From the NCBI GenBank assembly GCA_003609755.1, contig AP017991.1:1-64000 (forward strand): a DNA stretch of 64,000 nt, in the 5' to 3' direction. The notes under the pieces are model-generated. The model did not search any database, was not told the DNA's origin, and saw nothing but the letters and a program-made list of their open reading frames with translations. The DNA comes from Planktothrix agardhii NIES-204 (GTDB lineage: Bacteria; Cyanobacteriota; Cyanobacteriia; Cyanobacteriales; Microcoleaceae). Made by a program: the position numbers and the translations under genes. This document shows, piece after piece, positions 1-64,000 of this stretch. Position 1 is the stretch's first letter, and every line of letters begins with the position of its first letter.

Positions 1-1917
1 ATCGGGGAAACCGCTAATAATCCCCATATCCGCTAACCTTTCAATAAAAGTTCTCGCCCAATATCCGCCAATATCGTTGAATTTCGCCCCTCCAGGAACC
101 GGAGTTGGAGTCGGTGTGGGACTAGAGCCGCCGGGGGTCGGTGTGGGACTAGGGCCAGGAGTTGGGGTTTGATTGGCTGTAAACTCAATACTTCCCAAAG
201 TTCGGGTCGGGTTAATTTGATTTCCCACAGAAACTAAGGTAAATTTACTGGCATTTTGAACATCATATTTGCCATTATCAACAAATACATTCCCGCCATT
301 ATCTTGAGGGCTACCAATATCCGGGGCAGAATCAGCAATTACCGTTAAACCATCTTGAAGATTTTTCTTAATTTGATTTTTTCGTAATACGGGTTTAGAC
401 TGTCCTGATAACACAATCCCAGACCGATTTTCCAGAATTTCGTTTTCAATAATTAAGGGAGAAGCTTGGGCTTGGACAGAAATAGCATATCCGGTATTTT
501 GGAATTTATTCCCCCGAATTTCCCCCTTAGCATTTCCCCCCAAAGCAATTCCATTGCCCACATTTTCGATAAAATCACTATTCGTCACCGCAGCAATGGC
601 CGTTCCCGTGGCAAAAACCCCTTCCCGTTTGGATTTCGTCAGGGTACAACTGCCGATATTACAGTAAACCGATTCTACCCAAATTCCAGTCCCTCGCGTT
701 TGGTCATTGGTAATGCTCAACCCCTTAACCGTTGAGTTATTTTCCATCAAAATCGTCACATTTTGAGCCGCCGAACTGGGACTACTGAAGCGACCACTCC
801 CCACAATTACGACATCTTTGCCCTTGGTCGTCTCATTCCCAACAATAGTTACTCCCGACCGCACAATTAACGGAAACGCTTCCCCCGTAGTGGCGTTATA
901 GGTTCCTGGAGCGACTTGAATCAGGGTTCCCGACTGGGCTTGACTAATAGCCTTAGCAATGGTTTTTAAGGGGGTAGATTGACCGCCTGTGGCCGAATCA
1001 TTCCCGGTAGCCGAATTAACAAATAAGGTTGCAGATGCGGCGGTTGGTACGCTTTGAGTCACGACTTGTATATTTCCTTTAACGCGAGTAGAACTAAGAA
1101 TATTTCCAAAGGATGTTAGGCTGGCAGTTCCGGCATTTTGGACATCAAAACCGCCATTATTCCGAATAGTATTTCCCCCTGGGGTTTGGGCGGTTCCTAA
1201 ATCCGGTGTAGCTTGATTCATAATTACCACGCCATCCCCGCTATTGCGTTCAATTAGGTTTTGGCGCAGAATCGGTTGGGAGTCCCCAGCAATTAATATC
1301 CCGGAACGGTTTTCGACAATCGCATTATCCCGAATTAAGGGAGCGGCTTGATTTTTCAGGGAAATCCCGTATCCAGTGTTTTCAAAGGTATTTCCTCCGA
1401 TTTCTCCTTTGATATCCCCTTCGATGGAGACTCCATAGCCTTCATTTTGGACAAAAATACTATTGAGAATCTGAGGATTTCCCGAACCTACGGCATAAAT
1501 CCCTTCTCGTTTGCATCGGGTAAAGGTAGAATTAGCAATTATCGGAGATTGAGATTCAATCCAAACTCCCGTTCCTCTAGTTTGAATATTGGTAACGGTG
1601 ACGCCTCGCAATTGGGCGTTATTTTCCATCAAAATTGTGATATTTTGACTCCCAGCACTGCTACTGCTATGGAGTCCATTCCCTTCGATTAAAATGCCAC
1701 TGCCTTTTCCCGACTCATTCCCGATGACTATGACACCATCTGCGAGGATAAGGGGAAAGACTTCACCACTTGAACTACTATAAGTTCCTGGTTCTAGGTA
1801 AATTGTGGTTCCCGACTGAGCTTGGGAAAGGGCTTTTTTTAGGGTTTTAAAGGGTTTATTCGACTCCCCGGAACTAAAATCATTTCCAGTGGCGGGGTTG
1901 ACGTAAAGAGTTACCAT
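1..1917 (-). CDS. DUF1565 / parallel beta-helix repeat surface protein with C-terminal SLH domain (partial, runs off left edge)
   Basis: The frame is open from the ATG at 1917 down to base 1, exactly 639 codons, so the C-terminus lies outside the window. It starts MVTLYVNPATGNDFSSG, the opening of DUF1565-type right-handed beta-helix proteins, with many short repeats of the form NxGxGIxIxGxxxGxIxGNxF. The whole module is present twice (roughly residues 1-285 and 290-580). A Pro/Thr/Gly-rich linker (about 584-608) follows, then the start of an S-layer homology domain (FNDIGGYWARTFIERLADM, then GFPD). Such proteins are normally cell-surface or outer-membrane associated. No signal peptide is visible at this start, so an unusual export route or an upstream start is possible. 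Substrate unknown. Confidence 0.85.
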   Translation of the reverse strand, partial: MVTLYVNPATGNDFSSGESNKPFKTLKKALSQAQSGTTIYLEPGTYSSSSGEVFPLILADGVIVIGNESGKGSGILIEGNGLHSSSSAGSQNITILMENNAQLRGVTVTNIQTRGTGVWIESQSPIIANSTFTRCKREGIYAVGSGNPQILNSIFVQNEGYGVSIEGDIKGEIGGNTFENTGYGISLKNQAAPLIRDNAIVENRSGILIAGDSQPILRQNLIERNSGDGVVIMNQATPDLGTAQTPGGNTIRNNGGFDVQNAGTASLTSFGNILSSTRVKGNIQVVTQSVPTAASATLFVNSATGNDSATGGQSTPLKTIAKAISQAQSGTLIQVAPGTYNATTGEAFPLIVRSGVTIVGNETTKGKDVVIVGSGRFSSPSSAAQNVTILMENNSTVKGLSITNDQTRGTGIWVESVYCNIGSCTLTKSKREGVFATGTAIAAVTNSDFIENVGNGIALGGNAKGEIRGNKFQNTGYAISVQAQASPLIIENEILENRSGIVLSGQSKPVLRKNQIKKNLQDGLTVIADSAPDIGSPQDNGGNVFVDNGKYDVQNASKFTLVSVGNQINPTRTLGSIEFTANQTPTPGPSPTPTPGGSSPTPTPTPVPGGAKFNDIGGYWARTFIERLADMGIISGFPD

Positions 1918-2040
1918 AGTTTTGTTTTTGTTGAAACTATCTGCGCTTTATTGTAAACTTTAGTTACACCCTTCGTGTTAGGGATTCGGTCAAAAAACCG
2001 GAAAAATTCAATTTATTTTAATATTATTGTTTTGTTAGTT

Positions 2041-2073
2041 ACACCCTTAGAGGGTTTGAGCCATTAAGGGTGT
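2041..2073. terminator. Inverted repeat, possible terminator
   Basis: ACACCCTTA (2041-2049) pairs perfectly with TAAGGGTGT (2065-2073) around a 15-nt loop, between the end of the coiled-coil gene at 2085 and the start of the SLH gene at 1917. There is no strong T-run on the minus strand, so efficient rho-independent termination is uncertain. Confidence 0.35.
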
Positions 2074-2084
2074 TTGTTGTAATT

Positions 2085-2960
2085 TTAACCGTTGAATGTG
2101 CGATTTCGCCATTTGGATAGTTGAGATTCTCCAAAGGAAGCTAACCCATGCAGTTCTAAAACCCGTTTTTCCAAAACATTAATTAAATCATCTTGTTCTT
2201 GCAGATAGTTTTTTAGGGCATCATAACTAGCAGTTCCTTGATGTTGGGTTTTAGTGGAAATTAAACTCGCTAATTTTTGTTCCAAAGTTGCCATTTGTGT
2301 TTTTTGAGTCGCACAGAGATATTCTAAATTATGATAATTATCTTCTGAAATACTATGATCTAACTTTGCTTCTAATTCCGCAATTCTCCCTTGTTTAACT
2401 TGCAGTTCAGCTAGAGAACTATTGCTTTTTTCCACTTCTTTTTCCAGGGTTTCAAGGCGCTGGTTGAGTTGCAATATAGTATTTTGTTCCTGTTCTAACT
2501 GGTTTTGCAAGGCTTGGTGAGTTTCTGCGGTCATCGTTTCTGTACCCTGATGTTGGAGTTGTTGTTGTAAATCAGCTAGGGTTTGTTTTTGTTGTTCTGC
2601 TTCTTGTTTTAAGGTTTGATATGTTTGGACAGAAACGGTTTGAGCGAGTTGCTGTTTTAACTCTTGAATCGTATTAGCTTGGGCTTCAATCTCCTGTTTT
2701 AAAGCAGTATCATCAGTCGCAGGCGCAGGAGATTCTACGTTAACGGTGGCTGTGGTTTCTTCCCCTGGGGTAGCTTGGTTTAAATGTTCTTTAGTCAAAC
2801 GTTCAAATAATTCTGATTTTGATACCCCTAATTCCTTAGCAAGCACCTCCACCTGTTGAGCAGCATCAGCCGTTAAAGAAACCGTAACTTTTACTTTGTC
2901 ACTAATGGCAGAAGTGTTACGGGTAGCAGGAGTCGTGCGTTTTTTTCTATTGGTGGACAT
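2085..2960 (-). CDS. Coiled-coil protein with ribbon-helix-helix-like N-terminus
   Basis: The protein is 291 aa. After a basic, Thr-rich start, residues about 22-62 (KVKVTVSLTADAAQQVEVLA, then KELGVSKSELFERL) resemble a CopG/Arc-type ribbon-helix-helix domain: a beta strand followed by two helices. The rest, about 85-275, is Gln/Glu/Leu-rich heptad sequence with several units of similar form (YQTLKQEAEQQKQTL, HQALQNQLEQEQNTI, YDALKNYLQEQDDLI), a long coiled coil. No enzyme motif or membrane segment is seen. It could be a DNA-binding or scaffold protein. Function not recognised. It stands alone, followed by an inverted repeat. Confidence 0.75.
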   Translation of the reverse strand: MSTNRKKRTTPATRNTSAISDKVKVTVSLTADAAQQVEVLAKELGVSKSELFERLTKEHLNQATPGEETTATVNVESPAPATDDTALKQEIEAQANTIQELKQQLAQTVSVQTYQTLKQEAEQQKQTLADLQQQLQHQGTETMTAETHQALQNQLEQEQNTILQLNQRLETLEKEVEKSNSSLAELQVKQGRIAELEAKLDHSISEDNYHNLEYLCATQKTQMATLEQKLASLISTKTQHQGTASYDALKNYLQEQDDLINVLEKRVLELHGLASFGESQLSKWRNRTFNG

Positions 2961-3283
2961 GAGAATATATTCCTTAAAAATTTCACTGAGGATGCAAAGA
3001 TTTAGGACTTGGGATGTTCTTTGAACTTAACCCGAAATTTAAAATCGTTTTTGATCCCAAATTGTTAATTTGATGGCGGTAGACTTTCAATTGTGAGGTT
3101 ATAGGGCTCACTTTTGGGCAGGATAAACGTTGACGCTTTGAATTCCGGTTCAACATTATCCCGCAATCGCCTACATTTAGCAGTATAGGTTGGTGCAAAC
3201 ACAAAAAACTGTAAATTTTGTAAAGAATGAAGAAGGCGGTCTGTGGAGCGGGTATCGTCGCTCGCTAAGGGTTTAGGGAAGAT

Positions 3284-3379
3284 TATAGCAATCCGTGTAT
3301 GAAAAAAACAATGTAGGGTAGGGGTTGGGAGACAAAACCCCGACGAGAAAATATTACTACCTCGGCGGGGATTGCTATA
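3284..3379. repeat. 96-bp MITE-like element with IS630-type ends
   Basis: TATAGCAATCC (3284-3294) and GGATTGCTATA (3369-3379) are perfect 11-bp terminal inverted repeats; a GGGGTT/AACCCC hairpin lies inside. The ends match those of the IS630 relic at 46555-46889. It lies in the gene-free stretch 2961-3447, where I see nothing else firm; a weak open frame at 2983-3204 was rejected. The right end includes TATAAT (3378-3383) upstream of the gene at 3448. Confidence 0.6.
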
Positions 3380-3447
3380 TAATTATTAGTCTAGGCTTCT
3401 TGTGGGGACTCACCAGAATTATCAACTTATTAATTAGTGAAAAAATC

Positions 3448-3711
3448 ATGCTAAAAACTTTCAATGCTATTTTAAAAAACAATTCTATTCAATGGCTGGA
3501 TCAAACTCCAGATATCAACTTAGATAATTCAGTTGAAGTTAAAATTACTTTTTTAGAAGAAGAAATATCAACGAATGCAACTAAATCTAATGGTCAAAAA
3601 ATGTCTGAAGCCTTAAATAAATTAGCAAAAAACAATGTCTATTCTAAAATCAATCCTCAAAAATGGCAACAAGAAATTAGTCAAGATCGTTCCCTTCCTA
3701 ATCGAGATTAA
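3448..3711 (+). CDS. Small antitoxin-like hypothetical protein
   Basis: The protein is 87 aa. The frame is open further upstream, but that extension runs back into the MITE-like repeat, so I chose the ATG at 3448 (MLKTFNAILKNNSIQWLDQT). The N-terminus (xAIxxxNxIxWLDxxP, then VKITFLEE) resembles small cyanobacterial proteins annotated as antitoxins of type II systems. The middle (KMSEALNKLAKNNVYSKI) would be a helical toxin-binding tail. No toxin gene follows: the next gene is convergent and its 3' end overlaps this one by 14 bp. Either an orphan antitoxin or a small hypothetical protein. Confidence 0.55.
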   Translation: MLKTFNAILKNNSIQWLDQTPDINLDNSVEVKITFLEEEISTNATKSNGQKMSEALNKLAKNNVYSKINPQKWQQEISQDRSLPNRD

Positions 3712-5071
3712 AGTTTTTTACATATTTCCCAAAAATAGAAGACAATTTAAACATAATTTTATCCTGTTTTATTTTAGTAACTAAATACCGTTGTTGTAAA
3801 GATTGTAACCCATTAATTAAATCCGTTGATGATAATTCTACACTTTCTCTCAATGTTTCTCTGGATACAGATTGCTCAAATTGACTTAATTTTAAAACGA
3901 TTTGTTGTTCAATAGGTGAAAGTCTGTGAAATAATTGGTTAAACTGCGATCGCATCTCTTGAGTAATCACTAATTCATTCTCCGCTAAAAACTCAGCAAC
4001 ATCACCATCAAATATATTTTTAATTAAAATAGCAATACTTTTTAAATAAACGGGATTACCTTCATATAAATTAATTAAATTTAACCAAAACTCGTCATTT
4101 TTTAATCCTTTATTATTCAGAATTTCCAGATCATATAAACCTGATAACTCTAAACAATTAATCGGATATAATTCGTTTTCCCAACCTTCCATTTCTGGAC
4201 ATTTTTCTTGACTGATTAAAATTAAACTGCTCTGATGTTCGGTTTCTGTGATCAGAGTGAAAAAGTTTTGATAACTTTGGTATTCCGGTTGATATTGTCC
4301 CGCAAATTGACCCGGAGTAAAGATATTCTGCACATCATCAAGGATAATTAAACATTTTTTATTAATGAGTATATCTAATAATTCTTTTAGTTGATCATCT
4401 ATAGTTTGTTTGTCTTCTGGTTTAATAATATTCAATAAATCCTTAACCAGCAATTCTAAAGGTTTAGGATATTTCAAACTTCTCCAGATAATAACTTCAA
4501 ATTGATCTAAGTTTAAATCAATAAATCTTTTAACAATAGCAGTTTTACCCATTCCCGATAATCCTAATATTGAGATTAAACGACTATTTTGTTTAAATAT
4601 CCAATTAAAAATGGTTTTAAGTTCAGTTTCTCGGTTATAAAAATTTATTATTTGAGGAGCTAGGGTTAAATCGTGATAAACTGATTTAGATTTATTATTT
4701 ATATCACTTTCTTGATATTTTTTGTTAGGTTGACTTAATGTTTGTGCATGACAAAAATGATTATTGTTGCTATTTTTTATATTGTAAACATTTAACGAAT
4801 TTGAGCATAATTCAATATTTAATCTTTCAAATGTAGAAAGAAAATTAGTCTTTTTTATATCTTCACCCAATGCTTTAGATAATATTTGCCATAATTTATA
4901 ACCGATATTTCTGACATGACTTTCACTTTTATCGCAATCACGCGCCATTTCATCGTAGGTTTTATCTTCCCATACTCCTTTAATTATTCTTTCCTGAATA
5001 TTATCTAAATGCTTTCCCGTTTGCGTAAAAACCAACTCATCAGCACTTTGTAAAATTTTTGTAACATCCAT
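3698..5071 (-). CDS. Short STAND-type NB-ARC ATPase with N-terminal HTH (vMAP-like), no sensor repeats
   Basis: The protein is 457 aa. Residues about 1-75 resemble the HTH-like N-terminal domain found on cyanobacterial vWA-MoxR-associated/NB-ARC proteins (YDEMARDCDKSESHVRNIGY). Walker A GLSGMGKT is at 170-177 and Walker B LIILDD at 241-246, followed by an ARC/winged-helix portion (LSPIEQQIVLKLSQF) to the end. Relatives normally carry WD40 or TPR sensor repeats after this point; here the protein simply stops. It is therefore a natural short form or a truncation. It is divergent from the small membrane protein gene at 5273, with direct repeats between them. Likely a signalling or defence ATPase; ligand unknown. 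Confidence 0.75.
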   Translation of the reverse strand: MDVTKILQSADELVFTQTGKHLDNIQERIIKGVWEDKTYDEMARDCDKSESHVRNIGYKLWQILSKALGEDIKKTNFLSTFERLNIELCSNSLNVYNIKNSNNNHFCHAQTLSQPNKKYQESDINNKSKSVYHDLTLAPQIINFYNRETELKTIFNWIFKQNSRLISILGLSGMGKTAIVKRFIDLNLDQFEVIIWRSLKYPKPLELLVKDLLNIIKPEDKQTIDDQLKELLDILINKKCLIILDDVQNIFTPGQFAGQYQPEYQSYQNFFTLITETEHQSSLILISQEKCPEMEGWENELYPINCLELSGLYDLEILNNKGLKNDEFWLNLINLYEGNPVYLKSIAILIKNIFDGDVAEFLAENELVITQEMRSQFNQLFHRLSPIEQQIVLKLSQFEQSVSRETLRESVELSSTDLINGLQSLQQRYLVTKIKQDKIMFKLSSIFGKYVKNFNLD

Positions 5072-5120
5072 AAACTCTATCTCTGATAGTAATTTTAGCC
5101 ATTATAACAAATTTTGCTCG

Positions 5121-5195
5121 GATATTATCAGATATTTTAGGATATTTTGGTTAATATTTTTTAATAAAATTTAGGATAAAATAGGATATTTTTAG
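5121..5195. promoter_or_regulatory. 10-bp periodic GATATT direct repeats between divergent genes
   Basis: GATATT occurs at 5121, 5131 and 5141, exactly one helical turn apart, with another GATATTTTTAG at 5185-5195. The array sits between the divergent STAND ATPase gene (start 5071) and the small membrane protein gene (start 5273). The spacing would place all sites on one face of the helix, as in an operator. The region is very AT-rich, so chance is possible. Confidence 0.3.
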
Positions 5196-5272
5196 ATTGT
5201 ATTTACTCCTAAAAAATGTTAGTATTTAATTTAGTTAATCTTTAGTACCTTAATTCTCTTTAATTATTGATT

Positions 5273-5617
5273 ATGGATCTTTTCAATAACGGTTCAGTTG
5301 TAGTTACAAGAAATACATTTGAAGTTCCCAATACACAATACCCAATTAGAAATATTGGAGCTGTTAAAACGCTGGAGGTAAAACCTGATCGTAAGGGGCC
5401 TATTATTTGTTGTATTGTTGGCTTTTTCTTGATTGCAGCTTATGGTTTAGGACTTTTAATTATTGGCTTAGGTATTTATTGGTGGATATCTCAAAAAACA
5501 GAGTATCGTATCATTGTTGTTTCAGCAGGAACAGAATCACAAGCCTATTCTTCATCAAACATGAACGAAATTAATGCAATTCAATCCGCTATTAACTCAG
5601 CATTAGCAGAACATTAA
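5273..5617 (+). CDS. DUF6232-like small membrane protein
   Basis: The protein is 114 aa. I chose the ATG at 5273 over the TTG two codons upstream. Residues about 1-40 are a soluble beta-rich start (NGSVVVTRNTFEVPNTQYPI), then a hydrophobic double-pass region (about 45-73, IICCIVGFFLIAAYGLGLLI) and a C-terminal segment ending in a helix (NEINAIQSAINSALAEH). This layout matches the DUF6232 family of bacterial small membrane proteins of unknown role. It is divergent from the STAND ATPase gene, which makes a functional pairing possible but unproven. Confidence 0.7.
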   Translation: MDLFNNGSVVVTRNTFEVPNTQYPIRNIGAVKTLEVKPDRKGPIICCIVGFFLIAAYGLGLLIIGLGIYWWISQKTEYRIIVVSAGTESQAYSSSNMNEINAIQSAINSALAEH

Positions 5618-5795
5618 AAAGTTCGTAGGGTGGGCAACTTTTTAAGATGAATGATTAACATTTTAATTTATGATAAGTTGCTCACATTAGATTAATTTTA
5701 ATGTTGTATTGAGATCAGGAAACCCAAATTCTGGAGAATTACTTTTTTGTACATTTCTTGAGAAGATTGTTAGCTTAACTTGTCGCAGGTATCGC

Positions 5796-5861
5796 TTTTT
5801 ATTTTAGGAGTGTTGATGGTGCGATCGCTTTTTATTGTAGGGTTGTTGAGGGCGCGATCGC
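5796..5861. repeat. Two tandem 33-bp HIP1-containing repeats
   Basis: The units are 5796-5828 and 5829-5861; each begins TTTTTATT and ends GCGATCGC. A third copy is at 6558-6590, on the other side of the PIN toxin-antitoxin pair. The second unit abuts the end of the toxin gene (5862). The rest of the gap 5618-5795 shows nothing else. Confidence 0.7.
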
Positions 5862-6305
5862 TCATTTTAAATCTCTGAATGGATTGATAATCTGTAAAGT
5901 ATCTTCGATGATTAAACTATCTTGCATATCTTCTGAATATAGAATAGTTATATCGCCTAAAATTGCACTAGCAATGATTATACTATCCCAAAATGAAAAT
6001 AAATAGCAATCCCGCAATTTTACAGCATACTGAATTGTTGCAAAAGAAACAGGTAAAATTTCACAGCCCGCTCCAAAATCATCAATTATATTTTGAATCT
6101 GTGAATTATCAAATTTGGCTTTGCGAATTAAATTTGAGCAGACTTCATTGACAACCTGCGTGCTAATAACTAGGTTTTCTTGACTGGTAATACTTGTAGC
6201 TATTTGTTGTTTTGCTCTAGCATCTGAATCATTAGGATTAACGATAAAACGATAGAGCCAAATATTAGAATCAACAAAAAAACGTTGAGGTTTACCAGCG
6301 TTCAT
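5862..6305 (-). CDS. PIN-domain toxin (VapC-type ribonuclease)
   Basis: The protein is 147 aa, the usual PIN length. The N-terminal signature FFVDSNIWLYRF places the first metal-binding Asp at D12; E54, D107 (in SFWDSIIIASA) and D126 (YSEDMQD) fit the remaining acidic positions of the metal-dependent RNase site. It is translated after, and overlaps by 14 bp, the small antitoxin gene at 6292-6516, the classical arrangement of a type II toxin-antitoxin operon. It probably cleaves RNA when freed from the antitoxin; target unknown. The gene pair is bracketed by 33-bp direct repeats. Confidence 0.85.
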   Translation of the reverse strand: MNAGKPQRFFVDSNIWLYRFIVNPNDSDARAKQQIATSITSQENLVISTQVVNEVCSNLIRKAKFDNSQIQNIIDDFGAGCEILPVSFATIQYAVKLRDCYLFSFWDSIIIASAILGDITILYSEDMQDSLIIEDTLQIINPFRDLK

Positions 6306-6516
6306 TCGCTTCCTCTCTTGTCAGGGAATGAAAGTTAGGAATCACAAGAGGATTTGCTGTTAGTTTAGCAATAATTCCCGTTGTAGGAAAGCCTTTCGTT
6401 TTTTTCATAGATTCCGATTCTATAATCAGTTTTACGGTTTGACCTTCTGTTAATTGGAAATCAGCTAAGGGGCGAAAAACCCCGTTTTCAAAAACCGCAT
6501 CAAAACTTTGTTGCAT
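6292..6516 (-). CDS. Type II antitoxin, DUF104/AF2212-like
   Basis: The protein is 74 aa. The N-terminus (QSFDAVFENGVFRPLADFQ, then LTEGQTVKLIIE) is the short beta-barrel segment of DUF104/AF2212-type antitoxins that pair with PIN toxins. The C-terminal half (FHSLTREEANERW) would wrap the toxin. It is the first gene of the pair and its end overlaps the toxin start by 14 bp, implying translational coupling. Autoregulation of the pair is usual in the family but no operator is evident here. Confidence 0.8.
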   Translation of the reverse strand: MQQSFDAVFENGVFRPLADFQLTEGQTVKLIIESESMKKTKGFPTTGIIAKLTANPLVIPNFHSLTREEANERW

Positions 6517-6557
6517 AATGAATTAGGTGATTATTTAACTGCTTGCTATTATAACCT

Positions 6558-6590
6558 ATTTTATTGTAGGAGTGTTGAGAGTGCGATCGC
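6558..6590. repeat. 33-bp HIP1-containing repeat (third copy)
   Basis: Same unit as at 5796-5861 (ATTTTATTGTAGGAGTGTTG start, GCGATCGC end), here upstream of the antitoxin gene, so the toxin-antitoxin pair lies between direct repeats. Confidence 0.7.
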
Positions 6591-6648
6591 TTTTGCTATT
6601 TTGTGCTAACATTAAATTAAATGCAAATTTAGTGCCAAGTCCCCAACC

Positions 6649-6945
6649 ATGATTAATCTAAATCGAGATATTCAATCCCTCTCAACCTTTAAACGGAATA
6701 CAAATGAAATGATTACCCAGATGAAAGAAACAGGTAATCCTATCGTTTTAACTGTTAATGGGAAAGCTGAATTAGTAGTACAAGATGCTGGATCTTATCA
6801 GAAATTACTGGATTTTATCGAGAAATTAGAAACTATTGTTGGGATTAAAAAAGGATTAGAAGATATAGCAACAGGTGACACACAACCTCTAAATCAATTC
6901 ATCGAAGAAATGCAGCATAAAAAGTATAAATTTCTAAAGGTTTAA
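6649..6945 (+). CDS. Phd/YefM-family antitoxin
   Basis: The protein is 98 aa. The N-terminal half (DIQSLSTFKRNTNEMITQMK, then GNPIVLTVNGKAELVVQD) is the Phd/YefM DNA-binding fold: a short strand-helix followed by the VxxxGxxxxVxxxxxY core. A C-terminal helical tail follows (GLEDIATGDTQPLNQFIEEM). The usual RelE/ParE or Doc toxin gene is missing downstream. Instead the 3' end overlaps, tail to tail, a truncated PIN gene on the other strand, and the last residues (HKKYKFLKV) may derive from that junction. Probably an orphan antitoxin left after rearrangement. Confidence 0.75.
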   Translation: MINLNRDIQSLSTFKRNTNEMITQMKETGNPIVLTVNGKAELVVQDAGSYQKLLDFIEKLETIVGIKKGLEDIATGDTQPLNQFIEEMQHKKYKFLKV

Positions 6946-7105
6946 ACTTGTAAGCAAACCGCAAAACCCATTCAGTTTCCAAGATGACAGTATCAGGAAT
7001 AAAAATATTTTTATTTTTGAACAATTCTAAACTTTGTTGATACTGTAATTCATCATCTCTAGTAATAAATCTAACAATAATATTAGTATCAATAGCAATT
7101 ATCAG
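6899..7105 (-). pseudogene. Truncated PIN-domain toxin remnant
   Basis: Translation from about 7105 gives LIIAIDTNIIVRFITRDDEL, then a good PIN N-terminal half (SLELFKNKNIFIPDTVILETE, WVLRFAYKF). It stops after about 65 residues, half the normal length, and lacks the C-terminal acidic residues. There is no ATG: the frame begins inside the galT stop region, with only a CTG at 7103-7105. It overlaps the 3' ends of galT (by 17 bp) and of the Phd gene. A decayed vapC-type gene trapped between two unrelated genes. Confidence 0.7.
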
Positions 7106-8105
7106 GAGGAATTTTAACAGAACGCAAGAATGCAGCACTTTCTTCGGGTAAAGCTGTGTTAATATACATTCCACTGCCTAATTCAAATCCGGCGGATAAA
7201 GAAACCCTAGGAATTAATGCAATATACCAATGGGAATAATCGGTGCGTTGTTCGGCGGTGGGAATTGAACGAATAGTATAATTATAATCGGGATTATTTA
7301 AGCCATAGTAAAATTTAGCTAGAACATTTTTTAAGGTTTTAGCTAAATCCAAGATTTCCACATCTGTAATTTCATCAAATGAGGAACTATGACGACGGGG
7401 AAAAATCCAAGTATGGAAGGGAGAAAGGGCGGCATAGGGAATAAAAGCAACGAAATGTTCACTGGTAAAAACAATTCGTTCTTGGGCTTCTAATTCTTCC
7501 TTTAATGTGCGACAAAAAATACATTCTCCGGTATCATCATAATGACGAATTGCTTCCCTAACACGGTCACGCCATTGATAGGGAACAATGGGAATTGCAG
7601 CAATTTGGGAATGAGGATGTTCTAAAGAAGTTCCCGCTCCTTGACCATGATTTTTAAAGATAATAATAGTTTCTACCCGAGCATCTTGGCGAATATGAAT
7701 ATAACGTTGGCGATAAACTTGAATCACATTTGCTATATCTTTAATTTCCATTAACGCCATTGTTAAATCATGGCGAGGATGTTCAATGACTACTTCATGA
7801 AACCCAAACCCTGATAAAGAGTGAAAAATACCATCGGTTTCTCGGACTCTTTCACCTTCAGGAGATAAAGCAGGATACTTATTAGAAACAACGCGAACTT
7901 TCCAGTTTAAATCATCCGATAACCGCAATATTTCTCGACCTCCAGTTAACAATTCATTCCCTGGACAAAAGGGACAATTAGAACGATATTCAGGAGTGGG
8001 AATAAGTTGGGTTTCAGTTTTAGTAAATTCATCGGGTCGTTTTGCCCTTTCGGTGGCAATAATTACCCAATCTCTGGTGATTAGATTCTGTCTGAGTTCA
8101 GTCAT
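7089..8105 (-). CDS. galT: Galactose-1-phosphate uridylyltransferase
   Basis: The protein is 338 aa with ATG at 8105; the longer open frame to 8168 is only repeat-derived sequence and was not used. It transfers UMP from UDP-glucose to galactose-1-phosphate in the Leloir pathway, in the cytosol. Zinc ligands C44 and C47 (NCPFCPG) and the active-site HPH triad with nucleophile H165 (SLEHPHSQIAAIP) are intact, and a second CxxC (CIFCR) is present. Length fits the family. Its final codons overlap a decayed PIN gene. A tandem heptamer array lies immediately upstream. Confidence 0.93.
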   Translation of the reverse strand: MTELRQNLITRDWVIIATERAKRPDEFTKTETQLIPTPEYRSNCPFCPGNELLTGGREILRLSDDLNWKVRVVSNKYPALSPEGERVRETDGIFHSLSGFGFHEVVIEHPRHDLTMALMEIKDIANVIQVYRQRYIHIRQDARVETIIIFKNHGQGAGTSLEHPHSQIAAIPIVPYQWRDRVREAIRHYDDTGECIFCRTLKEELEAQERIVFTSEHFVAFIPYAALSPFHTWIFPRRHSSSFDEITDVEILDLAKTLKNVLAKFYYGLNNPDYNYTIRSIPTAEQRTDYSHWYIALIPRVSLSAGFELGSGMYINTALPEESAAFLRSVKIPPDNCY

Positions 8106-8111
8106 ATAGAA

Positions 8112-8167
8112 GGGAACAGGCAACAGGGAATAGGGAATAGAGAACGGATAACAGGGAACGGAGAACA
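8112..8167. repeat. Heptanucleotide STRR array, 8 units, upstream of galT
   Basis: Eight consecutive 7-bp units in perfect phase: GGGAACA, GGCAACA, GGGAATA, GGGAATA, GAGAACG, GATAACA, GGGAACG, GAGAACA. This is the short tandemly repeated repetitive (STRR) class typical of filamentous cyanobacteria. Confidence 0.7.
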
Positions 8168-8237
8168 CCAGAGGAAAAGAGTATGTATTAGTCTTTGTCC
8201 TAACCGCACAGGCGCATTTGCTAATAAAAAGGATTGA

Positions 8238-9281
8238 TTATTTTTTATGGCTGTTTAAACCTCTTTTTGTTCCTAGATAAACGGCAAAACTTCCTAACCA
8301 ATGACTTCCGCCATAGAAATTACCAGATACAGGATTTAACCCGACTTGGTAATGAAGATTTGCTACAGTTTTCAAAGCGGGGATGCGGTTATCTGTTGGT
8401 AATAAACCAGAGATTATCCCTTCTAACATCCACGCCCGACTCAAGTTTAACCCATCAAAATGGGATTGTCCGTAATCTTCAGGATTATTAATAATAATCG
8501 GAGAAAACCAATCGGTTTCCAACTTTTGGGGAAGGTGGGGTAAAAAAATAGTTAACCATTCTCCAAATTCAAAATGCGGTAAAATCCGGCGCATTAAATC
8601 TGCTTCTGCTAGACAGGGAGAGAGAAAATCATCACCCAAGGGTTCACAATGGAGGGAATAATTGTAATCATGGTAATAAAATTTTTGGATTCTATGTGCA
8701 ACTTCTTCTAATAATTGTTGATGCTGAGTTAAGGTTGCCCAATCCCAAATTAATCCCAATGCAAAAGCTGTTTGATTATGTAATCCGGTGCGGTTGGGAT
8801 AGGATAAATTTAATAACCATTTATGAATATTATTAATAATAATAGTTTTTAAAGGTTGTAAATATTCTAATAAGATTTTAGCTTGTTCGTCTTCCCATTC
8901 AGTCAATTCGGCTATTAATTGTAAAAACCAAGCTAACCCATAGGGACATTCAAATCGAGGCTGAGATTGTAAAAATTTGGCTTCTATTTTAATATGTTCT
9001 GGGGTAATATTTTTAGTTAAAATATCTCTAGCAAAAGACACAAAATCCCCATCGGGAAAATATTTAATTAACCGAGTTAACATCCAATGGTTATGAACCG
9101 CCGAATGCCAATCTAAACAGCCATAAAATGCCGGATTAAGTTGTCGATGGGGAATTAAATCCTGAGAACTTTCTAACCAATAATATTGAATATGAGGATA
9201 TTCTTGTATAACACATTGCAAGCCAAACTGAGCAAATCGGTTAGCTAAATTTACCGGAAATATTTCTGATTCTAAATTCAT
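8238..9281 (-). CDS. DUF2891 domain-containing protein
   Basis: The protein is 347 aa. The sequence (HRQLNPAFYGCLDWHSAVHN, HWMLTRLIKYFP; FECPYGLAWFLQL; HSGxxN-like NRTGLHNQTAFALGLIWDWA; HCEPLGDDFLSPCLAEADLM) fits the DUF2891 family, an all-alpha toroid-like fold of unknown enzyme activity. Conserved His and Trp residues cluster in these motifs and suggest a catalytic or sugar-binding groove. No signal peptide is seen. It follows galT in reverse order on the same strand, about 130 bp away, so co-transcription with galT is possible. Confidence 0.8.
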   Translation of the reverse strand: MNLESEIFPVNLANRFAQFGLQCVIQEYPHIQYYWLESSQDLIPHRQLNPAFYGCLDWHSAVHNHWMLTRLIKYFPDGDFVSFARDILTKNITPEHIKIEAKFLQSQPRFECPYGLAWFLQLIAELTEWEDEQAKILLEYLQPLKTIIINNIHKWLLNLSYPNRTGLHNQTAFALGLIWDWATLTQHQQLLEEVAHRIQKFYYHDYNYSLHCEPLGDDFLSPCLAEADLMRRILPHFEFGEWLTIFLPHLPQKLETDWFSPIIINNPEDYGQSHFDGLNLSRAWMLEGIISGLLPTDNRIPALKTVANLHYQVGLNPVSGNFYGGSHWLGSFAVYLGTKRGLNSHKK

Positions 9282-9300
9282 GATTGGAATAGGGAACAGC

Positions 9301-9336
9301 CCCCTCTAGCCCCCCGTGCACGGGGGGCTAGAGGGG
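9301..9336. repeat. 36-bp perfect palindrome
   Basis: CCCCTCTAGCCCCCCGTG followed directly by its reverse complement CACGGGGGGCTAGAGGGG. Related GC-rich cores (CCCCCCGTGYACGGGGGG-like) recur near 43190, 50295 and 52255. It lies between the DUF2891 and DUF4340 genes and could form a cruciform or a terminator hairpin. Confidence 0.75.
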
Positions 9337-9426
9337 AGGGAACAGGGAATGGGGATAATACTTTTGACTGTTTCATAGTTGCACTCGTTGTTGCGCTTCA
9401 GCGCACTCCTAACAGCTAAATTGACA

Positions 9427-10092
9427 TTATTTAGGACTAGCGGAAGGTGTAGGAATGGGTTGAGGTGTAGGAGGTTTAGGAGGTGTTTGCGGAATTTCTG
9501 GGGGCAGTTTCCACTCCTCTATGGGACGATTAATAGTTGATAAAATATCATTAGAAATCACCAAAATATTGACTTCCTTTGTAGAAGGTTGGGGGGAGTC
9601 AATTTGGGCATATAAATAATTTCCGCGAAAATCATTTTTCCCTAAACTTAATTTATAGATTGTATTATTTTTAAGTTTAATTTCTATTTTATCCGTGACC
9701 GTATCTAATCCATAATCCTTAAGTTTTTCTTTAGAAACCGTTAATTTCTGAATCCCCGAGTTAACATCCGAGGGATTACTTTGATTTTTAAATAGTTCTC
9801 TAAGCAAATAATCTACCGAAGCCGGATTAGCCAAAAATTGTATTGGTGCGGTGATTTTCCAAGGAGATTTTTTCAACTCATCGGCGTTAGTCACCCGTTC
9901 CAAAGTAACAGTTTGTTGGGGAGTTGTAATAGTAAAGAATTGAATCTCATTCTTAGGAAAAGAAAAAATTTGTTGTTGTTTAGCCTGAATTTCCTGCTGT
10001 TGTGTTTTCCCATGAATTTCAAATACATAAACAGCCCCGGTCAAACCCAAAGCTAAACCCATTAAAATTAATGTTGAACGTTGAAATTTCAT
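9427..10092 (-). CDS. DUF4340 domain-containing protein
   Basis: The protein is 221 aa. An N-terminal membrane anchor or signal segment (STLILMGLALGLTGAVYVFE, about 6-25) is followed by a DUF4340 region: FSFPKNEIQFFTITTP, SPWKITAPIQFLANPASVDY, LKDYGLD and LGKNDFRGNYLYAQI. The family is associated with gliding or ABC-transport auxiliary proteins, but no transporter genes adjoin here. The C-terminus is a Pro/Thr-rich tail (PQTPPKPPTPQPIPTPSASP), probably periplasmic. Exact role unknown. Confidence 0.8.
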   Translation of the reverse strand: MKFQRSTLILMGLALGLTGAVYVFEIHGKTQQQEIQAKQQQIFSFPKNEIQFFTITTPQQTVTLERVTNADELKKSPWKITAPIQFLANPASVDYLLRELFKNQSNPSDVNSGIQKLTVSKEKLKDYGLDTVTDKIEIKLKNNTIYKLSLGKNDFRGNYLYAQIDSPQPSTKEVNILVISNDILSTINRPIEEWKLPPEIPQTPPKPPTPQPIPTPSASPK

Positions 10093-10093
10093 C

Positions 10094-10114
10094 AGTTATT
10101 AGTTATTAGTTATT
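10094..10114. repeat. Heptanucleotide STRR, AGTTATT x3
   Basis: Three perfect AGTTATT units just upstream of the DUF4340 start, with related units at about 10171-10190. Part of the repeat-filled spacer 10093-10345. Confidence 0.55.
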
Positions 10115-10205
10115 AGTAGAGACGTGCGGTGAGCGCAGCGATGCCGTAGGCTATTGGCGCGTCTGTACCAGTTATTAGTTATCAGTTATCGGAAATATTA
10201 ACTCT

Positions 10206-10313
10206 TACAGCAGTCGCCAGACCTATTAGGACAAAGAGTGATGCAGCAAAGCTAGACGGTGAAGTCTTTTCCTCCGAGATCCGGCGTTCCCAGATCCGGC
10301 GTTCCCTGCTATA
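10206..10313. repeat. MITE-like element, degenerate copy
   Basis: Starts TACAGCAGTCGCC and ends GTTCCCTGCTATA. It shares TAGGACA, AGACGGTGAAGT and the GATCCGGCGTTCCC end with the better-preserved copies at 43093-43233 and 52165-52311. The left end has diverged from TATAGCA. Confidence 0.6.
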
Positions 10314-10346
10314 CTGATAACTGATAACTGTTTACTGATAACTGAT
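10312..10346. repeat. Heptanucleotide STRR, (T/A)ACTGAT x5
   Basis: Five in-phase 7-bp units (TACTGAT, AACTGAT, AACTGTT, TACTGAT, AACTGAT) run from the end of the MITE-like element into the end of murA. Confidence 0.55.
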
Positions 10347-11692
10347 TACTCCGTGGGCGTAGGATCAAAACGCTCAATTTTAGCACCCAATTGTCGGAGT
10401 TTAGCTTCCAATTGTTCATAACCCCGATCCAGATGTTTTAATCCCTGAATCGTCGTTTCTCCTTCAGCAGCTAAGGCGGCAAGAACTAAAGCAGCCGAAG
10501 CGCGTAAATCCGTCGCTGTGACCGGAGCACCCGATAGCAAAGGAACACCTCGGACTAAAACCGTATTCCCCTTCACCTGAATATCAGCACCCATGCGACT
10601 GAGTTCAGGAACATGACCAAAACGATTTTCAAATACCGTTTCACTGATCAAACTATTGCCTTCACACAGCGTTAATAGCGCCATAAAGGGGGCTTGCATA
10701 TCAGTAGGGAAGCCTGGATAGGGTAGGGTTTTAATATCCGTCGCCTTTAGTTGTTCTCCGGGGATAATGCTCAAGTGGTTTAGCCCTTCCATGCGGATTT
10801 TCACCCCCATAGTTTTGAGTTTAGCCAGTACAGGACTCAAATGTTCTGGAATAATCGGCGATAGGTTGATTTCACAACCTGTGATCGCCCCAGCTATTAA
10901 AAAAGTTCCGGCTTCTATTCGGTCAGGAATAATCGAATAATCCGCAGAATGTAGACTCGGAACTCCAGAAATGATAATAGTTTTACTGCCAGCCCCATGA
11001 ATTCTGGCTCCCATCGCCCGGCAGAAATTCGCTAAATCGATAACTTCCGGTTCTTGAGCCGCATTTTCAATGATGGTTTCCCCATCCGCTAGGGTGGCCG
11101 CCATCATCAAAGTTTCCGTCGCCCCGACACTGGGATAATCCAGATAGATGCGAGCACCCTTGAGCCGACGATTCGCCCCAGCTACATGAGCATGAACAAT
11201 CCCATGTTCGATGTGTACTTCCGCGCCCATGGATTGAAGTCCACGAACATGAAGATCCACAGGTCTAGCACCAATGGCACATCCCCCAGGTAAGGGAACC
11301 CGGGCTATCCCTAAACGAGCCAATATTGGCCCAATGGCAAAGAAACTCGCCCGTAGTTGGCTCACCAGTTCATAGGGGGCTTGTGATTCTGATAACTCAC
11401 CCGCCTTAATGTCGATAATGTCGCCCTGGCGGTCAATCTTGACACCCAGAGTCATGAGAATCTCACTCATGCTATTGACATCGGCTAAAGAGGGAACATT
11501 CCGTAGCCGACAATCTTCGGAACAGAGTAATGCACCCGCCATTAGGACTAAAGCAGAATTCTTAGCTCCGCTAATCGGAACATGACCTTGTAGGGGTTGA
11601 CGTCCCCAAATTTTAAGACTGGACTGGTTAGCGTGGGACGCAGTTGAAACATTCGATGAACGTATAGCTAGTGTAATGGGTCTATCCTCCAA
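10346..11692 (-). CDS. murA: UDP-N-acetylglucosamine 1-carboxyvinyltransferase
   Basis: The protein is 448 aa. It catalyses the first committed step of peptidoglycan synthesis: transfer of enolpyruvate from PEP to UDP-GlcNAc, in the cytosol. The substrate-binding GAKNSAL is at 42-48. The PEP-adduct cysteine is C138, in the flexible loop [14 protein letters not shown], so it should be fosfomycin-sensitive. C-terminal motifs ([30 protein letters not shown]) are typical. Relative to E. coli MurA there is an N-terminal extension of about 25 residues, common in cyanobacteria. Single gene, followed by an STRR array. Confidence 0.97.
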
Positions 11693-11910
11693 AAATGGTT
11701 TGTACGTTTACGATACTTAGATTTTTTGTTCTGATTCTACCTAAAAGATTCTAAATGTCTAGGGGTTAGACAAATTTTATGTCCCTTATAAACCCGAAAT
11801 CAGGCCTTGGAAGGGTTTTATAGGAATATCATTCTTGGTATAGCAAAAGTCTTATCGATCTTTAAATCCAGTGTAAAAATCTAATTAAGACTTAGGAGAA
11901 ATCAGAATTT

Positions 11911-12996
11911 ATGGAAATTGGTATTCCCAAAGAAATCAAGGATCAGGAATTTAGAGTGGGCTTGAATCCTGATAGTGTCAGGGTTTGCACGGAACGAGGT
12001 CATCAAGTTTTTGTAGAAACAGGTGCAGGGGAGGGTTCGGGGTTTAGCAATCGCGATTATACACGAGCCGGAGCCACAATCGTTAATTCTGCGACCGATG
12101 CCTGGAGTCGGGAACTTGTGGTTAAAGTCAAAGAACCTTTACCCGCCGAATATGGCTTAATTCAAAAAAATCAACTGTTGTTTACCTATCTGCATCTGGC
12201 GGCTAATCGAGAACTCACAGAACAATTAATTACAAGTGGTGTCCAGGCGATCGCCTATGAAACCGTAGAACTTCCTGACGGTCGATTACCTTTATTAACG
12301 CCCATGAGTATCATCGCCGGACGTTTATCAATTCAGTTTGGCTCCCGTTATTTGGAACGACAACAGGGCGGGAGAGGGGTACTTTTAGCCGGAATTCCTG
12401 GGGTAAAAGCCGGAAAAGTTGTGATTTTAGGCGGGGGAATAGTCGGGACTGAAGCAGCAAGAATTGCGATCGGAATGGGGGCAAAAGTTCAAATTTTAGA
12501 TGTGAATTTGGATCGGTTAGCTTATTTAGAAACGGTGTTTGGTTCGAGTGTGGAATTACTCTATAGTCATCCGTCTCAAATTGAAGAAAGTGTTCCTGAA
12601 GCTGATTTATTAATTGGTGCGGTTTTAATCCTAGGAAAACGCGCTCCTAAGTTAGTTTCTCGTAATTTAGTCGCCCAAATGCGCCCCGGTTCTGTGATTG
12701 TCGATGTGGCGGTAGATCAAGGGGGATGTATTGAAACCCTCCGTCCGACCTCCCACACTAATCCTACCTATATTGAGGAAGGTATCGTTCATTATGGTGT
12801 TCCCAATATGCCTGGGGCTGTGCCTTGGACAGCAACCCAAGCCTTAAATAATAGTACATTACCTTATGTTATTCAGTTAGCTGATAAAGGACTCAAGGCT
12901 TTAGAATTAAATCCGGTTTTAGCCAAGGGATTAAATGTGGAAAATCATCATTTAGTTCATCCTGCTGTTAGGGAAGTTTTTCCTGATTTAGTTTAA
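11911..12996 (+). CDS. ald: Alanine dehydrogenase
   Basis: The protein is 361 aa. NAD-dependent oxidative deamination of L-alanine to pyruvate and ammonium, or the reverse, in the cytosol. Catalytic K74 (VKVKEPL) and H95 (TYLHLAA) match the two key residues of the family. The Rossmann NAD site is VVILGGGIVGTEAARIA (about 170-186), and D at about 267 lies in the DVAVDQGGC motif. The start has a good ribosome-binding site (AGGAGA) upstream. The gene is convergent with the Ap4A phosphorylase gene, with a hairpin between them. Confidence 0.96.
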   Translation: MEIGIPKEIKDQEFRVGLNPDSVRVCTERGHQVFVETGAGEGSGFSNRDYTRAGATIVNSATDAWSRELVVKVKEPLPAEYGLIQKNQLLFTYLHLAANRELTEQLITSGVQAIAYETVELPDGRLPLLTPMSIIAGRLSIQFGSRYLERQQGGRGVLLAGIPGVKAGKVVILGGGIVGTEAARIAIGMGAKVQILDVNLDRLAYLETVFGSSVELLYSHPSQIEESVPEADLLIGAVLILGKRAPKLVSRNLVAQMRPGSVIVDVAVDQGGCIETLRPTSHTNPTYIEEGIVHYGVPNMPGAVPWTATQALNNSTLPYVIQLADKGLKALELNPVLAKGLNVENHHLVHPAVREVFPDLV

Positions 12997-13006
12997 TTCC
13001 TGTTTT

Positions 13007-13025
13007 GGGCGAGGTTTCCTCGCCC
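13007..13025. terminator. Bidirectional hairpin terminator between convergent genes
   Basis: GGGCGAGG (13007-13014), TTT loop, CCTCGCCC (13018-13025): a perfect 8-bp stem placed exactly between the end of ald and the end of the Ap4A phosphorylase gene. A run of four T precedes it on the plus strand. Confidence 0.55.
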
Positions 13026-13940
13026 CTACAACGCTACTTGTTTTAAAACTGTTAAGGGATGATAGGATTTAAGCTGTTGCAGTTGTTCTGAATTTTTAAC
13101 TAATAACGTCCCCCCAAATCCTAAAGAATTAATCGAAATTCCCTCAAATTTTTCTTGAGATCGAGGAACAATCATCATCCAATTTCGAGTAGCTAATAAA
13201 TTATAAGCCCCTGATTGAAAGGGATTATCCCCGACGGATAAACCCAATGTGGCTAATAGCTCAAAATACAATTCTAAGGTAAAAATAGCTGCTTCTGATA
13301 GGTGATTAATCCAGTCAGGGTTAAAAGTCGCGATCGCATGAACAAAAGGAAATTCAGGAATGATCCCGATAGAATTATTAAACTGTACAGAAGCGATCGC
13401 AGGTTCAATCGGAAGATTGATTCCATCTGGGACTAAAGGAAACGGAACTAATTGTAAATGTTTATGACGCTGACTCGCCCCGGCTAATTTTCCCCCATTA
13501 TAAAAAACCAAACCATCAATTTCGGCTAAAACCAGCCACATTGCTGCAAAATCTGCTTGAGTCAGCCAGGTTTCCTGTTCTTCAAATTGTCGGGTAACTA
13601 TCAATAAATGATGATCAACAACATTAAATTTATTCAGTAAACATAAATGAGTTTCTGATAAATTGCCAACAAACAAATCCTGTTCATAAGGAAGAAATGG
13701 ATTAAATTCTTTACCGGATTTAGCTAGTTTTTTTTGCTGTTTCTTCTTAGCTTTCTGTTTTCGAGCTAAGTTAGACAGAATTCTCACCAAAAACCGAATA
13801 TTTCCCTCCTCTATAAAATCATATTCCGTTGGAATTGATTGTAAGGCGTCACAGTTGAGAGCAGATTCGGTTTGAGTGATTATCCGTTGCCATAATGTCC
13901 CCGATGGTAACATCAATTTTGCAGTTTTTGTACTGATCAT
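13026..13940 (-). CDS. Ap4A phosphorylase (ATP adenylyltransferase)
   Basis: The protein is 304 aa. The HIT-superfamily core is visible: LFVGNLSETHLCLLNKFNVV, DHHLLIVTRQFEEQETWLT, and the catalytic GASQRHKHLQLVPFPL, where the second His of HKH is the expected nucleophile. The C-terminal part (GAYNLLATRNWMMIVPRSQE) is typical of DUF4922/Ap4A phosphorylases. It probably splits diadenosine tetraphosphate with phosphate into ATP and ADP. A lysine-rich loop (RKQKAKKKQQKKLAKSGK) near residues 61-76 is a charged insertion seen in cyanobacterial members. Confidence 0.9.
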   Translation of the reverse strand: MISTKTAKLMLPSGTLWQRIITQTESALNCDALQSIPTEYDFIEEGNIRFLVRILSNLARKQKAKKKQQKKLAKSGKEFNPFLPYEQDLFVGNLSETHLCLLNKFNVVDHHLLIVTRQFEEQETWLTQADFAAMWLVLAEIDGLVFYNGGKLAGASQRHKHLQLVPFPLVPDGINLPIEPAIASVQFNNSIGIIPEFPFVHAIATFNPDWINHLSEAAIFTLELYFELLATLGLSVGDNPFQSGAYNLLATRNWMMIVPRSQEKFEGISINSLGFGGTLLVKNSEQLQQLKSYHPLTVLKQVAL

Positions 13941-14082
13941 TTCAGTTTAGGCTGTAGCCTAGATTACAATCTTCTTTTTTTATCCTACAGGAGTTAGGGA
14001 AACAAGGGAAGAATAGGGGAATAAATCACACTCGCTCCCACAGATTGAATCAATTCAAGGATGAGGACATTAACCTTCGCAT

Positions 14083-14502
14083 CTACGGCAAACTAGCTTT
14101 CCAAGACTTACAAATTGCTTCCGAACCTTCTTTGGCAATTTTTTTAATTACTAACGTGGCAATTAAAGTAGCAATAGCAGGAGTTAATCCTAATCCAGAC
14201 ACGAGAACAGGAGCCAATATTCCTGCCGCTTTAGTATAATTTTGGTTAATGACTTCATCTAATACTTTTTCCGTTTCTGGATCTGAACCCAAAGGATTAC
14301 ACATCAGATCATAAAGTCCTGAATTGAGTTGTTTCAGGAAATGTTTACCTGCTGCTAAGACTTCAGGATTTATGGCTGCTTTAGCGGTGGCATTAATATC
14401 AATTGAATCCAGTGTATCTCGAACTTGCAGACCCAACTGTTCTTCTAGGGATTCTTCATCCAGTTCTAATAACTGTGGGATTAATTCATTGTAATCTTGC
14501 AT
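14083..14502 (-). CDS. Small hydrophobic-tail protein, last gene of the caspase cluster
   Basis: The protein is 139 aa, family not recognised. The N-terminal half is acidic and helical (NELIPQLLELDEESLEEQLG). Residues about 92-124 (AAGILAPVLVSGLGLTPAIA, then TLIATLVIKKIAK) form one long or two short hydrophobic helices with Gly/Pro breaks, like membrane-inserting peptides. The last residues are basic (KEGSEAICKSWKASLP). It lies 136 bp downstream of the caspase-WD40 gene on the same strand. A ribosome-binding site (AGGAGGTTTCC) precedes the ATG. A pore-forming or holin-like effector is a guess; an immunity or adaptor protein is equally possible. Confidence 0.7.
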   Translation of the reverse strand: MQDYNELIPQLLELDEESLEEQLGLQVRDTLDSIDINATAKAAINPEVLAAGKHFLKQLNSGLYDLMCNPLGSDPETEKVLDEVINQNYTKAAGILAPVLVSGLGLTPAIATLIATLVIKKIAKEGSEAICKSWKASLP

Positions 14503-14638
14503 TGGAAACCTCCTGCTAAAGTTAGTATATTGTTTTTTATATCAACAGATTAAAAATAGTAAAACCACCTTTAATCTGTTGATATATTTTACCATAAGAC
14601 TAGCTTAAAGTCAAATCAATTAATTAAGATTTTAATTA

Positions 14639-17600
14639 TTATTTTGTCTCTAAGCAAATTTCTGGCTGGTTTTTATCCACAAAGTTGCTATTTTGTAGAT
14701 AAGGTTTTGCCCACGCACAACTTTTTTCTAGCAACTGATCCAAATTTAAGAAATCCAAATTCCAGAGAATTAATTTTTTATCCCAGCCAACAGAAGCCAA
14801 AGTTTTACCATCGGGACTGAAAGCCACTGCAAAAACCCGGTTTGTATGTTCTGATAAAGTAATGGGTTGGTTACTGTCTAAGTCCCAAAGTTTTACCGTA
14901 TTGTCTTGACCGGCAGAAGCTATTATTTGACGATTTTTACCCTCTTGATCATAGGAGTGAAATGCTAAACCATAAACAGCACCATTATGTCCTTTTAAAG
15001 TTTTCGTAGATTGATATTTGCCTTGAGAATTTCGTTGCCAAACTTGAATTATGCCATCTGAACCTGCCGAAGCCAGTATAGAACTGTCAGAACCAAAAAC
15101 AACTTGATTAACGTTCCCTGTGTGACCGCTAAGACTATCAAAAGGTTCCTGTTCAAACTGACCATTAATCTCTTTTTTCCAAAGTTTTACTGTCCCATCC
15201 TCATGTGCTAATGCTAACAGTTGATTATCGGGACTGAAGGTTACTTTTAAACCATAAGCTGATGAATTTTCAGCATTAGCAGTTGAAAGAGTAGTTGGAA
15301 TAACCTTATAAGAGCCATCATCTTGCTTTTTCCAAATTCTGACTTTTTGGTCCGAACTGGTTGATGCCATTTCTGAACCATCAGAATTAAATGCAATTCC
15401 ACGAATCTGATACCCTATATTCTTAGGTTGAGGAACTTTAGCTTGACTGAAATGACCTGTTTGATCGAGTTGCCACAGAATAATTTGACCATCTTCATCT
15501 GCGGATGCAATAGTAGAGTTGTCAGGGCTAAAAGCTAGAGTATAAAATTTCTTATTTTTTTCTGTAAATAGAGAAGAGTTTTTTTCATAAACTCCTTCAT
15601 TATTTCTTCGTAAAACTCTGATTGTTCTATCTGCACTCGCTGTAGCAACCCATAAACCATCATTACTGAAATCAACAGCAAACACAACATCTGTATGTTC
15701 TGAAAAAACTTGATTTTTTAAAAGATGTTCAGTTTTCCAAATTAAAAGATGTTCATTTTTCCAAAGTTGAATGGTATTGTCTGCACCTGCTGACGCAATT
15801 AGGGAACCATCGGCATTGAAACTAACAGAACGAACATCACCTCCATGACCTTCAAAAGTTGTGATTAAAGTCCCTTTTTTCACATCCCAGAGTTTAACCG
15901 TTCGATCTTGCCCTGCTGAAACAATTTTAGAACTATCAGGACTAAAACTAACCCCACGAACTCCATTACTATGTCCTGTCAACTCTTTAATCAAAGTACC
16001 GTCTGATTTCCATAGCTTAATTTTTCCATCTCCATGACCAGAAGCAATATGAGAACCATCAGGACTATAGCTAACTCCATAGGTCCAATTTTTTTCATTG
16101 TACAAATTTTTAACAAAAGTACCGTCTATATTCCAAAGTTTAATTCCATCTTTTCCTGCTGTTACAAGTTCAGAACTTTTCGGACTAAAGCTAACGGAAT
16201 AAACAGCATCTTTGTGCTTGTCCTGTTGGTTGCCTAACTCTCTCAACCAAGTTCCATCTTTATTCCATAGATTCACTTTTTTATCTTCTCCAGCCGAAGC
16301 AATTAAAGTACCATCAGAACTAAAAGCAACACCTAAAATATTGGATGTATGTTGCCGAGCAAATAGTAGGTCTGGCTGCTCTTTAAATTCACCTGTGCTT
16401 TTGTCTTTGTTCCAAAGTCTGATTCTTTGATCTCGGCTTCCTGAAATTAGGGTAGACCCATCAGGACTAAAACTCAAACTCCACACTGCCTTACCCCGTC
16501 CTTTAAGAGTTTGGTTTTGAGCTTGACTGCCATCTGGATGCCAAAATTTAATTGTCCCATCTTCACTGGCAGAGGCAATGATTTGATCATTTTTAGGATC
16601 AAAACTAATAGTAGTTATGGGAGCAGTGTGAGCTTGCCAGCGATTCAATTGTGTAATTTTATATCCTATTTTTTGTAACCCATTAATCGCCTGCCACTCT
16701 AATTCAGGACCGGGCATGAATACTGAATTTTGCTTCAATATAGTCATCAAATTTCTGCCATTTTTTACACTTTCTCCAGCTTGAATAGCATTCTCAAGAG
16801 ATTTTAACGGCTGTTTAGAACTTAAAAATTCGGAAGATTGAATTAAAGCATTATTTAATTGTTGTCTTTTGGATTGATTTTGATACCACAACGCTGAAGC
16901 AGCAACTCCTAAAATTAATAACCAAACCAAAAACGAAAAAATTGATTTTTGTTGTTTCCGCTTTTTGCTATCATTAACAAAAGTTGTTTCTTCCTGATTT
17001 AACCAATAGGGATCTAATTTCAGTTGGGCTTTAACTTGGGGAAGTCGAGGATCATCATCCCAAAGTAATCCTTGAGATTGTTTTTTATTGACACTATCTG
17101 CCCATTGAATGGCTACAGGTGTTAATTCCCTTTGCCGTAACAGATTAACGAGGTCTTGTTGTTTCCACTTCAAAAGTTTTTGCCATCCTCGTACTAAAGC
17201 ATCATGGGCTGGCTCTACATAGGGTTGTGCTTCACTATCAATACCATGAGTTAATAATCGTGCAGCCGAAAAGTGTTGAATAACGGTCTTCACTCTTGTA
17301 TTTTCAGGTTCTGGATATTCCAGTTCAGACATCGGAACTCGTCTCCTGGCCAGTTCCCCACCCACCGCCACCATCCGCAACATGACATTCCGAATAGTTT
17401 GAGAATATGCTATATCTTGCTTAACCAGTTCCTCATATTCTTGATCAGCCCGTTGAGTCAGCGATCGCGTTACCCCTCCCAATTCCTGATAATCTGCCTG
17501 AGTAATGGCGCGATCAATTGTTTCTCCCCGGTTCTTGGCATCTTCCTGTCGCTTCAGGTATTTTAGGTAAAGTTCACTCAAGGCAAAGGACAGTAGTGGC

Positions 17601-19183
17601 AATGCTCCGGGCATATTTGCCACTTCGTCAATTAACTGTTCGACTAACTCATGGGGGTCAAAGTACATCACCCGTGCTGATGCAGGTGCTTCGATCGCCT
17701 CTCGTAATTCTTCCCGTTTCATCGCCGGGACAATAAATCGGGCCGTTTGCCAGTCCTTCTCTAAAACTGTATTGCGAAACTGTGGCTCAAAATCAGAGCG
17801 CAGGGTTAGGACAAGATGGAGTTGATTCGGATATGTTGCGATCGCTCCTGCTAACGCTGCTAAAAACTGTTGTCGCTCAGAATCATTTTGGCAGAGTGTA
17901 ATTAATTCCTCAAACTGATCGACAACTAGCAGTAACTTTCCTTGAGGATGCTCGGTAAACCAATGGCCAAGACCTTCCCCTGGGGTGAGTAAACCTAAAG
18001 AGCTTGCTTCATGGTCTGGAGCGATCGCAGGTTGATTAACCGATGCTAGGGCATTATTCAAAGCCTTGAAGGGAGACTCACCGGGTCGGAAGGGCGGTAG
18101 AATAAACCAAGTATTACTATCCTTAACTTTTCGTAGTTTAGGGATAAGTCCGGCTTGTACCAAACTGGATTTACCGGAACCCGATGCACCCAGCATAACG
18201 GTTAGCTTACTAGAGGTAACAAACTCATAAAGTTTTTGGGTTAAAGCACTTTTGCCAAAAAACAAGTCGCTGTGTTCTTCTCCAAACGATAACAAACCAC
18301 GATAGGGATTTTTGGAAACATCCAATGGGGGAGCAGGTGGTAGATTCAGGGCGTGTCCGGGTGTCAGGAAAATGTATTCTCCTTTGTCATGTTTGTTCAT
18401 GGGATAGATGCCCGGAGTCTGACGGATGGCACGTACTTCCGTAGCAATTTCCACCTGTTCGCGCAAATATAAATAGAGTTCAGATGCTGTAATCACCCCA
18501 TCCCCGGCTGGTTTATTAGCTTCTGCGGGGGGAAAAGCATCAGCTTTGCCTTCGAGGGCTGCGATCAAAGCATTGGCAAAGGGAGAATGGACTCCTGTTT
18601 GTCCCCGATCATCTTTGAGATCAAAGGCATCCAGGGCCGTCTGATCGTAGGCTGCTGAGGTGATCACTTGCCATGCGGGATCTTGAATGAAGCGATCATA
18701 GCGTTCTTTGTGAAGTGTTAACAGTTCCAGGGGAATAGCTTGGCGCGTACTCGACCAACGAAAAGCACCCGCAAAACAACAGTCCAGAATTCCTAAAAAG
18801 TGACGACAGGGAAGCTGAAGCAGAGCTTTATTCACTTCTGACATCCGTAGGTAAGTGCTAATACTCCCAGACTTAGCATCTTGAGGAACAAGATACCCTT
18901 CAGGCCCATCCTCACCATTCATAGCAATGCCATGTCCTGCAAAATAAAAGAGAAAGCGATCGCCCTTCTGAATTTGGTTCGGCAGTTCTGTCTCTAATAC
19001 CTGCCGAATTTGGCTAAGGGTAGCTCCGTTATCTACCAGCAAAGTAACAGTGTAACCTTGCTTGCTTTCAAGGATATGGGCGATTTCTGTGGCATCGCTG
19101 ACGGCAGTTTTGAGGGAAGAAATGCCGTTATTGTAGTTATTAATGCCAATAACTAAGGCATAACTATGTTGAAAGTTTGACAT
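14639..19183 (-). CDS. Caspase - nSTAND1 ATPase - transmembrane - WD40 giant protein
   Basis: The protein is 1514 aa. Residues about 1-250 are a caspase (peptidase C14/orthocaspase) p20 domain with catalytic H84 (YFAGHGIA) and C136 (LDCCFAGAF). The nSTAND1 ATPase begins at about 292 (NPYRGLLSFGEEHSDLFFGK) with Walker A GASGSGKSS near 330-338 and Walker B LLLVVDQFEE near 415-425. One transmembrane helix is near 745-768 (FSFLVWLLILGVAASALWY). The C-terminal 650 residues contain 14 WD40 repeats by my count, enough for two seven-blade propellers. The design suggests a sensor (WD40), an ATP-driven switch and a protease output, held at a membrane. It starts 31 bp after the caspase gene upstream. 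Confidence 0.9.
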   Translation of the reverse strand: MSNFQHSYALVIGINNYNNGISSLKTAVSDATEIAHILESKQGYTVTLLVDNGATLSQIRQVLETELPNQIQKGDRFLFYFAGHGIAMNGEDGPEGYLVPQDAKSGSISTYLRMSEVNKALLQLPCRHFLGILDCCFAGAFRWSSTRQAIPLELLTLHKERYDRFIQDPAWQVITSAAYDQTALDAFDLKDDRGQTGVHSPFANALIAALEGKADAFPPAEANKPAGDGVITASELYLYLREQVEIATEVRAIRQTPGIYPMNKHDKGEYIFLTPGHALNLPPAPPLDVSKNPYRGLLSFGEEHSDLFFGKSALTQKLYEFVTSSKLTVMLGASGSGKSSLVQAGLIPKLRKVKDSNTWFILPPFRPGESPFKALNNALASVNQPAIAPDHEASSLGLLTPGEGLGHWFTEHPQGKLLLVVDQFEELITLCQNDSERQQFLAALAGAIATYPNQLHLVLTLRSDFEPQFRNTVLEKDWQTARFIVPAMKREELREAIEAPASARVMYFDPHELVEQLIDEVANMPGALPLLSFALSELYLKYLKRQEDAKNRGETIDRAITQADYQELGGVTRSLTQRADQEYEELVKQDIAYSQTIRNVMLRMVAVGGELARRRVPMSELEYPEPENTRVKTVIQHFSAARLLTHGIDSEAQPYVEPAHDALVRGWQKLLKWKQQDLVNLLRQRELTPVAIQWADSVNKKQSQGLLWDDDPRLPQVKAQLKLDPYWLNQEETTFVNDSKKRKQQKSIFSFLVWLLILGVAASALWYQNQSKRQQLNNALIQSSEFLSSKQPLKSLENAIQAGESVKNGRNLMTILKQNSVFMPGPELEWQAINGLQKIGYKITQLNRWQAHTAPITTISFDPKNDQIIASASEDGTIKFWHPDGSQAQNQTLKGRGKAVWSLSFSPDGSTLISGSRDQRIRLWNKDKSTGEFKEQPDLLFARQHTSNILGVAFSSDGTLIASAGEDKKVNLWNKDGTWLRELGNQQDKHKDAVYSVSFSPKSSELVTAGKDGIKLWNIDGTFVKNLYNEKNWTYGVSYSPDGSHIASGHGDGKIKLWKSDGTLIKELTGHSNGVRGVSFSPDSSKIVSAGQDRTVKLWDVKKGTLITTFEGHGGDVRSVSFNADGSLIASAGADNTIQLWKNEHLLIWKTEHLLKNQVFSEHTDVVFAVDFSNDGLWVATASADRTIRVLRRNNEGVYEKNSSLFTEKNKKFYTLAFSPDNSTIASADEDGQIILWQLDQTGHFSQAKVPQPKNIGYQIRGIAFNSDGSEMASTSSDQKVRIWKKQDDGSYKVIPTTLSTANAENSSAYGLKVTFSPDNQLLALAHEDGTVKLWKKEINGQFEQEPFDSLSGHTGNVNQVVFGSDSSILASAGSDGIIQVWQRNSQGKYQSTKTLKGHNGAVYGLAFHSYDQEGKNRQIIASAGQDNTVKLWDLDSNQPITLSEHTNRVFAVAFSPDGKTLASVGWDKKLILWNLDFLNLDQLLEKSCAWAKPYLQNSNFVDKNQPEICLETK

Positions 19184-19238
19184 AATTGGTAATTGTTAAC
19201 TCGTAATTCGTAATTCATAATTCGTAATTGTTAATTGT
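19183..19238. repeat. Heptanucleotide STRR array between the two caspase genes
   Basis: Eight in-phase TAATTNN units (TAATTGG, TAATTGT, TAACTCG, TAATTCG, TAATTCA, TAATTCG, TAATTGT, TAATTGT). The array touches the start codon of the WD40 caspase gene (19181-19183) and encodes the last residues (TINNYEL) and stop of the upstream caspase gene. Confidence 0.7.
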
Positions 19239-21314
19239 GATCTTGATCTCTTTCGTTGTCCACTCTTGACTCGGATCGAAAATGGGTACTGCCGCACGGG
19301 TGAGTTCTGGAATTTCAGCACCAAGAGCAGTCAGCAATTTTCCCAGGGGACTATCATCCCGTGAGAGTCCCGCTTTGGGCGCAATTTCTTCATCCAGGGG
19401 AGGTAACTCCAGCCAACGAAAATCGTTCGGTCTGAGAGTTGCAAAAACTTTAATGGTTTCTTTGGCTTGGTTGTATTTGGAAGTATTTGGTAACTGAAAG
19501 TTGAGAGGATGCAAAATTTCTTGATTGGAATTAAACGGGTAATAAATTTTTAGCTCGTTTTCTAATTGCAAACGAGAAACTTGCCAGGTGGGTTCAATAT
19601 CCAATACAGCAATATTTAAAACTTGAGATGAAATATTTTTGATTCGCAAGAATGTAGTTTCATCGGATTTCACAACTAAATGAGTCGGGTCGGGGAAGGG
19701 TTTTGGTTCCTTAACCATTCCGGGTCGCCAGTTGGGTTGGGTCAGTAATTCCACTTCTAATTTGCTCGTCAAATCAGAAAATTGATTGCTTAATTCTTGA
19801 ATAGCTTGATATTTTGCTAGGTGTACCAAACGTTGCACCACTTTTTGTGGAGTTTCAGCATCTCCAATTTTGAGGGCTGGGGTTAGGTTTTCAACTGGCG
19901 TACCGACGCAAATTTCATACTCACCTTGTCGGTTCACTGCCACCAAATAATCTTCTTTCTCTTGGGCATCAGCTAGTTTCAACCAGCCATTATCTGCGAG
20001 TGCTACCTCAACTGCTTTTAGTGCATCTTCTTCTTGATCTTTAATGCTTTGAGTTAGTTGATGGTCTTTTTCACCTACCGCTTTTTTGAATAGGCGTACT
20101 CCCCGTACTAAATTAACGGGTACTGACAGCATCACCGCCTGAGATCCCGGCTCAATTTTGCCAGAACGTAGGACTTCAACGACATTAGCCCAGGCATCGG
20201 AAGCTCCCACTCTGGCAATTTCAGCGATCGCTAACTGCTGGTTTTTTTGGGTAAAATCCGTTATGCCATAAGGATAAATCGCAAAGCGTGCACCTGCACT
20301 CAGACCGTTGACCATTCCTGCATCCAGTCGAACCTGTTTCGGTTCTGAGTTTTCCTCAACCACCTCTAATACATTCACGGCGTATTGTAACGAACTTCGC
20401 TCAACTCCAAACACAAAGCGATCGCTTTCTCCCGATAGCATGGGCATCTGGGAAGGGAACTTGCTTTGAATCTTGGCACTAACGCGATCGTGTAATGTCT
20501 TGTAAGTCAAGCCAGAAGGAGCGCTGGTTAAGGTATCGATCAGCCAGTAAGTGAGCGCTCCATGTCGCTCTTTACCACTCACCGCATACTCATAAGCGAA
20601 CTCGCTGGGACGACAAGCTGCTAATAACACATAATCTCTCCGTTGAGGAAACCAGCGTCCATCCGTTGTCCCTGTTGGCGTTCCATCCATCAGCATTCGC
20701 CAGTTTTGTATTAGTTGTTCACGGGTTCCGACAATACTTTCGACACTTCGGGATGCAATATCAATCTCTCCAGGGCTTCTAATGGCTATATCATCCCCTC
20801 GTATTGCGTCCCCGGAGTGACAACTATCCAGAATTACCGTCACCACTAACCCTTTATCAATCATGCGTTTGAGCAGGGTTGCTAATTCCACATCTCGCAG
20901 ATAACGACCTTCTTGATCCCCAATATCCATCGGGACAATACCTTCATCGGGTTGGTCAGTTCCCTTGAGTTCTGGATAGATGGTTTTCGCCCGTCCTCCA
21001 TGTCCAGAGTAATAAATACACACTTGTTCTCCGGGTTGGGCAAGTTCTGTAATCGTGTGAAACTTCCCGACAATATTTTCATAAGTAGGTAGCAGGTCTG
21101 GAGTAACACTCAAATCAGAAATATCAGGATTCGGAGAAATTAACTTAACAATTTGTTCCGATGGAATATTCAGGGTTTTTAAGAAATAATCTCCCACTAA
21201 GTTAATATCGCGTACACATCCCTTGAGATTCTTATACATTGGATTCGGGATATAACCATCAATTCCGATTAAAAGAGCATAAAATTTGTTTTTTTGTTCA
21301 GATAAATTAGACAT
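19215..21314 (-). CDS. Caspase family protein (orthocaspase, peptidase C14)
   Basis: The protein is 699 aa with ATG at 21314, preceded by GGAG; the longer frame to 21368 was rejected. The p20 domain spans about 10-330. Catalytic H105 (CIYYSGHGGRA) and C165 (VILDSCHSGDA) are both present, so it should be an active cysteine protease; the bacterial family mostly cleaves after Arg or Lys. Residues about 330-690 are a C-terminal region without enzyme motifs (LDAGMVNGLSAGARFAIYP; TTFLRIKNISSQVLNIAVLD; IKVFATLRPNDFRWLELPP) resembling the DUF4384-type beta domains attached to cyanobacterial caspases. It is the third gene of the minus-strand cluster with the lysozyme and M15 genes. Confidence 0.88.
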   Translation of the reverse strand: MSNLSEQKNKFYALLIGIDGYIPNPMYKNLKGCVRDINLVGDYFLKTLNIPSEQIVKLISPNPDISDLSVTPDLLPTYENIVGKFHTITELAQPGEQVCIYYSGHGGRAKTIYPELKGTDQPDEGIVPMDIGDQEGRYLRDVELATLLKRMIDKGLVVTVILDSCHSGDAIRGDDIAIRSPGEIDIASRSVESIVGTREQLIQNWRMLMDGTPTGTTDGRWFPQRRDYVLLAACRPSEFAYEYAVSGKERHGALTYWLIDTLTSAPSGLTYKTLHDRVSAKIQSKFPSQMPMLSGESDRFVFGVERSSLQYAVNVLEVVEENSEPKQVRLDAGMVNGLSAGARFAIYPYGITDFTQKNQQLAIAEIARVGASDAWANVVEVLRSGKIEPGSQAVMLSVPVNLVRGVRLFKKAVGEKDHQLTQSIKDQEEDALKAVEVALADNGWLKLADAQEKEDYLVAVNRQGEYEICVGTPVENLTPALKIGDAETPQKVVQRLVHLAKYQAIQELSNQFSDLTSKLEVELLTQPNWRPGMVKEPKPFPDPTHLVVKSDETTFLRIKNISSQVLNIAVLDIEPTWQVSRLQLENELKIYYPFNSNQEILHPLNFQLPNTSKYNQAKETIKVFATLRPNDFRWLELPPLDEEIAPKAGLSRDDSPLGKLLTALGAEIPELTRAAVPIFDPSQEWTTKEIKITINNYEL

Positions 21315-21466
21315 TTTTTCTCCGATTTTAAAATTTGGATACAAGAGTGAGCAGGCAGATTTTTCCAAGACTTATCAATCAAGAATTAAGACTCGGTTAA
21401 TCTGCCTAATTTACTAAATAGACTTGTAATATCAATCTATTTAAAAATCTTAGAAATAGACTGAGT

Positions 21467-22381
21467 TTAAGCTAAGTGTTTACGAGTTTCTGTGCTAACA
21501 ATTCCATCTGCTTTTAAATTCTTTTTCTGTTGAAACTCTTTAACGGCTTTGTCTGTCCCTGGCCCAAAAACTCCATCAGTTGACACGGTAATTTCTGCAT
21601 TTTTTAAGCAGGTTTGCAACCATTTCACATCCGATCCTTCCATCATCGGTCTGCACAACCGTAGGACTCTGGGTTGTTCATCCCAAGGTGCTTTAGAAAA
21701 CCCCATTGCGGTCGAACGGTTCAGCGCTGACTCGGTTTCACCACCAAGTCCATAAATTCCATCCTCTGTAATTCGTTCATTGGGATGGTTTTTATTCCAC
21801 AGTTTTTGAAAGGCTAAAATAGCCACGGAACGAATATCTTTAGTCCCGCCTCCTACATAATCAAAATGAGGAGGATCTCCGGCTAAAGGATACCAATTTT
21901 GAGCCATTAAATAGGGTTCCCAACCTCTGGGATCTTCAATATCAAGTGCTAATCCACTTTGATGATTACTCGACCCTGGTAAGGCGACAGGACTCTTATC
22001 CTTGTACCAATTATAGAGCAACATTTGTTGGGCAATGGTGCGATAGGAGGAGTTAATAACCATTGCAATTCCTCGGGCTGCGATCGCTCGTTTTATAGCC
22101 TCTTTTGCCGGAGGTTGAACTAAGGGAAATGCCGCATCACCTAAATCAACATTCAGATCATCAAAACTGACTAAAGCGTTAGGAAGAACGAGGTTAATTT
22201 GATGAATGAGTTGTTGAAAAAGGGCATTAACAATCGCCGTAGACTCACCGGGAACATCTCGGACTAAACCATTAAAACTGGCTTTAATGGCTGAACGAGC
22301 TTCCCGTTCATAAAATTCAAAACAAGCTTCTATTTCAGGGTTTTCTAAGAGATTTGGATGCTGATGTTCTGGATTGGACAT
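21467..22381 (-). CDS. M15-type D,D-peptidase with C-terminal peptidoglycan-binding domain
   Basis: The protein is 304 aa. The central domain (about 95-180) carries the VanY/M15B zinc-site pattern: INSSYRT, then H140 and D147 in SSNHQSGLALDIED, and H172 in PPHFDY. It should cleave D-Ala-containing peptide stems of peptidoglycan. Residues about 238-304 are a PG_binding_1 domain (VKWLQTCLKNAEITV, DGVFGPGTDKAVKEFQQKKN). No signal peptide is seen, so the protein should be cytosolic until released. It lies 60 bp downstream of the lysozyme gene, with which it shares the C-terminal domain, and upstream of two caspase genes. Residues 1-90 are not recognised. Confidence 0.85.
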   Translation of the reverse strand: MSNPEHQHPNLLENPEIEACFEFYEREARSAIKASFNGLVRDVPGESTAIVNALFQQLIHQINLVLPNALVSFDDLNVDLGDAAFPLVQPPAKEAIKRAIAARGIAMVINSSYRTIAQQMLLYNWYKDKSPVALPGSSNHQSGLALDIEDPRGWEPYLMAQNWYPLAGDPPHFDYVGGGTKDIRSVAILAFQKLWNKNHPNERITEDGIYGLGGETESALNRSTAMGFSKAPWDEQPRVLRLCRPMMEGSDVKWLQTCLKNAEITVSTDGVFGPGTDKAVKEFQQKKNLKADGIVSTETRKHLA

Positions 22382-22441
22382 AATAACTTTTCCTCGATTT
22401 CAAGGCGTTTTTTTAGAGTTCAACTTCGGATTTTATCTCGT

Positions 22442-23347
22442 TTATAAACCCAATTTTTTTAAGGTTTCAGCACCAGCAATACCATCTACTGTTAAATTAT
22501 TTTGCTGTTGAAACTGTTTAATTGCCTGTTGGGTTTGTCCTCCAAAAATGCCATCGGGTTGCAGATTAAATCCCGCGTTGACCAGGGCTTTTTGTAGTTG
22601 CTCAACGTCTTGACCTTGGATTAACGGTTGACCGGGTTCAGATAAGCGTAAAACTCGTTTAGGCTCCCAAGTTTTTGCCGATTCCCAAGATTCACTTAAA
22701 AATAAAGAACGTTCGGCTCTCCGACGACGAGATAAACCCGCTAATACTTGTCCTCCGGCTTTATCCCATCTCAAAAATTGATCCGCAGCTTCTTTATATT
22801 TTCCTTGGTTTAAAAGTCTTAACAAAGTTGACTCAAATAAAGCTCTGGCTCCGACGTTATAACAAAAAGAAACTAAAGCCGAAAATTGATTATCATTAAT
22901 ATCAACTTTCACCCCATCAAGAACAGAAATTTCATATTTTCCTAATTCTTTTTTGAGGCGTGCTTCTGCTTCTGGAATTGTCATCGTCATGCCTTCATAA
23001 ACCCCTTCTGTAAATCCCCAACCAATTGTCCAGATATTAACGGGGTCAAGATAAGATTGTACATAAGTACCATGAGAACCTTGTTTTAAATCATGCAATC
23101 CTTCAAAGGATTTAATCAGTTTAATTCCTTCTTCATTAATCTTTCTAGTAGAGGATCTGGGTTCAACAATACCTCGTCGAGATGCAATATCCTCATCTTG
23201 AATCACTTCAAAGGTTTCTGCTGAAGTGAATTGCAGGGTTTGAATCAGTCGTTGAATCAGTCCTTGAGTTTCCGTAACTTGTATAATTTGTTCTTCTTGA
23301 AACTCATAAATACTGCCATCTTTTGCGATTTTAAGCGTTCTGCTCAT
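22442..23347 (-). CDS. GH24 lysozyme with C-terminal peptidoglycan-binding domain
   Basis: The protein is 301 aa. A T4/P1-type lysozyme domain (about 70-220) has the Glu-Asp-Thr set E82 (IKSFEGLHD), D101 and T107 (SYLDPVNIWTIGWGFT), plus family motifs FSALVSFCYNVG and LSRRRRAERSLF. It should hydrolyse the glycan strand. Residues about 232-301 are a PG_binding_1 domain. There is no signal peptide. Residues 1-56 are an acidic/hydrophobic extension not found in phage lysozymes, joined by a linker rich in basic sites (R57, R58, R64, R68, K69). It is the first gene of the caspase-lysin cluster; no phage structural genes are nearby. Confidence 0.9.
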   Translation of the reverse strand: MSRTLKIAKDGSIYEFQEEQIIQVTETQGLIQRLIQTLQFTSAETFEVIQDEDIASRRGIVEPRSSTRKINEEGIKLIKSFEGLHDLKQGSHGTYVQSYLDPVNIWTIGWGFTEGVYEGMTMTIPEAEARLKKELGKYEISVLDGVKVDINDNQFSALVSFCYNVGARALFESTLLRLLNQGKYKEAADQFLRWDKAGGQVLAGLSRRRRAERSLFLSESWESAKTWEPKRVLRLSEPGQPLIQGQDVEQLQKALVNAGFNLQPDGIFGGQTQQAIKQFQQQNNLTVDGIAGAETLKKLGL

Positions 23348-23599
23348 TCCTAGACTCCTTAAAACGTTTCAGTTATAGTAAAAATTGATACTAAAAGTCG
23401 TCAATTTTTGCGGAAATGTAGAATCACCCTAACCTCGGCTTAATCAATAAAAAGAGTCAAAAATTTGATTAAAATTTTTTGATTCAGTCAGTAAGTTGCT
23501 GTTAAATATTGGTCTTTTGGTTTAGTTTAACAATTGCAATTTATAAATCCAGGGTAAAGTTACAAAACTTAAGAATTTATACTTATAGAGATTTATAGA

Positions 23600-23764
23600 G
23601 ATCCAGCGATTGAAATCGTGGCTACACAAACGAAGTCCGCCTGCGCGGACTATTAACCTCCTTTGCGGCGCGGGTTTGTTCTTCGATTAACCTCCTTTGA
23701 TCAAGGGTTTAAAACCCGCGCCGGCGGGTTTTGTTTGTGTAGCCACGGTTTCAACCGCTGGATC
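23600..23764. repeat. 165-bp MITE-like element with 32-bp imperfect inverted ends
   Basis: The left end 23600-23631 (GATCCAGCGATTGAAATCGT...) pairs with the right end 23733-23764 at 30 of 32 positions. Internal GTCCGC..GCGGAC and CCGCGCCGGCGGG palindromes are present. It lies in the gene-free stretch 23348-23805; the remainder (23348-23599) shows nothing I can name. Confidence 0.7.
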
Positions 23765-23805
23765 ACTGGATCACTCCGAAACCGAAACCTTTATGGATGG
23801 GAGTG

Positions 23806-24441
23806 TCAAAACCCGATAGAATTTGATATTTTAGGAATGGGGGTAACTTTGGTTTTCGGTTTCCAGTCATACTCCATATATTGAGCCGTTTTTAAAGCCT
23901 TACTATCCCCTAAAAGTTTAGCCACAACATAAAGAGACATATCAATTCCTGCCGAAATTCCCCCAGCCGTAATAATTTTTCCATTATCAACAAATCGTTG
24001 ATTATCAACAACAGTGGTTTGGGGTGCCATCGCCTGTAATTGATCTAATGCTTGATGATGAGTTGTCGCTACTAAACCATCCAATAAACCGACTTTTGCT
24101 AACAGTAAAGCACCCGTACAAACTGATAAAATTAACTCGGCATGATATCCTTTAGATTGAATCCAAGCTAGAATTTGCAGTTGATTCAGAGCCTCTCTAG
24201 TCCCTATACCACCAGGAATAATAATAATATCGGGAGGAGGACTATCTAATAGAGTACAATCTGGATTAAAGCTCAAACCATAATGGCATTGAACTGAATT
24301 TAAGGTTTCTGCGACTAGAAACACATTAAAAGGTTGATCCTCATTAATTTCTGATGTAATCGAAAATACCTCAAAAGGGCCGATAAAATCTAATAGTTGC
24401 ACCCCATTAAAAATTAAAATAGCAACATTTGTTTGAGTCAT
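23806..24441 (-). CDS. DJ-1/PfpI family protein (isonitrile hydratase-like)
   Basis: The protein is 211 aa with a class I glutamine amidotransferase-like fold. The N-terminal signature (AILIFNGVQLLDFIGPFEVF) and the nucleophile elbow with C108 (ILSVCTGALLLAKVGLLDG) are clear, followed by ATTHHQALDQL and TAGGISAGIDMSLYVVAKL. This pattern is shared by stand-alone DJ-1/PfpI proteins, isonitrile hydratase InhA, and the N-terminal half of GlxA-type regulators; no HTH domain is attached here. Substrate cannot be told from sequence. Confidence 0.88.
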   Translation of the reverse strand: MTQTNVAILIFNGVQLLDFIGPFEVFSITSEINEDQPFNVFLVAETLNSVQCHYGLSFNPDCTLLDSPPPDIIIIPGGIGTREALNQLQILAWIQSKGYHAELILSVCTGALLLAKVGLLDGLVATTHHQALDQLQAMAPQTTVVDNQRFVDNGKIITAGGISAGIDMSLYVVAKLLGDSKALKTAQYMEYDWKPKTKVTPIPKISNSIGF

Positions 24442-24482
24442 TGGTCAGTAATCCTAAACGCAAAGGGATAAAAGATTAAAAT

Positions 24483-24626
24483 ATGTTAAAAAAGTGTCTT
24501 AAGCTCCAAAATATTATTCTGGTTATTCTGATTACTCTAGCAATTGTACTAGGTTGGAATAATTTAACTTTAGCACAAGGTTCTACCACTCAACTTGAAT
24601 ATCGCATGAGCCGCATGAGAAACTAA
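24483..24626 (+). CDS. Small secreted protein, 47 aa
   Basis: An ATG at 24483 opens a 47-codon frame: basic start (MLKKCLKLQN), hydrophobic core (IILVILITLAIVLGW) and LAQG, a plausible signal-peptidase site, leaving a mature tail of about 17 residues (STTQLEYRMSRMRN). The tail looks like the start of the LEYRxxRLE segments of longer secreted cyanobacterial coiled-coil proteins, so it may be a truncated relative. A structured RNA-like element follows 20 bp after the stop. Confidence 0.45.
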   Translation: MLKKCLKLQNIILVILITLAIVLGWNNLTLAQGSTTQLEYRMSRMRN

Positions 24627-24645
24627 ATAATTCATAAAAAAATAG

Positions 24646-24711
24646 GTGCTGCCATGATCTGAGGAGTTAAAGATGTTCTCCTCATCTTAGAAGATTGATC
24701 AAGAGCAGCAC
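24646..24711 (+). ncRNA. Predicted three-way-junction RNA structure
   Basis: Nested perfect pairings: GTGCTGC (24646-24652) with GCAGCAC (24705-24711), TGATC (24655-24659) with GATCA (24697-24701), then two internal hairpins, TGAGGAG/CTCCTCA (24660-24666/24678-24684) and TCTT/AAGA (24685-24694). Together they form a compact three-way junction. It may be the 3' structure of the small gene's mRNA or a separate small RNA. Its strand is inferred from the preceding gene; the complement folds as well. Confidence 0.4.
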
Positions 24712-24738
24712 AGTCTTTAAAAATTGATGATGTTTAAA

Positions 24739-24855
24739 TTACACAATGATACCGAAATAGTAAGCGGCAACTAAAAAGTTAATTCCTAACAGAAGAATTG
24801 CCCAAAATGCACGAAAGGTATAAGAGCCACTGGATGTTTGAGTTTTGGTAGCCAT
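24739..24855 (-). CDS. psaX: Photosystem I subunit PsaX
   Basis: The protein is 38 aa. The sequence MATKTQTSSGSYTFRAFWAI, then LLLGINFLVAAYYFGIIV, matches the PsaX pattern known from thermophilic and some filamentous cyanobacteria: a polar N-terminus and a single transmembrane helix ending in NFLVAAYYF. It is a peripheral small subunit of photosystem I in the thylakoid membrane that contacts a chlorophyll. The ATG at 24855 is preceded by AGGAAC. It lies 27 bp downstream of lipA on the same strand. Confidence 0.85.
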   Translation of the reverse strand: MATKTQTSSGSYTFRAFWAILLLGINFLVAAYYFGIIV

Positions 24856-24882
24856 ATTTAGTTCCTAAATACAATGATTCAA

Positions 24883-25842
24883 TTAAACCACAGAAGCAAC
24901 TGCATCGGGATCGGACTCTCCAGCATGATAGGAACTCCGCACTAATGGCCCAGAGCGGACGTGAGCAAACCCGATTTTGGTGGCGATCGCTCCCAAATGC
25001 TGAAATTCTTCCGGTGTCCAATATTTTCGCACGGGAAGATGTTTCAGGGACGGACGCATATATTGACCCAGGGTAATTCGGTCACATCCGGCTTCCCGTA
25101 AATCTTCCAGGGTTTGAATAATTTCGGCTTCGGTTTCTCCATGTCCTAACATTAAGCCGGATTTTGTGGGAATGCGGGGATCAAGTTGTTTCACAATTCT
25201 TAATACGTCCAGCGATCGCCCATACTTAGCCCCCCTTCTCACTGGTGCTTGCAGTCTTTGGACTGTTTCGACATTATGGTTATAACAGGCAGGTTCCGCT
25301 TCAACTACGGTGGCAATCCGTTGATATTGGAGTTCCTGGGGATTACCGCCCCCTTGCCCGCCCCAAAAATCCGCCGTCAGGACTTCAATCTGGGTTTCGG
25401 GGTTAAGCTCTCGAATTCTGTCCATTGTCGCCACGAACCACCGGGCCCCCCCATCGGCCAAATCATCCCTGGCCACGGAAGTTAAGACCACATAGCCTAA
25501 CCCTAAAATTTGTACAGCTTCGGCCACTTTTTGGGGTTCTTCGGGATCAAGGGGCATCGGTGCATGACCCTTATCCACTTGACAAAAGCCACAGGAGCGG
25601 GTACAAGTTGGCCCCATTAATAAAAAAGTTGCGGTTTTCTGGGCATAACATTCCCCCCGGTTGGGACAACGACCTTCCTCACAAATCGTATGAATTTGGC
25701 GCTGTTTGATAATCCGTTGTACAGAGGATAATTCACTGGCCTTACCGATGGGACGACGTAACCAGGCCGGGATAGGTTCAATGGCATTTTGATCCCGATC
25801 ACGATAAGATTGTTCTAGTGCTAAATCAGAAGGGGCGGACAT
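24883..25842 (-). CDS. lipA: Lipoyl synthase
   Basis: The protein is 319 aa with ATG at 25842; a TTG two codons earlier was not preferred. It is a radical-SAM enzyme that inserts two sulfurs into octanoyl groups on lipoyl domains. Both iron-sulfur sites are intact: the auxiliary cluster cysteines C54, C59, C65 ([12 protein letters not shown]) and the radical-SAM CxxxCxxC at C80, C84, C87 (CTRSCGFC). The C-terminal RSSYHAGE contains the conserved Ser that ligates the auxiliary cluster. Many cyanobacteria have two lipA paralogues; only one is seen here. Confidence 0.96.
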
Positions 25843-25983
25843 ATTCAAGTTCCGTTGTTATTTTGGCTTCTTCTCAGATTAATCTAGTTATGTATTCTAA
25901 AGATGCAGGTCTTTTTAATCATTGGATCACTTTAACCCAATATAATAATAGTTAACGCATCATTATCGTTATGGGAGTTAGTT

Positions 25984-26553
25984 GTGGCAGGTCGGAAAAT
26001 ACTGGTTATTGATGATAGTAAAGTAATTAGAGTTCGAGTCAGAGAAATGTTACCCCCTGGTAACTTTGAGGTATTAGAAGCCAAAGATGGCAAAGAAGGA
26101 CTCGAATTCGTGCAAAAAGAACATCCCAATTTAATTATGCTGGATTTCCTCCTGCCTAAGTTAAGTGGCTGGGATGTGTTTCAGCGAATTCAAGCGGATG
26201 AAACCTTGCGGCGCATTCCCCTTGTCCTGATGTCGGGACGGAAAGAAGAAGTCACCGAAAAAATTTCTGAACCCTTTCAATATTTTGAATTTATTGAAAA
26301 GCCCTTTGAGAAGAATCAACTAATTTCTGCAATTAAATTGGCCTTCCAAAAAGCCAATCTCCCCCGGCCACCCCTATCCACCCCTGGAACTCCTGCACCG
26401 ACTTCTGCACCTGCTCCTCAAGTTTCTCATGCTGGAGACGCGACGGATATTGCAGCAATTAAGGCTCAAATGGATACAATGCAGGCGGAACTGGATGCCT
26501 TGAAAAAACAAGTGTTGCAACTGAAAAGATTCATTCAGGGGAAATTAAAGTAG
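25984..26553 (+). CDS. Response regulator receiver protein with C-terminal coiled coil
   Basis: The protein is 189 aa with a GTG start. A CheY-like receiver domain (1-118) has the acidic pair D10-D11, phospho-acceptor D54 (IMLDFLLPK), and the conserved Thr/Ser and Lys in LMSGRKEE and FIEKPFE. A Pro/Thr/Ala-rich linker (about 122-148) leads to a coiled coil (IAAIKAQMDTMQAELDALKK) at the end. There is no DNA-binding or enzyme output, so it probably signals through protein contacts. A TATAAT-like box lies about 45 bp upstream. The cognate kinase is not in the window. Confidence 0.9.
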   Translation: MAGRKILVIDDSKVIRVRVREMLPPGNFEVLEAKDGKEGLEFVQKEHPNLIMLDFLLPKLSGWDVFQRIQADETLRRIPLVLMSGRKEEVTEKISEPFQYFEFIEKPFEKNQLISAIKLAFQKANLPRPPLSTPGTPAPTSAPAPQVSHAGDATDIAAIKAQMDTMQAELDALKKQVLQLKRFIQGKLK

Positions 26554-26560
26554 AAATATT

Positions 26561-26595
26561 GACAGTTGACTGTTGATAGTTGACTGTTAATAGTT
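26561..26595. repeat. Heptanucleotide STRR, GACTGTT-type x5
   Basis: Units GACAGTT, GACTGTT, GATAGTT, GACTGTT, AATAGTT in phase between the response regulator and the kinase gene. Confidence 0.55.
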
Positions 26596-26616
26596 GAACG
26601 ACAACTGATCAGAAAT

Positions 26617-27642
26617 ATGATACTGGATGCTTCATTTTTGACCCAATTAAACGCCGCAATGGATTCATTATTAAAACGAATGAATCTATTTTCCCAGGCG
26701 CGGGTTTTGGTGGTAGGGGATTTAACTTTAGATGAATTTTTGACAGGTCAAGTGGAACGTTTATCCCGTGAAGCTCCGGTATTAATTCTCCGCCATGAAC
26801 ATACCCATCAAATTCCTGGGGGGGGTGCGAATGCGGTTTACAATTTGGCAAAATTAGGAGCCTCGGTAAAGGTTGCTGGACTGGTGGGAAAGGATGATCA
26901 AGGAATTGCCCTTTGTGGAATTTTTGAACAGGCGGGAATTGATATTGGGGGAATTTTTATTGATCCCAACCGTCCCACGGTAACGAAAACTCGGATTTCG
27001 GGTCATGCTCGTCAATCTGTTACCCAACAAATTGTCAGAGTTGATCGCAAATCTGACGAATTACCGGATATTAAATTACAGTTAAAATTAGCTGAATATA
27101 TTAGTGAAAATATTGATACTGTAGATGCGGTGGTTTGTTCAGATTATGGGGATGGAGTTTTAACCCAATTGGTAATTGAATCGGCATTAAAAGCTCCTTT
27201 AACTATTGTTGATACTCAAAAAGATTTACCTAGATTTACGGGTGCAACTTTGTTTACTCCTAACCTTCCTGAAGCGGAAAAAGCTGTGGGATATTCGATT
27301 AAAAATCAGCGAACTTTACAACAGGCGGGACAGGATTTATTAAGATTAACTCAAGCTAGTTCAATGTTAATTACACGCGGGGAAGAAGGAATGAGTTTGT
27401 TTGAGGGAGAGCAACAATTTCAAATCCCGCCTTTTAATCGCACGGATGTTTTTGATGTTACGGGTGCAGGAGATACGGTCGTGGCGGCTTTAACTTTGGG
27501 TTTATGTACGGGTTCATCGTTGTGGGAATCGGCAGTTTTAGGGAATTTAGCGGCTAGTTTAGTCGTGCGTCAATTTGGAACGGCGACAACAACAATTGAA
27601 GAAATGAAAGAGGCTTTGCGATCGCTTTTAAATCCAGAATAA
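26617..27642 (+). CDS. rfaE1: PfkB-family sugar kinase, D-glycero-beta-D-manno-heptose-7-phosphate kinase-like
   Basis: The protein is 341 aa. Ribokinase-fold motifs in order: VLVVGDLTLDEFLTGQVERL, IPGGGANAVYNLAKLGA (substrate site), VVCSDYGDGVL, TPNLPEAE, and the ATP/catalytic-base motif DVTGAGDTVVAALTLG. The order and sequence fit the RfaE/HldE kinase domain, which phosphorylates heptose-7-phosphate at C1 for LPS heptose synthesis. The adenylyltransferase half of the E. coli bifunctional enzyme is absent, so this is the single-domain type. Another related sugar kinase cannot be excluded. An alternative in-frame ATG lies 14 codons downstream. Confidence 0.85.
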   Translation: MILDASFLTQLNAAMDSLLKRMNLFSQARVLVVGDLTLDEFLTGQVERLSREAPVLILRHEHTHQIPGGGANAVYNLAKLGASVKVAGLVGKDDQGIALCGIFEQAGIDIGGIFIDPNRPTVTKTRISGHARQSVTQQIVRVDRKSDELPDIKLQLKLAEYISENIDTVDAVVCSDYGDGVLTQLVIESALKAPLTIVDTQKDLPRFTGATLFTPNLPEAEKAVGYSIKNQRTLQQAGQDLLRLTQASSMLITRGEEGMSLFEGEQQFQIPPFNRTDVFDVTGAGDTVVAALTLGLCTGSSLWESAVLGNLAASLVVRQFGTATTTIEEMKEALRSLLNPE

Positions 27643-27648
27643 TCAATA

Positions 27649-27711
27649 GGTAATGGGTAATGGGTAATGGGTAATAGGTTTTAGGTTTTAGGTTTTAGGT
27701 AATGGGTGATG
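27649..27711. repeat. Heptanucleotide STRR array, 9 units
   Basis: Nine in-phase 7-bp units: GGTAATG x3, GGTAATA, GGTTTTA x3, GGTAATG, GGTGATG. Sub-blocks of identical units show local expansion. Confidence 0.7.
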
Positions 27712-27795
27712 AACAGTTAACTGGTACGGGCGGGTTCATCGAGATTTAGGTGATTAACAAAGATTTAGCACCAACCCGCCCCTACAACTGATTAC

Positions 27796-27823
27796 TTGAC
27801 AAATATTGATTTTAAGATAAGAT
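27796..27823 (+). promoter_or_regulatory. Sigma70-type promoter of the CADD-like gene
   Basis: A consensus -35 TTGACA (27796-27801), 16-bp spacer and TAAGAT (27818-27823) lie 30 bp upstream of the ATG at 27854, which has AGGAAAG as ribosome-binding site. Confidence 0.5.
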
Positions 27824-27853
27824 TCTGGGGAACCGATATTTATAGGAAAGCGA

Positions 27854-28552
27854 ATGTTAACCCAAGATCAGCCTTTAACTGAAACGGTATTTCTGGCTAA
27901 ACTCAACGAAATTATTGAAAGTAATCACCTGCTCAAGCACCCCTTTTATCAAATGTGGACGGAAGGGAAGCTGACATTAACCATGTTACAAGAGTATGCC
28001 CAGGAATATTATTTGCACGTTCATAACTTCCCCACCTATGTCAGTGCCACCCATGCGGCTTGTGATGACATCAACATTCGCAAAATGTTATTAGAAAACC
28101 TGATTGAAGAAGAACGGGGCTCGGCCCATCATCCCGAATTATGGTTACAGTTTGCAGAAGGTTTAGGAGTAGAACGGAGTGCTGTTCTTGACCGTCAACC
28201 TTTAAATAAAACCCAAGAATCTGTTAAAATTCTGAAAAAATTATCGCGTAGTGAAGAAGCAGAAAAAGGGTTGGCCGCACTCTATGCTTATGAATCCCAA
28301 TTTCCTGAAGTTTCTACCACAAAAATTGCCGGATTAGAAGAATTTTATGGTATTAAAGAAGAATCAGCTTTATCCTTCTTTAAAGTTCATGAAAAAGCTG
28401 ATGAAATCCATAGTCAAATGACTCGTAAAGCTTTGTTACAACTGTGTCAAACCACCGAACAACAACGAGCCGCATTAGACTCCGTACAAACAGCCGTTGA
28501 TGCGTTTAACTTGCTTTTAGACGGTGTTTACGAAGAATATTGTCAGAATTAA
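27854..28552 (+). CDS. CADD/PqqC-like iron-containing redox protein, probable pABA synthesis
   Basis: The protein is 232 aa, an all-alpha heme-oxygenase-like fold. Metal-ligand type motifs are visible: YYLHVHNFPTYVSATHA, ENLIEEERGSAHHPELW, LYAYESQFPEVS and FFKVHEKADEIHS. These match the CADD family (Chlamydia protein associating with death domains and relatives), di-metal oxygenases that supply p-aminobenzoate for folate in organisms lacking the usual pathway. A PqqC-like role is less likely because no PQQ genes are present. folK, another folate gene, is at 54417 but not linked. Confidence 0.82.
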   Translation: MLTQDQPLTETVFLAKLNEIIESNHLLKHPFYQMWTEGKLTLTMLQEYAQEYYLHVHNFPTYVSATHAACDDINIRKMLLENLIEEERGSAHHPELWLQFAEGLGVERSAVLDRQPLNKTQESVKILKKLSRSEEAEKGLAALYAYESQFPEVSTTKIAGLEEFYGIKEESALSFFKVHEKADEIHSQMTRKALLQLCQTTEQQRAALDSVQTAVDAFNLLLDGVYEEYCQN

Positions 28553-28572
28553 AGTCTAATATCAAGCGGTAG

Positions 28573-28592
28573 GGGCGAATAGCCATTCGCCC
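28573..28592. terminator. Hairpin between convergent genes
   Basis: GGGCGAAT, AGCC loop, ATTCGCCC: a perfect 8-bp stem 20 bp after the CADD-like gene, between it and the convergent secreted-protein gene. No long T-run follows. Confidence 0.4.
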
Positions 28593-28652
28593 TTACCTGA
28601 TTTAGACAGACTCACCCTTTGGGTAGAGGCGTGGGGCTTTTGCTATTTAATC

Positions 28653-29069
28653 TTAAATTAGTTCAACCATTCCATTAGAACTAATACTAATATTTTTATG
28701 ACCTGCACCACCTGAAGAAATATTGACGGTCAGTTCATTTTTTTCCTCGTCAAATGTTGGTTTCATCCCCAGACGAGTGCCATCTTGGGTATAAACTAAA
28801 ATGTTGACTTCCCCCGGCTTCGTTTTTATCTGGGAAAACGGTAGAACAGTTGATTGTCCACTGGCTAAAGTTTTAGAGGGATTTTGACTTAAACCAAATA
28901 AAACAGGTTTTCCCGCTTCATTGATGAGTCGAACTGTAAAGGGTTTATCGGTTTTAACCCGAAATCCGGTATAAATTTGGGCAACACTGGGACTAGGGGA
29001 GAATACAACAGGGGTAACGAAACCTAATATTCCGACCAAAGCAACCGTCGTTAGAAGTTTGATTTTCAT
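28653..29069 (-). CDS. Secreted hypothetical protein
   Basis: The protein is 138 aa. A clear signal peptide (MKIKLLTTVALVGILGFVTP ... PSVAQ, cleavage near residue 31) is followed by a beta-rich domain (FRVKTDKPFTVRLINEAGK, LASGQSTVLPF, VNILVYTQDGTRLG, ELTVNISSGGAGHKNI). It should be periplasmic. No family recognised; similar small exported beta proteins are frequent in cyanobacteria. Confidence 0.75.
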   Translation of the reverse strand: MKIKLLTTVALVGILGFVTPVVFSPSPSVAQIYTGFRVKTDKPFTVRLINEAGKPVLFGLSQNPSKTLASGQSTVLPFSQIKTKPGEVNILVYTQDGTRLGMKPTFDEEKNELTVNISSGGAGHKNISISSNGMVELI

Positions 29070-29217
29070 AGATTTTATGGAATTAAATCAGAATGAGTTT
29101 GGTAATTATTCTAGTCTATATTTTTGAACTTCACACTTTAATTTTTTTAGCTTGTCTTTGATAAAAATTTTATATTTTCTCAACATTTCAACTAGATTAG
29201 ACTATTTAACAAAACCC

Positions 29218-30900
29218 CTAAATTCCATGACTTTTCCCAATCACCCAATTCCGACGGAAAAAACGGGATAGGGCCGATTCTTCTAGTTGTAAAACAATTG
29301 GACGACCATGGGGACAGGTACGAGGATTGCGGGTTTTCATCCATTGATCTAATATGGTTTGCATCTGGGTTAAACTCAGGGGTGTGCCATTTTTGATCGC
29401 ACTCCGACAGGCGGTGGCGACCTGTGCGGTTTGTAAATCTCCTCCTAAACTTAATTCTAATAAGGCTTCTGAACAATCACTACGTTTGATTAGTAATTCC
29501 GGGGCGTTTCTGACTACCCAAACCCCGTCTCCAAAGGGATCAACTTCTAATCCTAAACGCTGCATTTGTTCTAATTGTGCTGTTGATAAGGATTGTAAAA
29601 TAATGCTGGGTTCGAGGGGAATTAATCGCCATTGATCACAGATTTGTTCATATAAAATCCGTTCATGGGCAATATGTTGTTCAATTAACCATAATCCGCT
29701 AGAATGTTCGGCAATAATATAGGTATTTAAAACTTGGGCGATCGCTTTTATTTCTAATATTCCTAATTCGGTTTGACAGCTTGTAGCATCTAACTGAGTT
29801 TCCGAATTAATATTATAGCTGCCTTTTTCTTCCGATACTTTTAATAACTTCTCAATCCGATTTTGCGGAGGAGAAATTCGCTCAAAATTTAACCTTAAAG
29901 CCTGTTCAATTCCTTGACTAATCAGTTCTTGCCATTGGTTCAAATTCTGGAGATAAACTTCACTTTTATCCGGGTTTCTATTCCAGTCTATTTGTTCGGG
30001 GAACAGGTGTAAATGTACAAAACAAATGGGATAGCGATCGCGGGGACAGGTGCGTGCTAGGGCGGTTAATAGGGTTTGTTCTAATTCCGGCGATCGCACC
30101 ATTCGGCCATTAATAGCAACCTTCACCCAATCGGGTCGGCGACGTGAAGCGCGATCGGGTAATCCTAATATTAATTCAATTTCCTTTAGATTAATATTAT
30201 CATAATCTGGCGGAATTTTCAAATAAAATAAATCACTGAATTGAATATTTTTAATAATCTGGGGTAAAATCTGTTGAGCATTCACCCCCGGACTAATTTG
30301 AAACCAAGGATTATTGCCTTGACGCAGTTGCCAAGTTACTTGGGGATGACATAAAGCAATTTGCTGAATTATTAACTGAATACCGCGCAATTGTTGAGCC
30401 GAAGCAGGTAAAGATTGACGTCGATTTTGCCAATTTTCAAACAAATTAGAAACTGTAATAACTGTTCCCTGGGCGACAGCAATAGTTTCGGTTTTAACAA
30501 CTTCTCCTTGATGATTATAACTAATACGCCAACCGGAATTAGCAAGGGAAGGACAACTAGGACGGCTAATAATTTCTAAATCCGATAATTGGGCTAAACT
30601 GTGTAAGGCTTCCCCCCGAAATCCTAAACTATTAATTTGAAATAAATCGGTAATCGTGTTAATTTTACTCGTACTATGGGCGACGGCAGCTTGTTTTAAA
30701 TTAGTTAAGTCCATTCCTAAACCATTATCTACCACTTGCACCCGCCAAGACTCCGGCCAGACTGAAATTGTAATCCGGTTTGCTTGGGCATCTAAGGCAT
30801 TTTCAACTAATTCCCGAACCACCGCCACTAAGGAGTCAATGACTTCACTCGCCGCAATTAAATCAACAACATCTTTGGGGAGAGGACGAATAGAATTCAA
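29218..30900 (-). CDS. mutL: DNA mismatch repair protein MutL
   Basis: The protein is 560 aa, the short cyanobacterial type. GHKL ATPase motifs: ELVENALDAQANRITI, VDNGLGM, SLGFRGEALHSLAQL. The transducer region has RRRPDWVKVAINGRMVRSPEL. The C-terminal dimerisation domain carries IEQHIAHERILYE, a variant of the DQHAxxExxxxE endonuclease metal motif with E for the first D and I for A, and the zinc-type CPHGRP motif near the end. It couples MutS to nicking of the new strand. The first ATPase motif (IAASEVIDSLVAVVREL) departs from the usual AAGEVV sequence. Confidence 0.93.
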   Translation of the reverse strand: MNSIRPLPKDVVDLIAASEVIDSLVAVVRELVENALDAQANRITISVWPESWRVQVVDNGLGMDLTNLKQAAVAHSTSKINTITDLFQINSLGFRGEALHSLAQLSDLEIISRPSCPSLANSGWRISYNHQGEVVKTETIAVAQGTVITVSNLFENWQNRRQSLPASAQQLRGIQLIIQQIALCHPQVTWQLRQGNNPWFQISPGVNAQQILPQIIKNIQFSDLFYLKIPPDYDNINLKEIELILGLPDRASRRRPDWVKVAINGRMVRSPELEQTLLTALARTCPRDRYPICFVHLHLFPEQIDWNRNPDKSEVYLQNLNQWQELISQGIEQALRLNFERISPPQNRIEKLLKVSEEKGSYNINSETQLDATSCQTELGILEIKAIAQVLNTYIIAEHSSGLWLIEQHIAHERILYEQICDQWRLIPLEPSIILQSLSTAQLEQMQRLGLEVDPFGDGVWVVRNAPELLIKRSDCSEALLELSLGGDLQTAQVATACRSAIKNGTPLSLTQMQTILDQWMKTRNPRTCPHGRPIVLQLEESALSRFFRRNWVIGKSHGI

Positions 30901-30944
30901 GGAAATAGGTAATGGGTAATGGGTAATAGGTTTAAAGTTTAATT

Positions 30945-31133
30945 CTAGTTTAATTTGACTTCTTCGGCAACTTCAGCGTGCATTTCTTTTAGTTGAGTTT
31001 GGGGGAGTTTAATATAAAAAGTAGTGCCTTGATTGGGAACGGATTTAAACCGAATTTGACCGCCATGGGCATCAATATAGCTAAGAAATCGGTGGGAGGA
31101 TATATCCATTTTTATAACCAGGGTTGTGATCAA
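30945..31133 (-). pseudogene. Histidine kinase C-terminal fragment
   Basis: About 50 residues (YIDAHGGQIRFKSVPNQG, TTFYIKLPQTQ) are the G2 box and last strand of a histidine-kinase ATPase domain, with a short acidic tail. Everything upstream (sensor, dimerisation, N and G1 boxes) is missing, and the preceding codons (ITTLVIKMDISSHRF) do not fit. A decayed remnant just upstream of mutL. Confidence 0.65.
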
Positions 31134-31263
31134 AAATTAGGGTAATCTGGTTTGGTGATATTCAGTATCGGAATTAATCAATTTGAGGGCTGAAAAAGGC
31201 AGCTTTCAATAAGGGCAAATTGCTTTTGGAGATTAGAAAAATACAACCGGATAGTATAATAAA

Positions 31264-31773
31264 TTATAGCGTAGATGTTCCCAGCATTTGAGCCAAAGAT
31301 GTTTGCAATATCGGGGGTAAACGACGCATAATTTTCCCCGTTTGTCCATCAATAGGAACCAAAGTCACTTGGGCGCTGAGATAGTGGGATTGACCATCTA
31401 GGGATTCAATCCGGTATTCCCAGGGAATTCGTACCCCCTTAGTAGGTAGGATTCGACTTTTAACCACCACCTGCATTCCCATTTTCACGGGTTTATAGTA
31501 GTGAATGTTCAACTCGACAACGGGTAATTCGCAACCCATTTCTACTAAGGTATGATACTCTAATCCCGCCAAACGTAACCGTTCTACCCGGGCTTCTTCC
31601 ATCCAAGATATATAGGTTCCATGCCAAACGATACCACCATAATCGGTATGGTGGGGAGAAACCCGCACAACATAGTCAAACCAAGGGGTTGACCGGAGAG
31701 TATCCGTTGAGCAGGGGGACTGGGGAACGGGATTTGTTTCAAACACTTTACAAATAGATTTAGAACGCAACAT
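31264..31773 (-). CDS. Acyl-CoA thioesterase, 4HBT hot-dog family
   Basis: The protein is 169 aa. The hot-dog motif VSPHHTDYGGIVWHGTYISWMEE aligns with 4-hydroxybenzoyl-CoA and DHNA-CoA thioesterases, the Asp in HTDYGG being the usual catalytic acid, followed by ELPVVELNIHYYKPVKMG and RIPWEYRIES. About 25 extra residues precede the domain. In cyanobacteria such enzymes can serve phylloquinone synthesis (DHNA-CoA hydrolysis), but linkage to other menaquinone genes is absent, so substrate is open. Confidence 0.85.
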   Translation of the reverse strand: MLRSKSICKVFETNPVPQSPCSTDTLRSTPWFDYVVRVSPHHTDYGGIVWHGTYISWMEEARVERLRLAGLEYHTLVEMGCELPVVELNIHYYKPVKMGMQVVVKSRILPTKGVRIPWEYRIESLDGQSHYLSAQVTLVPIDGQTGKIMRRLPPILQTSLAQMLGTSTL

Positions 31774-31887
31774 TTCTACAAATTATCTGTCAACACGGGG
31801 GATTATTCTAGGTATGGATACTGTTTGATCCGTGTTGGATAGATCTGAGCCCTGATAAATAATCTATTTTAATCTGAAGGAAAACCC

Positions 31888-32742
31888 ATGATAAAAAAAA
31901 TTCTAGTTGCGGTTGCCGGTCGGGGATTATGTGAAGAAATGCTGAATATGCTTTTGGATATCCCCTCTTTCCAACAAGCATCGGTCACGCTTCTACACGT
32001 TGTTTCCCCTGAAGTGAGTTCGGATACGATGTCGGAAAAGTTAACTGAGGCTGGGAAAATTCTGGCCGAAGCTGTTACCTTGATTAAACTCGACCCTAAG
32101 CAAATTAATCCTCTACTTAAACAAGGTGATCCTAAAGATATCGTTTGTCAAGTGGCCAACGAGGAAGATGTGGATTTAATTATTATGGGTTCCCGGGGTT
32201 TAGGACTTCTACAAGCGATTCTGGAAAACTCCGTCAGTCAGTATGTGTTTCAACTCACCACTCGTCCGATGCTATTAGTCAAGGACGATATCTATGTCAA
32301 AAAACTGCGTAAAATTATGGTGGCGGTGGATAATTCCGAAGCATCCAAACAGTGTTTACAATTGGCAATTTCCTTTGCTAAAGATATTGCTGGGACTCAA
32401 CTAATTTTAGTCCACATTAATAAAGATATATCAGGGAAATCGAGCCAAGATTTCAGTAATAATGCCGAAAAAGATCCTATTTTAGCCCCGGCAATTGAAG
32501 AAGTAAAACGCATGGGAATCAGCTATCGTTGTGTTAGTGGGATTGGTAAACCAGGCCCAGAATTGTGTAGCGTTGCTGAAGAATTGGGGGCGGATTTATT
32601 AATGTTAGGTTCCCCAGACCGTCGCCCCAACATGGCTAAGAGCTTTATTGACTTAGACCGATTGTTGGGAAGTTCCCTCTCAGATTATGTCCGAGTTTAT
32701 GCTAATTGTCCTGTGTTGTTAACACGGACAACGGCAAAATAA
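31888..32742 (+). CDS. Universal stress protein, tandem UspA domains
   Basis: The protein is 284 aa with two Usp domains in tandem (about 1-138 and 144-284). The first ends with the ATP-binding signature GSRGLGLLQAILENSVSQYV; the second has IMVAVDNSEASKQCLQLAI but a degenerate loop (LGSPDRRPNMAKSFIDLDRL, GSSLSDYVRVYANCPVLL). The N-terminal valine/lysine start (MIKKILVAVAGRG) is typical. Cytosolic stress-response protein; two hairpins follow the gene. Confidence 0.9.
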   Translation: MIKKILVAVAGRGLCEEMLNMLLDIPSFQQASVTLLHVVSPEVSSDTMSEKLTEAGKILAEAVTLIKLDPKQINPLLKQGDPKDIVCQVANEEDVDLIIMGSRGLGLLQAILENSVSQYVFQLTTRPMLLVKDDIYVKKLRKIMVAVDNSEASKQCLQLAISFAKDIAGTQLILVHINKDISGKSSQDFSNNAEKDPILAPAIEEVKRMGISYRCVSGIGKPGPELCSVAEELGADLLMLGSPDRRPNMAKSFIDLDRLLGSSLSDYVRVYANCPVLLTRTTAK

Positions 32743-32762
32743 TCCACTCTGAATTAACAAAT

Positions 32763-32820
32763 AAGTAGTTGCACAAAATAAATTACCTAGTTGAGAGAGG
32801 GAACACCGGAACAGCCCCCC
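32763..32820. repeat. 58-bp dispersed repeat, inverted partner at 50302-50359
   Basis: AAGTAGTTGCACAAAATAAA...CCCCCC matches the reverse complement of 50302-50359 at 56 of 58 positions. The GGGAACACCGGAACAGCCCCCC end is shared with the MITE-like family at 43093 and 52165. Confidence 0.7.
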
Positions 32821-32836
32821 CAAACCCAGGGCTGTT
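32810..32836 (+). terminator. Hairpin after universal stress gene
   Basis: AACAGCCC (32810-32817) pairs with GGGCTGTT (32829-32836) and is followed by TCATTTTA. Located 68 bp after the usp stop. Confidence 0.45.
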
Positions 32837-32865
32837 TCATTTTACGGCGGGGTGGATGTCAAAAT

Positions 32866-32903
32866 AAAAAGCGCCACAGTAACAGTCTGATGGCGCTTTT
32901 TTT
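32866..32903. terminator. Rho-independent terminator, bidirectional (usp / psbM)
   Basis: AAAAAGCGCCA (32866-32876) and TGGCGCTTTTTTT (32891-32903) form a strong stem with A- and T-runs on either side, so it can stop transcription of usp from the left and of psbM from the right, whose stop is 38 bp away. Confidence 0.8.
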
Positions 32904-32940
32904 GAATTAAAATTCAATCAAAATTCAGGAAGAACTGGTA

Positions 32941-33054
32941 TTAACCTTGTTTACCATCCTGACTTTGGGTTTGAATATACAGAATCAACAGAAAAACCGC
33001 AGGAACTGACACAAACAAAATGCTGGCAACAAATCCTAAATCATTAACTTGCAT
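32941..33054 (-). CDS. psbM: Photosystem II protein PsbM
   Basis: The protein is 37 aa. [20 protein letters not shown], then [17 protein letters not shown], is a near-canonical PsbM: a short polar N-terminus and one transmembrane helix. It is a small subunit at the dimer interface of photosystem II in the thylakoid membrane. Single gene, followed by a strong terminator. The C-terminal tail is slightly longer than the usual ending. Confidence 0.95.
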
Positions 33055-33256
33055 AATTACCCTACCTTAACTTAAATGGGAAATTCAAATACCTCTAGGA
33101 TATCATTAATTAGCGTTTTTGAATAGATTGATTTTATAGTGGGGAATAGGGAATTACGAATGGGTTTTGGGTTTTGGGTGATATTCAGCGAGCGAGGACG
33201 CTCGCACTGCTTCTGCTCTCCCTGCTTCTCCTTCCCCAGTTTAAATACTTAATAGC

Positions 33257-33844
33257 TTACCAAATCGAAGTTAAATCCAATACAAAACCGGGCAAAATAT
33301 CCTCGCCTGAAACTTGATTAGGGTGTGCCAAGATTTCCACATCTTGATGCAGACGATAAACTTCAATTTGTTGCTGTTTACGATTAATTAACCAACCTAA
33401 TTTTGCCCCATTCTCCTGATATTCTTGCATTTTTTGACGAGTTTTTTCTAAACTATCACTTGGAGACATTAATTCCACCACAAAATCAGGACACAAAGGC
33501 ACAAATTTATCTTGTTGTTCAGGTGTTAAAGATTCCCAACGTTCTCGACTTACCCAAGAAGCATCAGGAGCGCGGTCAGCACCATTAGGAAGGGTAAAAC
33601 CCGTATTGGAATCAAAAACTTCACCTAAATTATTCTGACGTTTCCAGACTAAAAGTTGAAAAATTAAATCAGCATTCCGTTTACCTGTATTTCCTCCAGT
33701 TGGTGGCATAATAATTAACTCTCCTGAAGTCGTGCGTTCAAATTGAAAATCATTATTTTCTTGACACAATTGCCAAAATTGTTCCGAGGTTAAATCCAGT
33801 TTTAATTTTAAAATCGGCGGTAAGGTCAGAATATTGGTTTCCAT
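33257..33844 (-). CDS. Uma2 family endonuclease (DUF820), copy 1
   Basis: The protein is 195 aa with a PD-(D/E)xK-like fold: DFQFERTTSGELIIMPPTGG, RAPDASWVSRERW (catalytic Asp), PDFVVELMSPSDSLEKTRQK (ExMS motif with the metal-binding Glu), YQENGAKLGWLIN. The family is greatly expanded in cyanobacteria and of uncertain role; putative nuclease. It is a tandem duplicate of the gene at 33891-34478: the proteins are identical outside a short N-terminal stretch and residues about 56-72. Confidence 0.88.
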   Translation of the reverse strand: METNILTLPPILKLKLDLTSEQFWQLCQENNDFQFERTTSGELIIMPPTGGNTGKRNADLIFQLLVWKRQNNLGEVFDSNTGFTLPNGADRAPDASWVSRERWESLTPEQQDKFVPLCPDFVVELMSPSDSLEKTRQKMQEYQENGAKLGWLINRKQQQIEVYRLHQDVEILAHPNQVSGEDILPGFVLDLTSIW

Positions 33845-33890
33845 AGTAATTTGGGTTTTTGAAGGGAATGGGGATTAAATACTAAATCGC

Positions 33891-34478
33891 TTACCAAATC
33901 GAAGTTAAATCTAACACAAAACCTGGTAAAATATCCTCACCTGAAACTTGATTAGGGTGTGCCAAGATTTCTACATCTTGATGCAGACGATAAACTTCAA
34001 TTTGTTGCTGTTTACGATTAATTAACCAACCTAATTTTGCCCCATTCTCCTGATATTCTTGCATTTTTTGACGAGTTTTTTCTAAACTATCACTTGGAGA
34101 CATTAATTCCACCACAAAATCAGGACACAAAGGCACAAATTTATCTTGTTGTTCAGGTGTTAAAGATTCCCAACGTTCTCGACTTACCCAAGAAGCATCA
34201 GGAGCGCGGTCAGCACCATTAGGAAGGGTAAAACCTGTATTAGAATCAAAAACTTCACCTAAACGGGTTTTTGAATTCCATAAATCAATTTGAGTGGTAA
34301 TTTTAACATTCCGTTTTCCTGTATTTCCTCCAGTTGGTGGCATAATAATTAACTCTCCTGAGTTCGTGCGTTCAAATCTAAAATCATGATTTTCTTGACA
34401 CAATTGCCAAAATTGTTCCGAGGTTAAATCCAGTTTTAATTTTAAAATCGGCGGTAAGGTTAGAATATTTGTTTCCAT
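33891..34478 (-). CDS. Uma2 family endonuclease (DUF820), copy 2
   Basis: The protein is 195 aa, same length and motifs as its neighbour. The two differ mainly where copy 1 has ADLIFQLLVWKRQNNLG and this one VKITTQIDLWNSKTRLG, plus a few residues near 31-39. The spacer is only 46 bp, so this is a recent tandem duplication, with the divergent patch probably brought in by recombination with another family member. Putative nuclease of unknown role. Confidence 0.88.
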   Translation of the reverse strand: METNILTLPPILKLKLDLTSEQFWQLCQENHDFRFERTNSGELIIMPPTGGNTGKRNVKITTQIDLWNSKTRLGEVFDSNTGFTLPNGADRAPDASWVSRERWESLTPEQQDKFVPLCPDFVVELMSPSDSLEKTRQKMQEYQENGAKLGWLINRKQQQIEVYRLHQDVEILAHPNQVSGEDILPGFVLDLTSIW

Positions 34479-34723
34479 AGTAATATGGGTAATGGGTAAT
34501 GGAGATTTGTTCTATTATATAATAAGGAATATTAGAATTAACTGTCATGATGAACAAACTCATCTCTAGTTGAAGTTAATTTTTGTTACAAAACTGATCA
34601 GAGATTCAGATTTTTTCCCATTTTTGAAGCCCAAACATAAACTAAAATTAAATCTTCTGGAATATTCTGGGATTTTGATTAGAATATCTGTTATTACATA
34701 AGAAACTATCATAACCGAATCCG

Positions 34724-37700
34724 ATGATAAATTCTAGCCGATTTCGCTTGATTCGCAAGCAGTTTGTCTTCGTTTTTCTATTTATATTAACCTTGGTGGG
34801 ATGCCGAATTATCAGTAATTCCCCCGTTAGCGAAGTCATCCCGATGATTGCTGACTTACCCAAACCTCAAATTCCTGAATGGATTGAAACAATTAATCCT
34901 ATCGGTGAAAGTCCAGAATTAAGTCAAATTCATGTTATTTTTAAAAGTCCTTTAATTCCCCTAGAAAGTTTAGATAGTTCAGGACAAAAAAAACTCCTGA
35001 ATAATTTTGAAATTACCCCAAAAATACCTGGCGAATTTCGATTTTTAACACCTAGAATGATAGGGTTTCAAGCCGATAAAGCCCTACCCTTAGCTACCCG
35101 TTTACAAGTTACTATCAAAAAAGGATTAACCGATTTAAACAAAAATCAATTAGACCAGGATATTAGCTGGACATTTGCCACCGAACCGATTAAATTATCT
35201 AATTTACCTGGAAGTGAAGAACAACCCGGTTCTCCAGAAAATCCATTAGGATTAAATCCCGAACTCACATTTAATTCCAACGTAGAATTAGATTTAGCAT
35301 CCTTAAAAGAACACTTACAACTAATTTCTCAAAAAACCAATAAAGCAATTCCTATTGAAGTTAAAATTGCCCAATCAGAAGACAATCAAACCCAGATTGA
35401 ACCTTTAAAAAGATTCAATTCAGCAACTCAAAACCCAGAATATATTGTTACTCCCAAACAACCATTACAATCTGCTACTAAATATCAATTTAAAATCACA
35501 CCTGGCTTACGTCCAGTTAAAGGAAATTTAGAAACCCAAGTTGAGATTTCTAGCCAGATTCAAACCTATGATAATTTAAAATTTGTCAGTTTAGAACTTC
35601 AGGGTAAAGCTTCCGAAGAAGGAACATCAGGACGATTTGTAACTGGAAATCCTCAACTGCAATTTAATAATGGAATTATTGCCGAATCAGCCCTAAAAAA
35701 TATTACCATTAAACCTGCCCCTAAACCCGATATTAAAGTCATTCAAGCCTATAATGATTATGAGAGAGTTACCATCAATCCTTGGGCTTTAGAACCCCAA
35801 ACCAATTATACTATTACGATTGGTGCAGAAGTCGAAGATACATTTAACCAGAAATTAGGAAAACCAGTTACTGTTAGTTATAAAACTGGAGATTTAACCC
35901 CAGATATTTCCGTACCTTCGGGATTAAATATTTTCCCCTCTCAACAAAATTTAGAACTGAATATTTCTACTTTAAATTTACCAGAATCCAAATATCAAGC
36001 CGCTTATAAAGTGGTGCAACCCACGGATTTAGTTTATACCGATACGGCTTATTCGAGAGATGAAGGAAGAAAAAATCTATTACTTCCCCAGGAAAAATGG
36101 ACAAATTTTGATGTTCCAACCCCGAAAAATAACATTCAAGAAACCTCAATTAATTTAAAAGATAAATTAGGAGGAAATACGGGAATGTTAGCCTACGGAG
36201 TCACGGCAAAAACCACCCGTTATCAACAGGAAGGGGAACAAAAATGGAGTGAACCTCAATTTAATGGACTGGTACAATTAACTAATTTAGGCGTTTTTGC
36301 CCAATGGTTTCCAGAGTCAGGAATGGTGCGGGTTAATCACTTAGATAATGGCTCCGTTGTTGCAGGAGCAACCGTTGAAATTTATCCCTCTAAACTCGAT
36401 GCTAAATCCCATCCTAAACCTCAAACTTGTGCAAAGGGAATTACCAATAATCAAGGCATATTATGGTTAAATTCTCAACAGTTAAAACAATGTATGCAGG
36501 GGGAAAGATTTGCCAAAGCACCGGAATTATTAGTGATTGCTAAAGAAGGCAAAGATTGGGCATTTACTCGCACGTTATCCTATAGTGGAGAATATGGATA
36601 TGGAATTGATGCCAATTGGGAAGATAAACAAACCCTATCCCGGGGCGTGATTTTTTCAGACCGTCAACTGTATCAACCTGGGGAAAAAGTTGCCTTAACG
36701 GGTATCGCCTATTCCCTAGAAAATGGCACATTAAAACCAAATAAAAATCAAAATTATACGGTGACTTTGGAAAATCCCAAAAAACAAAAGCAAGTATTAG
36801 GAGAGTATAAAACCAATGAATTTGCGACGTTTTCTGTAGAATTTTCCTTAGAAGCAAACCAACCTTTGGGAAATTATATTATTCATGCAGAAGACAAAAA
36901 TGGGGTAGAACTTTTAGGTGATTTCCGCGTTGCTGAATTTAAACCACCTAATTTTAAAGTATCCCTAAATTTAGATCAAAAATTCGCCAAAATTGGAGAT
37001 AAAATCACGGCAAATGCTCAGAGTGAATATCTGTTTGGGGCTCCCGTAGCCGACGGTGCTGCTAAATATTATGTTACTCGGAATGGAACGGATTTTATTC
37101 CGAAAGCATGGGAAAATTATTCCTTTGGTCGTCAATGGTTTTGGCCGGAAGAAAAACCCAATGTTTCTGATAGTGTATTGCAAGAAAATCAACAGTTAAA
37201 TGCACAAGGTCAGGGGAGTAAAACCATCACCATTGATAAGGATTTACCCTATCCCATGACCTATCGGGTTGATGTGGAAGTGACGGATATTTCTAACTTA
37301 TCCGTTGCCAATTCTGAATCCTTTACCGCCCTTCCCAGTGACCGTTTTATTGGGTTAAAAACACCATTTATTGCCGAAGCGGGTAAGGCATTTCCTATTG
37401 ATATGATTGTCACTGATATTCAAGGAAAACCCATAGAAAATATTGGAGTAAATTTGCAATTGCAAAAAATGGATTATAGCCAAGTGACGCGGGTTGTTGA
37501 AGGAGCGCGAACCCCTAAAAATCAAATTCAATATCAAACCGTTGCTCAAGTTGATATTAAGTCGGGTCAAAAGGAACAAAAGGTTGATTTAACCGCCCCA
37601 GAGTCCGGTTCCTATCGCATTCGTGCTAATTTTAGCGATGGAAATAATGAAATTACCGCCACGGATTTACAAATTTGGGTGACAGGAAGTGGGTTAGTTT

Positions 37701-40465
37701 ATTGGGGAGGAGATGAAGAACAATTAATAATTAAACTGAATAAAACTACTTATAAACCCGGAGAAACTGCAACGGCTTTAATTCAATCTCCCTATCCAGA
37801 AGCAGAATTATATTTTGCCGTAGTACGGGATAAACCCCTTTACGAAAAGGTAATTAAAGTTAAAGGTGGTGCGCCAGAAATTCAGTTTCAAGTCACCCCG
37901 GAAATGTTACCAAATGCGGCAGTTGAAGCGGTATTAGTTCGACAAGGAAAACCGATTTCCGAACTCGAACCTGGGAGTTTAGAAAATTTAGCTAAAATTG
38001 GATTTACACCCTTTAAAATCAACCTAGAAGATCAATATTTGCAAGTCCAAGTTAATCCCCAACAAGCCAAACTAGAACCCGGTTCCCAACAGACCTTAGA
38101 CCTAACTTTAACTGATACCAAAAATCAACCTATTCGCGGACAATTCACCGTGATGGTGGTCAATGATTCAGTTTTACAACTCAATAATTATCGACCTCCG
38201 AATTTAATAGAAACCGTCTATGCGGAACAACCGATTTCCACAAGATTTAGTGATAATCGTCCGGCGGTTATTTTAAATCAATTAGCCTCTGCTTTAGAAA
38301 AAGGTTGGGGTTATGGAGGCGGTTTGTCTACTGCTACAGCTAATACTCGAATTCGCAAAGATTTTCAAGCCTTAGCATTTTATAATGGTTCAATTATTAC
38401 CGATAATCTAGGAAAAGCCACGGTTAATTTTAAACTTCCTGATGATTTAACTACCTGGCGAGTGATGGTAATAGCAACGGATGGGAGTCAAAAATTTGGG
38501 TCGGCTGAAACTACATTTATGACCACTCAAGCATTAATTTCTAACCCCATTTTACCACAATTTGCCCGTCCTGGCGATCGCATTTTAGCCGGATTATCTA
38601 TTACCAATTTAACCGAAGAAAAGGGCAAATTAAATATTACGGGAACTGTTAACGGTGGGATTCAATTTTCCCCTGAAAACGCCAATCAACAAACCTTAAA
38701 AACTAATGCAGAAGCGGGAACAAATGCCTATCGCTTTCCAATTTTAGTTAAACAAGCGGGGGAGGCTCAAGTTCAATTTACCACGGAATTTAACGGTAAA
38801 TCCGATGGGTTTGAAGTGCCTTTAACGGTTAAAACTTTTGACGTGAATGAACAGGTAATTGAGTCAGGACGGACAACCAATACTGTCACAATTCCCCTGA
38901 ATATCAGTAAAAAAGTAGTTCCCGATTTCGGAGGATTAGATATTAATTTAGCCAGTACCCTAATTCCCCAACTAACTGCTTCCGCTGAACAGGTATTTAA
39001 TCGAGAAAAATGGCCGTTTCTCGAACCTGCTGTTAGTGAATTAATTATCGCTGCTAATATGCAGATTTTGGGTAAAAAATACGGTCAAAATTTCAGTAAT
39101 TTGCAGTTATCTGAACGGGCTAAAACCGCTTTAACAGATATTAAAACACTGCAACTAGAAGATGGTGGAATTGTACCCTATCCTGGTTCAAGAGTCTCTA
39201 GTCCTTTCCTTTCTGCTTATACAGGGGAAGCCTTAGCTCAAGCTCAAAATACTGGATTTTCGGTTAATTCTAAGTTAATTAAATCTCTCAAAACCTATTT
39301 AACTCAAGGTGTAAATGATCCCCTAAAATATGATTTTTGTAGCGATGAAGTTTGCAAAAATCAAATCCGTTTAAATGCCTTAATTGCTTTAGATGCTCTG
39401 GGGGAAAAACGCAGTGATTTCTTAGATGATATCTTGCAAAATTTTGATAAATTTGATCAAGTTACCCAGATTAAATTTGTACAATATTTATCTCAATTTC
39501 CCCAATGGAAACAGGAGTATAATCGTCTATTTGAGCAAGTGCAAAAACAGATTTATGTAACCGGAAGAACAGCAACTCTGAACTTACCTCAAGGTTATAG
39601 TTGGTTGAATTCTGATACAACGATTCAATCCCAAGGGTTACGTTTATTGTTAACTAAAAATTCCCAATCTGCCACCGTTGATAAGCTAGTGGAAAGTTTA
39701 TTAAATCTGCGTCGAGATGGAACCTGGGGAGGCAGTTATGATAATGCCCAGGCGTTAACAGCTTTAACTGCATATAGTCAAACAGAAGCTACACCCCCTA
39801 ACTTTAATGTGGCGATTAATTTAGGAGATCAAACATTAGGAGAAACTCAATTCAAAGGGTATAAAGATTCTACTTTTAGTTTGAATATACCCATGTCGGA
39901 ATTACCCAAGGGCGAAAATAACTTAATTTTAAAACCGTCAAATCAAGGTAAATTAAATTATTGGGTCGCCTATCGTTATCGCTTAAAAGGAAATCAACCC
40001 GGACGTTTAAATGGGTTAAGAATTACCCGCACAATTCGCCCAGCTAATGAGGATAAAGTCTTACAAACAATTGACTTAAATTCCCCTAAAGATTTGCTGA
40101 AAGTGACACCCGGACAAGTGTTTGATATCGGTTTAGATATTATTACTGATCGTCCCGTTAATCAAGTAATGATTACTGACCCCCTTCCCGCCGGATTTGA
40201 AGCTATTAATGCTAGTTTTAAAACCAGTAATTTAGCAGTAGAAGCTCAAAAAAGTAGTTGGCAAATTGACTATCAAACGGTTCATAATGACCGAATTACT
40301 GCCTATAGCGATCGCTTAGAACCGGGTATTTATCAACTACATTATTTAGTTCGTGCTGTTACTCCAGGGGAATATTTATGGCCGGGTGCGGAAGCGAAAT
40401 TACAACATACTCCCGAACAATTTGGCCGCAGTGCATCGACAACTTTATTGGTTTCTAAATCTTAG
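34724..40465 (+). CDS. Bacterial alpha-2-macroglobulin lipoprotein without thioester motif
   Basis: The protein is 1913 aa. The N-terminus has a lipoprotein signal peptide with lipobox LVGC (Cys27), so it should be lipid-anchored and periplasmic. Repeated macroglobulin domains follow (RLQVTIKKGLTDLNKNQL; PGEKVALTGIAYSLENGTLK; YKPGETATALIQSPYPEAELY), then the A2M core (LTTWRVMVIATDGSQKFGSA), the alpha-toroid (PFLSAYTGEALAQAQ; RRDGTWGGSYDNAQALTALT) and a C-terminal receptor-like domain. In place of the CxEQ thioester the sequence reads KWPFLEPAVSELI (near residue 1430), so no covalent trapping. It resembles the MagD/YfaS type. No penicillin-binding protein 1C gene adjoins. Probably a protease trap protecting the periplasm. 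Confidence 0.88.
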   Translation: MINSSRFRLIRKQFVFVFLFILTLVGCRIISNSPVSEVIPMIADLPKPQIPEWIETINPIGESPELSQIHVIFKSPLIPLESLDSSGQKKLLNNFEITPKIPGEFRFLTPRMIGFQADKALPLATRLQVTIKKGLTDLNKNQLDQDISWTFATEPIKLSNLPGSEEQPGSPENPLGLNPELTFNSNVELDLASLKEHLQLISQKTNKAIPIEVKIAQSEDNQTQIEPLKRFNSATQNPEYIVTPKQPLQSATKYQFKITPGLRPVKGNLETQVEISSQIQTYDNLKFVSLELQGKASEEGTSGRFVTGNPQLQFNNGIIAESALKNITIKPAPKPDIKVIQAYNDYERVTINPWALEPQTNYTITIGAEVEDTFNQKLGKPVTVSYKTGDLTPDISVPSGLNIFPSQQNLELNISTLNLPESKYQAAYKVVQPTDLVYTDTAYSRDEGRKNLLLPQEKWTNFDVPTPKNNIQETSINLKDKLGGNTGMLAYGVTAKTTRYQQEGEQKWSEPQFNGLVQLTNLGVFAQWFPESGMVRVNHLDNGSVVAGATVEIYPSKLDAKSHPKPQTCAKGITNNQGILWLNSQQLKQCMQGERFAKAPELLVIAKEGKDWAFTRTLSYSGEYGYGIDANWEDKQTLSRGVIFSDRQLYQPGEKVALTGIAYSLENGTLKPNKNQNYTVTLENPKKQKQVLGEYKTNEFATFSVEFSLEANQPLGNYIIHAEDKNGVELLGDFRVAEFKPPNFKVSLNLDQKFAKIGDKITANAQSEYLFGAPVADGAAKYYVTRNGTDFIPKAWENYSFGRQWFWPEEKPNVSDSVLQENQQLNAQGQGSKTITIDKDLPYPMTYRVDVEVTDISNLSVANSESFTALPSDRFIGLKTPFIAEAGKAFPIDMIVTDIQGKPIENIGVNLQLQKMDYSQVTRVVEGARTPKNQIQYQTVAQVDIKSGQKEQKVDLTAPESGSYRIRANFSDGNNEITATDLQIWVTGSGLVYWGGDEEQLIIKLNKTTYKPGETATALIQSPYPEAELYFAVVRDKPLYEKVIKVKGGAPEIQFQVTPEMLPNAAVEAVLVRQGKPISELEPGSLENLAKIGFTPFKINLEDQYLQVQVNPQQAKLEPGSQQTLDLTLTDTKNQPIRGQFTVMVVNDSVLQLNNYRPPNLIETVYAEQPISTRFSDNRPAVILNQLASALEKGWGYGGGLSTATANTRIRKDFQALAFYNGSIITDNLGKATVNFKLPDDLTTWRVMVIATDGSQKFGSAETTFMTTQALISNPILPQFARPGDRILAGLSITNLTEEKGKLNITGTVNGGIQFSPENANQQTLKTNAEAGTNAYRFPILVKQAGEAQVQFTTEFNGKSDGFEVPLTVKTFDVNEQVIESGRTTNTVTIPLNISKKVVPDFGGLDINLASTLIPQLTASAEQVFNREKWPFLEPAVSELIIAANMQILGKKYGQNFSNLQLSERAKTALTDIKTLQLEDGGIVPYPGSRVSSPFLSAYTGEALAQAQNTGFSVNSKLIKSLKTYLTQGVNDPLKYDFCSDEVCKNQIRLNALIALDALGEKRSDFLDDILQNFDKFDQVTQIKFVQYLSQFPQWKQEYNRLFEQVQKQIYVTGRTATLNLPQGYSWLNSDTTIQSQGLRLLLTKNSQSATVDKLVESLLNLRRDGTWGGSYDNAQALTALTAYSQTEATPPNFNVAINLGDQTLGETQFKGYKDSTFSLNIPMSELPKGENNLILKPSNQGKLNYWVAYRYRLKGNQPGRLNGLRITRTIRPANEDKVLQTIDLNSPKDLLKVTPGQVFDIGLDIITDRPVNQVMITDPLPAGFEAINASFKTSNLAVEAQKSSWQIDYQTVHNDRITAYSDRLEPGIYQLHYLVRAVTPGEYLWPGAEAKLQHTPEQFGRSASTTLLVSKS

Positions 40466-40469
40466 TTGA

Positions 40470-40568
40470 GATCTCCCTAAATCCCCCTTATTAAGGGGGA
40501 CTTTGAAAATTGATCAGGGGTATTTTAAAATCCGTTTCCCCCCTTTTTAATGGGGGTTAGGGGGGATC
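40470..40568. repeat. 99-bp palindromic MITE-like repeat
   Basis: Outer ends GATCTCCCTAAATCCCCC and GGGGGTTAGGGGGGATC are inverted copies with few mismatches; each half has its own hairpin (CCCCCTTATTAAGGGGG; CCCCCCTTTTTAATGGGGG). It lies between the macroglobulin gene and hisH and may also terminate transcription. Confidence 0.6.
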
Positions 40569-40651
40569 ATCTTACAAAAAAATATTTTAACAAAGCAGAA
40601 AAAATGGTAAAATTAAAATAGTTTCAAACCACAGGATAAGGAAATAAATCA

Positions 40652-41314
40652 ATGTCTGTGATCGCGGTAATTGACTATGATATGGGGAATTTGCACTCCG
40701 TTTGTAAAGGCTTAGAAAAAGCCGGGGTAACACCTCAAGTAACTGACTCAGCTACAATTATTAAAAATGCTGATGCGGTTGTATTACCTGGGGTGGGTTC
40801 CTTTGACCCCGCGATGCAACATTTGCGATCGCGCAATTTAGTCGAACCAATTCAAGATGTAATTGCTTCCGGTGTTCCCTTTTTAGGGATTTGTTTAGGG
40901 TTACAAATTCTGTTTGAATCTTCAGAAGAAGGTCAAGAAAAAGGCTTAGGAATATTCCCTGGAACAGTCCGACGTTTTCAGTCCGAACCTGGGTTGACTA
41001 TACCCCATATTGGTTGGAATCAACTATCTTTAATTCAACCTGATTTACCATTATGGAAAACCATTGGTTCCCAACCTTGGGTATATTTTGTGCATTCCTA
41101 TTATGTTGATCCAACTGATAGGAATTTAACCGCCGCTACCATTCAACATGGAAGTCAAATTATCACGGCTGCGATCGCAAAAGATAACGTGATGGCGGTA
41201 CAATTTCACCCGGAAAAATCCTCTAACGCCGGGTTAAAAATATTGGATAATTTTGTTGAATTAGTTCAGGGTGAACCTCAAACCATTGAGATGAGAAACC
41301 AAGTTTCTGTATAA
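40652..41314 (+). CDS. hisH: Imidazole glycerol phosphate synthase, glutaminase subunit HisH
   Basis: The protein is 220 aa. A class I glutamine amidotransferase that feeds ammonia to HisF in histidine synthesis. Catalytic C81 (LGICLGLQ), H186 and E188 (QFHPEKS) are intact, and the N-terminus IAVIDYDMGNLHSV is diagnostic. hisF is not adjacent, as usual in cyanobacteria. The last 10 or so residues (TIEMRNQVSV) extend beyond the usual end. rsmD starts 38 bp downstream and may be co-transcribed. Confidence 0.96.
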   Translation: MSVIAVIDYDMGNLHSVCKGLEKAGVTPQVTDSATIIKNADAVVLPGVGSFDPAMQHLRSRNLVEPIQDVIASGVPFLGICLGLQILFESSEEGQEKGLGIFPGTVRRFQSEPGLTIPHIGWNQLSLIQPDLPLWKTIGSQPWVYFVHSYYVDPTDRNLTAATIQHGSQIITAAIAKDNVMAVQFHPEKSSNAGLKILDNFVELVQGEPQTIEMRNQVSV

Positions 41315-41352
41315 TATAAACCCAGTTTATTATTGATTAGAGGAATAAATTT

Positions 41353-41895
41353 TTGAGTTTAAGAATCTATGGAAACCGCCTATTAAAAACCTTACCTGGA
41401 GAAGAAACCAGACCGACATTAGCTAGAGTGAGAGAAGCGGTTTTTAATATTTGGCAGGTTAAAATAAAAGGCTGTTGCTGGTTAGATTTATGTACGGGTA
41501 GTGGGTCAATGGGGGCCGAGGCATTATGTCGGGGGGCGGCGGTTGTGATCGGGATTGAACAACACGGGAAAGCCTGTAAAGTTATTCAAGAAAATTGGCA
41601 AACAATGGCGGATTCTTCCCAACAAATTCAAGTAATTCGGGGAGATATTTTAGGGAAATTAAAGATATTATCGGGGCAAAAATTTGATTGTATTTATTTC
41701 GATCCGCCCTATAATAGCAATCTTTATCAACCTGTATTAGAAGCCATATCTCAATATCAACTTCTATCTGATCACGGGGAAATTGCCGTAGAACACCATA
41801 CCCATCGTTGGCAGATTCAACCAATTACAGACCTAGAAATTTGTCGAGAAAAAACCTACGGCAATTGTGCTTTAACCTTTTATTGTTTAAAATAA
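41353..41895 (+). CDS. rsmD: 16S rRNA (guanine(966)-N2)-methyltransferase RsmD
   Basis: The protein is 180 aa with a TTG start, chosen because MSLRIYGNRLLKTLPGEETR aligns with the family N-terminus. SAM-binding motif WLDLCTGSGSMGAEAL and catalytic DPPY (FDCIYFDPPYNSN) are present, as is RPTLARVREAVFNIW. It methylates the small-subunit rRNA at G966. It follows hisH by 38 bp. Confidence 0.92.
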   Translation: MSLRIYGNRLLKTLPGEETRPTLARVREAVFNIWQVKIKGCCWLDLCTGSGSMGAEALCRGAAVVIGIEQHGKACKVIQENWQTMADSSQQIQVIRGDILGKLKILSGQKFDCIYFDPPYNSNLYQPVLEAISQYQLLSDHGEIAVEHHTHRWQIQPITDLEICREKTYGNCALTFYCLK

Positions 41896-41986
41896 TAAAC
41901 ACAGATTTAAGAGGGTTTCACAGATTTTAATCTGTGTTAATCTGCGTAATCCTTTTAAATCTGTGATCCCCATTATTGGAGTTTTT

Positions 41987-42946
41987 ATGTCCTACGAAAA
42001 AGAAAAAGAAATTGCGATTACAGCCACATTAAGTGCTTGGAAACTGTGTCAAAAAGTGCGTCAAAATATTCCCCAAGCTATGGAGAAAAATGATAAAAGT
42101 CCTGTCACCGTGGCTGATTATGGTTCTCAAGCTATTATTTGTAAAGCTTTAGCAGAAGTATTCCCTAATGATCCGGTTGTCGGGGAAGAAGATGCCACGG
42201 AATTACAAACTCCAGAAATGGCGGAAAATTTAGCAAAAATTACTGAATATGTACAGGAAATTATTCCTGATGCTACTTCAGAACAAATTATAAACTGGAT
42301 TAATCAAGGGAATGGCAAGGTTGAAAAAAGGTTTTGGACATTAGACCCAATTGATGGTACAAAGGGCTTTTTAAGACAGGATCAATATGCGATCGCCTTG
42401 GCTTTAATTGAGGATGGAGAGGTGAAAGTTGGGGTGATGGGATGCCCAGCTTATCCGGTGGAAAATCATCAACCTGGGGCCCTATTTGTGGCGGTTAGGG
42501 GACAGGGTGCAACGATGATAATAGTAGCCACGGGGGAAGAAATTCCGATTCAAGTTGTACCGGAAAATGATATGGAAAATCTGCGATTTGTAGGTAGTAT
42601 TGAAGCCAGTCATGGTGATATTGAACGCCAGGATGCTGTGGCTAAAGCGGTGGGAATTATTGCCCCAGCAGTTAAGATGGATTCTCAGGCAAAATATGGG
42701 GCGGTGGCGTCTGGAAAAGCGGCTTTATATTTGCGACTTCCCTCTCCTAAAACCCCTAATTATCGGGAGAATATTTGGGATCATGCGGCGGGGGCAATTG
42801 TAGTAGAAGAAGCGGGGGGACGGGTGAGTGATATGTTTGGTAAACCTTTGGATTTTGCCTCTAATCCTAAGATGTTAGATAACCGGGGTATTATTGTTAG
42901 TAATGGGATTATTCATGATACGGTTTTAGGGGTATTAAATCAATAA
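41987..42946 (+). CDS. 3'(2'),5'-bisphosphate nucleotidase (inositol monophosphatase superfamily)
   Basis: The protein is 319 aa; ATG at 41987 preferred over a GTG eight codons upstream. Metal-site motifs: VVGEEDA, LDPIDGTKGFLR and ENIWDHAAGAIVVEEAGG. The long insertion (about 75-110) before WTLDPIDGTKGF is characteristic of HAL2/SAL1-type PAP phosphatases, which remove the 3'-phosphate of PAP arising from sulfate assimilation. Cytosolic, Mg-dependent, probably Li-sensitive. It stands alone. An ACAGATTT-type inverted repeat precedes it. Confidence 0.9.
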   Translation: MSYEKEKEIAITATLSAWKLCQKVRQNIPQAMEKNDKSPVTVADYGSQAIICKALAEVFPNDPVVGEEDATELQTPEMAENLAKITEYVQEIIPDATSEQIINWINQGNGKVEKRFWTLDPIDGTKGFLRQDQYAIALALIEDGEVKVGVMGCPAYPVENHQPGALFVAVRGQGATMIIVATGEEIPIQVVPENDMENLRFVGSIEASHGDIERQDAVAKAVGIIAPAVKMDSQAKYGAVASGKAALYLRLPSPKTPNYRENIWDHAAGAIVVEEAGGRVSDMFGKPLDFASNPKMLDNRGIIVSNGIIHDTVLGVLNQ

Positions 42947-43091
42947 TTATTTGATGGTTTCTGCAAGGCTCAGGCAAAATGGCTATAATGTCTGTTCTCT
43001 TGTCGGGAGCCTCGCTATCCCTCTGGGTTTAAATTTGGGTCGCTTAGAGAAACTGAAAAAAGTCAATGATTACCGGAAAGGGGAACAAGGT

Positions 43092-43234
43092 ATATAGCAA
43101 CCGCTAAGGCAGTTAGGACACCAGACGGATCTTGGAACCCAGACGGTGAAGTATTTTCCCCCGGTGTTCCCTCCCCCCCTAGCCCCCTGTGCACCGGGGG
43201 TTTGGGGGGGCTGTTCCGGTGTTCCCTGCTATAT
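43092..43234. repeat. MITE-like element with ATATAGCA/TGCTATAT ends
   Basis: Left ATATAGCA (43092-43099), right TGCTATAT (43227-43234). The interior contains GTTAGGACACC, CAGACGGTGAAGTATTTTCC and a GC-rich hairpin core (CCCCCTGTGCACCGGGGG). Close to the copy at 52165-52311. It occupies half of the gap 42947-43248; the other half (42960-43085) has a TATAAT-like box and GC-rich short palindromes but nothing I can name. Confidence 0.7.
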
Positions 43235-43248
43235 TACAGAACCCGCCC

Positions 43249-44920
43249 CTACGGGTTATCCATTTTCTCCTTAAAAATATCACCTAATTTTTGTCCTTTG
43301 GGTAACTCAATAAAAACCCGATCTCCAGTTTGTAAACCTTTCAATACTTGAATTTGATTACCGATTTGGGAACCAACGGTAACGGGGTGAAATTGTGGCT
43401 TATTATTAGCATCGGGAAGTAACACCCCCGCTTTACCTTTATTTGTTACAATAGCAACGGTGGGAACCACTAACGCTTGTTTGAGTTTCTCCCCAATAAA
43501 ACGTAAATCAACATTCATTCCCGACTGAAGTTGATCTTTTCCGGTTTCGATAATAATTCGAGCTTGAAATAACGTAACATCCCGTTCTTTTACCGCTTCG
43601 GGGGCAATAATATTAACTCGACCTTTAAATACTTGATCGGGATAGGAGTCGGCAATAATTTCAACGGGTTGATTAGGTTTAATTTGAGCAATATCCGCCT
43701 CTGGAATTTTAGCTAAAACTTCTATATCTTTGGCTAAAGCAACAATAGAAGTGGAAGTGGCTGAAGTGGCTTCGGAAGCTGAAGTTGCTGGGGTAACAAA
43801 GGCACCTTCAACGGCATAACGTTGGGTAATAATTCCCGAAAACGGGGCGCGAACTTTGGTATCTTCGATTTGAACTTGATAGAATTTTACCTGTCCTTCG
43901 GCTTCAGCAACTTCCGCTTTTGCGGAGGTAATTTCCTCTGAACGAGTGCCATTTTTTAACTGATTTAATTTACTTTGGGATTCAGCAACTTCTGCTTCTG
44001 AACGAGCAATTTCTTCAGCACGAGTGCCATTTTTGAGTTGATTTAAGGCTTGACGTTCCTGTTCAACATTAGCTTGTCTTTGTTGAATTTGCGATCGCTG
44101 AACTTGTTGTAATTGTTCTAAACGTTTTTCGACTTCATTTTGTAGTGCTTCTAACCTGCGTTCATCGCGTAAATATTCATCTAATTTATCCTGAGAAATT
44201 GCCCCTTCTCCCTTTAAATCTTGATAGCGTTGTACCCGTTCTACTGCTAATTTTAATTCGGCTTTGTTGGCATCAATTCGAGCTTTTGCTTGATCAATTT
44301 CATCAATTAAACTACCTGATTGGGCATCTTTTAAACGAGATTCCGATTCTTTTAAGCGAGCTTTTGCCTGAGCAATTTCTTCGGGACGAGTCCCCGATCG
44401 CAGTTGAGATAAATTAGCTTTAACCTGATTTAAACGAGCTTGAGCTTGAACAATTTCCTCCGGTCGGGTTCCGGTTTGCAGCTTGTCTAAATTAGCTTTA
44501 ACCCGATCCAAACGGGCTTGGGCTTGGAACAGTTGGGCTTCAATTTCGCCACTTTCCATCCGCGCCACAATATCCCCAGCTTGGACAATATCCCCCTGTT
44601 CCACATATAATTGCGCTAACCGCCCTTGGGTTTTGGGACTGAGGTTTACCCGGCGCACGGGTTGAACTACCCCACTGGCGGTAATTTTCACCGTTAAATC
44701 CTTCGCTTCCACCGGAAACCGTCAGGGTCGCGATCGCATCGGGCTTAATTTGATTCCGACTCCGGGCTAAATAAACCGTTGCCAGAATAGCCAATAGTCC
44801 CGAAGCCAAAATTGCAATCATCCAAGGTTTCCATCGCCGTCGGGGAACTTCCGAGAACTGAACGGGATGTTTCACTTCCCCATTGCGTTGTACCGTTTCC
44901 TCTTTTGGGCCAGTTAACAT
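43249..44920 (-). pseudogene. HlyD/RND-type membrane fusion protein, split by a frameshift
   Basis: Two overlapping frames together make one complete adaptor. The N-terminal part from 44920 has a basic start and one transmembrane helix (PWMIAILASGLLAILATVYL); it should continue at LTV, but an extra T in a TTT run (44716-44718 on the plus strand) shifts the frame. The rest (from VEAKDLTVKITASGVVQPV) has the biotinyl-lipoyl half (LYVEQGDIVQAGDIVARM), a long coiled coil with four near-identical QLRSGTRPEEIAQAKARL-type repeats, and the beta-barrel domains (VRAPFSGIITQRYAVEGAFV). Either a real inactivating mutation, slippage-corrected expression, or a sequencing error. No transporter gene adjoins. 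Confidence 0.8.
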
Positions 44921-45034
44921 AACAGATGCGGGTGCGGGTTGATCAGGAACAGAATCAGCCCTGAAGTTCAGAACATGATTCTGTTAATATATCAATTCTA
45001 ACGATTTCCGTTAATATTTCTTGACGATTAACCG

Positions 45035-45970
45035 TCAACCCTCTTGAAATAAAGGTGTACTCAAATAACGTTCACCGAAACTTGGCTGGATCAAAACAAT
45101 CAGTTTTCCTTTATTTTCAGGACGTTTACCCACTTGAATAGCCGCATATAAGGCTGCCCCGGTGGAAATTCCCGATAAAATCCCTTCTTCCCTGGAAATC
45201 CGACGGCCAAAAATCATGGCATTTTCATCAGTAACTTGAATCACTTCGTCAATCATATCCACATTCAAAACCGGAGGAACGAACCCCGCCCCAATCCCTT
45301 GAATTTTATGGGGGCCAGGTTTACCCCCGGATAAAATTGGACTATTGGCGGGTTCTACTGCGATCGCCTGAAAATCCGTTTTGCGTTGTTTCAGGACTTC
45401 AGCTATCCCGGTTAAAGTCCCTCCAGTTCCCACTCCAGAGATTAAAATATCTACAGAGCCATCGGTATCGGCCCAAATTTCCTCGGCGGTGGTTTTGCGG
45501 TGAATTTGGGGGTTGGCCGGATTCTGAAATTGTTGCAACATATAGGCATCGGGCAGGGTATCCACAATTTCCTGCGCCCGGCGGATACAGCCACTCATCC
45601 CTTCAATTCCGGGGGTGAGTTCCAATTCGGCACCATAGGCTTTTAACATTGCCCGCCGTTCTGAACTCATGGTTTCGGGCATAGTTAAAATTAAACGATA
45701 GCCCCTAGCGGCGGCCACCATTGCTAAGGCAATTCCAGTATTACCCGATGTTGGTTCGACTAATACCGTCTTACCCGGAGTAATCATTCCTTCTTTTTCA
45801 GCAACATTAATCATATTCACCCCAATTCGATCCTTGACCGAAGCCGAGGGGTTCATGCCTTCTAATTTGACCACTATTTGAGCCACACACCCTTCCGCCT
45901 TGGGAATCCGGTTGAGTTGGACGAGGGGGGTGTTACCGACTAATTCCGTAATGTTATGGGCGATACGCAT
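45035..45970 (-). CDS. cysK: Cysteine synthase A (O-acetylserine sulfhydrylase)
   Basis: The protein is 311 aa with ATG at 45970 ([20 protein letters not shown]); the longer frame to 45994 was not used. PLP-binding lysine K46 ([10 protein letters not shown]), the [11 protein letters not shown] substrate loop and the [10 protein letters not shown] phosphate cradle are intact. It makes cysteine from O-acetylserine and sulfide. It lies 60 bp downstream of an Rrf2-family regulator on the same strand, which probably controls it in response to sulfur status. Confidence 0.95.
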
Positions 45971-46030
45971 AATTAACTTGAAGATAAACAACAATGATAC
46001 AAATAGTTTGAGGAACTCATCCCTAAGCCT

Positions 46031-46483
46031 TCAGATGTAATACATGATATCCTTCTGTTGTCGGGCATCTCTTTGTTCACAAAGGTCTTTTAAGCTGTAT
46101 TTTTGTAATACAGAATTCGCCATTTGCTCTGCTTCCTGCCAAAATTCCCAGATCACCGTACCTTCAACGGTATTAGGGCAAGAATTTTGAGGAGACGCTT
46201 CGGGATCTGATCCCTCTAAGCACTTCACCACATCAAACAGAGTAATTTTCCCTGGTTCCTTCCCCAGATAATATCCACCTTTTGAGCCTCGTTGACTGCG
46301 AACAAGGCCACAGCGCCGCAAGGTAGCCAGCAATTGTTCAAGATAGCGATCAGGAATGTTATGCTGGGCGGAAATTTGGCGGACTTGCCTCGGTTCTGGA
46401 TCATCATAGTGAGTTGCCAACTCCATCAGGGCGAGAAGGGCATACTGACTTTTGCAAGAGAGTTCCACGCAGAAATCATTCAA
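46031..46483 (-). CDS. Rrf2-family transcriptional regulator, CymR-like
   Basis: The protein is 150 aa. A winged-helix DNA-binding domain (CKSQYALLALMELATHY, ISAQHNIPDRYLEQLLATLR, LVRSQRGSKGGYYLGKEP) is clear. The loop region CLEGSDPEASPQNSC has two cysteines, not the three of the IscR iron-sulfur site, so a CymR-like cysteine-metabolism regulator is more likely than an iron-sulfur sensor. It forms a probable operon with cysK. A GTG five codons in (VELSCKSQYALL) may be the true start. Expected targets are cysK and its own promoter. Confidence 0.88.
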   Translation of the reverse strand: MNDFCVELSCKSQYALLALMELATHYDDPEPRQVRQISAQHNIPDRYLEQLLATLRRCGLVRSQRGSKGGYYLGKEPGKITLFDVVKCLEGSDPEASPQNSCPNTVEGTVIWEFWQEAEQMANSVLQKYSLKDLCEQRDARQQKDIMYYI

Positions 46484-46554
46484 AAATGTTTCACGATTCT
46501 AGTATACTCCGGTTTTCCCCTGGGAATTTGTTAGTTTCGCGACGTTATACCCGA

Positions 46555-46889
46555 TATAGCAGTCCTAAATCAGTGTCAAGAGCATGATATACAGAATTAA
46601 TTGAATAGATTTGGAGAATTTAGAAATTTTTTATCAGAAATAAATGGGGATAAAGAACCTGATGATTTTTTAATTACTTGTATTTTATTTGCTCCTAATG
46701 CTCCGCAACAAAATCCGGTTGAAGATATTTGGTTACAAGCGAAAAACTTTTTGAGGAAGTATTGGTATTTATGCAGGTCGTTTAAGATTATCAAATTTTT
46801 GTTTGAGTTCTTTACCAAAGAACATAAATTTGATTTTCCCAAAATTCATCAGTATACTTATACATAGAAAATCATTTAGGATTGCTATA
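46555..46889. mobile_element. IS630-family insertion sequence remnant, internally deleted
   Basis: Left end TATAGCAGTCCTAAAT (46555-46570) and right end ATTTAGGATTGCTATA (46874-46889) are 16-bp inverted repeats with one mismatch. Only the 3' part of the transposase remains. The ends, beginning with the TA dinucleotide used as IS630 target, match those of the MITE-like elements in this window. Confidence 0.75.
46601..46867 (+). pseudogene. IS630 transposase C-terminal fragment
   Basis: About 88 residues with the DDE-domain end: ITCILFAPNAPQQNPVEDIW (the last catalytic Glu) followed by LQAKNFLRK and KFDFPKIHQYT. Roughly two thirds of the transposase (N-terminal HTH and the first two Asp) is missing; the start codon used is fortuitous. 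Non-functional. Confidence 0.8.
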
Positions 46890-46912
46890 GTTTTTTATTA
46901 TGCCTTTATAAT

Positions 46913-47530
46913 TTAACCCTCTCTGATCAGGCTCAATAATGCAGCTAAACCAAACCCAATAATTATAATTCCTGAAATCCGGTTAATCCATTGTAAAATA
47001 TGAGTGTTAATTCTATCTTGAAATAAACTAACCCCACTGACTAAAATTAACCACCATAATCCCGATCCTAAAAAGACTCCTAAAACCAGGATTCCCGCAT
47101 CCCAATAATTGTTTGTTATGCCTAAACCCAATCCAGCAAAAATAGCAATAAATGATAAAATAGTGATGGGATTGGTAATTGTTAGAAAAAAGGTTGAAGC
47201 GTAAGCACTTATCATTTTTTTCGATGTTTTTGCCACTTCTTCTGTTGGTTTTTCTAAGGCTATTTTAAATCCCAAATAACATAAAAATAATCCACCCATC
47301 AGTTTTAATCCCATTTGTTGACTCACCAAATAATTAGAAATGATGGTCAATCCAAATCCCGCAATAAAGCCATATAAGGCATCAGCAGTAGCGGCCCCCA
47401 ATCCAGTAAAAAATCCCGCCCAATACCCTTGAGACAAACAACGACGAATACACAAAATCCCGATGGGCCCAACGGGGGCGGCAATGGAAAAACCAATGAT
47501 TAAACCCTTAGCTAAAAAACTGATATCCAT
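46913..47530 (-). CDS. LysE/RhtB-family amino-acid exporter
   Basis: The protein is 205 aa, ATG at 47530. Six hydrophobic segments and the family motif GFSIAAPVGPIGILCIRRCL at the N-terminus, then FFTGLGAATADALYGFIA and FFLTITNPITILSFIAIF. An inner-membrane transporter exporting amino acids or analogues; substrate unknown. Single gene next to the IS630 relic. Confidence 0.9.
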   Translation of the reverse strand: MDISFLAKGLIIGFSIAAPVGPIGILCIRRCLSQGYWAGFFTGLGAATADALYGFIAGFGLTIISNYLVSQQMGLKLMGGLFLCYLGFKIALEKPTEEVAKTSKKMISAYASTFFLTITNPITILSFIAIFAGLGLGITNNYWDAGILVLGVFLGSGLWWLILVSGVSLFQDRINTHILQWINRISGIIIIGFGLAALLSLIREG

Positions 47531-47622
47531 AATCAATTTAAGGACAAAAGGACTTAGATAGCCCTAAAGGGCTTACTACTATATGATCAGGAGGTAAACT
47601 CAGCATAACTCAAAACGGAACC

Positions 47623-48360
47623 ATGATCACCCATAACACTTTAGTTTTAGCAACGGATTTAGATGGGACATTTTTAGGGGGTTCTCTACAGGAACGACAG
47701 AAATTTTATAACTATTTGCAGTCAAAACGCGATCGCTTATTATTAATTTTTGTCACAGGTCGTAGTTTAGAATTGACCTTGCGTTTATACGAAGAAAAAA
47801 ACCTAATCATTCCCAGACCTGATTATATTATTGGGGATGTAGGAACAACCGTTTATGAGGGAAAAACCTTAACACCCGTTGCCCAAGTCCAAAATTGGAT
47901 TGCCGATATTTGGGGAAATTCTAGCGAATTTGCTACCAAAATATTAGTCGATGAACCGAAATTAATCCTACAACCCCTATCCCCTAAATATCGAGTTTCC
48001 TATTATTATAAACCCGATCAAAATCAAGATCGAATCATTAAAAAAATTCAAGATGCCGGATTTGATTGTATTACCTCGGCGGATAAATATTTAGATATTT
48101 TGCCCAAAGGTATTGCTAAAGGTTCAACGTTGCTAAAACTAATGAATTACTTAAAAATTGCTTCCCATCAAGTGATTACATCTGGGGATTCCTTAAATGA
48201 TTTACCCTTATTTGAAACCGGACTTAAAAGTATTGCGGTAGGAAACTCCGAATTAAAATTACTCGATAAAATCAAACCTTTAAAAAATGTTTATTATAGT
48301 AATTTCCCTGGAGTTACAGGAATTTTTGATGGAATTCAATATTATAATCAAACCTTCTAA
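47623..48360 (+). CDS. HAD-IIB phosphatase, sucrose-6-phosphate phosphatase-like
   Basis: The protein is 245 aa. HAD motif I ATDLDGTFLGG, motif II FVTGRS, Lys and motif III PKGIAKGSTLLKLM, motif IV TSGDSLNDLPLF. Sequence and length fit the sucrose-phosphate/mannosyl-phosphate phosphatase group of HAD-IIB enzymes, which in cyanobacteria produce compatible solutes. The precise sugar phosphate (sucrose, mannosylglycerate, glucosylglycerol) cannot be told; no synthase gene adjoins. gpsA follows after 6 bp, so the two are probably co-transcribed. Confidence 0.82.
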   Translation: MITHNTLVLATDLDGTFLGGSLQERQKFYNYLQSKRDRLLLIFVTGRSLELTLRLYEEKNLIIPRPDYIIGDVGTTVYEGKTLTPVAQVQNWIADIWGNSSEFATKILVDEPKLILQPLSPKYRVSYYYKPDQNQDRIIKKIQDAGFDCITSADKYLDILPKGIAKGSTLLKLMNYLKIASHQVITSGDSLNDLPLFETGLKSIAVGNSELKLLDKIKPLKNVYYSNFPGVTGIFDGIQYYNQTF

Positions 48361-48366
48361 AATCTG

Positions 48367-49344
48367 ATGGGCTTTATGATTCAAGATTCTACTATTATGT
48401 CTGACTCCTCAGTATCAAATGAACCCTTAACTTTAGCCATTTTAGGTGCGGGGGCTTGGGGTTCAGCCCTCGCCCAATTAGCTCGTTATAATGGTCATAC
48501 CGTCCATTTGTGGTCACGGCGTTTAGATAATTCCTTAGCCGAAAGTATTGACTCCATTGATGTCTTAGTTTCTGCAATTTCAATGAGAGGAGTTGCCGTC
48601 ACCATCGAACAACTGCAAACCCTAAAATTACCCGATAAAATCCCGATTGTCACCGCTACAAAAGGTTTAGATCCTGATAGTACCCTAACTCCTTCCCAAC
48701 TTTGGGGAATGGGGTTTCCTGACCATCCAATTGTAGTTTTATCTGGGCCGAATTTATCCGCAGAAATTGAACAGGGTTTACCCGCCGCCACGGTGGTAGC
48801 GAGTGAAGATTTAGAGGCGGCAAAGATTGTGCAACAGGTATTTGCTTCTAATCGCTTTCGGGTTTATACCAGTTTCGATCCGATGGGAACAGAATTAGGA
48901 GGAACCCTAAAAAATGTAATTGCGATCGCGGCGGGGGTTTGCGATGGGTTACAGTTAGGAACTAATGCTAAATCGGCATTATTAACTCGCGCCTTAACCG
49001 AAATTATTAGAATTGGAACCCATTTAGGGGGGAAAACAGAAACGTTTTTTGGATTATCCGGTTTGGGGGATATGTTAACCACTTGTAATAGCGCTTTAAG
49101 CCGTAATTATCGGGTAGGTTATGGATTAGCAAAAGGCAAAACCTTAGAACAAGTATTAACGGAATTAGGAAGTACGGCCGAAGGTGTAAATACTACTAAT
49201 GTTTTAATTGAAATTGCCCATCGGGAACAGATTCCTATACCAATTTCCTGGCAAGTTTATCAGCTTTTAAATCATCAAATCACCCCCCAAAAAGCCGTAG
49301 AAGCCTTAATGGAAAGGGATTTAAAACCCGAATTTTATCGTTAG
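48367..49344 (+). CDS. gpsA: Glycerol-3-phosphate dehydrogenase [NAD(P)+]
   Basis: The protein is 325 aa. Rossmann motif LAILGAGAWGSALAQLARYN, then SGPNLSAEIEQGLPAATVVA, the catalytic-lysine region GGTLKNVIAIAAGVCDGLQL, and GLSGLGDMLTTCNSALSRN. It makes sn-glycerol-3-phosphate for phospholipids. The N-terminal domain is some 15-20 residues shorter than E. coli GpsA between the first strand and VLVSAISM, as in other cyanobacteria. Two further in-frame ATGs (48379, 48397) are possible starts. Six bp after the HAD phosphatase gene; a link via glycerol-phosphate-based solutes is possible. Confidence 0.93.
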   Translation: MGFMIQDSTIMSDSSVSNEPLTLAILGAGAWGSALAQLARYNGHTVHLWSRRLDNSLAESIDSIDVLVSAISMRGVAVTIEQLQTLKLPDKIPIVTATKGLDPDSTLTPSQLWGMGFPDHPIVVLSGPNLSAEIEQGLPAATVVASEDLEAAKIVQQVFASNRFRVYTSFDPMGTELGGTLKNVIAIAAGVCDGLQLGTNAKSALLTRALTEIIRIGTHLGGKTETFFGLSGLGDMLTTCNSALSRNYRVGYGLAKGKTLEQVLTELGSTAEGVNTTNVLIEIAHREQIPIPISWQVYQLLNHQITPQKAVEALMERDLKPEFYR

Positions 49345-49388
49345 AAGGTGAAGGAAGAAACCAATTAGGTATCAGACCCAGCACTCCC

Positions 49389-49478
49389 AGGACTTACGCA
49401 AAACAACCATATCTAGTAGGGGCGAACGGCCGTTAGCCCCTACAGATGGTGTATAATTGGGTATTCTGCGTAAGTCCT
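49389..49478. repeat. 90-bp MITE-like element
   Basis: AGGACTTACGCA (49389-49400) and TGCGTAAGTCCT (49467-49478) are perfect 12-bp inverted ends, with an internal GGGGCGAACGGCCGTTAGCCCC-like hairpin. Located just after gpsA in the gene-poor stretch 49345-50053. Confidence 0.7.
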
Positions 49479-49541
49479 GACTCCCCTCAAGATTCCGGTC
49501 AAACCAGACACCGTTTGATTGTTAAAGATTTTTCTGCTAAT

Positions 49542-49559
49542 CTCTATCTATAGATAGAG
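49542..49559. other. 18-bp perfect palindrome
   Basis: CTCTATCTATAGATAGAG, a perfect palindrome in the spacer after gpsA; could be a protein-binding site or part of a decayed element. Confidence 0.35.
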
Positions 49560-49709
49560 GCACGACTAGAGGAGAGTCCCCTATATTGATAAGCGTACTG
49601 GGTGCAATCCTTTATTCCCTCTGGTTAGTCTGGTGGAAACAGAGAGTCAATTCAATCGAGTTATCGATTGTGACTCTCTATTATTTTTTGGGGGTTATTT
49701 TGTCGGAGT

Positions 49710-49819
49710 CTATAGCGCTACGCATTAAAGTTAGGACACTTCTAAATCCTGAAACTCATTCACTGCTTACTGATCCGGTGTTCCGGTGTTCCGGTGTTCC
49801 CTAGTGCGTAGCGCTATAG
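49710..49819. repeat. 110-bp MITE-like element with perfect 15-bp ends
   Basis: CTATAGCGCTACGCA (49710-49724) and TGCGTAGCGCTATAG (49805-49819) are perfect inverted repeats. The interior has AGTTAGGACAC and a CGGTGTTC triple direct repeat also found in the 143-147 bp family. The remaining sequence to 50031 shows only unsupported short frames. Confidence 0.7.
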
Positions 49820-50031
49820 TGGGACAAATGGAAAATATCTGCAAACACTTCCCGCTCAGATAAAATTCGCGTAGGATTTGGCGAATCATACACCACTAAT
49901 AAACCGGGTTGTCCTAAACTATTAAAAAGTTCTAATCCGTCTGCTTTATGGGTAGTGTTGACTATCATTATTTTGGCACTGCTAACTAGCAATATTACTT
50001 ATAAGCAAAAACAGAAAAACCTTTAACAGTA

Positions 50032-50191
50032 TATGAAGAAAAAGATGTTAGTCATGGACGAAACATTTGCAGAAAAAATTAAAGCACATTGGTTAATTGA
50101 AAATCAAGTACATTGGGTCAAAGATGTGAATTTTAATAAAAATAATGGCTATCTTTTGTTATCAATAAATATCAAAATCGTTCATGTTTAA
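50032..50191 (+). pseudogene. ISAs1-family transposase fragment
   Basis: The frames VYEEKDVSHGRN and, after a shift, KIKAHWLIENQVHWVKDVNF resemble the C-terminal ISAs1 transposase signature (xHWxIENxLHWVLDVxF). A 45-codon ATG frame (50054-50191) carries the second part. The rest of the transposase is gone and there is at least one frameshift. Confidence 0.6.
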
Positions 50192-50301
50192 TATTTCCAA
50201 ATTATTTGATAGAAACTAGAGAGAATTTGACCGAAAAAATCATCAATTTTTTTTGAATATAGCGATCGCATTTTTGAAAATGAAAAAACCCTGCCGTGCA
50301 C

Positions 50302-50359
50302 GGGGGGTTGTTCCGGTGTTCCCTCTCTCAACTAGGTAATTTATTTTGTGCAATTACTT
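50302..50359. repeat. 58-bp dispersed repeat, inverted partner of 32763-32820
   Basis: Reverse complement matches 32763-32820 at 56 of 58 bases. Includes TTGTTCCGGTGTTCCC and CTCAACTAGGTAATTTATTT. It lies 100 bp upstream of the GH13 gene; nothing else is evident in 50192-50458 apart from a HIP1 octamer. Confidence 0.7.
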
Positions 50360-50458
50360 ATATGAATAACTCAGAAATTGTGTCTCATTCTTTTGATAGA
50401 TGATTTATGAAATGCTTTTCTATATAATCGGGAGTACAAATAGCTTTATCAATAAAAA

Positions 50459-52114
50459 ATGTCTAATTTAATTGAATTTTATCTTTTCGCTCCTTATAAC
50501 AAAGAAGTAGCTTTAATCGGAAATTTTTCTAACTGGAAAGATATTCCGATGCAAAAGGATGACAAGGGTTATTTTCGGACTCAAGTTGAGTTAGAAGACG
50601 AAATCTATCAATACAAATTTCGAGTCCGTTCAAAAAGTTGGTTTTTAGAACCCGATGAGTGGATAGAAGTTGTTGACCCCTACGCCACGGATATTGATGA
50701 TGCGACTCAAAACGGCATAATTAGGATTAAAGATGGGGAAAAAATTGTTGATACTTATGTTTGGAAAAATGATGACAAACCCTTACCCCCCGATCATAAA
50801 TTAGTGATTTATGAAATGCACGTCGGGGATTTTTCGGGAGGAGAAGATGATATCCATTCCCGGGGTAAATATCAACACGTTATGGAAAAGTTAGATTATT
50901 TGTATGAATTAGGGATAAATGCGATTGAATTAATGCCTGTTAAAGAACATCCAGGGGATCATAGTTGGGGATATAATCCTCGCTATTTCTTCGCGTCCGA
51001 GTCTAGTTACGGCACAACGGAACAATTAAAAAACCTGATTGATGAATGTCACGGGCGAGGAATTCGAGTGTTAATTGATGGGGTTTATAACCATTCCGAA
51101 GCATCCTGTCCTTTAACTCAAATTGATCATGATTATTGGTATCACCATAGCCAGCAAGATACGGAATATAACTGGGGCCCAGAATTTAATTATGAACACT
51201 ATGATGAAAAATTAGGCACTTATCCGGCTCGGAAATTTATTGGGGATACGGTAAGATTTTGGACTAAAGAATATCATATTGATGGTATTCGTTATGATGG
51301 AGCCAAGCAAATTGGCAACTATGATTTTATGGCTTGGGTCGTGCAGGAAGCTAAACAGGAAGCTGGGGTAAAACCCTTTTATAATGTGGCTGAATATGTG
51401 CCGGAAACCCCCACTATTACCAACAGTGATGGGCCGATGGATGGCTGTTGGCATGATAGTTTTTATCATACTCTCACGGATCATTTATGTGGCGATACCT
51501 TTGATTTAGAACAACTTAAAGACATTTTAGATGGTAAACGTCAAGGGTTTATGGGGCCGAATAATATTGTAAATTATTTGGGTAATCATGATCATAATCG
51601 CTTAATCGTGGAATTAGGAAATCGGGGAATTTTTGATGATGAAGTGTTTAAACGAGTGAAATTAGGGGCGGCATTATTAATCACGGCCGTAGGTATTCCG
51701 ATGATTTGGATGGGAGAAGAATTTGGAGAATATAAACCCAAAACCTTTGAATCTGCTAAACTGGATTGGAAATTACTGAAAAATGACAGTAATCAGAGTT
51801 TATTTGAACATTATAAAGGCTTGATTTTTCTACGGGAAACTAATCATGCTTTATATAGTGGCAATATTGATTTTTTCCATGAAGATCCTGATAATAAAGT
51901 TTTAGCTTATACCCGATGGAATGATCAAGGTTCTCGGATTGTGGTGGTTGTGAATTTCTCTGACAATTATTTTGCAGGTTATCAAGTTTCTCACTTCCCA
52001 GCCAATGGAACTTGGCATGAGTGGACAAGTAATTATGATATTCAATCGGGAGATGATAATATTATGATCGATTTACCTGAATATGAGGCTAAAGTTTTTG
52101 TTTGGAAAGGATAA
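50459..52114 (+). CDS. GH13 alpha-amylase-family protein with N-terminal CBM48-like domain
   Basis: The protein is 551 aa. Residues about 1-100 are a CBM48/isoamylase-N-like domain (FYLFAPYNKEVALIGNFSNW). The catalytic barrel has region I LIDGVYNHSEA, region II HIDGIRYDGA (nucleophile Asp near 279), region III NVAEYVPE (acid/base Glu near 311) and region IV YLGNHDHNR (near 376). The layout is close to branching enzymes and trehalohydrolases (GlgB/TreZ-like). Cytosolic glycogen or malto-oligosaccharide metabolism is likely. Activity (branching, debranching, trehalohydrolase) cannot be decided here; the usual C-terminal length of GlgB is not reached. Single gene. Confidence 0.85.
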   Translation: MSNLIEFYLFAPYNKEVALIGNFSNWKDIPMQKDDKGYFRTQVELEDEIYQYKFRVRSKSWFLEPDEWIEVVDPYATDIDDATQNGIIRIKDGEKIVDTYVWKNDDKPLPPDHKLVIYEMHVGDFSGGEDDIHSRGKYQHVMEKLDYLYELGINAIELMPVKEHPGDHSWGYNPRYFFASESSYGTTEQLKNLIDECHGRGIRVLIDGVYNHSEASCPLTQIDHDYWYHHSQQDTEYNWGPEFNYEHYDEKLGTYPARKFIGDTVRFWTKEYHIDGIRYDGAKQIGNYDFMAWVVQEAKQEAGVKPFYNVAEYVPETPTITNSDGPMDGCWHDSFYHTLTDHLCGDTFDLEQLKDILDGKRQGFMGPNNIVNYLGNHDHNRLIVELGNRGIFDDEVFKRVKLGAALLITAVGIPMIWMGEEFGEYKPKTFESAKLDWKLLKNDSNQSLFEHYKGLIFLRETNHALYSGNIDFFHEDPDNKVLAYTRWNDQGSRIVVVVNFSDNYFAGYQVSHFPANGTWHEWTSNYDIQSGDDNIMIDLPEYEAKVFVWKG

Positions 52115-52164
52115 ACAGGAGGGTAATGATTTGCCCACATCCTCTCTTACCCATTAATAGTTTA

Positions 52165-52311
52165 TATAGCAACCGCCAAGGCAGTTAGGATACCAGATGG
52201 ATCTTGGAACCCAGACGGTGAAGTATTTTCCCCCCTGTTCCCTCCCCCCCTAGCCCCCCGTGTACGGGGGGTTTGGGGGGGCTGTTCCCAGATCCGGCGT
52301 TCCCTGCTATA
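52165..52311. repeat. 147-bp MITE-like element with TATAGCA/TGCTATA ends
   Basis: TATAGCA (52165-52171) to TGCTATA (52305-52311). The interior matches 43092-43234 closely (AACCGCCAAGGCAGTTAGGA, GACGGTGAAGTATTTTCCCC, GC-rich core CCCCCCGTGTACGGGGGG). It sits between the GH13 gene and the photolyase gene. Confidence 0.75.
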
Positions 52312-52315
52312 GCAC

Positions 52316-53758
52316 CTAACTCTGCTCAATTTTTTGGGCTTGATAGAGTTGTTTAAACAGACGTTGTTGTTGATTATGATCGACAATAGGTTCGGGATAA
52401 CCGCAGGATTTGCGATCGCGAGTTGATATCTTTCCAGTGACTAATTGTTCTATTTCTAAACTTCTTAATTCTGGCAACCATTGGCGAATATATTCGGCTT
52501 CGGGATCGAATTTTTGGGTTTGACTGGCGGGGTTAAAAATTCTTAATGGTTTAGTATCCATTCCACTGGACGCACTCCATTGCCATCCCCCATTATTAGC
52601 AGCTAAATCTCCATCTATTAGGGTTTGCATAAAGTATTTTTCTCCCCATTGCCAATTAATAATTAAATCCTTGGTTAAAAAATTAGCCACAATCATCCGA
52701 CATCGGTTGTGCATCCAGCCACTTTCATTTAATTGTCGCATGGCGGCATCAACAATTGGATAACCTGTTTTTCCTTCGCACCAGGCTTGAAAATGTTGTT
52801 CATTATTATGCCAAGGAAAGGTTTTAAATGGTTCTCGATAGGGGCCTAATTCTAATTCGGGAAAATGATATAAAGCGTGTTGATAAAATTCCCGCCAAGC
52901 CAATTCCTGTTGCCAAGATTGAATTTGCTTTCGGGCTTCATCACTGCGACAAGTTTCTATCGCTTCGAGGGTTTTTTCCCAGATTTTTCTAATACTAATC
53001 ACCCCAAATTTTAAGGCTGCACTTAGTTGAGATGTGCCATCAATGGCGGGAAAATTACGCTGTTCGTCATATTCATATAAAGCGCGATCGCAAAATTCCT
53101 CTAGGCGTTCTTGGGCGGCTATTTCTCCAGGTTCCAAGATTAAGGAATTTTCCCAAATAAAGCCTAATTTTTGGGCGGAAGGTAAGGGAATAACGCCGAT
53201 TTTTTCGGCTAATTCCTGTTCGGATTCAGTTAAACTAATTAAGCTGGGAGAGAGGGGAGGTTTTGGTTTAGCTTTCGGTTTAAGATTAAAATTACGCCAA
53301 AAAGGAGTATAAACTTTATAGGGTTCTTGAGATTGGGTAAAAATTTGATCCGGGGGGTGAAATAACTGATCCCAAGTCGTTTTTGTAATAATTCCCATCG
53401 AATTTAATGCTTCTGAAACGATGCGATCGCGTTCTCTAGCCAATGGTTCAATATCTAAATTAAAGTAAACAGCTTTCGCTTTTAATTCCCTGGCTAATTT
53501 AGGAATTATTTCTTGAGGTTTTCCCTCTAATATTAATAATTGACTTCCTAGTTTTTGATATTGTTTCTGTAGATAGTCTAAACAACCAATCATATAGTGA
53601 ACCCGGACTGGAGCAATATCATCTCGGTTTAAAATATTGGGATCTAAGCAAAATAAACCGACCACTTTAGAACTATATTCACAAGCATTGAACAGTCCTA
53701 AATTATCATCAATTCTTAGATCTCGTCGATGCCAAAATAAAATTAAATCTTCAGACAT
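52316..53758 (-). CDS. phrA: Deoxyribodipyrimidine photolyase
   Basis: The protein is 480 aa. N-terminal alpha/beta antenna-binding domain ([20 protein letters not shown]) and C-terminal FAD-binding domain with [13 protein letters not shown]-type lead, [75 protein letters not shown] and [13 protein letters not shown]. These are class I CPD photolyase motifs; cyanobacterial members use an 8-HDF-type antenna. It repairs UV-induced pyrimidine dimers with blue light. The gene ends next to a MITE-like element. Confidence 0.95.
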
Positions 53759-53830
53759 GATTGGATTTCAGTATATAAACTCTCTTTATTTTATCCTATT
53801 TTAATTAAAATTAATAATTAGGATTGAAGA

Positions 53831-54385
53831 TTAAATATTTAAAAATGGTTTAGCTAATAGAAAACTAGAAATAGTTTTAGCATCTACAGGTTCACCATCT
53901 AAAATTGCTTGTTCTAGTTCTTTGGGAGTCATTAAAACCGTCTCAATATCCTCATCCTCATCCTGTTGCGGGGGCGTTTCTAATTTTTCTAAATCTTGGG
54001 CTAAAAACGCATAAATAATTTCATCACAATAACCGGGTGCTAATATAAATTGTCCTAATTTTTGCCAGCGATGGGCGCGATATCCGGTTTCTTCTTCGAT
54101 TTCTCGCTTAACAGTTTCGGCGGGATCTTCATTTGGTTCAATTGTTCCGGCGGGAAATTCTAAAGTTCGTCCGGCGACCGCAAACCGATATTGTTTGACT
54201 AAGACTAATTTACCTTCTGAAGTCACGGGAATAACTAACGCCCCCCCGGGATGACGAATACATTCCCAGTCCCCTTCTACTCCATTAGGAAGACGTAAAG
54301 TATTGACATCAAAACTAAACTTTCGTCCTTGATAAAACAGACGATTTTGTAAAATAGTTGGGGGTTCCGATCCGGGTTTTGTCAT
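53831..54385 (-). CDS. Nudix hydrolase, ADP-ribose pyrophosphatase-like
   Basis: The protein is 184 aa. The Nudix box GTIEPNEDPAETVKREIEEE plus TG is complete, preceded by LEFPAG and VKQYRFAVAGRTLE, which point to the ADP-ribose/NDP-sugar pyrophosphatase subgroup. It hydrolyses nucleoside diphosphate-linked compounds. Followed, on the same strand, by the photolyase gene and preceded by folK 31 bp upstream, so folK and this gene may be co-transcribed. Confidence 0.9.
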   Translation of the reverse strand: MTKPGSEPPTILQNRLFYQGRKFSFDVNTLRLPNGVEGDWECIRHPGGALVIPVTSEGKLVLVKQYRFAVAGRTLEFPAGTIEPNEDPAETVKREIEEETGYRAHRWQKLGQFILAPGYCDEIIYAFLAQDLEKLETPPQQDEDEDIETVLMTPKELEQAILDGEPVDAKTISSFLLAKPFLNI

Positions 54386-54416
54386 AATATTTTAAGAGTA
54401 ATTAGGGTTAAAAAAA

Positions 54417-54899
54417 TTAAAGTTTTTGAATTCCTGAACAATCAACGGTTTCTAGGAGTTGAAAGACAGTTTTTTGTGTCACCGGATCAATCCAATTCGG
54501 GGCGATTTCCGCCAGAGGAATTAATACAAACGCCCGTTCTCTCATCCGGGGATGGGGAATTTGTAAGGTCGGTGTTTCCCAGATTAAATTATCAAACAAA
54601 AGTACATCTAGGTCAAGGGTTCTTGGCCCCCAAGGTTCTCGTCGCACCCGCCCCAGTTGGATTTCAATAGCTAATAGTATTTCTAATAGACTATCAGGTT
54701 TGAGTTGAACTTCCAGAATAGCACAACCATTAATATAATCCGGCTGTGGAGGGCCAACAGGAGCGGTTTGATACCAACTCGAACAGGATTTAACTTGGAT
54801 CTGGGGATGCTGATTTAGGAGAGTTAATGCGGTTTTAACTGTTGTTTTAGAGTCTCCCAAATTACTACCAAATGCGATCGCAACGGGGCTATACTTCAT
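54417..54899 (-). CDS. folK: 2-amino-4-hydroxy-6-hydroxymethyldihydropteridine pyrophosphokinase
   Basis: The protein is 160 aa. HPPK motifs: AIAFGSNLGDSKTTVKTAL, QTAPVGPPQPDYINGCAIL, RRxPWGPRTLDLDVLLFDN and IPHPRMRERAFVLIPLAEI. It transfers pyrophosphate from ATP to hydroxymethyl-dihydropterin in folate synthesis. Start ATG at 54899. The Nudix gene lies 31 bp downstream. Confidence 0.95.
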   Translation of the reverse strand: MKYSPVAIAFGSNLGDSKTTVKTALTLLNQHPQIQVKSCSSWYQTAPVGPPQPDYINGCAILEVQLKPDSLLEILLAIEIQLGRVRREPWGPRTLDLDVLLFDNLIWETPTLQIPHPRMRERAFVLIPLAEIAPNWIDPVTQKTVFQLLETVDCSGIQKL

Positions 54900-54939
54900 G
54901 GTTTTAGATATAGGGAATAGTAATGGGTAATGGACTGAA

Positions 54940-54988
54940 AACTGTTAACTCTTAACTGATGACTGATAACTGATAACTGATGACTGAT
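54940..54988. repeat. Heptanucleotide STRR, AACTGAT-type x7
   Basis: Units AACTGTT, AACTCTT, AACTGAT, GACTGAT, AACTGAT, AACTGAT, GACTGAT, ending in the stop region of the RTX gene. Same unit family as 10312-10346. Confidence 0.65.
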
Positions 54989-56403
54989 TAACTTCCTCCA
55001 GCAAATTGAATCGGACTACCTGGTTGACCAATATTAGTATCAAATTTAAAATCAGTGATACCATCAAGAATTGCAATCAATTCTGTCTCTTTTCCAGTTA
55101 ATAAATATATCGCTGTTCCTTGGGGTAAATTTTCCGGGGCGGGGGCTGGTAGATAATTACCAGGGCCTAAAAGAATCACATCTTCGGTGGGATTAAAATT
55201 AACAATCAGCGCATAATCCACAAATCCAATGATACTTCCTGCCCCATTAACATAATAGGTTTGAGTTCCGTCTCCCAAAACAAAGGTATCATTCCCCACT
55301 CCTCCGCTTAAAGTATCAATTTCCACAAATCCCGCCGGTTGAGAATTCGGGTCAACCCCAGTCAAAACATCATTTCCTTTATCACCACTGACAAAATCAT
55401 TGCCAGCACCGCCAATCAGGGTATCATCGACTTGACCTCCATAAAGGCTATCATCACCTTTACCACCATTGATTTGATCACTTTGCTTATCCCCTTGGAG
55501 AAAATCATTCCCTAGACCCCCTACAAGGGAATCTTCCCCCTGACCACCATAGATAAAATCATCATCCTCTGCTCCGAGTATGGTGTCATTATCCTCGCCG
55601 CCATAAAGGGTATCGCTACGCAGTCCCCCATTCATACTATCGTCACCTTTATCACCTATAATTAGATCTCGACCATCCTCACCTAATAGGCTGTCATTAT
55701 TAATCCCCCCATATAAGGTATCGTTATCCGCGCCTCCATTGATTAAATCATCACCTTTATTTCCTTGTAGTAGGTCATTTCCCCCTTCTCCGACCAGGGT
55801 ATCGTTATTTTGACCGCCATAGAGAATATCATTACCTGCATTCCCATTCAGAGAATCATCTCCGGTAAATCCTGAAATCAGGTCATCCCCCCCTAAACCA
55901 GCGACTAAATCCGGTCTATCAGTTCCTAACAAGGTATCATTTCCCTCGCTTCCCTGAACCAAAGAGGACGTGATCGGAGTTGGTGTGGGAGTTGTCGGGG
56001 TAGGAGTTGTTGGCGTTATAGGGCCTGTGGGAGTAGGAGTTGTCGGTGTGGGAGTTGTCGGTGTGGGAGTAGGAGTTGTCGGTGTGGGAGTAGGAGTTGT
56101 CGGTGTGGGAGTAGGAGTTGTTGGTGTCGGTGGTGTCGTGGGTGTGGGGGGAGGTGAAGGGGGAAGGGTGGGAATTGGGGGAGTTACGGGGGGCTGAGGT
56201 TGAGGAATAACAGGGGTAGGAGGTTCAAGAATATCACCAGTGCCCTCCCTACCTTGGGGAATTGGAGAGAGAATTTCGACCTTTGGGTTAAAGCTGATGG
56301 TAACTTCAGGTTGATTATGAAAGGAAGGACTAGAGTTTAACAGATTAAATACAATATTTGTGCTATTATTTTCTCGAATACGGTGGGCTTGGAATTCATT
56401 CAT
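54988..56403 (-). CDS. RTX calcium-binding repeat protein with Pro/Thr linker
   Basis: The protein is 471 aa. N-terminal about 70 residues (FQAHRIRENNSTNIVFNLLN) are not recognised and have no signal peptide. A Pro/Thr-rich linker (about 73-142, TPTPTTPTPTPTTPTPT-like) follows, encoded by a 21-bp minisatellite. Then some 20 nonapeptide repeats GGxGxDxLx (about 155-345), with a higher-order period (GNDTLxGxxGNDLLxGDKGDDxxNGG) that binds Ca2+ in a beta-roll. The end (FVLGDGTQTYYVNGAGSIIG, FDTNIGQPGSPIQFAGGS) is the common cyanobacterial RTX tail that may serve type I secretion. No protease or lipase domain is present. Confidence 0.88.
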   Translation of the reverse strand: MNEFQAHRIRENNSTNIVFNLLNSSPSFHNQPEVTISFNPKVEILSPIPQGREGTGDILEPPTPVIPQPQPPVTPPIPTLPPSPPPTPTTPPTPTTPTPTPTTPTPTPTTPTPTPTTPTPTTPTPTGPITPTTPTPTTPTPTPITSSLVQGSEGNDTLLGTDRPDLVAGLGGDDLISGFTGDDSLNGNAGNDILYGGQNNDTLVGEGGNDLLQGNKGDDLINGGADNDTLYGGINNDSLLGEDGRDLIIGDKGDDSMNGGLRSDTLYGGEDNDTILGAEDDDFIYGGQGEDSLVGGLGNDFLQGDKQSDQINGGKGDDSLYGGQVDDTLIGGAGNDFVSGDKGNDVLTGVDPNSQPAGFVEIDTLSGGVGNDTFVLGDGTQTYYVNGAGSIIGFVDYALIVNFNPTEDVILLGPGNYLPAPAPENLPQGTAIYLLTGKETELIAILDGITDFKFDTNIGQPGSPIQFAGGS

Positions 56404-56503
56404 AGAATTAACCTCGGTTCTCGGTTAAGATTAGCTTAATACTTATATATGTCATAAGTTGAACAACTTGTAAAATTTTTTTTGATTAATTTTCTATTTA
56501 TTC

Positions 56504-57736
56504 ATGTTTTTTAAATATTTTCAAAGCTCGATTCGACTTTTTTTCAATATAAATATTTTAAAAGTTTCCGTTCGTTTTTTCCTGGCGATCGCTCTTTTTT
56601 TATTCATTAATTTTCAACAATCTTGGAGTCAGGGTCTACCCCATTCCCCTGAAATTCGGGGGGTTTGGTTAACTAATGTTGATAGTGATATTTTATATTC
56701 TTCCCAGCATTTAACTTCTGGATTACAACGCTTAAAATCCTTAAATTTTAATACTATATATCCGACTATTTGGCAAGGAGGTTATACCTTATACCCCAGT
56801 CCCGTTGCTCAAAGAGTGTTTGGAGTTGCAATTGATCCTAACCCGGGATTGAAAAAAAGAGATGTTTTACAGGAAATCGTGACTCAAGGACATCAACAGA
56901 ATTTTACTGTTATTCCCTGGTTTGAATTTGGGTTTATGGCCCCTGCTAGTTCAGAATTAGTTAAAAAACATCCAAGTTGGCTCACTCGAAAACAAGACGG
57001 TAGTTTGATCGAAAAAGAAGGAGTTGGAGAACGGGTTTGGTTAAATCCTTTCCATCCTGAAGTTCAACAATTTATTTTAGATTTAATTGCTGAAGTTGTT
57101 AAAAATTATGATATTGATGGGATTCAATTTGATGATCATTTTGGTTTACCTGCGGAATTTGGCTATGATGATCATACCATTAAATTATATCAAAAGGAAC
57201 ATAACGGACAATCTCCTTCTCCTGATTTTTATGAAACCTATTGGGTCAGATGGAGAGCCGATAAAATTAATCAATTCATGAAAAAAACCTTTGAAACCAT
57301 CAAATCAATTAAACCCAATTGTATTGTATCTTTATCCCCAAATCCCTTACATTTTTCCTTACCTGCTTACCTACAAGATTGGTTTACTTGGGAAAGAAAA
57401 GGATGGATAGAACAATTGGTTTTACAGATTTATCGTCCTGATTTAAACCGATTTATCACGGAGTTAGAACGTTCAGAAGTCACCTTGGCAAAAAATCATA
57501 TTCCCGTAGCCATTGGAATTTTAAGCGGGTTAAAAAATCGTTCAACTCCGATGAATATTATAGAACAACAAATAGCAGAAATCCGCAAACGTAAATTTGC
57601 TGGGGTATCTTTCTTTTTCTATGAAAGTTTATGGAATTGGTCAGAGGAATCTGAATCAGAACGTCAACAAAAACTAAAACATTTATTCCCGAATTATGTA
57701 AATATTAATGATGTTCAGGTTGAGTTTAAATCCTAA
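56504..57736 (+). CDS. GHL10/DUF187-type glycoside hydrolase, exported
   Basis: The protein is 410 aa. A signal peptide or anchor (SVRFFLAIALFLFINFQQSWS, ending near residue 42) precedes a TIM-barrel domain: EIRGVWLTNVDSDILY, LNFNTIYPTIWQGGYTLYPS, IPWFEFGFMAPASSE, VWLNPFHPEVQQFILDLIAE and DIDGIQFDDHFGLPAEFGYD. These match the family 10-like glycosyl hydrolases (GHL10, formerly DUF187), related to E. coli YddW (DigH), which cleaves denuded glycan of peptidoglycan. Probable periplasmic or extracellular. Start may lie at a later Met. Confidence 0.87.
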   Translation: MFFKYFQSSIRLFFNINILKVSVRFFLAIALFLFINFQQSWSQGLPHSPEIRGVWLTNVDSDILYSSQHLTSGLQRLKSLNFNTIYPTIWQGGYTLYPSPVAQRVFGVAIDPNPGLKKRDVLQEIVTQGHQQNFTVIPWFEFGFMAPASSELVKKHPSWLTRKQDGSLIEKEGVGERVWLNPFHPEVQQFILDLIAEVVKNYDIDGIQFDDHFGLPAEFGYDDHTIKLYQKEHNGQSPSPDFYETYWVRWRADKINQFMKKTFETIKSIKPNCIVSLSPNPLHFSLPAYLQDWFTWERKGWIEQLVLQIYRPDLNRFITELERSEVTLAKNHIPVAIGILSGLKNRSTPMNIIEQQIAEIRKRKFAGVSFFFYESLWNWSEESESERQQKLKHLFPNYVNINDVQVEFKS

Positions 57737-57841
57737 ATTTGCTCATTTTTTTATAGAATTTGATCAATACTCTCAACCACTTGCTCAATAAAGTTACAGG
57801 TAACTATAGCAAGCCCTAAAATAGATTTTGCGACTACCCTA

Positions 57842-58510
57842 TCAAAAAATCAAATTATTTTTTAGAGCAAATCGGATTAACTCTGTACGATTATTACTAT
57901 CTGTTTTCCTTAATAAACTACTCACATATTTCTCAACAGTTCTGGGACTTAGGTGTAAGTGATCGCCAATGGCAATATTAGAGAGTCCTTCGGATAACAA
58001 CTCTAGGACTTGATGCTCTCGTTCGGTTAGACTAATCTTTAAAGCGGGTTGTAACCTCCTTGCTACAGGATCTAAATCCCCATCAGGGAAATCCGCAACC
58101 GAATCAGATAGACGGACTCGCCATTCCGACTCAATTAATTGCGATCGCTCTAATAAAGCCCGAATTACGACCCCTAATTCCTCTAACTCAAAGGGTTTGG
58201 GCAAATAATTATCACATCCGAGTTGATACCCTCGAATTCGTTCTTTGGTACTGGTATGGGCGGTTAAAAAAATCACCGGAAGCAGACGAAAAACAGGACG
58301 AGCACGGACTTTCTTGATCAGTTCATAGCCATCCATCTCAGGCATACCAATATCTGTCACGATCAGGTGAGGCTGATATTGCTCCACTAGGTGCAGCGCC
58401 TCCCGACCATTCTCCGCGGCAATTACCGAATAGCCCGAAATGTCCAAGTAATCACTAATCGAGAGGCGAGTCCCTAAATCATCATCAACAACTAGAATTG
58501 TTAGAGGCAT
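57842..58510 (-). CDS. NarL/FixJ-type response regulator (LuxR HTH)
   Basis: The protein is 222 aa. Receiver domain: D10-D11, phospho-acceptor D53 (VTDIGMPEMDGYEL), FLTAHTS and LPKPFE. A linker leads to a LuxR-type HTH (LTEREHQVLELLSEGLSNIA, LSPRTVEKYVSSLLRKT). It resembles the Ycf29-like regulators of cyanobacteria and algae. The sensor kinase is unlinked. A G-rich tract on the opposite strand lies directly upstream of its start. Confidence 0.92.
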   Translation of the reverse strand: MPLTILVVDDDLGTRLSISDYLDISGYSVIAAENGREALHLVEQYQPHLIVTDIGMPEMDGYELIKKVRARPVFRLLPVIFLTAHTSTKERIRGYQLGCDNYLPKPFELEELGVVIRALLERSQLIESEWRVRLSDSVADFPDGDLDPVARRLQPALKISLTEREHQVLELLSEGLSNIAIGDHLHLSPRTVEKYVSSLLRKTDSNNRTELIRFALKNNLIF

Positions 58511-58598
58511 AGGGGCAGAGGGTCAGGGGGAGCAGGGGCAGGGGAGGTAGGGGGGCAGGGGCAGTAGGGGAGTAAGCGGTGCGAGCGTCCTCGCTCGC
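58511..58598. other. G-rich tract and palindromic hairpin upstream of the response regulator
   Basis: 58511-58573 contains at least nine G-runs of three or more on the plus strand with short A/C/T spacers, a candidate G-quadruplex region. It is followed by the stem GCGAGCG TCCT CGCTCGC (58581-58598), whose sequence recurs near 33189-33206. Confidence 0.5.
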
Positions 58599-58648
58599 TA
58601 ATAATCAATACATCAATACCTCAACAATTAATAATTGAAAATCAGCAG

Positions 58649-60238
58649 TTACCAGTGAATACTTGCCATTAAGGATGCTGGTTTTGCTAGATTTCCTACT
58701 AATAATACGCCTCGTTGATTGGTAGCTAAATGTCGCAGAATTTTATAAATGGCTTCAATTTGATCAGGGACTCCCGCCTTTTCAGCCAGGGTTTCCAGAG
58801 ATAGAGCTTGACCTGCATCTTGGAGGACTTGAATAATTTTATGTTGTAATTCCAGAACCTCTGCGGCTGCTTTTTTCCCGGCTTCAACCCCCGGTTGATG
58901 GTAAGCGTTAATATTGACTAAAGACGCATATAAACCCACCGCCCGCTCATACAAAGCAATTAACGCGCCAACAATTTCGGGGTTAACTTCTGGAACCGTA
59001 ATGGTAATTGAATCCCGATGATTTTCATACAATGCTTGCCGGGTTCCGAGTAAAAATCCCGATAAATAATCCCCTGATGTTACACCAGGTTCTACTTCAA
59101 TAGAAGGCAAGGATCGATCCTGTAAGACTTCAATAAAGGTGGCAAAAAAGTTAGGAACTCCGTCGCGTAATTGTTGAACATAGGCGTGTTGATCTGTTGA
59201 TCCTTTATTGCCATAAACCGCAATTCCTTGATAGACAATATTACTATCGAGGTCTTTTTCTTTCCCTAAAGATTCCATAACTAACTGTTGTAAATAACGA
59301 CTAAACAACAGCAAACTATCTTTATAGGGTAAAACCACCATATCTTTTTCGCCCTTACCATTTCCGGCATAATACCAAGCTAAGGCTAATAAGGCCGCCG
59401 GATTGGTTTTTACCTCCGGTTTACGGGTAGCGATATCCATAGCTTTCCCCCCGGCTAACATTTCCCGAATCTCAATCCCCTGTAGGGCCGCAGGTAATAG
59501 CCCAACGGCCGACAATTCAGAAGTTCGTCCCCCCACCCAATCGGCCATGGGAAAGGTGGTTAACCAGCCTTCAGCATGGGCCTGTTGATCGAGTTTACTG
59601 CCAACACCCGTAACAGCCACGGCTTGTTGGGCAAAGTTTAAGTTTTGGGCAGAAAAGGCATTTCGTACCTCAATCATGCCGTTACGGGGTTCTGGAGTGC
59701 CGCCGGACTTAGAAATGACCAGCACTATGGTACTTTTGAGGCGATCGCCAATTTTAGCCAAAACCCGATCGATGCCTCTAGGATCAGTGTTATCAATAAA
59801 ATGAATATTCAGGACTGGGTGATCTGGGGCTAGGGCTTCCGCCACAAATTCAGGCCCCAAAGCCGATCCGCCAATGCCAATGGATAAAATATCAGTGAAT
59901 TGGGCTGCGTTTGGCGGTTTAATCTCCCCTTGATGAATCTTGGCCGTAAAGGTTTCTATTTTTTCTAAGGTTTCAACAATTTCTTGCTTGAGATCCTGGG
60001 TTGGGGCTAGATCGGGGTCACGCAACCAATAATGGCCGACCATCCGGTTTTCATCGGGGTTGGCGATCGCTCCTTTTTCCAAGGCGTCCATAGCTTTAAA
60101 AGCCTGATCAAACTTGGGGGATAAGGATGCAACAAAATCATTGTCGAATCCCATCCGACTAATATCCAGGTACAGTCCTAAGCTGTCGTGGTAGTATAGC
60201 CAATCTTGGTAGCGTTGCCAGAGTGCAGTGGCATCCAT
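58649..60238 (-). CDS. pgi: Glucose-6-phosphate isomerase
   Basis: The protein is 529 aa with ATG at 60238 ([18 protein letters not shown]); the open frame to 60325 is not needed. Motifs: [55 protein letters not shown] (family signature), and [20 protein letters not shown], with the catalytic His. Glycolysis and gluconeogenesis and the oxidative pentose phosphate cycle. The C-terminal domain ([20 protein letters not shown]) is typical for cyanobacteria. Confidence 0.96.
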
Positions 60239-60318
60239 AGTCTTAAATTCCGCTATATTAATTTTTAGCTTAAAGTATAATGGGTTTAGATTAACTCTTT
60301 TTCGGTTAACAATTAAAG

Positions 60319-60730
60319 TTGACACTCCCCGCGTCTAAAGCCGGGGGATTCTTGAAGACTCCACAAACGAAGTTTCAATGGCGCTGGCAAAAACACCCTA
60401 GACGCTCAAAACAACTACCAGTACAAGAGGTATTGTAATTGCGCTTACTTTTGATTTTTTTAACGCTTTCCGAGTCCATCACAAAGCCAATTAGGTACGC
60501 TCAACATCCTGCCATTATTCGCCCTTTAACTATTCCAAATCAAGTTGGATATGTCCGTTGCCGGGATTGCTCCGCACTAGGATGGTTCAACACGTAGATG
60601 GTTATTCTTCTTGCTTTGTCTTCATCATACCACTGTGGCTGAAGCCACACAGTCGTTTCACAGGATTTAAAAATCCCTACCGACTTATCCATGAGTCTGA
60701 AGCCAAGGGCTTGCGTCTCGTTTTTTGGTC
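60319..60730 (-). mobile_element. IS200/IS605-like end with RNA-forming sequence, no transposase
   Basis: Minus-strand reading ends with AATCCCCCGGCTTTAGACGC then GGGGAGTGTCAA (complement of 60319-60347), the hairpin-plus-GTGTCAA end commonly found at the right end of cyanobacterial IS605-group elements, where the TnpB guide RNA scaffold lies. Inside are further stems (TGTGGCT/AGCCACA near 60631-60646; GGATTT/AAATCC near 60664). No tnpA or tnpB frame is readable. This fills most of the gap 60239-60786. Assignment is from memory of such ends. Confidence 0.4.
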
Positions 60731-60786
60731 AAGGCTGTCTCTTGATCCGTTAAACTGAAATGTGCTTGCCACCGGATCTATGAACT

Positions 60787-61434
60787 ATGGCCAAAATTCT
60801 TGCGATCGCCAATGGAAAAGGGGGAGTGGGTAAAACCACAACCGCCATTAACCTGGCCGCCATTCTCGCCAACAACTTTAGCACCCTTTTAGTCGATACA
60901 GACCCCCAGGGTTCGGCTTGTTGGTGGGCTGAACAGGGTAACGGGGGAGAAATGCCCTTTGAGCATTCTTCCGAGACTGATCCCAGTTTGCTGTCTCGAT
61001 TGAAGCAGGTAAAGGACTATGAATTGGTAGTGGTCGATACCCCTCCAGCTTTAAAGTCCGATGCGTTATTAGCCGTGGTACAGGTGGCCGATTATTTGGT
61101 ACTACCAACCCAAGCCGCCCCGATGGATTTAGTGGCTTTAATTGAAACCGTCAGATCGGCGATTACCCCTTCTAAAGTTCCCCATCGGGTCTTGATGACT
61201 AAAGTTGACCCCCGCAGTTTAGGGGATGCTTTTGATGCCCAAAAATCCTTACAAGAAGCGGGGATTCCGGTATTTAAAAACATTATTCGCGCCTATAAAG
61301 CCCATGAACGTTGTCCCTTGGAAGGGGTACCAATTATTCAAGCCAAAAGTCATAATTCCAGGGAAGCCGCTTCGGATTATCGACGGGTAGCGGTGGAATT
61401 ATTGAGGAGTTTAACAGAAAACAAAATTATTTAA
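60787..61434 (+). CDS. ParA-family ATPase
   Basis: The protein is 215 aa. Deviant Walker [17 protein letters not shown] with signature K11 and K16, Walker A' [14 protein letters not shown], Walker [10 protein letters not shown]. It is a short single-domain ParA without an N-terminal HTH, the kind that positions plasmids, chromosomes or protein cargo (for example carboxysome-positioning McdA). No ParB or McdB partner gene adjoins, so cargo is unknown. Its 3' end overlaps the convergent M48 gene by 8 bp. Confidence 0.9.
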
Positions 61435-62386
61435 ACTTAATTCGATTAATTTGATTTTGTAACTCCTCAATTTGTCGGCGCAAATCATCGACTTCATCCT
61501 GAGATTTTTCGGCTTTCACATTAACCGAACCCTCTGCGGTGGCTTGTTGATAATTACCGGAACGAATTTTACTATATTCAACTGAATCATTCCACTCTTT
61601 TAAATATTGAATTCGTTCCACGGGAAAGGGATGACTTAACATCATGCCTTGACCCCCATTATAAAATAAAAACTTATAGACTTGATTCAAACCATCTTGA
61701 TCTAAATCGCGATATTGTTCGGATTGACGAATAAATTCATCTAAACTACATTCATGGGCATATTTTGTACTCACTCCCGCTAATTGCATCATAGATTTCA
61801 TCACGGATTTGAGATCATCCGTTACTAATAATGCCGCTCGGTCTGCGGATAATTCGGCTTTTCTTCGCCATTCATAAAAGGCATAAATTAAGCCACTATT
61901 GACTAAATTTCCTAACCCAAAAGTTAATTCCCCAATCATTGAAGCCACACCCATCGCCCAAATTGACATCTGATTTAAAATCGGATGACCACATTTTATA
62001 TGTCCTAATTCATGGGCTAAAACGACCCTTAGTTCGGCTTCATCCACTAAGTCTAAAAGACCCGTATTCAAAATAATATAGGGGTGTTCCTGTCCGAGAG
62101 CATAACTATTAACTTGGGGATTTTGAGAGACAAATAAACCCGGTTCGGGAAAGATATCTAAATCCCTCGCACATTCGCGAAAAATATGATAAATACTAGC
62201 ATATTGTCTGGGCCCTACTTGCAGAGCATTTCCCATTAAGTAAACATATTGAGGACGTTCATAGATAAATTCAACAAATTTACTGGCGATTAAATCAAAG
62301 CCTGGAACACTTCTCAAAGCAACTTCTGCTTCTTTATCCATGGGATGACGAAAGGCTTCGCTAGAAATTCCGGTGTAAGTTGGCAT
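61427..62386 (-). CDS. M48-family zinc metalloprotease
   Basis: The protein is 319 aa. The zinc site HELGH is H125-E126-H129, with the third ligand in [14 protein letters not shown] hydrophobic segment (about 140-165, [20 protein letters not shown]) may contact the membrane; there is no signal peptide. The C-terminus is a coiled coil ([19 protein letters not shown]). This architecture is the cyanobacterial M48 type rather than HtpX proper, which has more membrane helices. Probably degrades or processes membrane-associated proteins. Confidence 0.9.
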
Positions 62387-62985
62387 AATAATAATAATTT
62401 ACAGGTTATCTGCTCAAGACGCACAGCTTTTGCCAGAAATTGTCTTAAATCAATCTCTGAATCTGGAGTGTCTGCAATTAATTCTATCACAGCTTGACTA
62501 TCGGCTTCAATTGACGCTTGATAGAGTTGATTCATCCAGTCCTTAGACATCACTTTTAACTCCTCAGAAATCAACTCATTCTCTGAGTTTATATCTAAAA
62601 TAGGCTGTATTTCTGCATAGATATACTGAATTCCTAGATGTTTAGCCAAAACCTCAAAAATATGATCTTCTGTAAAAGGTTTTCTAATAAAATCATCACA
62701 ACCCGCCGAAAGCACAATCGCTTTTTCTTCTTCTAATACACTGGCTGTTACGGCAATTATGGCTGTAAGGTTGACCAGGAGCTAGTTTGATCACTCTTAG
62801 ATGTGCTTCTTTACTATTATTGACTATTTCTTGACCCAATTTTACCTGAATATAAAATTGGAAAGTTGTACCTTTTCCTAATTCACTTTCAACGGAAATA
62901 TCCCCACCCATCAGTTGAATAAATTTCCGACTAATGGCTAATCCTAAACCCGTGCCTTCTTGCGATTCTTTCCCCGCTCTAAGAG
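62314..62985 (-). pseudogene. Hybrid histidine kinase remnant (ATPase domain end plus broken receiver)
   Basis: From about 62985 the frame reads [40 protein letters not shown]: the G1/G2 boxes of a histidine kinase. Then [11 protein letters not shown], where a receiver domain should begin; instead the DNA jumps to the receiver's end in another frame ([31 protein letters not shown]) and a C-terminal tail. So about 60 receiver residues including the phospho-Asp are deleted, with a frameshift near 62760, and the N-terminal sensor and HisKA parts are missing. The 3' end overlaps the start of the M48 gene. Confidence 0.8.
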
Positions 62986-63087
62986 ACGACTTTTTTTCAT
63001 TTAAAGCAAAATGCTAATCGTAGTATGTAGATTTATAGTTAGCATTTCTATATCCTGTAATCAACTTTCAATTTGATTGTTGTTTAA

Positions 63088-63303
63088 ATGGCGAAAGCAG
63101 AAATTTTAGTAAAGTTTGGAAACAAAGTTAGGCAAGAAAGACTAAAACAAAATCTTTCACAAGAAGAGCTTGCTGAGAAAGCCAACGTTCACAGGACATA
63201 TATTGGCATGATTGAAAGATATGAAAAAAATATCACGTTAATCAATATTGAGAAAATTGCTATTGCTTTAGGTGTAACCATATCCGACTTATTTACTGAA
63301 TAA
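63088..63303 (+). CDS. XRE-family HTH regulator, restriction-modification controller-like
   Basis: The protein is 71 aa, a single HTH_3 domain (FGNKVRQERLKQNLSQEELA, NVHRTYIGMIERYEKNITLI, ALGVTISDLF). Size and sequence resemble C-proteins that control type II restriction-modification operons. It starts 6 bp before the restriction endonuclease-like gene downstream, the usual C-R order. Expected to bind its own promoter and time endonuclease expression; no clear C-box was identified in the 60 bp upstream. Confidence 0.82.
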   Translation: MAKAEILVKFGNKVRQERLKQNLSQEELAEKANVHRTYIGMIERYEKNITLINIEKIAIALGVTISDLFTE

Positions 63304-63309
63304 ACATAT

Positions 63310-64000
63310 ATGCAACCAAACCGTCAGCTAATCACTATTGGGGACAATCTAAATCAAATTAAGCAGTTGCTAAGTGAACTTGTTCTTTATCCTAGAATAA
63401 ATGCTCTAAAATGGTCGAAGATAACGCAGCAAACACCTAATATTAAGATTGGTTATCCAGGGCAACATTTAGCATCTTTAATAACAGGAATGCCAGGGGA
63501 AAGGACTGGAGCAAGAGGTCACGATTTAGCAGACGGCTCTGAAGTTAAATCTTGTTCTAGAATTGATCAACTCGATCAATGCGAGATTTGTCAAGCTGCC
63601 GTTTCCAGAAGCGAACAGTTTCTGTCCTGAATGCGGTTCAGAAAAGGTTAAACGCAAAGAGGATTCTAAGTGGCTCTTTACTATTAAGAGTGACAATGAC
63701 CTTCGTGTACTTACACAAGAAGTAAGAAGATTAATACTTATTCTAGGTGATTATCCTAATTTTGAAGCGAACGATTTTGAGACATTAAGATTCCAATGTT
63801 TTGAAATATGGACACAAAGTGATCGTCATAAGCGCTTCAAGGATATTATGACTAATTATTACGATAATATTTATCTGCCAAAGAAACAAAAAAACTTAAA
63901 TAATATAGCTCCTCAAAATTTTTGGCCGTACCAGTATCAATTTTATCTTTGCAACCCTATTTTAACATTTTCCTGCTTGGTACATAATTCAACAACAACA
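63310..64000 (+). pseudogene. Type II restriction endonuclease, MamI-like, frameshifted and cut by the right edge
   Basis: The first frame (63310-63630) gives IKIGYPGQHLASLITGMPGE, then RGHDLADGSEVKSCSRIDQL with a PD-(D/E)xK-type site (D72, E78, K80) and the first half of a zinc finger (CEIC). It stops after EQFLS. The next frame, open from 63596 to the edge, continues the finger and domain (LPFPEANSFCPECGSEKVKR, SKWLFTIKSDNDLRVLTQEV). A one-base indel near 63592-63600 separates them. The combined protein resembles the MamI restriction endonuclease family; that name is from memory. Either inactive, or a sequencing error. The methylase would lie beyond the window. Confidence 0.6.

What the first reader, a model, noticed from the sequence alone, without database searches (positions are those of the whole stretch)
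14083..23347. Caspase-controlled peptidoglycan-lysis cassette outside any prophage
Five minus-strand genes stand in order: GH24 lysozyme, M15 D,D-peptidase, caspase, caspase-nSTAND-TM-WD40 giant, small hydrophobic protein. Both wall enzymes have peptidoglycan-binding domains but no signal peptides, so they should be trapped in the cytosol. Two intact caspases and a STAND switch supply a sensor and protease. A lysin pair plus a hydrophobic small protein resembles a phage endolysin/holin set, but no phage structural genes are near. I infer a host-encoded conditional lysis system (altruistic death, anti-phage or programmed lysis). Caspases and STAND proteins are established in bacterial defence; joining them to two wall hydrolases in one cluster is, to my knowledge, not described.
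Basis: partly seen in the sequence, partly recalled or inferred. Interest (0 to 1): 0.85.

Follow-up and report, generated by a model that had tools for sequence, protein, structure and literature searches.

The report
Caspase-linked cell-envelope lysis gene cluster
A cyanobacterium carries a removable gene cluster in which caspase proteases sit beside cell-wall-cutting enzymes that carry what look like caspase cut sites, which suggests a built-in, protease-triggered way for an infected or damaged cell to burst itself.

Summary
The five minus-strand genes are real and in the order described. The grouping is not chance. In a scan of 388 genomes of the order, 19 loci hold the window's GH24 family with its own N-terminal domain: 18 have an adjacent M15 or C39 wall enzyme, 15 the same caspase family nearby; 21 other GH24 loci that I chose as controls have no such caspase. 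From the caspase side, 33 of 60 loci have a wall hydrolase or lipase within 8 kb and 51 of 60 a second caspase-fold, CHAT or STAND gene. The cassette is cleanly absent from a same-species genome. New here: a basic-small dipeptide, [RK]-[AG], at domain borders of unrelated partners (small protein 16/16; M15 17/20 linked against 4/40 unlinked; lipases 13/13, no unlinked control), and [IVA]-R-[GAS] after the caspase's catalytic Cys (57/60). Orthocaspases cut after basic residues. Best reading: a STAND-triggered orthocaspase cuts stored envelope-degrading enzymes and a small hydrophobic protein, lysing its own cell. The logic resembles canu or gasdermin systems, with different effectors. Cleavage, pore formation and trigger are inferred. 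New variant of a known kind.

The parts
22442..23347 (-). GH24 lysozyme: N-terminal domain (res 1-50, 'GH24N'), Arg-containing linker (51-71), catalytic domain, PG_binding_1; no hydrophobic N-terminus
21467..22381 (-). M15/VanY peptidase with PG_binding_1; no hydrophobic N-terminus
19215..21314 (-). orthocaspase (CASP), intact His-Cys dyad, C-terminal region without Pfam domain; nearest solved chains by sequence are metacaspases
14639..19183 (-). C14 caspase-like domain, nSTAND1 NTPase, one TM segment, WD40 repeats: presumed sensor/switch
16889..16945 (-). predicted TM segment (res 747-765) of the STAND protein
   Evidence: hydropathy only
14083..14502 (-). small protein (SMALL): acidic N part, basic-small site at K41-A42, hydrophobic basic C-terminal hairpin; candidate membrane-active protein
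23156..23158 (-). codon of Arg64 in the GH24 linker, candidate P1 of a caspase site (Arg in 16 of 17 aligned)
22283..22285 (-). codon of Lys33 of M15, candidate P1 ([RK][AG] before the enzyme domain in 17 of 20 caspase-linked M15)
14380..14382 (-). codon of Lys41 of SMALL, candidate P1 (R/K 16 of 16, followed by A/G 16 of 16)
20778..20780 (-). codon of Arg179 of CASP, conserved Arg after the catalytic Cys, candidate autocleavage site (60 of 60 aligned)
14007..23598 (.). segment absent from a genome of the same species (G295), where about 8 bp stand in its place

Best explanation
An accessory, orthocaspase-governed envelope-lysis module. The STAND/WD40 protein senses a signal and activates its own caspase-like domain and the separate orthocaspase. 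The orthocaspase is probably matured by cutting after the conserved Arg of its [IVA]-R-[GAS] loop. It then cuts its partners at similar basic-small sites: it frees the lysozyme from its N-terminal domain, frees the M15 peptidase from its N-terminal extension, and splits the small protein so that its hydrophobic basic part can enter the membrane. The wall enzymes then reach the peptidoglycan and the cell lyses before a phage or other stress completes its programme. Shown by computation: the genes, their co-conservation, intact active-site residues, no hydrophobic N-termini on the wall enzymes, conserved dipeptides at domain borders, presence/absence within a species. Inferred: cleavage, activation by cleavage, pore formation, lysis, trigger.
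For: Co-conservation: of 19 loci with a GH24N domain, 18 have an adjacent M15 or C39-like wall enzyme and 15 have CASP on the fetched stretch. Of the four without CASP, L112 ends just after M15, L115 and L116 have CHAT-STAND and SMALL, L119 has neither. Of 21 GH24 loci without GH24N that I picked from lower in the list, 0 have CASP or SMALL. CASP-first view: all 60 CASP genes above 700 bits were examined; 33 have GH24, M15, C39, LCAT lipase or M74-GH19 within 8 kb (28 of the 43 with more than 3.5 kb of upstream sequence in hand), 51 have a C14/CHAT/nSTAND gene; caspase-free control loci (0.949 Mb, GH24 or M15 loci) hold 5 extra envelope genes. Sites: SMALL 16/16; M15 17/20 caspase-linked against 4/40 unlinked; lipases 13/13; GH24 Arg64 16/17; CASP loop Arg 60/60, followed by G/A/S in 57; a CASP-adjacent M74-GH19 protein met after the idea was formed has R37-G38 just before its enzyme domain, which Pfam starts at 42. 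Fusions: SMALL-CASP (L087, G019) and SMALL-M15 (L196, G557). Orthocaspases cut after basic residues (PMC6426788, abstract; PMC8283722, passages, simulation-based). AlphaFold2 puts GH24 Arg64 between two folded domains in a stretch of lower confidence (block means 60 and 78).
Against: 27 of 60 CASP loci have no recognised envelope enzyme within 8 kb (12 of these have under 3.5 kb upstream). The 183-aa GH24 of the G019/G028/G031/G013 type has no N-domain and no such site (for L087); one C39 near CASP (L101) lacks it; 3 of 20 linked M15 lack it and 4 of 40 unlinked M15 have it. GH24 and M15 are cut short in two of the 19 loci (L121, L122). Sequences are related, so the Fisher p of 1.3e-8 overstates independence; lipases and C39 have no unlinked control. 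In SMALL the site is at the end of a predicted helix (block pLDDT 85), not in a disordered loop, and only two of five models are above 70. The caspase loop Arg may be structural. SMALL was not found at all in G006 and G056 and not near the cluster in others, so it cannot be a universal holin. I found no expression, cleavage or phage data.
Confidence: 0.58

Rival explanations
1. Developmental lysis: the module makes sacrificial cells (necridia) that break trichomes, rather than acting in defence.
For: The host group is filamentous (recalled for the order named); many caspases per genome are reported in some cyanobacteria (PMC8283722 passages).
Against: At this site the cassette is missing from 8 of the 10 genomes of the genus looked at, one of the same species; the site holds other genes (CHASE2/CHAT) in two of them. 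That is accessory behaviour.
Confidence: 0.12
2. The wall enzymes are exported weapons or scavenging enzymes (released by lysis or an unknown secretion route) and the caspase regulates their release or processing.
For: Peptidoglycan-binding domains; wall enzymes of this kind without room for a signal peptide also occur without a caspase beside them (14 of 40 unlinked M15 begin within about 17 residues of the enzyme domain).
Against: No secretion gene in the Pfam results for the five genes and their two neighbours; lipases that take the wall enzymes' place point to the cell's own envelope.
Confidence: 0.12
3. A domesticated or decayed phage lysis cassette that happens to lie beside caspases.
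For: The GH24 catalytic part matches phage endolysins (PHROG 7, 1.3e-58; 2612 of 50,697 phage records).
Confidence: 0.05
4. Loose defence-island neighbourhood: wall enzymes and caspases are co-inherited but work separately, and the shared dipeptides are structural.
For: 27 of 60 CASP loci lack a recognised envelope enzyme; caspase genes are numerous in some cyanobacteria.
Against: Largely fixed gene order over several families (f1, f4, f22, f58), gene fusions, replacement by other envelope enzymes beside the same caspase, and R/K and A/G interchange at one border in unrelated folds.
Confidence: 0.13

Closest known systems
canu (caspase-nuclease) antiphage loci, PMC12799240 (abstract and other passages, section 8 read)
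   Same: A caspase beside an enzyme kept inactive until the caspase acts; variable loci with partner genes.
   Different: The effector there is a nuclease; here wall hydrolases, lipases and a small hydrophobic protein. No nuclease was recognised in the window cluster. CASP here is metacaspase-like by sequence; an Ig-like C-terminal fold was not tested.
Bacterial gasdermin systems (PMC9079055, search listing and start of abstract only; details recalled)
   Same: Caspase-fold protease thought to release a membrane-active protein by cleavage, ending in lysis.
   Different: SMALL is predicted all-helical, unlike the gasdermin fold (recalled); wall enzymes are added.
System 3 of Kaur et al. 2020, PMC7159879 (section 32 read)
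   Same: Protease system, in some cases with STAND, that has lysozyme and papain-like peptidoglycan peptidase domains as candidate effectors.
   Different: There trypsin and NucA, mostly in alphaproteobacteria, with effectors brought in by EAD1; here an orthocaspase, and Pfam listed no EAD domain in the five proteins (best 25 of 56 families shown for STAND).
System 4 (EACC1 + caspase) of Kaur et al. 2020 (section 33 read)
   Same: Small membrane-type partner plus caspase with variable effectors.
   Different: CASP scores 22.5 bits against NCBIfam's EACC1-caspase model (cut-off 140); there the variable domains are fused to the caspase.
Type III CRISPR SAVED-CHAT/caspase cascades (recalled; the paper was not found)
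   Same: CHAT protease upstream of a caspase that cuts several substrates.
   Different: No CRISPR gene among the proteins scanned; substrates differ.

Membership tests
orthocaspase/metacaspase (C14) | p20 fold with His-Cys dyad | tested here: met
   Pfam C14 5e-18; His and Cys motifs; nearest solved chains by sequence are metacaspases
orthocaspase/metacaspase (C14) | cleavage after Arg/Lys | not testable with these tools
   family property from PMC6426788 abstract; not measured for this protein
canu | caspase next to a gated nuclease | tested here: not met
   no nuclease in the Pfam results for the cluster
canu | effector activated by caspase cleavage | tested here: inconclusive
   conserved basic-small sites only
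bacterial gasdermin | gasdermin fold pore former | tested here: inconclusive
Kaur System 3 | NucA endonuclease with trypsin-like peptidase | tested here: not met
   neither in the Pfam results for the cluster
EACC1-caspase system | caspase matches NF047832 above cut-off | tested here: not met
   22.5 against 140 bits
phage lysis cassette | endolysin with holin among phage genes | tested here: not met
   nine flanking genes scanned are cellular families; SMALL has no PHROG hit and no viral relative in a pattern scan
known antiphage system (PADLOC) | complete known system | tested here: inconclusive
   single-protein hits only: caspase model 1.8e-43, SMALL to PDC-M35B 3.1e-6

The most novel reading that the evidence does not exclude
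A whole class of cyanobacterial immune-like systems in which one orthocaspase family commands an interchangeable arsenal of envelope-dissolving proenzymes (lysozyme, M15, C39-like and M74 peptidases, LCAT-type lipase) plus a small membrane-active protein, all recognised through one basic-small cut site: bacterial lytic death by programmed dissolution of wall and membrane.
Probability: 0.4. Interest if true: 0.9.

Novelty: new variant of a known kind. Interest (0 to 1): 0.76.

Why it matters
To my knowledge (recalled, not searched) few natural substrates of cyanobacterial orthocaspases are known, although these proteases have long been linked to cell death and bloom collapse. This cluster names candidate substrates and exact residues, so the link between caspase activity and cell lysis becomes directly testable. 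It would also be a case in which caspase-type immunity uses wall-lytic enzymes rather than nucleases or gasdermins.

Tried and rejected
Holin reading of SMALL: kept only as a candidate; not universal, one modest hydrophobic stretch, opposite strand in several loci. Phage-cassette reading: rejected as main reading. Operon by promoter/terminator scan: counts equal to shuffles (21 against 21.5; 8 against 8.9), so uninformative. PDB profile search with SMALL: no match. SMALL across 386 genomes of the phylum: 6 genomes, so it looks narrow, but that search scored at most 9 candidates per genome and may undercount. Paper searches for the CRISPR caspase cascade did not find the paper I recalled. Supplements of papers were not read. 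The 21 rows under 530 bits (several are long caspase proteins) were not surveyed as such; two of those genomes, G003 (L094) and G557 (L196), were seen by other ways, and G003 has a C39-like gene and a lipase beside a CASP broken by an insert. Lipases and C39 enzymes have no unlinked control set. That caspase-wall-hydrolase clusters are undescribed rests on searches and on passages seen in PMC8283722, PMC6426788, PMC9415839, PMC7965980 and PMC3688857 and sections read in PMC7159879 and PMC12799240; most subscription papers are not held. PMC3688857 (passages) names a metacaspase and an amidase gene in one cyanobacterium as possible death genes, not as a linked cluster.
Full report
What is there. 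The window belongs to a 5.08 Mb cyanobacterial genome. The nearest named contigs with the GH24 gene are two MAGs called Oscillatoriales cyanobacterium (L008, L009; 90-91% identical). The active-site motifs looked at are present. The wall enzymes have no hydrophobic N-terminus. The GH24 protein starts with a folded domain of about 50 residues that I call GH24N, joined by a linker of lower confidence (block means 60 and 78) to the catalytic domain (AlphaFold2, mean pLDDT 85.8). Nine flanking genes are ordinary cellular families such as EPSP synthase-like, alanine dehydrogenase, Ap4A phosphorylase, DJ-1/PfpI and radical SAM.

Mobility. In a genome of the same species (G295) the stretch 14007-23598 is missing and about 8 bp stand there instead; the alignment to G004 breaks at the same two window positions. 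Over nine other genomes of the genus, the flanking genes Ap4A phosphorylase and DJ-1/PfpI are less than 270 bp apart in six, about 6.5 kb apart with other genes in G001 and G002 (a CHASE2/CHAT protein, Pfam run on G001's), and enclose this cassette only in G006. G005 carries the cassette on another contig. So the cluster is an accessory insertion at a site that also takes other cargo.

Is the grouping chance? A profile of the full GH24 family found 18 places above 400 bits in 388 genomes of the order, three partial ones between 259 and 320 bits, and nothing else above 200. Nineteen loci hold a GH24N domain of 45 aa or more. Of these, 18 have an adjacent M15 or (L031) C39-like peptidase; the exception is L119. 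Fifteen have CASP on the fetched stretch. Of the four without, L112 ends just after M15, L115 and L116 have CHAT-STAND and SMALL beside them, and L119 has neither. In L121 and L122 the GH24 and M15 frames end early. I chose 21 GH24 loci without GH24N from lower in the list as controls; none has CASP or SMALL. This is not the whole story: GH24 genes without GH24N are caspase-linked in G019, G028, G031 and probably G013, where contigs are cut (183-aa form with a C39-like gene), and in G640 (L213, L230).

Starting from the caspase. The CASP profile hit 62 of 388 genomes. I had the surroundings of all 60 genes above 700 bits. Thirty-three have an envelope enzyme within 8 kb: GH24, M15, C39, LCAT-type lipase, or one M74-PGB-GH19 protein that I added by hand after its Pfam scan (Pfam names). 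Among the 43 with more than 3.5 kb upstream it is 28. Fifty-one have a C14, CHAT or nSTAND gene. Fourteen have SMALL. Caspase-free control loci, 0.949 Mb in all, have 5 extra envelope genes. Twenty-seven CASP loci have no envelope enzyme that I recognised, the second CASP locus of the window's own genome among them (L086: SMALL, CASP, CHAT-STAND-WD40). L117 counts twice because it holds two CASP genes.

The site idea. Orthocaspases cut after positively charged residues (PMC6426788 abstract). In SMALL one column between the acidic N part and the hydrophobic C part is R or K in 16 of 16, followed by A or G in 16 of 16, while its neighbours vary. Two further SMALL forms (L089, L090), left out of that alignment, have R-S there and then an Arg-rich insert. 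In GH24N proteins Arg64 is kept in 16 of 17 and a second basic residue (68) in 17 of 17. For M15 I tested 64 proteins: [RK][AG] shortly before the enzyme domain is in 18 of 21 listed as having a caspase within 8 kb; one of these is a truncated remnant (L186) whose hit is spurious, so 17 of 20. Unlinked: 4 of 40 (L161, L168, L184, L193; L168 sits beside an LCAT lipase at a contig end). Three GH24N-linked M15 without a caspase on the contig were set aside; all three have it. LCAT lipases from caspase loci: 13 of 13 in one aligned column; a fourteenth, cut by a contig end, was left out. Of ten full-length C39-like proteins met in these loci, nine have R-[GS] somewhere before the enzyme domain and L101 does not; not all ten have a caspase on the same contig. 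The M74-GH19 protein of L208, met after the idea was formed, has R37-G38. In CASP itself an Arg after the catalytic Cys is kept in 60 of 60 parsed proteins, followed by G, A or S in 57; a 61st (L111) has DCCNSG and was not parsed, but reads IRGG there too. R-to-K and A-to-G exchange at one border in unrelated folds looks more like protease specificity than structure, but this is inference.

Fusions. SMALL is fused to CASP in G019 through an Arg-rich repeat linker (L087, 930 aa) and to M15 in G557 (L196, 373 aa).

Mechanism. I read the cluster as a proteolytic lysis switch: STAND sensor, orthocaspase, stored pro-lysins and a candidate membrane-active protein. In a filament, the early lysis of one infected cell would spare its neighbours. 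Every step after the gene anatomy is inferred. How the enzymes cross the membrane is the weakest link: SMALL has a hydrophobic, basic C-terminal hairpin but is absent near the cluster in several relatives; in G056 a lipase is near instead.

Known systems. The canu caspase-nuclease loci (PMC12799240) are the closest in logic. Kaur et al. 2020 (PMC7159879) had already listed lysozyme and papain-like peptidoglycan peptidase domains as candidate effectors of another protease system. Two orthocaspase surveys that I searched by word do not hold 'peptidoglycan' in their main text, and the first does not hold 'lysozyme' (not searched in the second). I therefore file this as a new variant of caspase-driven conflict systems, not as a member of canu, gasdermin or EACC1 systems.

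Noticed in passing
window 23599-23764: Inverted-repeat element (MITE-like) directly at the edge of the inserted cassette; also present in the empty site of G295 and G004.
   Followed up: partly
L086:7382-14519 (same genome, about 1.35 Mb): Second locus: SMALL (85% identical), another CASP and a CHAT-nSTAND-WD40 protein, beside two FtsH genes on the other strand; no wall hydrolase recognised.
   Followed up: partly
L153:2564-8645 and L154:2553-8631: Between the same flanking genes two other genomes of the genus carry a different set; in L153 it holds a CHASE2/CHAT protein: the site takes varied cargo.
   Followed up: partly
L225-L229: LCAT lipase, a 585-aa protein (weak Tlde1 match 5.7e-4, run for L226 only) and CASP in fixed order, with an nSTAND gene near: another possible envelope-attack set.
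   Followed up: partly
L196:9081-10202: SMALL fused to an M15 peptidase, next to a 1219-aa caspase and a STAND protein; two R-G sites.
   Followed up: partly
L089:10209-10910 and L090:176-877: SMALL with an Arg-rich insert of about 70 residues just after the conserved basic site.
   Followed up: no
window 14083-14502: C half of SMALL matches PADLOC candidate PDC-M35B (3.1e-6), a family without description there.
   Followed up: no
L008:14346-16931 and L009:14190-19046: STAND gene differs strongly between near relatives: no WD40 part matched in L008, about 200 extra residues after the caspase domain in both, which suggests rapid change of the sensor.
   Followed up: no
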